Assembly (NCBI GenBank): GCA_021848045.1
Contig: JAJZNC010000037.1
Location: 1 to 34,165 of the forward strand
DNA from: an archaeon
Lineage (GTDB): Archaea; Thermoproteota; Nitrososphaeria; Nitrososphaerales; Gagatemarchaeaceae
Length of the DNA stretch: 34,165 nt
Reading direction: 5' to 3'
Part shown: positions 1 through 34,165 of the stretch, in pieces
How the letters are laid out: every line of letters begins with the position of its first letter
Position numbering within the stretch: the first letter of the stretch is position 1
Position numbers and translations under genes: made by a program
Notes under the pieces: generated by a model
What the model was told of the DNA's origin: nothing
The model's input: the letters and a program-made list of their open reading frames with translations, nothing else
Database searches by the model: none

Positions 1-290
1 TCCGAAAGAAGCCGCTGCGCCGATCGGATGACTTCCTCCGAGGCGCTAACGAACCGAAGGTTAGGATACGCGGCGAGCCTCTCGCCAACCTGGATCGAGT
101 CTGCCCTCCCGAGGACTCGTCGCACCACCCACACCACCTCGTCCCACGTGAATGTCGATGTGTATGCGGTGACCTCCGCCTTCTCGATCGCCGCGAGCAC
201 CTTTCTCGAACCGATAGAATCCGAAGAACGCTCGTAAATCAGCGGGGAGATGAAGATGTTCGAGTCAATGTAGACGTTTCTGGCGCTCAA
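1..290 (-). CDS. PIN-domain toxin-like ribonuclease (VapC family), 3' end beyond window
   Basis: An open frame runs leftward from TTG at 290 to the window edge without a stop, giving about 96 residues. The N terminus reads SARNVYIDSNIFISPL; the Asp of YIDSN matches the first catalytic acid of PIN-domain RNases, and the Glu of TWDEVVW about 45 residues on fits the second. The later PIN acids lie outside the window. It begins inside the last codons of the AbrB-like gene, the overlap expected of an antitoxin-toxin pair. PIN toxins of this type normally cleave tRNA or rRNA in a metal-dependent way; the target here is unknown. The TTG start was chosen because it lies closest to the conserved strand; no other start is better placed. 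Confidence 0.72.
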   Translation of the reverse strand, partial: MSARNVYIDSNIFISPLIYERSSDSIGSRKVLAAIEKAEVTAYTSTFTWDEVVWVVRRVLGRADSIQVGERLAAYPNLRFVSASEEVIRSAQRLLS

Positions 291-513
291 CTCGCTCCTC
301 CTCCAGCAGCTTCTTGATGTTCACCGTGTGGTCAAGTTTCTTGGAAAAAGTGTTCGTAAAGTAGTCGACGTAACTCTCCGTGGGAGGGCTTGCCCTCCTG
401 ATTAGGACGGTGCCGTCTCTCGCTTCGACGACGACCTCAGACCCCTCCTTTATGCCGGTTTGCTCCCTGATCCCTTTCGGGATGACCACCTGTCATTTCT
501 CTCCGATCCTCAT
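265..513 (-). pseudogene. AbrB/VapB-type antitoxin gene with in-frame TGA
   Basis: Residues after position 493 read QVVIPKGIREQTGIKEG, the classic swapped-hairpin AbrB DNA-binding signature, followed by VVVEARDGTVLIRR. Reading upstream in the same frame gives ATG (511-513) R-I-G-E-K, then TGA (493-495), then Q-V-V. AbrB proteins usually have Gly at this place (GQVVIPK), and GGA to TGA is one substitution. Initiation at GTG 489 would remove the first strand of the fold. An earlier in-frame ATG lies at 523-525. Other genes here stop at TGA (for example the polyprenyl synthase), so general TGA recoding is unlikely. Either a nonsense mutation, readthrough, or a sequence error. Confidence 0.65.
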
Positions 514-540
514 CCGGCTTTTCATACATGTAATCCAAGG

Positions 541-552
541 TATGATATACAC
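541..552 (-). promoter_or_regulatory. TATA box for the AbrB-PIN pair
   Basis: On the minus strand the sequence is GTGTATATCATA, centred about 33 nt before the ATG at 513. With the usual 25-nt archaeal spacing, transcription would start close to 522, giving a very short leader to the 513 ATG and excluding the 525 ATG. Confidence 0.45.
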
Positions 553-563
553 TCATACTTTTG

Positions 564-665
564 TGGTGCCCCGGGCGGGATTCGATCCCGCGTCGCCGAC
601 TCGAAAGGCCAGCATACTTTCGATACTGACAACCAGTCAGTTTGACCGGACTATACTACCGGGGC
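564..665 (-). tRNA. tRNA-Glu (UUC) with intron in the D arm and encoded CCA
   Basis: The minus strand gives acceptor GCCCCGG pairing with CCGGGGC, then A-CCA. The anticodon arm is CTGGC / CTTTCGA / GTCGG, so the anticodon is UUC (Glu). The T arm is GCGGG / ATCGAAT / CCCGC; loop position 54 is A instead of T. The D stem GTAT pairs with GTAT only if 25 nt (618-642) between GGTCA and GTATG are removed, which leaves a normal 74-nt body. The inserted segment contains an ACTGAC/GTCAGT hairpin. I could not draw a perfect bulge-helix-bulge motif, so the exact splice sites are uncertain (two registers are possible). Confidence 0.88.
618..642 (-). other. Probable tRNA intron (D-arm position)
   Basis: These 25 nt disrupt the D arm of tRNA-Glu and carry their own stem, ACTGAC / loop TGGTT / GTCAGT. 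Removing them restores the loop AGTCCGGTCA and a four-pair D stem. Non-canonical tRNA introns are known in TACK archaea; this one is inferred from folding by eye. Confidence 0.65.
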
Positions 666-709
666 CCTGACGCGTGGCTCTCAGGGACGCCCATTAGAGG
701 TTTCTGTCG

Positions 710-1516
710 CTAACGCTCGCTGGCTGGCCGGACGAGGCACCACTCTCCCAGCTCGGCAGCCGCGGCGCGCCCCTGGACCGGCGTGCCCCTTACCTCGACG
801 ACCGAGTCTCTCGGCAGGAACGAAGAGTCCGACCCGCCGGAGCCCATCACCCTCAAGGAGGAAAGGAACTCGCCCAAGGGAAGCTCAGACCTGAAGTACA
901 CCTTTGCACCTACCTGGAAGGGAGAGGAGCCGTCCCTCGGCGAGGCGGTGACGCACGCCACCGTGCCCGCGGGGTCTGCCCCGCCAAGCGCGCTCTTCAG
1001 CGCAGCGGCCTCGTCGGGGGTGAGCCCGCAGAGCCCCTCGCCCCTGAGAGAGGTCCACGTTCTCAACGACTCGAGCCTCGGGAAGACCTGCAGCCGGGTG
1101 AGCCCTCGGGAGCGCCTGACCGAGAAGTAGAGGGAGGAGACGTCCATGGGGCCTGAGATGGTCTCTCGGCCCCCCGTCTCAATGAGCTTCGGTATCGCAG
1201 GACCAACCACGTCGAGCATGTCTCCACCGGAGGAGGCGAGCCCGAGCTTGCCGTCGACCGAGATGCGCATCGAGCCCTTCGTGGCCAGGAGCTTGGCCTG
1301 GCCACCCCCGCGGCGCACCCCGAACCCACCCTTCTCCAGGTGTTCCGAGAGGACAGAGAGCGAGCCCTTCCCCAGCTTTGGGAGAGGGAGAAACCACCTT
1401 TCGAGAGACTGCAGGTGGAGCTGCTCGAGCTTGAATCGGAGCAAGGGCAATCCGGAGACATCGAGACAGGATAAAAGGGCACGCCAGAAGTGCGCCTCGA
1501 CGCGGCGACCGCGCAT
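710..1516 (-). CDS. Conserved-looking protein of unknown function
   Basis: I do not recognise a family. The frame codes for up to 268 residues, soluble, with no signal peptide or membrane segment. It has a basic N-terminal third and a C-terminal half with alternating strands and helices (for example LTPDEAAALKSALGG). GC-rich third positions match the neighbouring genes, and this frame is preferred to the overlapping ones on that basis. The start is uncertain: a TATA-like CTTTTATCC lies at about 1467-1476, which would favour an internal TTG near 1450 over the ATG at 1516. It diverges from the polyprenyl synthase gene across about 140 bp and ends 44 bp upstream of the tRNA-Glu gene, on the same strand. 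Confidence 0.55.
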   Translation of the reverse strand: MRGRRVEAHFWRALLSCLDVSGLPLLRFKLEQLHLQSLERWFLPLPKLGKGSLSVLSEHLEKGGFGVRRGGGQAKLLATKGSMRISVDGKLGLASSGGDMLDVVGPAIPKLIETGGRETISGPMDVSSLYFSVRRSRGLTRLQVFPRLESLRTWTSLRGEGLCGLTPDEAAALKSALGGADPAGTVACVTASPRDGSSPFQVGAKVYFRSELPLGEFLSSLRVMGSGGSDSSFLPRDSVVEVRGTPVQGRAAAAELGEWCLVRPASER

Positions 1517-1610
1517 CGGGGGACCACCCCCTGGCAGGGACCCCGACCGTGGAGCCCGGCGCCCCGTCCAAATACGGGATTGCGCGAACGAGCCGCCACG
1601 CCTCCGGGAA

Positions 1611-1626
1611 AAATATAATATATATC
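1611..1626 (+). promoter_or_regulatory. TATA box of the polyprenyl synthase gene
   Basis: AAATATAATATATATC stands out in a GC-rich region 34-49 nt before the TTG start at 1660. The near-palindromic AT tract could also serve the divergent gene. Confidence 0.65.
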
Positions 1627-1659
1627 ACGCTCGGGTGAAGGTCCAACGGTCCCGCGCTT

Positions 1660-2520
1660 TTGGCGAAGAAAGACCTAGAGTTCCTGAGCAGGATCGAGGT
1701 GAAGACCACCCAATACCTCGAGAACATCAACGGAGCCATCGAGGCAGAGCTGAACCGCTACTCGGACTCCAGGTTCTCCGGGCCTCTGAAATACGCCCTC
1801 GAAGGAGGGAAGAGGATCCGCCCCCTCGTGCTTCTCCTGTCTGCCGAGGCGGTAGGACATTCGTACGACGAGAAGGTCCTCGACGCGGCGGTCGCCGTCG
1901 AGCTCCTCCACGCCGAGTCGATAATCCATGACGACATAATCGACCAGGAGGCATCGAGGCGGGGGAGGGCGGCCTTCCACGTCAGGTACGGGTATAGCAC
2001 GTCGCTTCTCACAGCGGACTTCGTCTTCGCCATGATTCTCGCCATCGCGGCAAGGTACCCCGACCGGAGGGTAGCCTCCACGATCAGCAACGCTGCGATG
2101 AACATGTGCGAGGGCGAGTACGCCGAGCTAACGATAGACCCCGGCGTCTACAAGCTCGACTGGGACGAGTACCTTGACGTCATCTCAAAGAAGACGGCAG
2201 CCCTCTTCGAGACGTCGGTGCGGCTGGGCGGCCTCGTCGGGGGGGCATCGACGGAGACCCTGGAGGCGCTGACCGAGTACGGCAGGTTCCTGGGGATAGC
2301 GTACCAGATCCACGACGACATCCTGGACTGGGGGAGCGAGGACAAGATCACGGCGGCGCTAAAGAGACACGGGGACGAGCGCCAGCTCCTCGCGCGGCTC
2401 CAGTCGATGACAGACGGCTACGCGAAGAAGGCCAAGGACCGGCTCTCGGTCCTAGAGGAGAGCGAGGCCACCTCCCTCCTGCGCGAGCTCACCGACTTTT
2501 CAGTGAAGCGCGACTATTGA
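1660..2520 (+). CDS. Polyprenyl (geranylgeranyl-type) diphosphate synthase
   Basis: Trans-prenyltransferase of about 286 residues that condenses isopentenyl diphosphate with an allylic diphosphate to make the C20 (or longer) chains of archaeal ether lipids. The first aspartate-rich motif is HDDIID (about residue 90) and the second is HDDILD (about residue 215). GGKRIRP near residue 50 binds diphosphate. The start is TTG, 34 nt after a strong TATA box. Product length cannot be set from sequence alone. The stop lies 6 bp from the convergent nuoN stop. The geranylgeranyl reductase in this window would act on lipids made from its product. Confidence 0.88.
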   Translation: MAKKDLEFLSRIEVKTTQYLENINGAIEAELNRYSDSRFSGPLKYALEGGKRIRPLVLLLSAEAVGHSYDEKVLDAAVAVELLHAESIIHDDIIDQEASRRGRAAFHVRYGYSTSLLTADFVFAMILAIAARYPDRRVASTISNAAMNMCEGEYAELTIDPGVYKLDWDEYLDVISKKTAALFETSVRLGGLVGGASTETLEALTEYGRFLGIAYQIHDDILDWGSEDKITAALKRHGDERQLLARLQSMTDGYAKKAKDRLSVLEESEATSLLRELTDFSVKRDY

Positions 2521-2526
2521 CAAAGG

Positions 2527-4026
2527 TCAGCCGGTAAGCGAGGCGAGGGCGGGCACCGCGTGCTGGGCTAGCGAGATGATGGGTCCCGGCTCCAGCCCGA
2601 AGACGACTATGAGCGCGACGAGCACCCCAAGCACCAGCGCCATGGTCAGCGGCTCCTCGACCGGCGACTGGTCGCCGCCCGGCTCGTCGAGATACATGCG
2701 CTTGATCACCCACCCATAGTAGCCCACGCTCAGGGCCGTGTTCAGCACCCCCGCAACGGCGAGCCAGGCGTACGGGGTGTTGATCACGGAGGTGAAAAGC
2801 ATCAGCTTGCTCCAGAACCCGTTCAGCGGTGGCACTCCCGCGAGGGCGAGGAACGACATCGCCAGGCTGAAGGCGGCGATGGGCATACGCCTCCCCAGTC
2901 CGTCGAAGGCGTCCAGGCTCCCGCTCCCCAGCTTCAGGATGACCAGCCCGGCGGCAAGGAACGCCGCTCCCTTCATCACCGAGTGGTTGATTATGTGGAA
3001 GAGCGCCCCGGCCATCCCGAGCTGCGCCTGCTGCGCGAAGGCCGGGTTCGCCTGGCCGTACGAGTATATCACGAACCCGATCAGGATGTACCCCGCCTGG
3101 GCTATGCTCGAGTATGCGAGGAGCCTGGTCATGCTCTTCTGGGTGAGCGCGGCGAGGTTCCCGAGGGTCATGGTGGCTAGGGCGAGGACCGCGAGCACGT
3201 TGGGAAGGGTGAACAAGCCGGAGCCGGGCGTGAGAGCGACCGCCGTCGAGATCGCAAGCACGACCCGGATCATCGCGACGAAGCCTGCCTTCTTGGTCCC
3301 GGCCGCGAAGAGGGCGGCGATCGGGGTCGGTGCCCCCTCGTAGGCGTCTGGCGCCCACATATGGAACGGGACGATGGACATCTTGAAGCCGAATCCCACC
3401 ACGAAGAGGAGAATCGCGATCCCCGCGACCGGGTTGGAGAGGTGCGACCCGAGGGAGGCGGCCGCGGCGGCTATCCCGAGGGTCCCCGTCAGGCCGTAGG
3501 TGAGGCTGATCGCGTACAGTATAGTGGCCGAGGAGAGGGCGCCGAGGATGGCGTACTTTACCGCGGCCTCGTTGGACGCCGCGCTTCCCTTCTTGAAGCC
3601 AGCGAGCGCGTAGGTGGGGATGCTCATGAGCTCCCAGGCTATGAAGAGCATCAGCAGGTCTGTCGAGTACGAGATGAGGACCATGCCGAGCGCGGCGAAG
3701 GAGAGGAGCGAGTAGTAGAACGGCGAGTTGGCCGTCTGGCTCGACGGGACCAGCGAGAGCGAGGCGACCGCCACGAAGAGCGCGACGCCGAGCGTCAGCA
3801 TCGCGAAGAGGTTGCCCAGCGAGTCAGACGCCAGCAGCGACCCGAACGGGTAGGCGCTGGTCGAGCCTGAGGCGGCGTTGGCGGCGATCGCAAGGAACGC
3901 GACCCCGACCGCAGCGATCACGAGGTACCCGGACGCGTTCCCCCTCCTGGCGAAGTACTGGAGGAACGGGACGCCGAGCGCTGCCACGGAGAGCGAGGCC
4001 ACCGCCAGGAGGATGTAGTCGGCCAT
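2527..4026 (-). CDS. nuoN: NADH dehydrogenase-like complex I subunit N
   Basis: Antiporter-like membrane subunit of the complex I proton-pumping arm, about 499 residues from the ATG at 4026, with about 14 hydrophobic helices. Pumping residues are present: Glu in FIAWELMSIP (TM5), Lys in GFKMSIVPFHMW (TM7), Lys in GTKKAGF (TM8) and Lys in GFWSKLML (TM12). The ATG at 4026 shares its A with the TGA of the upstream nuoM (TGATG), so the longer frame up to 4062 is rejected. It is the last gene of the cluster and faces the prenyl synthase tail to tail. Confidence 0.93.
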   Translation of the reverse strand: MADYILLAVASLSVAALGVPFLQYFARRGNASGYLVIAAVGVAFLAIAANAASGSTSAYPFGSLLASDSLGNLFAMLTLGVALFVAVASLSLVPSSQTANSPFYYSLLSFAALGMVLISYSTDLLMLFIAWELMSIPTYALAGFKKGSAASNEAAVKYAILGALSSATILYAISLTYGLTGTLGIAAAAASLGSHLSNPVAGIAILLFVVGFGFKMSIVPFHMWAPDAYEGAPTPIAALFAAGTKKAGFVAMIRVVLAISTAVALTPGSGLFTLPNVLAVLALATMTLGNLAALTQKSMTRLLAYSSIAQAGYILIGFVIYSYGQANPAFAQQAQLGMAGALFHIINHSVMKGAAFLAAGLVILKLGSGSLDAFDGLGRRMPIAAFSLAMSFLALAGVPPLNGFWSKLMLFTSVINTPYAWLAVAGVLNTALSVGYYGWVIKRMYLDEPGGDQSPVEEPLTMALVLGVLVALIVVFGLEPGPIISLAQHAVPALASLTG

Positions 4027-5534
4027 CAGAGCTTCGCTCCGTGGACGAGGTTCGCGGTCCATTGCGCGACCGGGGCGGCGGGCGTCAGCACCAGGAACGA
4101 GAATACCGTGAGGAGCACCAGCGGTACGAGGTACACGGCGACCAGCGCCGCGTCGAGGCGCGAGACGTCAGCGGCCTCCCCGGGCTCGCCGGCCTCCTGC
4201 GCGGGGTCTATCACGACCCTCTTCAGCATCCACAAGAAGTAGCCGCCGGTTATCACCGGGACGAGTACGGTGACGGCCGTGGAGGCGTACGCGGAGATGC
4301 CACCCGAGATGACCATCAGCTCGGCTATGAAGTTCGCGAACGGCGGGACGCCTATCGCGGCTGCGCTGGAGACCGCCAGGAGGGCGGCGGTGACCGGGAA
4401 CCTCCTTCCCAGACCGGCAAGCTTGGGGATGAGCCGGGTCCCGGACTCCTTCTCGACGAAGCCCGAGAGAGTGAAGAGCGCGCCGACCGCCAGGGCGTGC
4501 GCGAACATCAGGAAGATGGCGCCCTCGATCCCAAGCGGATTGCCGGAAGCCACGGTCGCGAACGCCCCGAAGAGGACGAAGCCCATGTGGCTTATGCTGG
4601 TGTAGGCGAACATCCTCTTCAGGTCCTTCTGCAGGAGGGCGACGACCGCCCCGTAGAACATCGAGATGACGGCCAGGAGGATGAAAGCCCAAGCGTAGTC
4701 GTAGGCCGCTGCAGGGAAGAGGCCGAGGCCGATCCGGATCACCGCGTACCCGGCGAACTTGGGGAGTATCCCCGACAGGAGCGCGTTGACGGGCGCGGGC
4801 GCCTGCTCGTAGGCGTCGGGCTGCCAGCTGTGGAACGGGAAGACCGGGAGCTCCACCGCGAACCCGACGAAGACCGCAAGGAGCGGGAGGTACTGGAGCG
4901 CGACCGGGACCCCCGCCCTGGCGAGGTTGGGGATGTCGAAGGTGGAGGGGGAGACCCCGAAGTAGAGGGCCAGGAAGCCCAGGAGCATCACTGCGCTCCC
5001 CGCGAAGGTGAAGATGATGAACTTCAGCGCGGCGTACTTCCTCCTGTCCCCGCCCCAGACCCCGATGAGGAAGAACATGGGGACCAGGGCGAGCTCCCAG
5101 AAGAGGTAGAAGACCACCAGGTTGAGCGATGTGAACGCGCCCATCACAGCCCCGAGCACCAGGAGCATGAGCGAGTAGTACGCGGGCTCTCTCTTGTCTA
5201 TCAGCGACCTCGAGCTGAGCACGGCCAGGACCCCCACGATCCCCGAGACCAGGATGAGGGGGGAGCTCAGCCCGTCCGTCCCGAGGAGGATGTCTACCCC
5301 GAAGCCCGGCAGCGCGATCCACGGGTGGTCCTCCGTGAGCGCGTAGTATCCGGGGGCGGGGGTGTTGGAGTAGACGAACCAGAAGACGTACGCCGCGATG
5401 GCCACAGTGGCCAGCGCGAAGGCTGCCGCGATGTACGAGGCGCTCTGCCTCCTCCCTCCCAGGCTCGAGGCCGCGAAGGTCACCAGGCTCCCGAGGAGGG
5501 GGACTAGGATCAGGAGGGAGAGGACGTAGCCCAT
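4026..5534 (-). CDS. nuoM: Complex I subunit M (NuoM)
   Basis: Proton-pumping antiporter-like subunit of 502 residues with about 14 membrane helices. The TM5 Glu is present in FWELALVPM (E147), as are the TM8 Lys in LPKFAGYAVIR (K259) and the TM12 Glu in NFIAELMV. At the TM7 position, where NuoM normally has Lys (FAVKMP in E. coli), this protein has Glu, FAVELPVFPFHSW (E228). Coupled to nuoL (stop and ATG directly adjacent) and to nuoN (TGATG). The charge reversal is the odd feature; see the findings on the two NuoM proteins. Confidence 0.92.
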   Translation of the reverse strand: MGYVLSLLILVPLLGSLVTFAASSLGGRRQSASYIAAAFALATVAIAAYVFWFVYSNTPAPGYYALTEDHPWIALPGFGVDILLGTDGLSSPLILVSGIVGVLAVLSSRSLIDKREPAYYSLMLLVLGAVMGAFTSLNLVVFYLFWELALVPMFFLIGVWGGDRRKYAALKFIIFTFAGSAVMLLGFLALYFGVSPSTFDIPNLARAGVPVALQYLPLLAVFVGFAVELPVFPFHSWQPDAYEQAPAPVNALLSGILPKFAGYAVIRIGLGLFPAAAYDYAWAFILLAVISMFYGAVVALLQKDLKRMFAYTSISHMGFVLFGAFATVASGNPLGIEGAIFLMFAHALAVGALFTLSGFVEKESGTRLIPKLAGLGRRFPVTAALLAVSSAAAIGVPPFANFIAELMVISGGISAYASTAVTVLVPVITGGYFLWMLKRVVIDPAQEAGEPGEAADVSRLDAALVAVYLVPLVLLTVFSFLVLTPAAPVAQWTANLVHGAKL

Positions 5535-7667
5535 CTACGCCACCACCCCCGAGGCGAATATGTACAGGAGAAGGATGACCGCGAGCCCCGCCGCGAAGAC
5601 GAGGGCGTACCGCTCGACGACCCCGGTCTGGACGCGCCTCACGGCCCTCGAGAGGGACTCGCCGTCCACCGCGAAGGCCTTGGCTATCCTGTCGACGACG
5701 CTGCCGTCGACCCAGTTCCCCCCGCGAGAAATGTAGACCCAGAGGGCGGCGGTCCCCGCGTTGACCCGCTCCAGGCCGTTCAGCTCGAAGGCGTCAAGGA
5801 GCCACCCGGAGACGGCCAGCAGCGGGTCTACGAACACCCTGTAGTAGACGGCGTTGATGTACCATCTGTTCTCGAGGAACCTGTAGAGCCCGTGCATGAC
5901 GCCCGTCTGCCCGACTATCCTCGAAGGCTCGACCCTCCTCGCGAGGTAGATCACGTAGGCTGCGCCGAGCCCCACCAGTACGAAGGCAAGGGCGATCGCC
6001 GCGGACTCGGCGTCGAAGGTGAAGCCCACCGGTGCGGGCTGGATCCCCGCTGCCGGGAAGAGCCCCTGGAGGTAGGTCGTCGCCGCAGACTCGAGCGCCC
6101 CGTAGATGTTCAGCGGATAGGCGAGTACCCCGATGACCACGGTCATCCCTCCGAGGATCGCGTAAGGGATCCAGCCGAGCGGGCCTGTCTCGTGAGGGTG
6201 GTGCCCCTCCATGTGGTCGCTCGCCTTGCCGAAGAATACGAGGCCGACGAGCCTGAACGAGTAGAACGCGGTGATGCCCGCGGTGATCGCCCCGACCGCG
6301 AACAGCGGCCACTGCCCTGCGCTCCAGGCTGAGGCCAGGACCGAGTCCTTGCTCCAGAACCCGCTGAAAGGCGGGATCCCTGAGAGTGAGGCGGCCGCGA
6401 TGAGGAACACTATGAAGGTGAGCTTCATCTTGTCCCTTAGGCCGCCCATCTCGTTCGCGTACTTGGTGCCGGTGGCGTGGATGAGTACGCCGGCCGCCAT
6501 GAAGAGGCACGCCTTGAAGATGGCGTGGCTCATCAGCTGGAAGACGCCCGCGGAGAGCCCCTGGGCGAAGTTGGTAGAGAGCCCCGCGACGCCCAGGGCC
6601 AGCATCATGTAGCCTATCTGGGAGGCCGTAGAGTACGCCAGGATCTTCTTGAGCTCGAACCCGACCATCCCCTGCGTGGCCATCAGGAACGCGGTCATCG
6701 CGCCTATCCAGGCTACGGTCGTGAAGAAGGGCTGGACAAGGGCCGGGTCGGTCTGCATCGCGAAGTAGAATATCGGTCCGATCCTCGCGACCAGGACCAC
6801 GCCCGCGTTGACCATCGTGGCGGCGTGTATGAGCGCCGAGACGGGGGCTGGGCCCGACATCGCGTCGGGGAGCCACTCCTGGAGCGGGAACTGGGCGGAC
6901 TTGCCTATGGCGCCCCCGAAGAGGAGGAGCGCTGCGGGCACCAGGAGGCCGGCGTTGGACATCGCGGTCGCCCACGCGCTGCTGCTCGCGAGCGCCTGGA
7001 AGCTGAAGGTGTGCGCGTAGATGAACACAAGGAAGAGCCCTATGAGCATCGCCATGTCGCCTATCCTGGTCATGACGAAGGCCTTCATACCGGCGTGGGA
7101 GGGCGAGTAGGCCTGCTCTTCGCCGAGGGCCTTCTGGCCCGGGGTCCCGACCCAGTTCTCCGCCTCGTCTCGGTAGTGGAAGCCTATCAGGGCGTAGCTG
7201 CAGAGCCCGACGCCCTCCCACCCGATGAACAGGGCGAGCAGGTTGTCCGAGAGGACGATGAGGAGCATGTTCCCCAGGAAGAAGTTCATGAAGAACCAGT
7301 AGCGGGTGAGCCCGTGCTCGTTCTTCATGTAGTCGAGGCTGTAGACCATGATCAGGAGGGCGATCGAGGTCACCACGTTGACGATGATTATCGTGAACGG
7401 GTCGTACAGCACGCCCATCCTGATCCCCAGCTCAGAGATCCACGGGACAGAGGTGGGGATCACGGAGTTGTAGACGCTGATCTTCTGGCCCTCGAGCACG
7501 GGGACGAGTAGGAGGAACGCGAAGAGGGCGGAGAGGGCCGTGAAGCCGACCGCCGCGTAGTCCCTTGCCTTCCCCCCGATCCTGGAGAACGCGGGAGTCA
7601 GGAGCGCGCCCACGAACGGGAAGATGACCACCAGCCAGAGATAGATGGAGGGGATCTGGGCGGCCAT
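5535..7667 (-). CDS. nuoL: Complex I subunit L (NuoL)
   Basis: Distal proton-pumping subunit, 710 residues, longer than the roughly 610-residue bacterial NuoL. Conserved residues include Glu in FIGWEGVGLCSY (TM5), Lys in GKSAQFPLQEWLPDAM (TM7), His in LIHAATMV (TM8) and Lys in GFWSKDSV (TM12). After about residue 560 comes a charged amphipathic stretch of roughly 120 residues and then a final membrane helix, the layout of the lateral helix that braces the other pumps. The length would suit a brace spanning an additional pump subunit, but this needs a structural model. It lies between the two NuoM-like genes. Confidence 0.94.
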   Translation of the reverse strand: MAAQIPSIYLWLVVIFPFVGALLTPAFSRIGGKARDYAAVGFTALSALFAFLLLVPVLEGQKISVYNSVIPTSVPWISELGIRMGVLYDPFTIIIVNVVTSIALLIMVYSLDYMKNEHGLTRYWFFMNFFLGNMLLIVLSDNLLALFIGWEGVGLCSYALIGFHYRDEAENWVGTPGQKALGEEQAYSPSHAGMKAFVMTRIGDMAMLIGLFLVFIYAHTFSFQALASSSAWATAMSNAGLLVPAALLLFGGAIGKSAQFPLQEWLPDAMSGPAPVSALIHAATMVNAGVVLVARIGPIFYFAMQTDPALVQPFFTTVAWIGAMTAFLMATQGMVGFELKKILAYSTASQIGYMMLALGVAGLSTNFAQGLSAGVFQLMSHAIFKACLFMAAGVLIHATGTKYANEMGGLRDKMKLTFIVFLIAAASLSGIPPFSGFWSKDSVLASAWSAGQWPLFAVGAITAGITAFYSFRLVGLVFFGKASDHMEGHHPHETGPLGWIPYAILGGMTVVIGVLAYPLNIYGALESAATTYLQGLFPAAGIQPAPVGFTFDAESAAIALAFVLVGLGAAYVIYLARRVEPSRIVGQTGVMHGLYRFLENRWYINAVYYRVFVDPLLAVSGWLLDAFELNGLERVNAGTAALWVYISRGGNWVDGSVVDRIAKAFAVDGESLSRAVRRVQTGVVERYALVFAAGLAVILLLYIFASGVVA

Positions 7668-7671
7668 CGGC

Positions 7672-9186
7672 TTAGACGCCCCCCTTCAGCGGAAGAGAGT
7701 TCGCGAACCCGATCAGCATCTTGGTGAACAGGTCGGGGTAGATCCCGACGACGACCGCCACGGCGGCCAGCGCGAGCAGCGGCAGCGTCATCGTCAGGGG
7801 GGCCTCGGTCACGCTCTCCAGGTGCGAGGGGAGCGGCCCGAAGAAGATCCGCCTGATCGGCCAGAAGACATAGGCGACCGTGAAGGCGGTCGCCACGATG
7901 CCCAGGAACGCGATGGCCAGGTTGACCGTCGCCCCGTAGGCGCCCTGGTAGAATATGCCTGCGAACATTATCCACTCGGCCTGGAAGCCGCTGGTGGGGG
8001 GGACCGCGGAGAGAATGAGCCCCCCGATCAGGGCGAGCGTGGCGGTGAGGGGCATCTTCCCAGCCAGTCCGCCCATCCGCTTCATGTCCCGGGTGCCGGT
8101 CCTAGCGAGCAGGATCCCCGCCACGGAGAACAGGATGCACTTGCCCAGGACGTGCGAGAGGAAGTAGAACACCCCGCCTGAGACGCCGAGGACGGTGAGG
8201 CTTCCTATCCCGAGGAGCGAGTACGCGTTCTGGCTCATCGTGGACCAGGCGAAGAGGTACTTCACGTCGGTCTGGACCAGGGCCATCGCCCCGCCGAAGC
8301 TCATCGTGAGGAGCGCCATGAACATGAACGGGATCGAGAAGCTGTGGAAGATGGCAGGCATGTTCTGGACGAGGAGCCTGGCCACGGCGTAGTTCCCCAC
8401 GCCGACCACGGTCGCCATTATCGGTGCGAACGACGACGGCGGCTCCGCCTCTGCGGTGGGGAGCCACATGTGCACTCCGAAGACCCCCATCTTGATGAAC
8501 CACCCGAGCATTATCAGGAAGAACACCCAGTAGGGGAGCGAGGAGCCCGTCGCGAGGCCGGAGAGCGAGGAGATCGCGAAGCTCCCCGTCGCGGAGAACG
8601 CCAGGAGGACGCCCGCAAGGAAGACGAACGCCCCGAGCTGGTTCCAGAGGAAGTACATCGTGGCGACCCGCCCCCTCTGGACGTAGCCGAACAGGGCGAG
8701 GATGAAGAAGGTCGGGATGAGGATGAGCTCGACGAAGAGGTAGAGCTCGATCAGGTTGGTCGCAAGGACCACGCCGAGCAGTCCCGCGACGACCAGCAGG
8801 AAGTTCAGGTAGTACGTCCCGTAGGGCTGCTTCTTCTCCGCGCCGTAGAGGGCCTCGATCCTCTGTTTCATGTAGGGCATGGAGTGCACGGCGATCGCCG
8901 CGCATACGAGCGAGATCACCAGGGCGACCGGGAGGCTGAGCCCGTCAGCGAGGAACCCGAACGCGAGCCCCGCCGCAGGCGCCCACGCGTACGACTCCGA
9001 GACCGGCGCCCCCCCAGAGTAGAGGCCAGAGCCTACTGCGAGGAAGAGCAGGACGGGGTACAGGACGGAGGCGAACCCGATCCAGCCCACGCGCCTCCCG
9101 AGACGACCCCCCAGGGCGAACGACACGGCGCCGCCCAACGCGGGCACGAGGACGGACTGGAGCAGCACGTACGGGATGGCGGTCAC
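7672..9186 (-). CDS. Second NuoM-like antiporter subunit of complex I
   Basis: Second antiporter-like subunit, 504 residues, starting at GTG 9186, with about 14 helices. TM5 Glu is present (LFVELILIPTFF, E153), as are the TM7 Lys (GWFIKMGVFGVHMWLP, K232) and the TM12 Glu (GFQAEWIMF). The TM8 segment reads ATVVGVGNYAVARL, so the Lys of E. coli NuoM (LLKTAAYGLLR) is missing. It is more divergent than the NuoM at 4026-5534. Located between nuoK and nuoL, 4 bp before nuoL, so surely in the same transcript. It could also be compared with Mrp-type subunits, but cluster position favours complex I. Confidence 0.88.
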   Translation of the reverse strand: MTAIPYVLLQSVLVPALGGAVSFALGGRLGRRVGWIGFASVLYPVLLFLAVGSGLYSGGAPVSESYAWAPAAGLAFGFLADGLSLPVALVISLVCAAIAVHSMPYMKQRIEALYGAEKKQPYGTYYLNFLLVVAGLLGVVLATNLIELYLFVELILIPTFFILALFGYVQRGRVATMYFLWNQLGAFVFLAGVLLAFSATGSFAISSLSGLATGSSLPYWVFFLIMLGWFIKMGVFGVHMWLPTAEAEPPSSFAPIMATVVGVGNYAVARLLVQNMPAIFHSFSIPFMFMALLTMSFGGAMALVQTDVKYLFAWSTMSQNAYSLLGIGSLTVLGVSGGVFYFLSHVLGKCILFSVAGILLARTGTRDMKRMGGLAGKMPLTATLALIGGLILSAVPPTSGFQAEWIMFAGIFYQGAYGATVNLAIAFLGIVATAFTVAYVFWPIRRIFFGPLPSHLESVTEAPLTMTLPLLALAAVAVVVGIYPDLFTKMLIGFANSLPLKGGV

Positions 9187-9262
9187 CCGCGCCTCTCCCT
9201 CCCTGCGCTAGGCACCAACGCGCTCGCTGATGGTCGGGTCACGTTCTTTTCGCTCAATTTGT

Positions 9263-9571
9263 CTATCCCTTCAGCTCGTCGAGCTCGCTGACATCGACGT
9301 CGTCGTGGATCCTGTAGGCGACCACCACGATCGCGAGTATGACCGCCGCCTCGGCCGCCGCGAGCGCTATGGAGAAGAGGACCGCCGTCTGCCCCAGGGC
9401 GGCCGGCCAGAGGAACCTGTTGAAGGCGATGAAGTTGATGTTCGCAGCGTTGACCAGGATCTCGACCGAGAAGACCAGCCTCATCGCGTTCCTCTTGGTG
9501 AGGAGCCCGTAGACCCCCACCGCGAAGAGGATCGCGGACACCACCAGGTAGTCGGTGAGGGCGACCGCCAC
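9263..9571 (-). CDS. nuoK: Complex I subunit K (NuoK)
   Basis: Small membrane subunit of 102 residues with three helices. It carries the two buried glutamates that link the E-channel to the pumps: FSVEILVNAANINF (about residue 37) and ALAAAEAAVIL (about residue 73). The start is GTG, directly after the TAG of nuoJ. A 76-bp gap separates it from the next gene, the longest spacer inside this otherwise tightly packed cluster. Confidence 0.95.
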   Translation of the reverse strand: MAVALTDYLVVSAILFAVGVYGLLTKRNAMRLVFSVEILVNAANINFIAFNRFLWPAALGQTAVLFSIALAAAEAAVILAIVVVAYRIHDDVDVSELDELKG

Positions 9572-10090
9572 CTAGGACCCCTCCTTCTCGGCCGCTGGCT
9601 CGACCTTGGCCAGGGTCAGAGCGCCAAGCACAGAGGCCGCGAGCACCAGCGCGAGCACTTCCAGGGCTGGCGCGTAGGGCCCTGTGAGGAGCTGGCCTAT
9701 CTGCACGAAGCTCGGGGGGGTCGGCTGCTCTGTGGCCGTCGAGAGGCTCGAGGCGAGGAAGCTGGACACCAGGGAGGCTATCAGCGCGAGGACCGTGACC
9801 ACCGCCGCCGCCCTCGACGCCGGCCCCATCGAGTCGCCGAACCACCTCCCCTCCCTCACGAGCATCACCGTGAAGAGGACGAGCACGGCCACAGCGCCAA
9901 CATAGACCGTGATCTGGAAGGCCGCGACGAAGGGCGAGTCGAGGAGGAAGAAGAGGGACGCGACTCCGAAGAAGCTGGCGGCCAGGCCGACGGCTCCGTA
10001 GATTATCTCCCTCGCCTCCAGCGCCGAGACGGCACCGCCGATGGCGACTATCGAGAGCCCTGCGAAAGCGATGTCTGTGGCGTCAACCAT
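9572..10090 (-). CDS. nuoJ: Complex I subunit J (NuoJ)
   Basis: Membrane subunit of 172 residues with five predicted helices. The TM3 segment FQITVYVGAVAVLVLFTVML holds the conserved Tyr and the pi-bulge region of NuoJ/ND6. The gene begins 8 nt inside the 3' end of nuoI, which implies translational coupling, and is followed at once by nuoK. The C-terminal tail is charged and short. Confidence 0.94.
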   Translation of the reverse strand: MVDATDIAFAGLSIVAIGGAVSALEAREIIYGAVGLAASFFGVASLFFLLDSPFVAAFQITVYVGAVAVLVLFTVMLVREGRWFGDSMGPASRAAAVVTVLALIASLVSSFLASSLSTATEQPTPPSFVQIGQLLTGPYAPALEVLALVLAASVLGALTLAKVEPAAEKEGS

Positions 10091-12806
10091 GCGTCACTGT
10101 GCCTCGCTTCTTGTCGAACTTCACCTTGGCAGTCCCCAGCTCGTCGGGGGGCGGGAGCATCAGCATGTCGGGCGTGTACTTCAGGCTGGCCTTGTCGTAG
10201 GAGGAGAGTTCGTAGTCGTTGGTCATGGAGAGGGCGTCGAACGGGCACGCGTCCACGCAGTTCGAGGTCGCGAGCCCGAGCGGGCTGAAGGTGTGGTCAT
10301 CCTCAACGGTCACGTCCATGACCCTGTGGTCGGCGACCTCCTGAGTCTCGATCTCCCTGATCGGGAGGTAGACGTAGTTCTCCGAGATGTGGAACTCGTC
10401 CGCGTGCTCGGTCGGGCTGCGCTCGAGCTCCACCGACCAGAGCTCGGCGAGCTTCGCCGCCCACCTCCCGGAGACGTCTACGTGGTAGGCCTGAGGCTCG
10501 CCCCCCTGACCCCGCTCGACGGTGGCGACCACCCCGACCTTTGCCAGAAGCTGCTGGAGCTGGAAGGCCAGGACCTCCGACGCCGTCCTCATGCTGAGGC
10601 GGCTCCGACGCGCCCCGCCGGCGCCGTGCCCATCGCCCTGCCACTCTCCCTTCACGACCTGCAGGATCTTCTCGCGCTCCGCGAAGAATACCCAATCAGG
10701 GAGCCGCTTGTCGGGCGCCCCCCTCCCAAACTGGGAGAAGAAGGCCTCCGCTGCGGCGGAGTCCAACGCGAGGCGGACGCCGCTCTCTCCGTTCTTCCTA
10801 GAGACCCCCGGCTTGCCGAAGAACGTCCGGAGCAGGCCGCTGCAATCCGCCGCACCCCCTGCAGCTTCCTTCACAAAGTCGAACCTGACCGTCCTGGCGC
10901 CGCTGCAGGACCCTCCCGACAGGTAGAGCCCGACCAGGCGGAACAGCTCTGGGGAAGCATCGAGGACGATCCTCCTCTTCACCGGGCCGATCTTGTACAG
11001 GGGGACATCCTTCTCGTAGGTCTCCACGGGGCGCTCTTTCTTCACCACGGGGCTCACCAGGTAGTCGCCCGGCTTCAACTCGCCGGGCTTGTGGAACTTT
11101 AGCGGCTCCGTCGACCTCGAGAGCCCGCCATCCTTCCCTTTCGACATCCTTCTGGAGACGGCCATTATCGGGTGGTCGGCGGTGCAGACGAGGGGCTCGG
11201 GCTTCCCGTAGACGTGAATCCGATAGAGCGTCCCCGTGTAGCGCATGTCCCAGACCTTGGTCACAGGCTTGTACTCGCCGGTGTGCGTGAGGAGAAGGTC
11301 TCCCACCTTGACCTCTTTCATCGGTTTCAGGCCCGGATTGGTCACGACCGGCGTATCGGGGTCGATGCAGAGACCGCAGAAGACGCAGTTATGGACGGCG
11401 ATGTTCGCCGCGACGTAGCTGTTGTCTCCGTCGACCTCCAGGTTCCTCACTTCATAGTCGACCACGTCGGCGACGTCGATCTTCACGACCGGGGTCACGA
11501 CCATCCCGTCGCTGATGTGGACGGAGCTGCGGGAGAGCTCGTCGTTCTTGGCCGGGACCTCCACCAGTCGGCCCATCGCCTCGACGTAGGGCGTCTTCAC
11601 GGTGACCGAGTAGCACGTGCTCCGGTCATTCTGGCGCTGCGCGCCCATCGATGATAGTATCCCCAGCCGGCCGAGCATGTAGTGCGTCTGGATGGCCATC
11701 TCCCGTGACGCGGTACTGATCGTGAGGCAGTTCGAGCTGCCCTTGATGGGATGGGAGTCGTTCGAGAAGCGCCCGTCGCCCCAGAACTCGCCCCGAACGA
11801 CCTCCCCGATCCTTGCGCTCGGGAGCAAGACCATCCCCCACGGGAGCTTCTTGGTGTCTGCCGAGTGCCCGAACTGGGAGAAGAAGGCCGCCACCCTGGG
11901 AGAGTCGACGCACAGCTTCAGACCAGCCGAGTCCTCGTCGGGCTTGGCCGAGACCCCTGCGCCGAAGACCTTCGTCAGGCAGTCTGTGATGTCGGCCTTC
12001 AGGTCGTCATCGCGCTCGCGGACCGTGAACGAGACGCCGTGCCTCCCGGCCGTGCCTCTGGAAAGGTAGTAGCCGACGAGCCTCATCAGCTCAGGGGTGG
12101 TCGGAAGGGAGACGACCTCGGTCGTGGATGCCCCTCCGCGTCCAGCGGGATGGTAGAGCTCGTAGCTGTACTCGATCCTCTCCCTCGGCTCCTCTTCGAC
12201 GATGACCGGCCTCGTGAGATAGGTCCTCGGCGTGACCTCGCTCGCGTAGACCCAGGACACCCCCTTCTCACCGTAGACGAGGATGGGGTGGTCCTCCGTC
12301 GTGGTAAGGAGCTCGTAGTTGTCGAGCGTCTTGAACGTGTAGAGCTTGCCGGTGTACCTCCTGGCGAAAAGGCGCGTCACTTCCCTGAACTTTCCGGTGT
12401 GCGTCAGCACCTTGTCTCCGACACGGACCTCCGAGAGCGGCTTGGTCCCATCGATCGTGGTTATCGGTGTGGAGGGCGGGAGGCACCGGCCGTAGTCGAC
12501 TGCAGGCCAGAAGTTCTTCTTGTTCTGCGGCTTGTTCCGCACCATGGTCTGCATCTCGATGGCGACTGCGACCCCGTCGCATGCGATGGCGCAGAGCTGA
12601 CATCCCGTGCACTTTTCATCGCGGAGGAAGTGCCTTCCCTTGAACCCCGGGAGGCCGACGCCCGCCTTGGGGTCGAAGTGGTACCCCGGGCCCTGGAGGT
12701 CTAGCTTCTGGTCGGGGTAGCGCAGGGTCATCCTGGGCCTAAAGGCGTGCCTCACCCCGGACCAGCCGGAGATCCAGGCGCCCTTGATCGACGAGAGAAG
12801 CCCCAC
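10083..12806 (-). CDS. nuoI: Complex I subunit I (NuoI) precursor containing two inteins
   Basis: The peripheral ferredoxin-like subunit carries the N6a/N6b [4Fe-4S] clusters toward the quinone site. The precursor is 907 residues. Removal of two inteins (residues 108-473 and 480-849) leaves 171 residues, the usual size of NuoI. The first cluster motif is at C66, C69, C72 and C76, with Asp in place of the usual Pro after the last Cys. The second motif exists only after splicing: DYGR + CVFCGL + CVDACPFDAL. Ligands come from three separate exteins: C474 and C477, then C850 and C854. The precursor therefore cannot bind its second cluster until both inteins leave. Cluster context (nuoH upstream, nuoJ overlapping) confirms the gene. 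Confidence 0.95.
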   Translation of the reverse strand: MGLLSSIKGAWISGWSGVRHAFRPRMTLRYPDQKLDLQGPGYHFDPKAGVGLPGFKGRHFLRDEKCTGCQLCAIACDGVAVAIEMQTMVRNKPQNKKNFWPAVDYGRCLPPSTPITTIDGTKPLSEVRVGDKVLTHTGKFREVTRLFARRYTGKLYTFKTLDNYELLTTTEDHPILVYGEKGVSWVYASEVTPRTYLTRPVIVEEEPRERIEYSYELYHPAGRGGASTTEVVSLPTTPELMRLVGYYLSRGTAGRHGVSFTVRERDDDLKADITDCLTKVFGAGVSAKPDEDSAGLKLCVDSPRVAAFFSQFGHSADTKKLPWGMVLLPSARIGEVVRGEFWGDGRFSNDSHPIKGSSNCLTISTASREMAIQTHYMLGRLGILSSMGAQRQNDRSTCYSVTVKTPYVEAMGRLVEVPAKNDELSRSSVHISDGMVVTPVVKIDVADVVDYEVRNLEVDGDNSYVAANIAVHNCVFCGLCIDPDTPVVTNPGLKPMKEVKVGDLLLTHTGEYKPVTKVWDMRYTGTLYRIHVYGKPEPLVCTADHPIMAVSRRMSKGKDGGLSRSTEPLKFHKPGELKPGDYLVSPVVKKERPVETYEKDVPLYKIGPVKRRIVLDASPELFRLVGLYLSGGSCSGARTVRFDFVKEAAGGAADCSGLLRTFFGKPGVSRKNGESGVRLALDSAAAEAFFSQFGRGAPDKRLPDWVFFAEREKILQVVKGEWQGDGHGAGGARRSRLSMRTASEVLAFQLQQLLAKVGVVATVERGQGGEPQAYHVDVSGRWAAKLAELWSVELERSPTEHADEFHISENYVYLPIREIETQEVADHRVMDVTVEDDHTFSPLGLATSNCVDACPFDALSMTNDYELSSYDKASLKYTPDMLMLPPPDELGTAKVKFDKKRGTVTHG
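10260..11369 (-). other. Intein 2 in NuoI (370 aa)
   Basis: It begins at Cys480 (CIDPDTPVV), with VGDLLLTHTGEYKPV and a block B of CTADHPIMAV. Endonuclease-like motifs are LVGLYLSGG (about 624-632) and VVKGEWQGDG (about 717-726); the first lacks its catalytic acid. The C terminus reads VEDDHTFSPLGLATSN, ending at Asn849 before Cys850. The penultimate residue is Ser where most inteins have His, which can slow Asn cyclisation. Many segments match intein 1 (ELxRLVGxYLS, AAxAFFSQFG, GDG), so the two share a recent ancestor compared with inteins in general. It is inserted just before the third Cys of the cluster motif. Confidence 0.94.
11388..12485 (-). other. Intein 1 in NuoI (366 aa)
   Basis: The N-terminal block is Cys108-LPPSTPITTIDG, followed by VGDKVLTHTGK. 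Block B is TTTEDHPILV, with the TxxH pair. A degenerate LAGLIDADG endonuclease lies in the middle: LVGYYLSRG near 243-251, and VVRGEFWGDGRF near 336-347 with its GDG acid retained. The C-terminal blocks are YEVRNLEVDGDNSYVAANIAVHN ending at Asn473 (quoted only to locate it; key residues are His472 and Asn473), followed by Cys474 as the +1 nucleophile. All class 1 splicing residues (Cys1, TxxH, His-Asn, Cys+1) are present. The first endonuclease motif has Arg where the catalytic acid should be. It is inserted just before the first Cys of the second cluster motif. Confidence 0.95.
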
Positions 12807-12809
12807 GAC

Positions 12810-13994
12810 TCATGCGCCTCCTACGGTGTACAGCCCAGCCGAGACCACAAGGAGCGCCACCAGCACGTTAAGGAATGCCATTATCATCAGCTTGGTCCAC
12901 CCGCCCCTAAGCAGGACGTCAATCCGGACCCTCGGGAGGACCGCCCTCGGCAGCATCATCGCGAGCATGACCAGGAATGTCTTGACCAGGAACCAGAAGG
13001 GCCCCGGGACTGGCCCCGGCCCGAACCAGCCACCCAGGAAGAAGGTCGTGAATATCCCCGCGAGCGAGTAGAACTTTATGTACGTCGCGAGCTGGAATAC
13101 CCCGAAGTTCATCCCCCCGTACTCGGTCGTCCAGCCCGCGACCAGCTCGGTGTCGGCCTCCGGGAGGTCGAACGGGATCCTCTCGAGCTCCGCGAGGACG
13201 CAGATGAAGAAGACGATCGCGCCGAGCGGCTGGAACAAGATGAACCAGACGGCGCTCTGCGCGTAGACTATCTTCACCAGGTCGAGCGACCCCGCCAGGA
13301 CCACCACCCCCACCACCGAGAGAATCATCGGGATCTCGTAGGCCACCATCTGGTGGAGCGCCCTGAGAGACCCGAGCAGCGAGTACTTGCTGTTGCTTGC
13401 CCACCCCGCGAGCATCACTACGAGGGGGGTGAAGCTGATAATCGCGAATATGAATATCGCGCCGATCGACGGGTCGGCTATGTAGGTCGTAGGCCCCAGC
13501 GGGAGCAGGGAGAGGAGGGCGCCCGAGATGAACATCAGGGCGAGCGGGACGGCAAGGTAGACCGCCCTGTCCACCCCGTCAGGGATGAGTATCTCCTTGA
13601 AGAGCAGCTTGAAGAGGTCCGCGAAGTTCTGGAGGATCCCCTCGAACCGCCCCGCGTACTGGGGGCCCACCCTGAGCTGGACCTTCGCGATGAACTTCCT
13701 CTCCACCCACACCATGAAGACCGTCGAGAAGAGGGCCGCGAAGGTGAACCCGGGGAACGTGGTGAACTCGAAGAGGCTCTTGGTCGGCTCTGTGCTCATG
13801 GTCTGCCCTATGAAGGCCAGGAGCGCCCCTGGGTTGGTGATCAGCGAGATGAAGTAGCCCGGGGTGTGCCCGGTCAGGGGCGCGATCAGGTAGATCGCAG
13901 GCATGGTGAGGACGACCACCACTACGAGAACCATGACGAGCAGCTTTACGACGCCTTTGACGAACTCATCGAAGGTGCTGATCTGCTTGGGCAC
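12810..13994 (-). CDS. nuoH: Complex I subunit H (NuoH)
   Basis: Membrane subunit at the junction of the two complex I arms, forming much of the quinone cavity. It has eight or nine helices. Signature loops are VERKFIAKVQLRVGPQYAG and LERIPFDLPEADTELVAG, with TEYGGMNFG following. The GTG at 13994 is preferred (VPKQISTFDEF, about 394 residues) because a TATA-like ATTGAAATAT lies at 14031-14040 inside the longer frame that would start at 14102. The gene is 3 bp upstream of nuoI. No nuoABCD genes precede it; a peptidase gene does, so the quinone- and Fe-S-arm genes must lie elsewhere. Confidence 0.92.
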   Translation of the reverse strand: MPKQISTFDEFVKGVVKLLVMVLVVVVVLTMPAIYLIAPLTGHTPGYFISLITNPGALLAFIGQTMSTEPTKSLFEFTTFPGFTFAALFSTVFMVWVERKFIAKVQLRVGPQYAGRFEGILQNFADLFKLLFKEILIPDGVDRAVYLAVPLALMFISGALLSLLPLGPTTYIADPSIGAIFIFAIISFTPLVVMLAGWASNSKYSLLGSLRALHQMVAYEIPMILSVVGVVVLAGSLDLVKIVYAQSAVWFILFQPLGAIVFFICVLAELERIPFDLPEADTELVAGWTTEYGGMNFGVFQLATYIKFYSLAGIFTTFFLGGWFGPGPVPGPFWFLVKTFLVMLAMMLPRAVLPRVRIDVLLRGGWTKLMIMAFLNVLVALLVVSAGLYTVGGA

Positions 13995-14028
13995 GCGAGC
14001 CTTTCCTGCTCTCGACAGAGCGCGAGCA

Positions 14029-14040
14029 CGATATTTCAAT
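14029..14040 (-). promoter_or_regulatory. Candidate TATA box of the nuoH-N operon
   Basis: ATTGAAATATCG on the minus strand is the only AT-rich patch upstream of nuoH. With 25-nt spacing it places the transcript start about 15 nt before the GTG at 13994. Confidence 0.45.
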
Positions 14041-14114
14041 CTTCCGAGCAGGGAGGCCGGGGATTGATGTCCGAGCCCGCGGAGGGCGCCGGTCGGGGTC
14101 ATCGTGGGATGCGG

Positions 14115-15764
14115 CTAGAGCCTAGCCGCGAAGTCCTGCAACATCTTCCTGTACCTGCTGCGCGGGGGGAACCCCACGCCCGTGAGGTAGGTGGAGAACC
14201 GCACCCTTGCCTTTGCGTCCTTTATGGTGTCCTCGATCGCGTGGATCTCCTCCCCGACCACGGCGTACGCCGTGGCGTACCCGGGGAACATCCCCTCGTG
14301 CGCGGGGAAGAGCTGGTAGTAGACGTTGCTCTTCGGGACCCCGGTCCTTGCGTGCGCCCAGTCGATGAACTCGAAGAGGGTCTGCCTCCCAGTGTTTATC
14401 CTGACATCGCCGATGACCCGGAGGAAACGTATGAGGCGCCACTTCCTGGTCTGGAACTCGAGCTCGGCGTTGACCAAGCGGAGCCCTCCGTGCCTCTCCA
14501 GGAACGCCACGTAGGCGGCCTCCGCCCTGGTCAGCTTCTCCTTTCCCTCGAGCCCGAGGGAGGCCTCGAGGAACTCGCGCTCCCTGTTGAAGGAGAGCCC
14601 CTCGGTGACGGGCGCCTGGAGGAGGGTCGGCACCATCTCTAGCTTGCCCGCCCGCCCGCCGAAGTGGAGGACGGTGTTGGAGTGGTTGACGCAGTGCCCG
14701 TATTCCTCGTGGACTAGGAGGTCCATCAGCTGCGAGACCGACCTGGGAGGGTCCCTCTTTGGGTCGGTGGTGAGGAAGTATAACTGGAAGGGCTTGTTGG
14801 TGAAGGTGTCGAAGAACGAGGCCGCCCCGGTCGGGAGCATCCCCGAGAGGTACGCGGGCGTCTCGACCACCTTCGTCTTGTACTTTTTGTTGATCTTGAC
14901 GACGTCCTGGTCGACGAACTGCTGGACGACCTTCCTCATCCCGTTGGTCAGCCTGAGCAGGTCTCTCGGCTTGAGCCCTGCCCTCTCGACGAGGTGCCTC
15001 TCCACCGCCTCAGGGGTCGCCTCGCACTTGTAGAGCCTAGCGAGCCTCTTGGTCACGTCCTTGTACCTCGGCAGCTCGTCCTCGAGCCACGCCATCGCCT
15101 TGGCCTCGAGCTCGTCGGGGGTCTCAGAGTAGTCCATCCCGTTCTCGAGCGCGACCCGGTAGAACCGCTCCCTCCCGAGCTCGAACTTCGTCTTCTTGAA
15201 GACCGCCTCCACCTCCTCGAAGGTCCCCTTGCCGAACCCCTTCAGCTCGAAGAGCGCGACGAACCTCCTCGCCTTCTCCCTCAGCCTTTCACAGTCCTTC
15301 CTTAGCTCCTTCCCCTTTATCTGGCCAGATATCGCGTCCAGAACCTCGAGCACGCCGTCCAGCCGGTAGAGCGTGAGCGCCTTGACGGCCGAGGGCACGG
15401 CCTTCTTGCTGAACCTCTTCTGGGTGACGTCTATCGCCCTGATCGCGTCCGAGACCAGAGACTGGAGGTGCTTCTCGTTCACCCCCTCCTTGGTCAGGTG
15501 GTTGAAGATCGAGCCTACGATGTCGTCGAGCACGGGCTGGGGCTCGTCGAAGGAGAGCGACGCCTCCATGCTGTCGAGGACCTTGGTCTGGAGCTCGTTC
15601 TCGGCCCGGCTCCTCAGGGCCCTCACCCTGTCGAGGGCCTTCGCGAGGTTCTCCTCGCTGGGGATGAACAGCTGCCCCGCGTACTCCTCGAACCCGCAGG
15701 TGAACGCCCCCGACGGGCTCACGTCCTTCCAGAGCTGGAGTATCTCGTCGTCGAGCGACTTCAT
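14115..15764 (-). CDS. DUF885-like zinc metallopeptidase
   Basis: A cytosolic protein of 549 residues, mostly helical, with no signal peptide. It carries HEEYGHC at 352-358, TEG at 387-389, and a C-terminal GMFPGYATAYAVVGEEI stretch. This order resembles DUF885-type proteins (HExxPGH, TEGW, GQAxxYxxG) and more loosely the M3/M32 peptidases. The spacing H-E-x-x-x-H is one residue longer than HExxH and one shorter than the DUF885 form, so the metal site is unusual. The start ATG follows a strong GGAGGT about 12 nt upstream. It follows the geranylgeranyl reductase gene by 21 bp, probably in one transcript. The substrate is unknown. Confidence 0.68.
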   Translation of the reverse strand: MKSLDDEILQLWKDVSPSGAFTCGFEEYAGQLFIPSEENLAKALDRVRALRSRAENELQTKVLDSMEASLSFDEPQPVLDDIVGSIFNHLTKEGVNEKHLQSLVSDAIRAIDVTQKRFSKKAVPSAVKALTLYRLDGVLEVLDAISGQIKGKELRKDCERLREKARRFVALFELKGFGKGTFEEVEAVFKKTKFELGRERFYRVALENGMDYSETPDELEAKAMAWLEDELPRYKDVTKRLARLYKCEATPEAVERHLVERAGLKPRDLLRLTNGMRKVVQQFVDQDVVKINKKYKTKVVETPAYLSGMLPTGAASFFDTFTNKPFQLYFLTTDPKRDPPRSVSQLMDLLVHEEYGHCVNHSNTVLHFGGRAGKLEMVPTLLQAPVTEGLSFNREREFLEASLGLEGKEKLTRAEAAYVAFLERHGGLRLVNAELEFQTRKWRLIRFLRVIGDVRINTGRQTLFEFIDWAHARTGVPKSNVYYQLFPAHEGMFPGYATAYAVVGEEIHAIEDTIKDAKARVRFSTYLTGVGFPPRSRYRKMLQDFAARL

Positions 15765-15785
15765 CTACCAGGCGACCTCCAGGTC

Positions 15786-17258
15786 CTAGGAGGCGGCGCC
15801 GGACATGTTGAAGCGCCTCTTCGTGTCGTCGATCTCGACGAGGAGCTTCTTCCTCCACTCGGGGAAGCCCTTTGGCGTGGCCGGGTAGTCCAGGTTGTGC
15901 GCGACGAGCGCCTCGCTCTTGTCGGCGGTGTACCGCAGGCCCTTTGCGAGCTCCATCTGGCTGGCCACCCTCATGAGGAGGATCGGGTTGAGCTTGCTTA
16001 TCGCGTTGAACTTCGGGTGCCGCCTCTCGGTTATGGCGTCGATGTCCTCCTGGGTCAGGAAGTGCTTCATCCCAAAGTCGATCTGCTCGTTGGTGATGGT
16101 CTGCAGGTAGCGCCGCAGCACCTCGAAGGAGGCCATCTGATAGCCGTGGGTGTTCATGTATTCCACGTTGTACTGCCATAGCCCCTCCTGCGAGACGTCG
16201 TTGGCCTCGATGGCCTGCGCGACCACCTTGCCCAGGATCATGCTGGCGTACATCGCCGGCCCCATCCCGCCCGCGTCGAGCGGCCTGGGGAGCCAAGCCG
16301 CGTCGCCCACCACTGCGAAACCGTTGGCGACCATGCAGTCGTTCTGCCTCCTTACAGGGACCTGCCAGTTGCCCTTCTCGTTGCCCTTGTCGTCGGGGTT
16401 TGTGGAGAGCCTCCCGTTCCTTATGCAGGGGTTGTCCTTGACGTACTTGTCTATGAGCGTGGAGAGGTTGTCGCTGAGCCCGAGCCTCTTGTTCCTCCTG
16501 TCTAGACCCGGCTTGGAGACGCCGAGCCCGATGTTCACCTTGTTCTGCCCCTTTGGGAAGACCCACGCGTAGCCCGCAGGGGCTATGACCTGGTCGAGGT
16601 GTATCAGGCAGTACTCGGGGGTGAAGTACGTCTCGTCCTCAACGCCCTTGTCGAACTCCATGAGGTACCTCCCGGTGGCCTCCATGTCCTCGATGTCGAT
16701 CTCCCGCTCGATGTAGCTGTCGATCGGGTTGAACTTACGGAGCACCGAGGAGGAGCCTGACGCGTCGATGACCACCTTCGCGGTGGCCTTGAACTGCTGC
16801 CCCTCAGAGTCGCGACCCGTCACCCCGCGGACGTATCCGTCCTCGGCGATGAGCTTCTCGGCGGTCGCCCCGAACTTGAACTCCACCCCGAACCCCTTCG
16901 CATCGTTGACCTGGCGCTTGGGCATCAGCTTCCTGTTGAGTATGAACCCCTCGCCCTCGAAGAGGACCTTTGTCTTGTGGTCCGGGGAGTAGACGTAGAT
17001 CCCCTTGACCGGGTGCTCGAGCTCGGGCGACCCATACTTTATCCCGATGCTCTTCTCGATGAACCCGATGCTCTTCTTGCTGGCCGCGTCGCCGCAGATC
17101 CAGCCCGCGTTGGTCTTCTTGCCGGGCTCGTCGGCGGAGTTCCTGTCCACCACGAGGACCCTCGCCCTCTGCTTCGAGTAGAAGCCGACGGCCGAGGCGG
17201 TGAGCAGCCCGGACATCCCCCCTCCAGCGATTATAACGTCGTAGTCGAATCTATCCAA
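15786..17258 (-). CDS. Geranylgeranyl reductase family FAD-dependent oxidoreductase
   Basis: A flavoprotein of 490 residues expected to saturate the geranylgeranyl chains of archaeal ether lipids. The N-terminal Rossmann fold reads IIAGGGMSG (about 10-18). A second FAD motif is VVGDAAWLPRPLDAGG (about 317-332). GWICGDA near residue 52 places a Cys where the family has a conserved cysteine. The start is TTG (17258), next to an AT-rich region shared with the divergent TrmB-like regulator. Sequence cannot separate reductases acting on lipids from those acting on other isoprenoids, such as menaquinone chains. Confidence 0.85.
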   Translation of the reverse strand: MDRFDYDVIIAGGGMSGLLTASAVGFYSKQRARVLVVDRNSADEPGKKTNAGWICGDAASKKSIGFIEKSIGIKYGSPELEHPVKGIYVYSPDHKTKVLFEGEGFILNRKLMPKRQVNDAKGFGVEFKFGATAEKLIAEDGYVRGVTGRDSEGQQFKATAKVVIDASGSSSVLRKFNPIDSYIEREIDIEDMEATGRYLMEFDKGVEDETYFTPEYCLIHLDQVIAPAGYAWVFPKGQNKVNIGLGVSKPGLDRRNKRLGLSDNLSTLIDKYVKDNPCIRNGRLSTNPDDKGNEKGNWQVPVRRQNDCMVANGFAVVGDAAWLPRPLDAGGMGPAMYASMILGKVVAQAIEANDVSQEGLWQYNVEYMNTHGYQMASFEVLRRYLQTITNEQIDFGMKHFLTQEDIDAITERRHPKFNAISKLNPILLMRVASQMELAKGLRYTADKSEALVAHNLDYPATPKGFPEWRKKLLVEIDDTKRRFNMSGAAS

Positions 17259-17290
17259 TCGATCGCACCGAGTTAGTCGCGAACGCTACT

Positions 17291-17305
17291 AATACCTATA
17301 TAAGC
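17291..17305. promoter_or_regulatory. Shared promoter region between geranylgeranyl reductase and TrmB-like gene
   Basis: CTATATAAG (17296-17304) is a textbook TATA box about 30 nt before the GTG at 17332. Read on the other strand, CTTATATAGGTATTAG lies about 35-45 nt before the TTG at 17258. The two divergent genes likely share this 73-bp region, so binding by the regulator could affect both. Confidence 0.6.
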
Positions 17306-17331
17306 GCTTCTCGGACCGCCCTCGCCGACCG

Positions 17332-18039
17332 GTGAAAGAAGTGCGAGAAGACGAACTCTCCTCTGAGCTGAGGAAGCTTGGGCTCACCAGCTACGAGGCG
17401 AAGTGCTACGTCTTCCTGGTCAAGCTCGGGCCGAGCGACCCGAGGAAGGTGGCGGCCAAGGCCTCGATCCCCTATCCGAGCGCGTACGAGGCGCTCAAGA
17501 GGCTAGCCCAGCTCGGTTGGGTCGAGCTCGTGACCAGGAGGCCGGCAGTCTACAGGGCGAGAGACCCAGGGACCATCCTTGGAGAGACCGAGTCCCGGCT
17601 CAGGGAGACGTTCGCCGCGCTCCAGGCTATGTACGAGGCGACCCCGGCGGAGCAAGCCGAGCTGGTCTACACCCTCCGGGGAAAGGACAGGGTGCTTTCG
17701 AAGCTGGTGGAGATGATCAGGGGGGCGCGCGCCAGCATGATGCTCGTGACCCCCACCGAGACCCTCGAGCGCTCTGAGACGCTGCTCGCGGAGATCAAGG
17801 GGGCGGCCGCCCGGGGAGTCGAGGTCCGCGTCATGACCGACGGGACGAAGCCCGAGGGGCTCCCGCCAGAGGTGCAGGTGAGGAGGGGGGCGATAGCCGC
17901 CTTCGACCTCCTCGTCGACGACAGCAGAGCCCTCATCGGCCTACCAGACCTCTCCGCTGCGGGCTGGGTCGAGAGCAGCGCGGTGGCCGCTCACTTCATG
18001 CAGTTCCTGGAGCTCTTGTGGGGGACGGGATCGAGCTAG
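17332..18039 (+). CDS. TrmB-like transcriptional regulator
   Basis: A protein of 235 residues. The N-terminal winged helix reads LGLTSYEAKCYVFLVKLG, then PYPSAYEALKRLAQLGWVE, the TrmB DNA-binding pattern. A helical linker follows. The C-terminal half (VLSKLVEMIRGARASMMLVT, then RGVEVRVMTDG) resembles the phospholipase-D-like effector domain of TrmB proteins. TrmB relatives sense sugars or metabolites; the effector here is unknown. The start is GTG after a TATA box. The last 44 bp overlap the convergent DedA gene. Divergence from the lipid reductase suggests, but does not prove, regulation of that gene. Confidence 0.8.
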   Translation: MKEVREDELSSELRKLGLTSYEAKCYVFLVKLGPSDPRKVAAKASIPYPSAYEALKRLAQLGWVELVTRRPAVYRARDPGTILGETESRLRETFAALQAMYEATPAEQAELVYTLRGKDRVLSKLVEMIRGARASMMLVTPTETLERSETLLAEIKGAAARGVEVRVMTDGTKPEGLPPEVQVRRGAIAAFDLLVDDSRALIGLPDLSAAGWVESSAVAAHFMQFLELLWGTGSS

Positions 18040-18814
18040 TGGCCGGCCGAGCCCTCGACATTATCCAGCGGTAGGCGAAGTACCCGATGTACAGGAGCGA
18101 GGCGGCCGCTGCCGCAGGGAGGAGCGCCTGCAAGGCGCCCGACCCGGAGGCGACTGCGCGCCAGGCCGGCCCCGCGCTGAACCCGAGGTAGACAAGGAGG
18201 GCCGACCAGCCCAGGGAGCCGAGGAAGGTCATCGCCAGGAACGCCCCCATCTTCATCTTCAGGGCGCCCGCGGGGAGGGATATCGACGACCGGAGGCCGG
18301 GTACGAACCTCGCCACGAGTATACTCCAAGCGCCCCGCGCGCCCAACCACCTCTCTGCCCTCGCCATCCCCTCCCTTCCTCCGCCGAACCAGTCGAACAG
18401 CTTGGCGACGAGAGGCCTCCCGAACTCGAGCGCAAGGTAGTAGTCGACGAGCGCCCCCACGACCCCCGCCCCGGTGCTCACGAGGACCACCCCCGCGAAG
18501 CTGAGGCTCTTGGTGTAGACGAGATAGCCGGCGAAGGGGAGGACGACCTCGCTCGGCACTGGGAGGGAGGCGCTCTCCAGCGCCATCAGCGCGAAGAGGC
18601 CGGCGTAGCCGAACCTCCCCAGGGAAGCGGTAAGGAACCCCATCGAGACGACCGATCCGGACGCCGCGAGGTGCGCGGCGGTCGACTCGAAAGGCAGCTC
18701 TACGACGTCGAGCATCTCCGTGAGGGACGCTACCAGGACTCCCACGGATGCGAAAAGGGCCAGGTGCCTCAGCCCCAGCGAGGGGGCGGGGAGCGCCCTG
18801 CCCAGGACGGTCAT
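17996..18814 (-). CDS. DedA family membrane protein
   Basis: A protein of 272 residues with about six hydrophobic segments. ALMALESASLPVPSEVVLPF (about 78-97) is the DedA/SNARE-associated signature, and the second half has VARFVPGLRSSISLPAGAL, the conserved Arg/Pro loop. Family members work as lipid scramblases or proton-linked transporters in membrane homeostasis. The C-terminal 44 bp overlap the end of the TrmB-like gene on the other strand. The N-terminal 50 residues, with an extra hydrophobic stretch, are not part of the family core. Confidence 0.8.
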   Translation of the reverse strand: MTVLGRALPAPSLGLRHLALFASVGVLVASLTEMLDVVELPFESTAAHLAASGSVVSMGFLTASLGRFGYAGLFALMALESASLPVPSEVVLPFAGYLVYTKSLSFAGVVLVSTGAGVVGALVDYYLALEFGRPLVAKLFDWFGGGREGMARAERWLGARGAWSILVARFVPGLRSSISLPAGALKMKMGAFLAMTFLGSLGWSALLVYLGFSAGPAWRAVASGSGALQALLPAAAAASLLYIGYFAYRWIMSRARPATSSIPSPTRAPGTA

Positions 18815-18904
18815 TCAGGGGTCGGCGCGCCCGGGGAATATTGACGCTTGTGGTGCAAGCGTAGATATCGCGAGCCCCCGGGCGGCGGCGGGCGGCCGGT
18901 CCGC

Positions 18905-19555
18905 CTAGCCCCCGCTGCTGAAGACGGACTCGTCCTGGACGGACGGGACCTCCGGGAAGGCCTCGCCCATCCGCTTCTCGGCGACCGCTGCCGCCTCTGC
19001 CATAATCTTCTCCGACTCCTCGTTGGTCTCGCTGTTCATGAAGAAGCTGGACCCGCTCAGCCCGCCGACGTCGGACATCATGGTGCTCAACTCTGTCCCG
19101 ATGTCCCCCAGGGCACCCTGGGCGTCCGGGAGGGCGGTGGCAAGGGATGTCCTGACGTTCTTGATCACGCCGATCGCCGGGGCGAGGACGGCCGAGAAGT
19201 CGCCGAACTCGGTCACGGTCTGGAGGCGCATCGTTATCTGCTCCAGCGCGACCTTGGACTGGGTCACGATCTTCGTCATCTTCTTGACCTCGGCAAGCTC
19301 GTTGGAGTAGGCCTTGGAGGTGGCCTCGTCGTGGTGCTGCACCGCCGTCACCGTCTTCTTGAAGATCGCAGACTCCCTCTGCCTCATCCTCGCGAGGGCG
19401 CCATCCAGGCGGTGGATCTCCTGGTTCAGCTGGGTCGTGGCCTTTTGGATCTGTGGCTTTAGCGGCTGTGGGCCCCTGACCGTCTCCCTCGTCCTCTGCC
19501 CGAAGCCGCCGGAGGCCGAAGCTGCAGGTTTCCAGTTCTTCTCGAATTTACTCAT
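18905..19555 (-). CDS. ESCRT-III-like cell division protein (CdvB family)
   Basis: A protein of 216 residues, strongly helical and charged. It opens with MSKFEKNWKP, then basic helices (LKPQIQKATTQLNQEIHRLD, then ARMRQRESAIFKKTV), like the Snf7/ESCRT-III core. The C terminus is acidic (EVPSVQDESVF) and could be an autoinhibitory tail. CdvB polymers constrict the membrane during division in TACK archaea. No CdvA or CdvC (Vps4) gene is near, so this is a solitary paralog; such archaea usually have several. No winged-helix extension is seen. Confidence 0.8.
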   Translation of the reverse strand: MSKFEKNWKPAASASGGFGQRTRETVRGPQPLKPQIQKATTQLNQEIHRLDGALARMRQRESAIFKKTVTAVQHHDEATSKAYSNELAEVKKMTKIVTQSKVALEQITMRLQTVTEFGDFSAVLAPAIGVIKNVRTSLATALPDAQGALGDIGTELSTMMSDVGGLSGSSFFMNSETNEESEKIMAEAAAVAEKRMGEAFPEVPSVQDESVFSSGG

Positions 19556-19726
19556 CTGTAATCACGCGACCGCGATGTCGCGAGATGAGGTGATACCGTG
19601 CTCAGGCAACAAGCCTTGATTCCGTGGTTAAGTTTGGTTTACTCGCGCGGGGTCGCGAGACTCCTTATCGAGGTTTGCACCACAACCGATTATTAACGTT
19701 CGCGTCGCCAATCCACCGAACGTCTG
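19556..19726. other. Divergent intergenic region of CdvB and a small ORF
   Basis: It holds two candidate promoters: GATTATTAACG (19688-19699), about 30 nt before the ATG at 19727 on the plus strand, and AAACTTAACCA (about 19625-19637) on the minus strand, upstream of the CdvB-like gene. TCGCGAGA occurs twice (near 19575 and 19652). No RNA gene is seen. Confidence 0.4.
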
Positions 19727-19996
19727 ATGGCAAAGGGGGCGAACCGAGAACGGCTCCCCCATCAGGGCCGTCAGCTCGAGGGAGGGCATCGCACTGGATC
19801 GAGCCCATCAGGCTCCTCCGGGGGTCCCGCCAAGGCTATCGCGAACGTCAACTCAGGGCAGGTGGAGAGGCCCGTCTACTTCCAGTACCCCTCGGGGTTC
19901 CCCATGGTACCGTTCAAGAGGAGCGACGGCGCCGTCGCGGCAGACATCGCAGGGGGCGTCTTCCCCACAGCGGTCAGCGTGTACAGCCCATGCTAG
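19727..19996 (+). CDS. Small protein of unknown function (89 aa)
   Basis: The family is not recognised. The frame opens 28 nt after a TATA-like GATTATTAACG, close to the near-leaderless spacing seen for other genes here. The first 35 residues are Ser/Gly/Arg-rich and look disordered. The remainder (VERPVYFQYPSGFPMVPFKR, then a Gly/Ala/Val-rich tail) has GC-rich third positions as in real genes. It has no clear signal peptide, but the C-terminal part is moderately hydrophobic. It could be a chance frame; the promoter spacing is the main support. Confidence 0.42.
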   Translation: MAKGANRERLPHQGRQLEGGHRTGSSPSGSSGGPAKAIANVNSGQVERPVYFQYPSGFPMVPFKRSDGAVAADIAGGVFPTAVSVYSPC

Positions 19997-20036
19997 GCGG
20001 CCCGGCAGTCAAAGCACCGCCAGGGCAGGCTCCGCG

Positions 20037-20675
20037 ATGCAGACGTTTAAGCGTGGGAAGGCGGGCCGCGATGTGTTGGGACCTGCTGCCGCGCGGTGGC
20101 CGGAGGATGACGTCCCATTCGCATCGCCGGGCGGCCGCGCGCCTCTCAAGGACATCGACCCCACCCAGAGGAGGATACTCGAGTTCATCGCGGCGCGCCC
20201 GGGGGTCCACCTGCGAGAGATCTGCAGATCTCTCGGGCTTGCCATGGGGGACGTCCAGTACCACCTCCGGAGGCTCGAGCGAGACAGGAGGATCACCTCC
20301 ACGCGCCGTGGCCTCTACAAGTTCTTCTATCCGGCCGACCTCTTCGGGGAGAAGCAGCGAGAGGTGCTGAGCGTCCTGGGCCTCGACACGCAGAGGGAGC
20401 TCCTGCTCGACATCATCAGGAGCCCGGGGACGACCCAGGAGGCGCTCGTGGCCTCAGCAGGTCTCTCCCAGGCCACCGTCTCCTGGCACCTGAAGAGGCT
20501 CGTCGACCTCGGGATCGTCGAACGCGGGCAGCAGGGGAGGCTCTCGACCTACAGTGTCCCGAGGGGGGACGAGATAGCAAGATTCATCAAGACTTACCAC
20601 CCCACTGTCTGGGAGCGATGGTCGAGTAGGCTGGCGGACATATTCATCGCCTACTCGGAGGCGGACGAAAAGTGA
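20037..20675 (+). CDS. Double winged-helix transcriptional regulator
   Basis: A protein of 212 residues with two ArsR/MarR-like winged helices. The first spans about 45-110 (TQRRILEFIAARPGVHLREI, then GDVQYHLRRLERD) and the second about 118-180 (LLLDIIRSPGTTQEALVASA, then SQATVSWHLKRLVDLGIVER). No effector domain is visible. Its stop overlaps the GTG of the following small membrane protein gene (GTGA), so the two are translated together. A wHTH protein paired with a short membrane protein suggests membrane-linked signalling; this is inference. Confidence 0.8.
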   Translation: MQTFKRGKAGRDVLGPAAARWPEDDVPFASPGGRAPLKDIDPTQRRILEFIAARPGVHLREICRSLGLAMGDVQYHLRRLERDRRITSTRRGLYKFFYPADLFGEKQREVLSVLGLDTQRELLLDIIRSPGTTQEALVASAGLSQATVSWHLKRLVDLGIVERGQQGRLSTYSVPRGDEIARFIKTYHPTVWERWSSRLADIFIAYSEADEK

Positions 20676-21001
20676 CCCCGGCGCTCGTCGGCCTGCACGA
20701 CCTGGCATTCGCCTTCTTGGACGTCGACCAGGGACAGGAGATCCAGATGGTCCTCGACGCCGCCATCGCGGTATTCGCCCTCGTCCTCTTCGCCCTCTCG
20801 CTCTCGGCGTACAGGCGGACAAGGCTCAGGAGGCTCCTGCTGGTCTCGGCGGCGTTCATCCTCTTCGCGGTCGAGGTCGGGATCGCGCAGCTCGACGACT
20901 TTGTCTTCGCGGTAGGGTACCGGACCGACCTGATCATCGTGGCCGCGATGGAGTTCGTCATCCTCTTCCTCTTCTTCTTCGCTGTGGTCTCCAAGGACTA
21001 G
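20672..21001 (+). CDS. Small three-helix membrane protein
   Basis: It has 109 residues with three hydrophobic helices (about 28-46, 56-72 and 84-105) and a basic loop (SAYRRTRLRR) after the first. It begins with GTG overlapping the TGA of the winged-helix gene. No family is assigned. The tight coupling suggests it acts with that regulator, for example by holding it at the membrane or passing a signal to it. Confidence 0.7.
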   Translation: MTPALVGLHDLAFAFLDVDQGQEIQMVLDAAIAVFALVLFALSLSAYRRTRLRRLLLVSAAFILFAVEVGIAQLDDFVFAVGYRTDLIIVAAMEFVILFLFFFAVVSKD

Positions 21002-21118
21002 CAAGACGGCCGCACCTCCTCGCCTCGCAGGTCGGATGACCTTCCCGCCGACAAAGCCCCGGACGGGGAGACCACCCAAATCCCTGCCCGCCGCTCCCTG
21101 GCGGCGAGGCTGAGGGAC

Positions 21119-21129
21119 GGATAAATATC
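21119..21129 (+). promoter_or_regulatory. TATA box of the phosphoesterase gene
   Basis: GGATAAATATC is the only AT-rich patch in the 216-bp gap before the ATG at 21218. It implies a leader of about 65-70 nt, longer than for most genes here. The rest of this gap shows no gene. Confidence 0.55.
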
Positions 21130-21217
21130 AGGGCGGCGCCCCCGGACCCTGGAGAGGTAGCTTAGCGTCCCGCCCGTCGCGCTCGACACGTGACAGGCCC
21201 TGCGAGCAGGTACGTGC

Positions 21218-22642
21218 ATGAGGCCGCTTGCGCTCATCCCGATCTGCCTGCTGCTCATCCTCGCCCCGGCGCCTCACCTCGCGCTCCCTCCGGCTGCCGG
21301 GACGGGCAGCCCCATCAAGCACGTCGTCGTGATAGTCCAGGAGAACCACACCTTCGACAACTACTTCGGGACGTTCCCGGGCGCCAACGGGATCCAGAAC
21401 GACCCCCCGGGCGTACACCCCTACCACCTGGTGAACTCCACCGTGAACCTCTGCCACCTCACAGGGTGCGCCCTGGAAGACTACGCCGGCGGCAAGATGG
21501 ACGGGTTCGTAAGGGGAGAGGGAGGGAACCAGACGTTCGGCTACTATGACCGGAGCGACATCCCATACTACTGGAGCCTGGCGGAGAACTACACCCTCTT
21601 CGACGACTACTTCACGTCGGACATGGGGCCTTCGCTGCCCAACCACCTCTACCTCGTCTCCGCCCAGAACGCTGGGGTCGCAGACTCGACGTACAACCAG
21701 CAGGGCGACCTAGACGTCGGGTCGATCGCCAACGAGCTGGCCGCCGCCCACGACTCGTGGGCGTACTACTCCCCGTACACGGTGGGCGGGGAGAACGCGC
21801 TGGGCCTCGTCACCTCCGTGGCGGACAACGCGACGATGATGGCAGACATCAAGCCCACCGACGCGTTCCTCTCAGACCTCAGGAACGGGAGCATGCCCGA
21901 CGTGGCGTACCTGACCGCCCCCGACAGCGAGAACGAGCACCCGCCGTTCAGCATACAGGCAGGGATGGCGTGGGTCCAGGGGGTGGTCGAGGCGATCCAG
22001 TCCAGCCCCTACTGGGGCTCGACTGTCGTCCTGATCACCTGGGACGACTACGGGGGCTGGTACGACCACGTCGCCCCGCCCCAGCTCGACAGGCACGGGG
22101 ACGGGTTCAGGGTCCCCCTAATCATGGTCTCGCCCTTCGCGAGGCACGGGTACGTCGACCACGCCCTCTCCGACCACACGTCGATAATGAAGTTCATCGA
22201 GATGGTCTTCGGGCTCCCTCCGGTCACCCAGAGGGACGCAGGGGCATCAGACCTCTTCGAGGCGCTCGACTCGGCCTACTACGCCCAGGCCCCGCGTCCC
22301 GCGGGCGACGCGCTCTGCATCCAGGGCACCCCGAGCCCCCTCTTCCTTCCCGGCGGTGGCCCCGATGGTGAGTTCAACCCCAGCCTCGCCGTAGGGTACC
22401 TGAACGTCCTCGACCACGCCCAGCCCGCCGTGCTGACGGCGATGCTGAGGAACCCGCTCAACCAGACGATCCAGGTCGCCTCCTTCTCTGCGCTCGCCCC
22501 CGCGGGCGCGGTGGTGGACGCCCCGTTCTACTTCAACGAGGTCCCCGACGGGAACTACAGCGTGAGCGTCGTTGCGCTCGCGCCAGACGGGGCCGCCGCC
22601 TCGAGGCCCTTGCTTCTCATGGTGGAGGACTCCACTCTGTGA
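21218..22642 (+). CDS. Secreted phosphoesterase (phospholipase C / acid phosphatase superfamily)
   Basis: A protein of 474 residues. Residues 1-25 form a signal peptide with a long hydrophobic core ending near LALPPAAG. The catalytic region starts with VVVIVQENHTFDNYFGTFPG (about 34-53), the diagnostic motif of this alkaline-phosphatase-fold family. The later metal ligands are seen in TWDDYGGWYDHVAPP (about 272-286), and SDHTSIMKFIE follows near 324. The C-terminal 100 residues look like a beta-rich accessory domain. Several N-x-S/T sites fit an exported archaeal glycoprotein. It likely releases phosphate or head groups from phosphoesters outside the cell; the substrate is not predictable. 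A single gene, convergent with dnaK, with 4 bp between. Confidence 0.85.
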   Translation: MRPLALIPICLLLILAPAPHLALPPAAGTGSPIKHVVVIVQENHTFDNYFGTFPGANGIQNDPPGVHPYHLVNSTVNLCHLTGCALEDYAGGKMDGFVRGEGGNQTFGYYDRSDIPYYWSLAENYTLFDDYFTSDMGPSLPNHLYLVSAQNAGVADSTYNQQGDLDVGSIANELAAAHDSWAYYSPYTVGGENALGLVTSVADNATMMADIKPTDAFLSDLRNGSMPDVAYLTAPDSENEHPPFSIQAGMAWVQGVVEAIQSSPYWGSTVVLITWDDYGGWYDHVAPPQLDRHGDGFRVPLIMVSPFARHGYVDHALSDHTSIMKFIEMVFGLPPVTQRDAGASDLFEALDSAYYAQAPRPAGDALCIQGTPSPLFLPGGGPDGEFNPSLAVGYLNVLDHAQPAVLTAMLRNPLNQTIQVASFSALAPAGAVVDAPFYFNEVPDGNYSVSVVALAPDGAAASRPLLLMVEDSTL

Positions 22643-22646
22643 GCAG

Positions 22647-24440
22647 CTACGCCGCCTCGCCCATCTCGTACGTGTCGATCGTGTCGTTGATCAGGTCTGC
22701 GAGCTCGACCAGCTTGGCCTTCATAGCGTCGAGCTTCCCGTTCTCGTTCTTCGGGTCGAGGGGGAGCGCAGCGGTGGCGTGCACCTCGGCGCACACCCTG
22801 TCCAGCTTCTCGATCCTCTCCTTTGGCAGGAGCAGCTCCTCCTGGACCTTCTTCGCCTTGTAGACCAGCTGGTCGCCGTTGCCCTTGAGGAGCGCCTCCT
22901 CCCGCCTCGCGCGGTCCAGCCCTGAGTACAGCTTGCTCTCCTCGATGAGGCGCCTACGCTCCTCCTCGGGTATCTTCATCCTCCCCGTGATGTTGACCGT
23001 CCGCTCCACCCCGCTTGCCAGCTCCTTGGCCGAGACGTTGAGTATGCCGTTGGCGTCGATGTCGAAGCCGACGAGGATCTGGGTCGCGCCCCTCGCCCTG
23101 GGCGCGAAGCCCTCAAGGTTGAAGCGGCCGATGGAGACGCAGTCTGCAGCCATCGTCCGCTCCCCCTGGATGACGTGGATCCCGACCTCTGTCTGGTCGT
23201 CCTCCGCGGTCGTGAACGACTGGGTCCTGGAGACGGGTATCGGCGTGTTCCTGTAGATCACCCTCTGGACGGTCCCCGCGGCGTCCTCCACCCCCAGGGT
23301 GAGCGGTGTGACGTCGAGTAGCTTGTAGTTGAGCTTGCCGGCGAGCACAGCGCCCTGGTAGGCCGCGCCTATCGCCACGCACTGCATCGGGTCCACCCCC
23401 TCCTCGGCGGCCTTGCCCATGTACTGCTCGACAGTCCGCCTCACGAGCGGCATCTTGGTCTGCCCCCCGATGAGTATGAGCTTGTCGATGTCCTCAGGGC
23501 CGAGCCTCGAGTCGATAAGCACCGACCTTATCGTCGCCTCCACCTTCCTCACGATCGGGAAGGCGATCTCCTCCAGCTCGGCCTGGGTGAGCTCGTACTT
23601 CAGGTGCTTCTGGACGCCCTCCACGGTCGCCAGGAAAGGCACCCCGACCTCGACGCTGAGCTCCGTGGAGAGGTCGATCTTCGCCTTCTCGGCGGCCTCC
23701 TTGAGCCTCACCATCGCGGAGGGATTGTCCCTCAGGTTGACGTCGTTCTCGTTGTAGAACCTGTTTGCAAGCCTCTGGACTATCGCGTTGTCGATGTCCG
23801 CCCCTCCGGTCTGCGTGTCCCCGCTCGTAGCGAGGACCTTGTAGGTGTCGCCGTCTATCTCCATGGTCGTGACGTCGTGGGTCCCGCCGCCGAAGCTGAA
23901 CACCATTATCCGCATCTTGCCCTGGCCTGCCGCCGCCCTGTCGAGCCCGTACGCGAGGCAGGCCGCCGTCGGCTCGTTGATTATCCTCAGGACCTCCAGG
24001 CCCGCCATCGCCCCGGCCTCCATCGTCGCCTGCCTCTGGTTGTCGTTGAAGTGGGCGGGAACCGTGATCACCGCCTTCCTCGCGGTCGCGCCAAGGTAGG
24101 CCTCTGAGTCAGACCTTATCTTCCTCAGTATGAGGGAGGATATCTCCTCGGGGCTGTACTTCTTGCCCCCCACCTCCACCCTGTACTCCGTGCCCATCTT
24201 CCGCTTTATCTCCAGGACCGTCCCGTGCGGGTTGAGCGACATCTGCCTCTTCGCCTTCTCGCCCACGACCACCGAGCCGTCGGGCATGAAGGCCACCACC
24301 GACGGGAACATCTTGCCCCCCGTGGCCGCCCCGTCCTGGCTGGGGATGGGCACGGCCCCGGAGCCCTCGTAGACCGCGGCGGCCGAGTTGGTGGTCCCTA
24401 GGTCTATTCCGAGTATCTTCTCAGTAGCCGTTGTCGCCAT
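22647..24440 (-). CDS. dnaK: DnaK (Hsp70) chaperone with altered phosphate-2 motif
   Basis: An Hsp70 of 597 residues, shorter than the usual ~640 because the C-terminal lid tail is cut down. The ATPase domain has IDLGTTNS (phosphate 1), the catalytic Lys in EIKRKMG, NEPTAA with its Glu, and ILIGGQTKMP (adenosine loop). The phosphate-2 motif reads VFSFGGGTHDVTT: Ser182 replaces the conserved Asp and His188 replaces Phe, while the later Asp189 is kept. The substrate-binding domain follows from about 375 (DVTPLTLGVE). A TATA box lies at 24465-24473, almost leaderless. No dnaJ or grpE is near. It may be a slow ATPase or a specialised paralog. Confidence 0.9.
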   Translation of the reverse strand: MATTATEKILGIDLGTTNSAAAVYEGSGAVPIPSQDGAATGGKMFPSVVAFMPDGSVVVGEKAKRQMSLNPHGTVLEIKRKMGTEYRVEVGGKKYSPEEISSLILRKIRSDSEAYLGATARKAVITVPAHFNDNQRQATMEAGAMAGLEVLRIINEPTAACLAYGLDRAAAGQGKMRIMVFSFGGGTHDVTTMEIDGDTYKVLATSGDTQTGGADIDNAIVQRLANRFYNENDVNLRDNPSAMVRLKEAAEKAKIDLSTELSVEVGVPFLATVEGVQKHLKYELTQAELEEIAFPIVRKVEATIRSVLIDSRLGPEDIDKLILIGGQTKMPLVRRTVEQYMGKAAEEGVDPMQCVAIGAAYQGAVLAGKLNYKLLDVTPLTLGVEDAAGTVQRVIYRNTPIPVSRTQSFTTAEDDQTEVGIHVIQGERTMAADCVSIGRFNLEGFAPRARGATQILVGFDIDANGILNVSAKELASGVERTVNITGRMKIPEEERRRLIEESKLYSGLDRARREEALLKGNGDQLVYKAKKVQEELLLPKERIEKLDRVCAEVHATAALPLDPKNENGKLDAMKAKLVELADLINDTIDTYEMGEAA

Positions 24441-24464
24441 CTGTTCTCACGCGCCCAGCCGGGG

Positions 24465-24473
24465 CGTATAAGA
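24465..24473 (-). promoter_or_regulatory. TATA box of dnaK
   Basis: TCTTATACG on the minus strand lies about 25-33 nt before the ATG at 24440, giving a leader of only a few bases. No obvious heat-shock operator is seen. Confidence 0.55.
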
Positions 24474-24560
24474 CTTCGTCAGGCTCGCGTCGAACCCGGG
24501 GCTCCCGCATCCGACAGGAGTCGAAGCTCAGGCCCTCCGCCTCGGCCTGCGCGCCGCGGT

Positions 24561-26678
24561 TCAGGAGGGGGGCGGGAGCTGGACCTCGTCCACCGCGCGT
24601 AGCGGGTGGACCACCCTGACGCCGACCCCGTCGGCTATCTGCATCGAGCAGACGCTGCTCTCTGTCGCCACGAGCTTCCTCCCGCTCTCCCTGAAGAGCC
24701 TGAAGAGGTGGTCCCCGACCTCCATCGAGAGGTTGAACCCTAGGTCGCCGTGCTTCATCCCGAACGTCCCGGCCATCCCGCAGCAGGTCCCGTTCTCGAC
24801 CACCTGCACCTGGTACCCGGCCGCCTTCAGGAACGCCACGGCGGGCATCCCTCCCGAGACCGAGCGCTCGTGACACGGGATGTGGAACCCGATGGGCTCC
24901 CCCGTGGGGAACGAGGGCTTGAGGGAGAGGCGCCCGACGGCCCGTTCGACGAACCCGAAGAAGGGGAAGCTCGACCCCTTGGCCTTCTCGGCGAGGTCTC
25001 CGGGGGCCAGCCGGGGGTACACGTCCCTGAGCATGTAGACCGCGGTGGGCTCGGTGGAGACCACCGAGTATCCCTGGTCGAGGTACGGCCCCAGGCTCTC
25101 GAGGTTCTGCCTTGCCACCTTGGTGGCCTTGGCCACGTCGCCGTAGGAGATGTAGGGCATCCCGCTCCAGCGGAGGTCCGGCACCTCCACCCTGTAGCCG
25201 AGAGCGAGGAGGATCTTGACCGCCCTCACGCCCAGCTCGGGGTCGTTGTAGTCCGCGTAGATGTCGGGGAAGAAGACCACCTTCCCCGAGGCTCCCTTGC
25301 CGCTCCCCAGGGGCGCGAGGCGCTTCCTCAGCCTCCTCCTCGAGAAGCTGGGGAGGGTCCTCCGCTTGTCGACCCCGACCAGGGACTGCATGAGAGACCT
25401 CGAGACGCCGTTCCGGATGAGCCAGTTGGAGACGGGGGCGGTGGCGCTCGCGACCTTTGCGAGTGTCTCGGAGGACATGAAGAAGTCGTTGACGAGGAGC
25501 TGCCCGTTCTTCTGGTTGTCCTCCTCCTTCACCTTGGCGATCATCAGCGGGATGTTGATGTCGACCGGACAGATCTCCTTGCAGAGGCCGCAGGAGACGC
25601 ACAGCTGCGCGAAGGCCGCCTTGTCGAGCCCGTGGACCTCCGCGGTCCAGGGGATCCCAATCGGCCCCGGGTAGATGTACCCGAAGGTGTGACCTCCCGC
25701 CACCCCGTACGTGGGGCAGACGTTCATGCACGCGCCGCACCGGATGCAGTTGAGCGCGTCGGAGAAGAACGGGTCCTCCCTCATCTTGGACCTGCCGTTG
25801 TCGAGTATGACGACGTGATACTCCCTCCCCTCTGCGGAGCCTGCGAGGGGGCCGTGCTGTGTGATCAGCGAGACGTAGACGGTCATGTTCTGCCCTGTCG
25901 CGCTCGCGCTGTGCCCCTTCACCAGGTAGGTGGCGTCTTCCCACCGTGGGACTATCTTCTCCATCCCGATGACCACGATGTGCACCTTCGGGAGGGTGGT
26001 GACCAGCCTCCCGTTGCCCTCGTTGGTCTCGATGACGATCGAGCCCGTCTCGGCTATCCCTATGTTTGCCCCGGTGACCCCGATCTCCGCCGTCAGGAAG
26101 AGCCCCCGCAGGTACGACCGGACCGCCTTTAGGATCGCTTGGTCGTCCGGCGGCACCTCCTTGCCCACCCCCTTGGAGACGAGCTCGGCGATCTCCTTGA
26201 CAGACTTGTGGGCCGCCGGCATCACCAGGTGGACGGGGGTCTCGCAGGCGAGCTGCAGGACGAGCTCGCCGAGGTCGGTCTCGACAGAGCGGATGCCCGC
26301 CTTCTCCAGCTCCTGGGTGAACTCGATCTCGTCGGTGGTGAGCGACTTTGCCTTCACGATCAGCTTCGCCCCGACCCTCTTCGACACCTCCTCCACGTAC
26401 CCCAGGGCGTCGGCGCCGGTCTTGGCGAGGAAGACCTTCCCTCCGTTCCTTCGGACGCTCTCCGCGAACTCCTCGACCAGCCTCGGGTCTGCCGCCACCG
26501 AGGCTTTCAGCGCCCTGTTGGACTGCTTGATCGCGTGCATGTCCACCTGTCCCTTGGCCAGGAGGTTCGCCCTGTTGGCCCTTGCCTTGGTCATCGCCCC
26601 CCAGAACTTCTCCGAGGACTCCTTGTCCCTGAGCGAGGCCCTCAGCTTGTCCAGTAGCGCCTGTCTGCTCCCTGCCAA
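24561..26678 (-). CDS. LutB-type lactate-oxidation iron-sulfur protein fused to a CCG (LutA/GlpC-like) domain
   Basis: About 705 residues from a TTG at 26678, 4 nt after the LutC stop; the ATG at 26726 would overlap LutC and begins with low-complexity sequence. The order is an N-terminal LUD domain, two [4Fe-4S] motifs (CIRCGACMNVCP near 311, CVSCGLCKEICP near 360), then a two-part CCG region. The second CCG half is intact (IPCHERS, then NGTCCGMAGTFGMKH). The first half reads DIYADYNDPELG and LRWSGMPYISYG, with its cysteines lost. The protein likely passes electrons from L-lactate (or another 2-hydroxy acid) to a quinone pool. It is coupled to LutC. Confidence 0.84.
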   Translation of the reverse strand: MAGSRQALLDKLRASLRDKESSEKFWGAMTKARANRANLLAKGQVDMHAIKQSNRALKASVAADPRLVEEFAESVRRNGGKVFLAKTGADALGYVEEVSKRVGAKLIVKAKSLTTDEIEFTQELEKAGIRSVETDLGELVLQLACETPVHLVMPAAHKSVKEIAELVSKGVGKEVPPDDQAILKAVRSYLRGLFLTAEIGVTGANIGIAETGSIVIETNEGNGRLVTTLPKVHIVVIGMEKIVPRWEDATYLVKGHSASATGQNMTVYVSLITQHGPLAGSAEGREYHVVILDNGRSKMREDPFFSDALNCIRCGACMNVCPTYGVAGGHTFGYIYPGPIGIPWTAEVHGLDKAAFAQLCVSCGLCKEICPVDINIPLMIAKVKEEDNQKNGQLLVNDFFMSSETLAKVASATAPVSNWLIRNGVSRSLMQSLVGVDKRRTLPSFSRRRLRKRLAPLGSGKGASGKVVFFPDIYADYNDPELGVRAVKILLALGYRVEVPDLRWSGMPYISYGDVAKATKVARQNLESLGPYLDQGYSVVSTEPTAVYMLRDVYPRLAPGDLAEKAKGSSFPFFGFVERAVGRLSLKPSFPTGEPIGFHIPCHERSVSGGMPAVAFLKAAGYQVQVVENGTCCGMAGTFGMKHGDLGFNLSMEVGDHLFRLFRESGRKLVATESSVCSMQIADGVGVRVVHPLRAVDEVQLPPPS

Positions 26679-26682
26679 CCCG

Positions 26683-27288
26683 TCAGCTCCAGTCGAGGAT
26701 GACCGCGTGGACCGTGTGGGGCCCATGGACCCCGTAGAGGAGCCTCATCTCGATGTCCCCCGTCTTGCTCGGCCCCGAGATGAACGAGATTATCGGCTTC
26801 CGCTCAGGGGGCGCCTCCTTCACCAGCCTGTCCACGGTCGGCATCGCAGCGGCGAGGTCAGGCACCAGGCTGGCCGCCTCGAGGAGCGCTACGTGGACTA
26901 TCGGGAGGGAGGAGGCGAGCTTGAACGCGTCGTCGTAGACCACCTCCAGCAGCGCCCCCTCGAGCGCGACCCCGGCGACGGCCCAGGTCACCCCAGTGTC
27001 GGCCGCGTCGAGGACCTTCACCACCTCGGAGGCCGGCCTCCCCTGGAGGTCCTCCAGCGAGTCCGCCTTCACACCGCCGAGCGCGTCCTTCACCGCCCGT
27101 GCGTAGCGCGGCGGGATGCCCGCCACCACCACCGACCTGCTCTTCGACAGCAGCCCCTTGATGACCCGCGTCGTCTCGGCCTCGTCCTTCACGACGTGGC
27201 CCTCCACGTGGAGGTCCCGCAGGGAGGCCAGGAACCTCTCTACGACCCCCGCCCCCTGTTGGTCTCTGAGCTCCGTAGGTCTCTGCAT
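26683..27288 (-). CDS. LutC-type LUD domain protein
   Basis: A protein of 201 residues. ADTGVTWAVAGVALEGALLE is the LUD-domain glycine/Thr segment, and IISFISGPSKTGDIEMRLLYGVHGP near the C terminus (key residues GPSKTxDIE and GxHGP) is diagnostic for LutC/YkgG. These proteins are needed for lactate oxidation with LutA and LutB. It is the first gene of the pair, with a TATA box at 27311-27323 and an almost leaderless ATG. Confidence 0.84.
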   Translation of the reverse strand: MQRPTELRDQQGAGVVERFLASLRDLHVEGHVVKDEAETTRVIKGLLSKSRSVVVAGIPPRYARAVKDALGGVKADSLEDLQGRPASEVVKVLDAADTGVTWAVAGVALEGALLEVVYDDAFKLASSLPIVHVALLEAASLVPDLAAAMPTVDRLVKEAPPERKPIISFISGPSKTGDIEMRLLYGVHGPHTVHAVILDWS

Positions 27289-27310
27289 CTCTTCTTCGTG
27301 GAAAGCCGTC

Positions 27311-27323
27311 CATGTTTTAAGTC
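27311..27323 (-). promoter_or_regulatory. TATA box of the LutC-LutB pair
   Basis: GACTTAAAACATG on the minus strand is centred about 29 nt before the ATG at 27288. Confidence 0.5.
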
Positions 27324-27374
27324 ATCGTGGCGACCCATCGACAACCGTCGGAAGACTTCACCCCGGTTCGTCGC

Positions 27375-27387
27375 AATATTCATAAAC
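27375..27387 (+). promoter_or_regulatory. TATA box of the 27412 gene
   Basis: AATATTCATAAAC lies 25-37 nt before the GTG at 27412, giving a near-leaderless transcript. It stands back to back with the LutC promoter. Confidence 0.5.
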
Positions 27388-27411
27388 GGCGGGAAACGAC
27401 CGAATATTCTC

Positions 27412-27882
27412 GTGAGCAAGAAACTCAACAGTCAGGAATACGCGGTGGGAATGCAGGAGCTCATGAGGAACTCTGAGAAGCTCATGGGCGAGATCCCTGC
27501 GCTCCTCGTCGCCGCTGAGAAGACGTCTTACGAGGACAGGACGTTCTCGTACGCGAGGGGAGGTCCCGGTGGAGTGACGCCGTTCAGGGCTGCGTCGGAA
27601 AAGGCCTGGATAGTCCTATCCCAAGTGACGGACATCCTTGTCCAGAGCAAGCTAAACAAGGTCCCAAAGGGGAGCTACGAGAGAAGGCTCGCCCTCAGGG
27701 AGATCGAGTCCAAGTCGCCCGAGATCGCCCAGAAGCACTTTTACGACAGGTACGGGGCGCTCACGAGCTACCTTAGGAACAACCAGAACTACATGAGCAC
27801 CCTCGACCTCGAGATGCTCAGGTTCGAGGTGGCCAGGCTAGGCGTCTACGTCAACGACGTAAAGGCCGCGGCCTCGAAGTAG
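27412..27882 (+). CDS. Helical protein of unknown function, possibly HEPN/PaREP1-like
   Basis: 156 residues from GTG 27412; the open frame extends much further upstream, but the TATA position and change in composition support this start. It is helical and charged, with segments such as FRAASEKAWIVLSQVTDILV and STLDLEMLRFEVARLGVYV. The ASEKAW...VTDIL pattern recalls archaeal PaREP1/HEPN helices, but no Rx4-6H RNase motif is clear, so this is tentative. It diverges from lutC and converges on the transaldolase gene; a hairpin and T-rich tract follow its stop. Confidence 0.68.
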   Translation: MSKKLNSQEYAVGMQELMRNSEKLMGEIPALLVAAEKTSYEDRTFSYARGGPGGVTPFRAASEKAWIVLSQVTDILVQSKLNKVPKGSYERRLALREIESKSPEIAQKHFYDRYGALTSYLRNNQNYMSTLDLEMLRFEVARLGVYVNDVKAAASK

Positions 27883-27900
27883 ACAGAACCCCGGCCCCCG

Positions 27901-27959
27901 TTTCCATTTTCCCGGCTTTTCTTCGACCGCGCAGCGGGAGCAGGACAGAGCTCCCGCTG
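27901..27959. terminator. Terminator region between convergent genes, with a 10-bp hairpin
   Basis: T-rich stretches (27901-27924) follow the stop at 27882. A perfect stem CAGCGGGAGC (27932-27941) / GCTCCCGCTG (27950-27959) with an 8-nt loop lies before the convergent transaldolase stop. Being palindromic it could end transcripts from either side. Confidence 0.5.
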
Positions 27960-27992
27960 GGCTGCCTGTTCACAGTTCGCGTTCGTGGCTGC

Positions 27993-28670
27993 CTAGGCGG
28001 TGATCGACGGCCTTTCCTTCTTCGCCTTGTTCCAGTCGTCGAGGAAGCGCTTCAGCCCGATGTCGGTGAGAGGGTGCATGAGGAGCTTGTCCATCACCTC
28101 CGCGGGCATGGTTCCGATGTCGGCCCCCAGCTTCGCGGCCTGGAGGACGTGGATCGGGTGCCTTATGCTGGCGACCAGGACCTCCGCCTTGAACCTCTCG
28201 CCATACGCCCTCTTGATCGCGACGAGGTCTGCGATCATCCCCATCCCGTCCTGGCCTATGTCGTCCAGGCGCCCGATGAACGGGCTCAGGTACGACGCCC
28301 CAGCCTTGGCTGCGACGAGCGCCTGGTTGGCTGAGAAGATGAGCGTCATGTTGATCGGGATCCCCATCTTGCTCAGGGTCTTGGTGGCCTTCAGCCCCTC
28401 GGGGATCATCGGGATCTTGACCACCACGTTCTCCGCCCACGCCTTGTTGCGCTTGCCCTCGGAGACCATCCCCTCGTAGTCGGTGGCGGTGACCTCCGCG
28501 CTGACCGGGTTCGGGTAGACCTCCTTGCAGATGGCCTTTATCGTCTCCTCAAAGTCCGCGCCCTCCTTCACGATGAGGGAAGGGTTTGTGGTCACGCCGT
28601 CGACCAGCCCCATCGCGTTGTACTTCTTGATGGAGGCGAGGTTCGCAGTGTCCAGGTAGAACTTCATCAT
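27993..28670 (-). CDS. tal: Transaldolase (small TalC/MipB type)
   Basis: A TIM-barrel protein of 225 residues. It transfers a dihydroxyacetone unit between fructose-6-phosphate and erythrose-4-phosphate. [14 protein letters not shown] and [11 protein letters not shown] open the fold; the Schiff-base Lys is K85 in NVVVKIPM. The residue corresponding to Gln59 of fructose-6-phosphate aldolase is Glu here (VSAEVTATD), which favours transaldolase over aldolase activity. It is the last gene of the five-gene pentose-phosphate operon, 34 bp after the transketolase C half. Confidence 0.9.
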
Positions 28671-28704
28671 TTCGACCGACGTCCAGTCTCTTTTTCTATT
28701 AAGT

Positions 28705-29670
28705 CTACCGGCGCTTCATCGCGATCGCCTGCTGAGCGGCCTCTTCGATGTGCGCGGCCGTGAGGCCGTACTTGTTCAGGAGCTCCTGGGCCTCTCCGCT
28801 CTCGCCGAAGGTGTCGTTGACCCCGACCCGCTTGAGGGGTATCGGGTACTGGTCGGTCAGGACCTCGGCGACGGCCGAGCCCATCCCGCCTATCACGTTG
28901 TGCTCCTCTGCGCTGACGGAGGCGCCGCAGAGCTTCGCGTACTTCACCACGGTCTCCTGGTCGATCGGCTTTACGGTGTGGACGTCTATGACGCTGGCCT
29001 TTACGCCCTTCTTCCCGAGGGACTCGGCGGCCCTCATGGCCTCAGGGACCATGATCCCGCACGCGAAGAGCGCCACGTCGCTGCCGCCGTCCATGACGAC
29101 GTTGGCCTTGCCAAGCTTGTACTCGAACCCGTTCTCGTAGACTATTGGGGTGTTCGAGCCCTTGATCACCCCCCTCGTTATCCTCACGTAGAAGGGCCCC
29201 GGTATCTCGGCTATGCCCTTGATGATGCCCTTGACGGCGACGGCGTCCGCCGGCACGACGACCCTCATGTGTGGTACGGCCCTCATCAGGGCAAGGTCCT
29301 CCACCTGCTCGTGCGAGCCTCCGTCAGGGCCAACTGTGATCCCCGCGTGAGAGCAGACCAGCTTGACGTCAAGGTCTGCGTAGCAGAGCATGTTACGGAT
29401 CTGGTCGACGCACTTGCCAGGCACGAATATCGCGTATGTCCCCGCGAAGGCCACCTTCCCCCCGAACGCCAGCCCTGCCGCGACCCCGACCAGGTTCTGC
29501 TCGGCGATCCCGAGGTTGAAGAACCGCTCGGGGTACTTTTGTCCGAACATCCCGGACTTCATCGAGTCGGTGGTGTCAGCCCCCAGGACCACCACCTTCT
29601 GGTTGTTCGCCCCGAGCTCGACCAGAGCCTCGCCGTAGGCGTTCCGCATCGCACCCATCTTCTCTAGCAT
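28705..29670 (-). CDS. Transketolase, C-terminal subunit
   Basis: 321 residues covering the pyrimidine-binding and C-terminal domains of transketolase. The catalytic Glu is in [11 protein letters not shown] (about 53-63); [20 protein letters not shown] follows, with conserved His. Many archaea split transketolase into two genes. This half must pair with the product of 30396-31220. It starts with ATG 1 nt after the epimerase TGA. Confusion with DXS or a pyruvate dehydrogenase beta subunit is possible in principle, but the operon supports transketolase. Confidence 0.92.
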
Positions 29671-29671
29671 C

Positions 29672-30394
29672 TCAAATCGCCCTCGCTCCGGCTTCCTGCC
29701 TAGCCTTTTCGCGGAGGAGCCCGACAGCCCCTATCGGGTCCGGCTTGTAGTACACGCCCGCCCCTGCGACGAGCACGTTCCCGCCGCGCTTCACCACGTT
29801 GCCGAGCGTCTCCAGCTCCACGCCACCGTCTATCTCGATATCTATCGGGAGGCCCCTGTCGTTCAGCATCTGGGTGATCCTCTCGAGCTTGGGCATCACC
29901 GCCATTATCATGCTCTGGCCGCTGAACCCGGGGTTGACGGTCATCACGCAGAGTGTGTCGAGCTTGTCGAGACGCTTCTCGACCCATCCGGGCATCTCGG
30001 TGGAGGGCTTTAGCGCCAGCCCCATGACCTTGCCCTGGGCGTGGACCTTCGAATAGATAGCGTCGAACCTCTCCCCCGTGAGCGCCTCCGCGTGGAAGCA
30101 GAAGAGGTCGGAGCCGGCGTCGAGGAACTTGTCCACGAACTTCTCGGGCTCGTCTATCATGAGGTGGGTGTCGAACTTCATGTCCGTCCGCTTCCTGAGG
30201 GCCTTTACCGTGCCCGGCCCGAAGGTGATGTTCGGCGCGAAGTGCCCGTCGATCACGTCTAGGTGGACCTGGTCGGCACCCCCCTTTACGGCGACCTCGA
30301 GCGCGGAGGCGAAGTTCGCCTGGTCCCCACCGAGGATGGAAGGGGCGATCTTGATCTTCCTCTTGACCTCAGCGAGGGGCGCAGACTTTTCCAA
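29672..30394 (-). CDS. rpe: Ribulose-phosphate 3-epimerase
   Basis: A TIM-barrel enzyme of 240 residues that interconverts ribulose-5-phosphate and xylulose-5-phosphate. Metal-binding and catalytic motifs are seen: APSILGGD, HLDVIDGHFAPNITFGP, DTHLMI, VNPGFSGQ and IEIDGGV. The start is TTG, one base after the stop of the transketolase N half. Its place between the two transketolase genes fits a rearrangement pathway that feeds ribulose-5-phosphate. Confidence 0.93.
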   Translation of the reverse strand: MEKSAPLAEVKRKIKIAPSILGGDQANFASALEVAVKGGADQVHLDVIDGHFAPNITFGPGTVKALRKRTDMKFDTHLMIDEPEKFVDKFLDAGSDLFCFHAEALTGERFDAIYSKVHAQGKVMGLALKPSTEMPGWVEKRLDKLDTLCVMTVNPGFSGQSMIMAVMPKLERITQMLNDRGLPIDIEIDGGVELETLGNVVKRGGNVLVAGAGVYYKPDPIGAVGLLREKARQEAGARAI

Positions 30395-30395
30395 C

Positions 30396-31220
30396 CTACT
30401 TTAGCTCCTTGTAGATGTCTTCCATCTTCTCCTTGGTCGGCGGGGTCCCGTGATAGGTCGGAGACCACTCCATGAACGAGATCCCCTTGCCCTTCACCGT
30501 GTGGGCGATGATCATCGTGGGCCTGTTCTTGACCATCTCGGCTGTGTCGAACGCCTCGATGAGCTGGAGGTAGTCATAGCCGTCCACCTCGATCACATTC
30601 CAGTTGAAGGCGCGCCATTTTGCGGCCAGCGGTTCGAGCGGCATTATCTGCTCCGTCAGCCCATCCTGCTGGATTCCGTTCCTGTCGATCATGCCAACGA
30701 GGTTGTCGAGCTTGAACTTGGACGCCGACATCGCCGCCTCCCAGACCTCCCCTTCGCCCTGCTCGCCGTCGCCCATCAGCACGTAGGTCCTCGTCGGCCT
30801 GCCATCGAGCCTGGCGGCGAGCGCCTGGCCGACGCCGACGGAGAGCCCGATCCCCTCAGAGCCAGCGGGCATCTCGACGCCCGGTATGTCCATGTCGGGA
30901 TGCCCCTGGAGGAGCGCGCCGAGCTTCCGTAGGGACTTTAGTTCGGAGAGCGGGAAATAGCCCGCCTGGGCGAGTATCGAGTAGAGCAGTGGCGCCCCGT
31001 GGCCCTTGCTTAGGATGAACCGGTCCCGATCAGCCCACTTTGGGTTCTTGGGGTCGTGCCTGAGCTTGTAGAAGTAGAGCGTCACCAGCAGCTCGACCGC
31101 CGAGAGCGAGCCCCCGGGGTGCCCCGAACCGGCCTCCGCGAGCGTCTCCAGGATTATCTTCCTGGTGTTCCTCGCCAGCTCCTGAAGCCTGGCGATCTCC
31201 TGCGATGTTGTCATGCCCAT
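30396..31220 (-). CDS. Transketolase, N-terminal subunit
   Basis: 274 residues forming the thiamine-diphosphate-binding half. GSGHPGGSLSAVE and SKGHGAPLLYS carry the substrate/TPP histidines. The TPP-Mg motif is GDGEQGEGEVWEA (about 150-162), ending at MIDRN. The C-terminal HTVKGKGI is typical of transketolase. It lies 3 bp after the kinase stop, which suggests co-translation. Confidence 0.93.
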   Translation of the reverse strand: MGMTTSQEIARLQELARNTRKIILETLAEAGSGHPGGSLSAVELLVTLYFYKLRHDPKNPKWADRDRFILSKGHGAPLLYSILAQAGYFPLSELKSLRKLGALLQGHPDMDIPGVEMPAGSEGIGLSVGVGQALAARLDGRPTRTYVLMGDGEQGEGEVWEAAMSASKFKLDNLVGMIDRNGIQQDGLTEQIMPLEPLAAKWRAFNWNVIEVDGYDYLQLIEAFDTAEMVKNRPTMIIAHTVKGKGISFMEWSPTYHGTPPTKEKMEDIYKELK

Positions 31221-31223
31221 ACT

Positions 31224-32270
31224 CTAACGCCTCACCGGCATCTGGGTGACCCGGTTCAGGAAGTCCCCCATCAGCTCTACGCGCTTCTCGAGGTCCTGGA
31301 TCGTCAGCGTCGACGTCCTGGGCTTTTCGCTCCGGACGGTCCCTGCGATGTTGCTGAGGCACGCAGCCTCCGAGATCGAGCCGCCCGCCGCCACGGCGAG
31401 GGAGAAGACCCCGGTCATCGCGTCCCGCACGCCCACCCTGTTGAAGAAGCTCTTCCTTCCGAAGGGCAACGGTAGCGTCGTGATCTGCTCGCGGTCGAAC
31501 ACCGTCATCCCTTCCTCTCCTCGGGTTATCACAATGCCCTTGCAGTCGAGCCGGCCCATGAGGTTCACGCCCATGTTCCTCAGGCTTGTCTCGTTGACCA
31601 TGGCCATCTGGGTGGCGTGCGTCGCCTCTCCCAGGTTCGACTTTACGTAGGTCACGCCGGAGTAGTCCATGTAGTGCCTGTCTTTGGGCTGGGCGACCAC
31701 GATCTTCCCGGCCTTTCTGGCAGACGCGACAATGGAGCTTATCAAAGAGGAGGTGATCGCGCCCCTGTCGTAGTCAGAGAAGACCACCGTGTCCACACCA
31801 GGGATCTTGCTCTCCGCGGAGGCCGCGAGGGTCTTGGTCACAGCGAGCTGGACCTCCTTCCTGACCTCCTGGTCGATGCGAAGGTAGTGGAGCCTGTTCA
31901 CCATGATCCACGTCCTCAACGAGGTCGGGCGGGACTTGTCCTGGACTATGCCCTCTGTCGTCACCCCGTTCCTCCCCAGGTCTTCCTTCAGCCAGACCCC
32001 ATAGTTGTCGTCCCCCACAGTGCCGATGACGGAGACCATCCCGCCTAGCGAGGCCACCTCGTTCGCCAGGTTGGCCGCCCCGCCCGGGAGAAGGGTCTCT
32101 CCGACGTAGTCGCCCGCAGGGACAGGGGCTTCGCGCGCGAGCTTCCTGGCCGAGACCTCGACGAACCTGCTTACCAGAAAGTCGCCGACGACCAGCATGC
32201 GCTTGCCCTGGAACTTTTTGAGGAGCGCTGCCAAGCCTTCGACGGATAGATTCGGCAACCCCTGAACCAC
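31224..32270 (-). CDS. PfkB-family sugar kinase, HldE/RfaE-like
   Basis: 348 residues from GTG 32270. The N-terminal half closely follows heptose-7-phosphate kinases: LAREAPVPAGDYVGETLLPG, GGAANLANEVASLGG (about 63-77), IGTVGDDNYG, and RPTSLRTWI with LHYLRIDQE. The nucleotidyltransferase domain of HldE is absent. At the PfkB signature, where families have GAGD, this protein reads GVRD (280-283): the catalytic Asp283 stays, but the anion-hole Gly is Arg. Candidate substrates are ribulose-5-phosphate, ribose-1-phosphate or sedoheptulose/heptose-7-phosphate; the sequence does not decide. It heads the operon with transketolase, epimerase and transaldolase. Confidence 0.82.
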   Translation of the reverse strand: MVQGLPNLSVEGLAALLKKFQGKRMLVVGDFLVSRFVEVSARKLAREAPVPAGDYVGETLLPGGAANLANEVASLGGMVSVIGTVGDDNYGVWLKEDLGRNGVTTEGIVQDKSRPTSLRTWIMVNRLHYLRIDQEVRKEVQLAVTKTLAASAESKIPGVDTVVFSDYDRGAITSSLISSIVASARKAGKIVVAQPKDRHYMDYSGVTYVKSNLGEATHATQMAMVNETSLRNMGVNLMGRLDCKGIVITRGEEGMTVFDREQITTLPLPFGRKSFFNRVGVRDAMTGVFSLAVAAGGSISEAACLSNIAGTVRSEKPRTSTLTIQDLEKRVELMGDFLNRVTQMPVRR

Positions 32271-32290
32271 GGGGCGCCAGCCTGCCGGCC

Positions 32291-32305
32291 CGTTTTAAGC
32301 TTAAC
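32291..32305 (-). promoter_or_regulatory. TATA box of the pentose-phosphate operon
   Basis: GTTAAGCTTAAAACG on the minus strand lies 21-35 nt before the GTG at 32270. It is back to back with the RuBisCO promoter in a 182-bp region. Confidence 0.5.
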
Positions 32306-32415
32306 GAAGCGAGACGCCGTCCAAGAACAAAATCAGCGGCCCTTTCGGCCCGGGGGCCCGCGCTTCGACTCCTGTCGTGGCCGAGGTATCTCGAATCGCC
32401 AGCCGCCGACTAAGA

Positions 32416-32425
32416 CATAAATATC
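32416..32425 (+). promoter_or_regulatory. TATA box of the RuBisCO gene
   Basis: CATAAATATC lies 28-37 nt before the ATG at 32453, giving a leader of about 10 nt. The remaining part of the gap (32306-32415) is GC-rich with a small GGCC/CTTTC/GGCC hairpin and no gene. Confidence 0.6.
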
Positions 32426-32452
32426 CTGTGAAGGCCCGGAATTCAGGTCTAC

Positions 32453-33883
32453 ATGACAAACACCGAAGCAACGGTAGAAAGGAGGTGGAGCGCCCCTAGC
32501 GTAGAGCACGACAGGGGAGACATATTCTCCACGACCCCCGACAAGGTTGACGTCGACAGGAACGTACTGGCGACCTTCTTCATCACTTGCGACCCCAGGG
32601 TCACGATCGACCAGGCGGGGGTCATCATCGCCGCCGAGCAGTCCGTCGGGACATTCACCGACGTCTCGACAGCGACCGAGCTCTCGACCAAGACCGCGGC
32701 CAAGCTATACTCGTGGAAGTACGAAGACCCCTCCGGCTCGATGAAGCACTCCGGGTGGGTCAAGGTCGCCTTCCCGACTTACCTTCTCGACATGGACAAC
32801 AGGGGCATCCCCGACCTGTTCACGTTCGTGACCGGCAACTGGATGGGTTTCACCCCTATCCCCAACTGCAAATGGATCGATTTCACCCTCCCCAAGAGCG
32901 TCCTGAAGCTCTTCAAGGGTCCGAAGTTCGGAGTCGAGGGCCTCAGGGAGATCGTCGGCACCAAGAAGAGCAGGCGACCCCACGTCGGACTGACGATCAA
33001 GCCCAAGATGGGCGTGACCGACGCGGGAGCCGCCCAGCAGTTCTACGAGGGGGCTCTCGGAGGCGTCGACACGTTCAAGGACGACGAGACCTACTTCAAC
33101 CAGTGGTGCTCGCCCCTCCTCGACCGCGTCTCCAAGGTGTACGAGGCGCTCGACAAGGCCAAGTCCGAGGGGGCGCACCCTGAAGGCGACTACATGTACG
33201 CCCCGCAGGTTACGGTGGACTCGGAAAAGTCCCTCGAGGTCGCGGACAAGATGATCGCCCACGGCGCAAGGGGGCTCATGCTCAACATCATGGCTACCTG
33301 GTACCCGGCGCTCAGGGCCCTCGCCGAGGACCCCAGCATCAACGTCCCCATCCACCTCCACAGGGCGTCCCACGCGTCTGTGACCCGCCACCCGAGGCAC
33401 GGCATCAGCTTCAAGGTCATCGCAGGGCTCGGCAGGATAGCCGGCGGCGACATGATCCACGTCGGGACGGCCAGGGGGAAGCTCGGCGACGCGATAAAGT
33501 TCGTCGAGATCCCCGAGGTGATCGACGAGATACAGAGGCCGATGGACCACATCGCCCCGATGATGGGCATCTCGTCAGGAGGCCTCACGGCGCAGAACTA
33601 CCACTACTCGCTCGACCTGATGGGCCTGGACATCCAGCTCCAGAACGGAGGAGCGGTGCACGGGCACCCGTGGGGGACCAAGGGCGGGGCGACGGCTGCA
33701 AGGCAGGCCGTCGAGGCGTACATGAAGAAGATCCCGGTCGACGAGTACGCAAAGACCCACCCCGAGCTGGGAGCCTCACTCCAGTTCTTCGGGCAAAAGT
33801 ACGCGGTAGCCTCCGCGATGGCCGCCGTCCCCGAGCTCGGGAAGAGCGAGAGCGACTATAGGAAGATGTTCCGCTCGGAGTAA
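32453..33883 (+). CDS. rbcL: Ribulose-bisphosphate carboxylase large subunit, form III-like
   Basis: 476 residues. Active-site positions are all present by alignment to plant numbering: E62 (E60), N129 (N123), K183 and K185 in TIKPKMG (K175, K177), K209-D211-E212 in FKDDE (carbamate site), H303-R304 (H294, R295), H336 (H327), loop-6 K343 in GTARGKLG (K334), S375 in SSGG (S379), and GGAVHGHPWG for phosphate. It is therefore a likely active carboxylase rather than a form IV protein. The N terminus is extended compared with typical archaeal form III (~430-445 residues), and the metal-site neighbourhood (DTFKDDETYFNQW) is divergent. A small Cys-rich gene follows after 12 bp. Confidence 0.92.
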   Translation: MTNTEATVERRWSAPSVEHDRGDIFSTTPDKVDVDRNVLATFFITCDPRVTIDQAGVIIAAEQSVGTFTDVSTATELSTKTAAKLYSWKYEDPSGSMKHSGWVKVAFPTYLLDMDNRGIPDLFTFVTGNWMGFTPIPNCKWIDFTLPKSVLKLFKGPKFGVEGLREIVGTKKSRRPHVGLTIKPKMGVTDAGAAQQFYEGALGGVDTFKDDETYFNQWCSPLLDRVSKVYEALDKAKSEGAHPEGDYMYAPQVTVDSEKSLEVADKMIAHGARGLMLNIMATWYPALRALAEDPSINVPIHLHRASHASVTRHPRHGISFKVIAGLGRIAGGDMIHVGTARGKLGDAIKFVEIPEVIDEIQRPMDHIAPMMGISSGGLTAQNYHYSLDLMGLDIQLQNGGAVHGHPWGTKGGATAARQAVEAYMKKIPVDEYAKTHPELGASLQFFGQKYAVASAMAAVPELGKSESDYRKMFRSE

Positions 33884-33895
33884 GAGGCGATAGAA

Positions 33896-34066
33896 ATGAA
33901 GAACCACACAAAGGGAGACGTCTACTGCAGCTGCGGCGGATGCAAGCACAGCAACTCGCTCCAGTGCGCGGACTATGGCTGCACCTGCTGCCTCGGCGGG
34001 ATGTCAGGGAAGCCCTACGAGCTGCACTACCTAAAGCCCGCGGGCACCCCGGCTACAAACTTCTGA
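33896..34066 (+). CDS. Small cysteine-rich protein (56 aa) downstream of RuBisCO
   Basis: The frame starts at ATG 33896, 12 nt after the RuBisCO stop, with a GAGG ribosome site about 8 nt upstream. It encodes 56 residues. Seven cysteines fall in YCSCGGCKHSNSLQC and GCTCCLGG (positions 11, 13, 16, 24, 29, 31, 32), spaced like a Zn or Fe-S site. The C-terminal part (KPYELHYLKPAGTPATNF) is not Cys-rich. Codon use resembles its neighbours. No family is recognised. Position suggests co-transcription and a possible role in RuBisCO folding, metal handling or regulation, which is inference. Confidence 0.75.
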   Translation: MKNHTKGDVYCSCGGCKHSNSLQCADYGCTCCLGGMSGKPYELHYLKPAGTPATNF

Positions 34067-34091
34067 ACTCAGGCCCCACAAGGGCCCCCTC

Positions 34092-34102
34092 TCCATTTTA
34101 TC
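34092..34102 (+). terminator. T-rich terminator after the RuBisCO transcript
   Basis: TCCATTTTATC lies 26 nt after the stop of the Cys-rich ORF and is the first T-rich stretch downstream, as expected for archaeal termination. Confidence 0.4.
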
Positions 34103-34106
34103 AAGG

Positions 34107-34145
34107 CTCAGCGTGAGCTGAGAGCAGTAACCGGCCTCTCGCCGG
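34107..34145. other. Two consecutive hairpins near the right edge
   Basis: CTCAGC-GTGA-GCTGAG (34107-34122) forms a stem capped by a GNRA-type tetraloop, and CCGGC-CTCTC-GCCGG (34131-34145) forms a second stem. The arrangement could be part of a structured RNA that continues beyond the window, or 3' sequence of a gene entering from the right. I could not match it to a known RNA. Confidence 0.3.
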
Positions 34146-34165
34146 ACATGACCGGCCCCCGACAG

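Follow-up and report, generated by a model that had tools for sequence, protein, structure and literature searches.

Near one end of the window (the whole 34,165-nucleotide stretch of DNA analysed here) lies an operon whose first gene encodes an HldE-like protein of the PfkB kinase family, followed by genes for the two halves of a split transketolase (TktN and TktC), a ribulose-phosphate 3-epimerase (RPE) and a transaldolase-like protein (TAL) (Table 1). The kinase gene and a gene for a RuBisCO large subunit (rbcL) are divergently oriented. Just past TAL, at 24561-27288 on the minus strand, an LdhH/LutB-like Fe-S protein is encoded beside a LutC-like protein; the two may form a pair for lactate oxidation. 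Elsewhere in the window (10083-12806, minus strand), a NuoI-like open reading frame of 907 aa has two intein-like insertions that break its 4Fe-4S motifs; a complex I subunit reading frame in a related genome, G007 (L045:1-1476), also carries an intein-like insertion.

Table 1 Genes of the kinase-transketolase locus and the adjoining RuBisCO gene
Feature	Coordinates	Strand	Evidence
HldE-like PfkB protein with G280-V281-R282-D283, operon gene 1	31224..32270	-	ORF; PfkB 73 bits; rfaE_dom_I 228 bits; AF2 model
TktN, transketolase N-terminal half	30396..31220	-	Pfam Transketolase_N 187 bits; synteny
Ribulose-phosphate 3-epimerase (RPE)	29672..30394	-	PF00834 197 bits; synteny
TktC, transketolase C-terminal half	28705..29670	-	PF02779/PF02780; synteny
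Transaldolase / F6P-aldolase family protein (TAL), final operon gene	27993..28670	-	PF00923 195 bits; TIGR00875 above cut-off
Divergent form-III-like RuBisCO large subunit	32453..33883	+	PF00016 165 bits; active-site motifs retained in PDB alignment

The kinase is a protein of 348 aa with a GTG start. PfkB (PF00294) is its sole Pfam match, well above the curated cut-off of 25.8 bits. Among NCBIfam models it scores best with the HldE/RfaE kinase domain (TIGR02198), falling below the cut-off of 345 bits. The N-terminal region contains the HldE-type motifs GD, REAPVP, GGAAN and LRIDxE. The domain search detected no nucleotidyltransferase domain in the protein, and TktN begins 3 bases past the kinase stop codon. 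The AF2 model (pLDDT 90, pTM 0.90) has HldA as its top PDB fold match (TM 0.81/0.91), and Burkholderia HldA is the nearest solved protein in both sequence and fold. The likeness to HldE and HldA includes the EAPVP lid motif, the sugar-side residues, the NxxE motif and the catalytic Asp. Literature searches found no published description of this kinase.

Alignment to ten HldE/HldA kinases places R282 at Gly263 and D283 at the catalytic Asp264 of E. coli HldE. Thus, the first-pass annotation, which had described HldE-like N-terminal motifs, no nucleotidyltransferase domain and an Arg in place of the anion-hole Gly, was correct, as the reading frame and profile searches also confirmed. N212 and E215 correspond to the catalytic N195 and E198 of the E. 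coli enzyme. Across 59 distinct kinase sequences, all carried G[VIL]RD rather than the G/A-x-G-D anion-hole motif of PfkB proteins (hereafter GxRD kinases), and R282, D283, E215, Q194, H199, R131 and D133 were invariant. The invariance of R282 and D283 excludes chance or sequencing error as the origin of the Arg. K196 was kept in 57 of the 59, and N212 was replaced by Thr in 5. Among the positions tabulated, GxRD kinases retained the catalytic and sugar-side residues that are invariant in HldE except at E. coli D177 (Q), D182 (H), A262 (V/I/L) and G263 (R), the changes at D177, D182 and G263 being themselves invariant; Gln194 and His199 are clade-specific. Judging from these alignments, an HldE-like kinase of soil archaea has a fixed Arg where almost all relatives carry Gly.

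Compared with the two nearest genomes, the kinase had dN/dS values of 0.056 and 0.064, similar to those of RPE and TktC. Such low values indicate purifying selection as in the neighbouring genes and, together with the invariance of R282, D283 and E215, make decay unlikely. The earlier proposal that Arg282 might mark a loss of activity is therefore hard to sustain as simple decay, although the protein may have a functional, non-kinase role. In the AF2 model, a helix starts at residue 281, which would place R282 in the first turn of the anion-hole helix. We know of no active PfkB kinase with an Arg at this position.

A loose search detected homologues of the kinase in 42 of the 61 related genomes, although a few of these hits are weak and belong to other PfkB proteins; the kinase is also present at 55 named GTDB loci. 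Carriers include Gagatemarchaeaceae (group I.1c Thaumarchaeota), marine Thaumarchaeota (SAT137), Nitrosocaldus and soil 'Bathyarchaeota BA'. In a sample of 400 genomes of the class, 43 encoded a GxRD kinase (E <= 1e-100, plus one contig-edge fragment). GxRD sequences formed a single branch (SH-aLRT 100) apart from HldE and from more distant HldE-like relatives, the latter having long branches whose exact placement is uncertain. The window kinase thus belongs to a monophyletic group of archaeal proteins that branched off from the HldE kinase-domain (heptose-7-phosphate kinase) part of PfkB. A GAGD paralogue on a contig of a marine thaumarchaeal MAG (G054:C46, locus L178) was dropped as an in-clade control, as its neighbouring genes look bacterial (SmpB-, thioredoxin- and HldE-like) and it is probably contamination.

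TktN follows the kinase at every homologous locus with long enough flanks and, in loci reaching far enough, is normally followed by RPE, TktC and, in most, TAL. In Gagatemarchaeaceae, marine lineages that do not oxidise ammonia, Nitrosocaldus and related soil archaea, the kinase heads this kinase-TktN-RPE-TktC-TAL operon, which is conserved independently of RuBisCO. Three relatives (G043, G045 and G057), which we infer to be ammonia oxidisers, have TktN, TktC and TAL without the kinase, which, although tied to the pathway, is therefore not essential to it. In one of these, G043 (L136:7334-8995, minus strand), RPE is fused to TktN, and longer TktN frames suggest the same fusion in the other two. 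We rejected a bypass of transaldolase, or the filling of a gap left by it, as the role of the kinase because TAL was found in almost every genome with the kinase; in G011, where the operon contig is cut short, only a TAL fragment was seen.

The proximity of rbcL raises the question of whether the kinase supplies RuBisCO with ribulose-1,5-bisphosphate (RuBP) or ribose-1,5-bisphosphate (R15P), as the first-pass annotation had proposed; it would then be an analogue of phosphoribulokinase or of a ribose-1- or ribose-5-phosphate kinase. HldE-type anomeric phosphorylation of ribose-5-phosphate would yield R15P, rbcL adjoins the kinase in both the window and G007, and a search for phosphoribulokinase (PF00485) that gave matches in 11 of 14 control genomes gave none in the window's genome. 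However, RuBisCO, present in 53 of the 400 genomes, was found in 5 of 43 genomes with the kinase and 48 of 357 without it (Fisher p = 1), and co-occurrence in both the 61- and the 400-genome sets led us to reject a partnership between the two. The orientation also differs, as in G007 rbcL lies upstream of the kinase in the same direction. Moreover, each of the 8 genomes with RuBisCO in the 61-genome set encodes its own relative of R15P isomerase (in G051 only a fragment, beside rbcL). The window's genome encodes this isomerase on another contig (TIGR00511, 376 bits, above cut-off), adjoining PRPP synthase; in G007 the same pair precedes rbcL; and a published survey found rbcL, R15P isomerase and PRPP synthase adjacent in three Gagatemarchaeaceae genomes (PMC10640624). 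As the isomerase itself yields RuBP, no additional kinase is required to provide it.

The kinase itself also fits such a role poorly. It lacks membership of the phosphoribulokinase family, matching PfkB only. The archaeal ATP- or ADP-dependent ribose-1-phosphate kinases (NF053626, TK2029; PMC9700705) are likewise ribokinase/PfkB-superfamily proteins of sugar-phosphate metabolism, but those known accompany R15P isomerase, whereas GxRD kinases occur in many genomes without a RuBisCO-type R15P isomerase, and the window kinase scored 31.9 bits against a cut-off of 330 for NF053626. We consider a role in RuBisCO supply highly improbable. The other role that the first-pass annotation had put forward, on a seven-carbon sugar phosphate, is the likelier one given the order of the genes and the HldE sugar-site residues that the protein retains.

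An ordinary HldE role, phosphorylating heptose-7-phosphate on the way to NDP-heptose glycans, would agree with HldE being the closest family and with the presence of heptose-type genes in the window's genome. These genes, on contig C56 (L175, 1-7956), encode HddC-like, HddA-like GHMP kinase and GmhA-like proteins and a second transaldolase, all scoring below curated cut-offs. A heptose-type cluster thus does exist elsewhere in the genome, but it does not use the GxRD kinase, as the refuting case of the first-pass annotation would require; the cluster excludes it and has its own HddA-like GHMP kinase instead. GmhA, for which a genome search had been suggested, has a GmhA-like counterpart in the C56 protein, but complete genomes that carry the kinase, G013, G017 and G037 among them, lack it. 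Both observations make the ordinary HldE role unlikely, and we rejected an NDP-heptose pathway running through the GxRD kinase. GxRD kinases further differ from HldE in having lost GAGD, falling short of the TIGR02198 cut-off, lacking a fused nucleotidyltransferase domain and an obligate GmhA/GmhB partner, and being fixed in a transketolase operon. Taken with the points in its favour, this role is very unlikely.

Distant HldE-like relatives nevertheless occur among heptose genes. Family f74 is found in RPE-kinase-TktN-TktC-HddC-HddA-GmhA-GmhB-TAL clusters, f73, in the part of it covered, in similar ones, and G441 has an HldE-like kinase-TAL-GmhB-GmhA-HddA cluster. Archaeal proteins of this kind (L195, L197-L201 and L210) resemble GxRD kinases in scoring about 185-230 bits against rfaE_dom_I where scored and in lying beside TAL and often transketolase genes. 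They differ in falling outside the GxRD clade, in carrying G[IVM]GD, GIGE or SVGE and in having lost several HldE-invariant residues, nearly all of which the GxRD clade keeps; some in clusters with sedoheptulose-7-phosphate (S7P) genes have lost NxxE or DPK. The metabolite common to the neighbourhoods of these relatives is S7P, which points to it as the relevant sugar phosphate. Two of the proteins, at L199:4328-5311 (minus strand) and L200:5061-6008 (plus strand), have GIGE/SVGE, in which the catalytic Asp is replaced by Glu, and come from probable ammonia oxidisers; the L199 protein sits in a TAL-GmhB-GmhA-HddA cluster. A different archaeal family has another HldE-like kinase, with GAGD, adjoining a HAD-like phosphatase (L147:4736-6633 and L148:4284-6160).

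Some PfkB enzymes are 6-phosphofructokinases, and the kinase might instead phosphorylate fructose-6-phosphate, a metabolite of both transketolase and transaldolase, to fill a missing glycolytic step in these archaea. Such a role would suit the Gagatemarchaeaceae, which are reported to lack phosphofructokinase (PMC10640624). However, the score of 24 bits lies far below the cut-off of 353 for the NCBIfam 6-phosphofructokinase II model, sequence and fold side with HldA rather than Pfk-2, and the kinase is also present in Nitrosocaldus, making this an improbable explanation. Nitrosocaldus is a lineage of autotrophic ammonia oxidisers.

Most likely, then, the kinase acts on a sugar phosphate such as S7P and not as a maker of substrate for RuBisCO. 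The reading that we favour, at a probability of roughly 45%, is that GxRD kinases are active sugar-phosphate kinases with an altered phosphate site, S7P being the best guess at a substrate from the gene neighbourhood. It is the most economical reading because the base, the metal-site glutamate and the sugar-side residues are kept. In the mechanism that we propose, the substrate would be bound by the HldE-type sugar site (D30, GG63-64, N67, R131, D133, D166 and K196), D283 would serve as the catalytic base and the metal-phosphate would be held by N212/E215. The γ-phosphate of ATP is bound in human ketohexokinase by the GAGD motif, whose second Gly has its amide (Gly257 N) at the β-γ bridge (PMC2651755). 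Because Arg282 replaces this Gly, by analogy its side chain probably enters the phosphate-transfer site and acts there together with Gln194 and His199. The eroded kinase motifs (GIGE, SVGE and a lost NxxE) of relatives in heptose clusters indicate that the lineage tolerates loss of classical activity and so weigh against an active kinase, as do the changes to N212 and the ATP motif in Nitrosocaldus described below.

The main rival is a non-catalytic regulator, an HldE-derived pseudokinase that would bind S7P, or another sugar phosphate of the pathway, and control or scaffold the split transketolase, with Arg282 locking the bound phosphate rather than assisting its transfer. The anion-hole Gly is lost in every GxRD member, the kinase and split TktN travel together, and some of the HldE-like relatives with varied losses of kinase signatures beside S7P genes belong to clusters that already contain an HddA-like kinase. 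There is also precedent for a structural or regulatory role in plant FLN1/FLN2, PfkB proteins without detectable kinase activity (PMC5405513), but these belong to another branch, and the catalytic Asp is invariant in GxRD kinases. A binder would need neither Asp283 nor the metal-site Glu215, both universally conserved. Moreover, Asn212 and the TRGxxG ATP motif are retained in all GxRD kinases other than those of Nitrosocaldus, in which N212 is Thr and the ATP motif is shortened. A regulator therefore seems rather unlikely, although less so than the other alternatives considered.

Tentatively, GxRD kinases may represent a novel PfkB subfamily in which a fixed Arg has taken the place of the near-universal anion-hole Gly. 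Its members would be S7P kinases or sensors that control or redirect flux through a pentose phosphate pathway of archaea whose transketolase is split. Our analysis places a widespread, uncharacterized kinase, carried by archaea that are abundant in soil and sea, in the pentose phosphate pathway instead of in a possible supporting role for RuBisCO, and makes it a stringent test case for whether Arg in the anion hole is compatible with PfkB catalysis. Should the kinase prove inactive, it would represent a kind of PfkB regulator rarely seen in prokaryotes; should it phosphorylate S7P, the central carbon metabolism of archaea would gain a step not recorded before.
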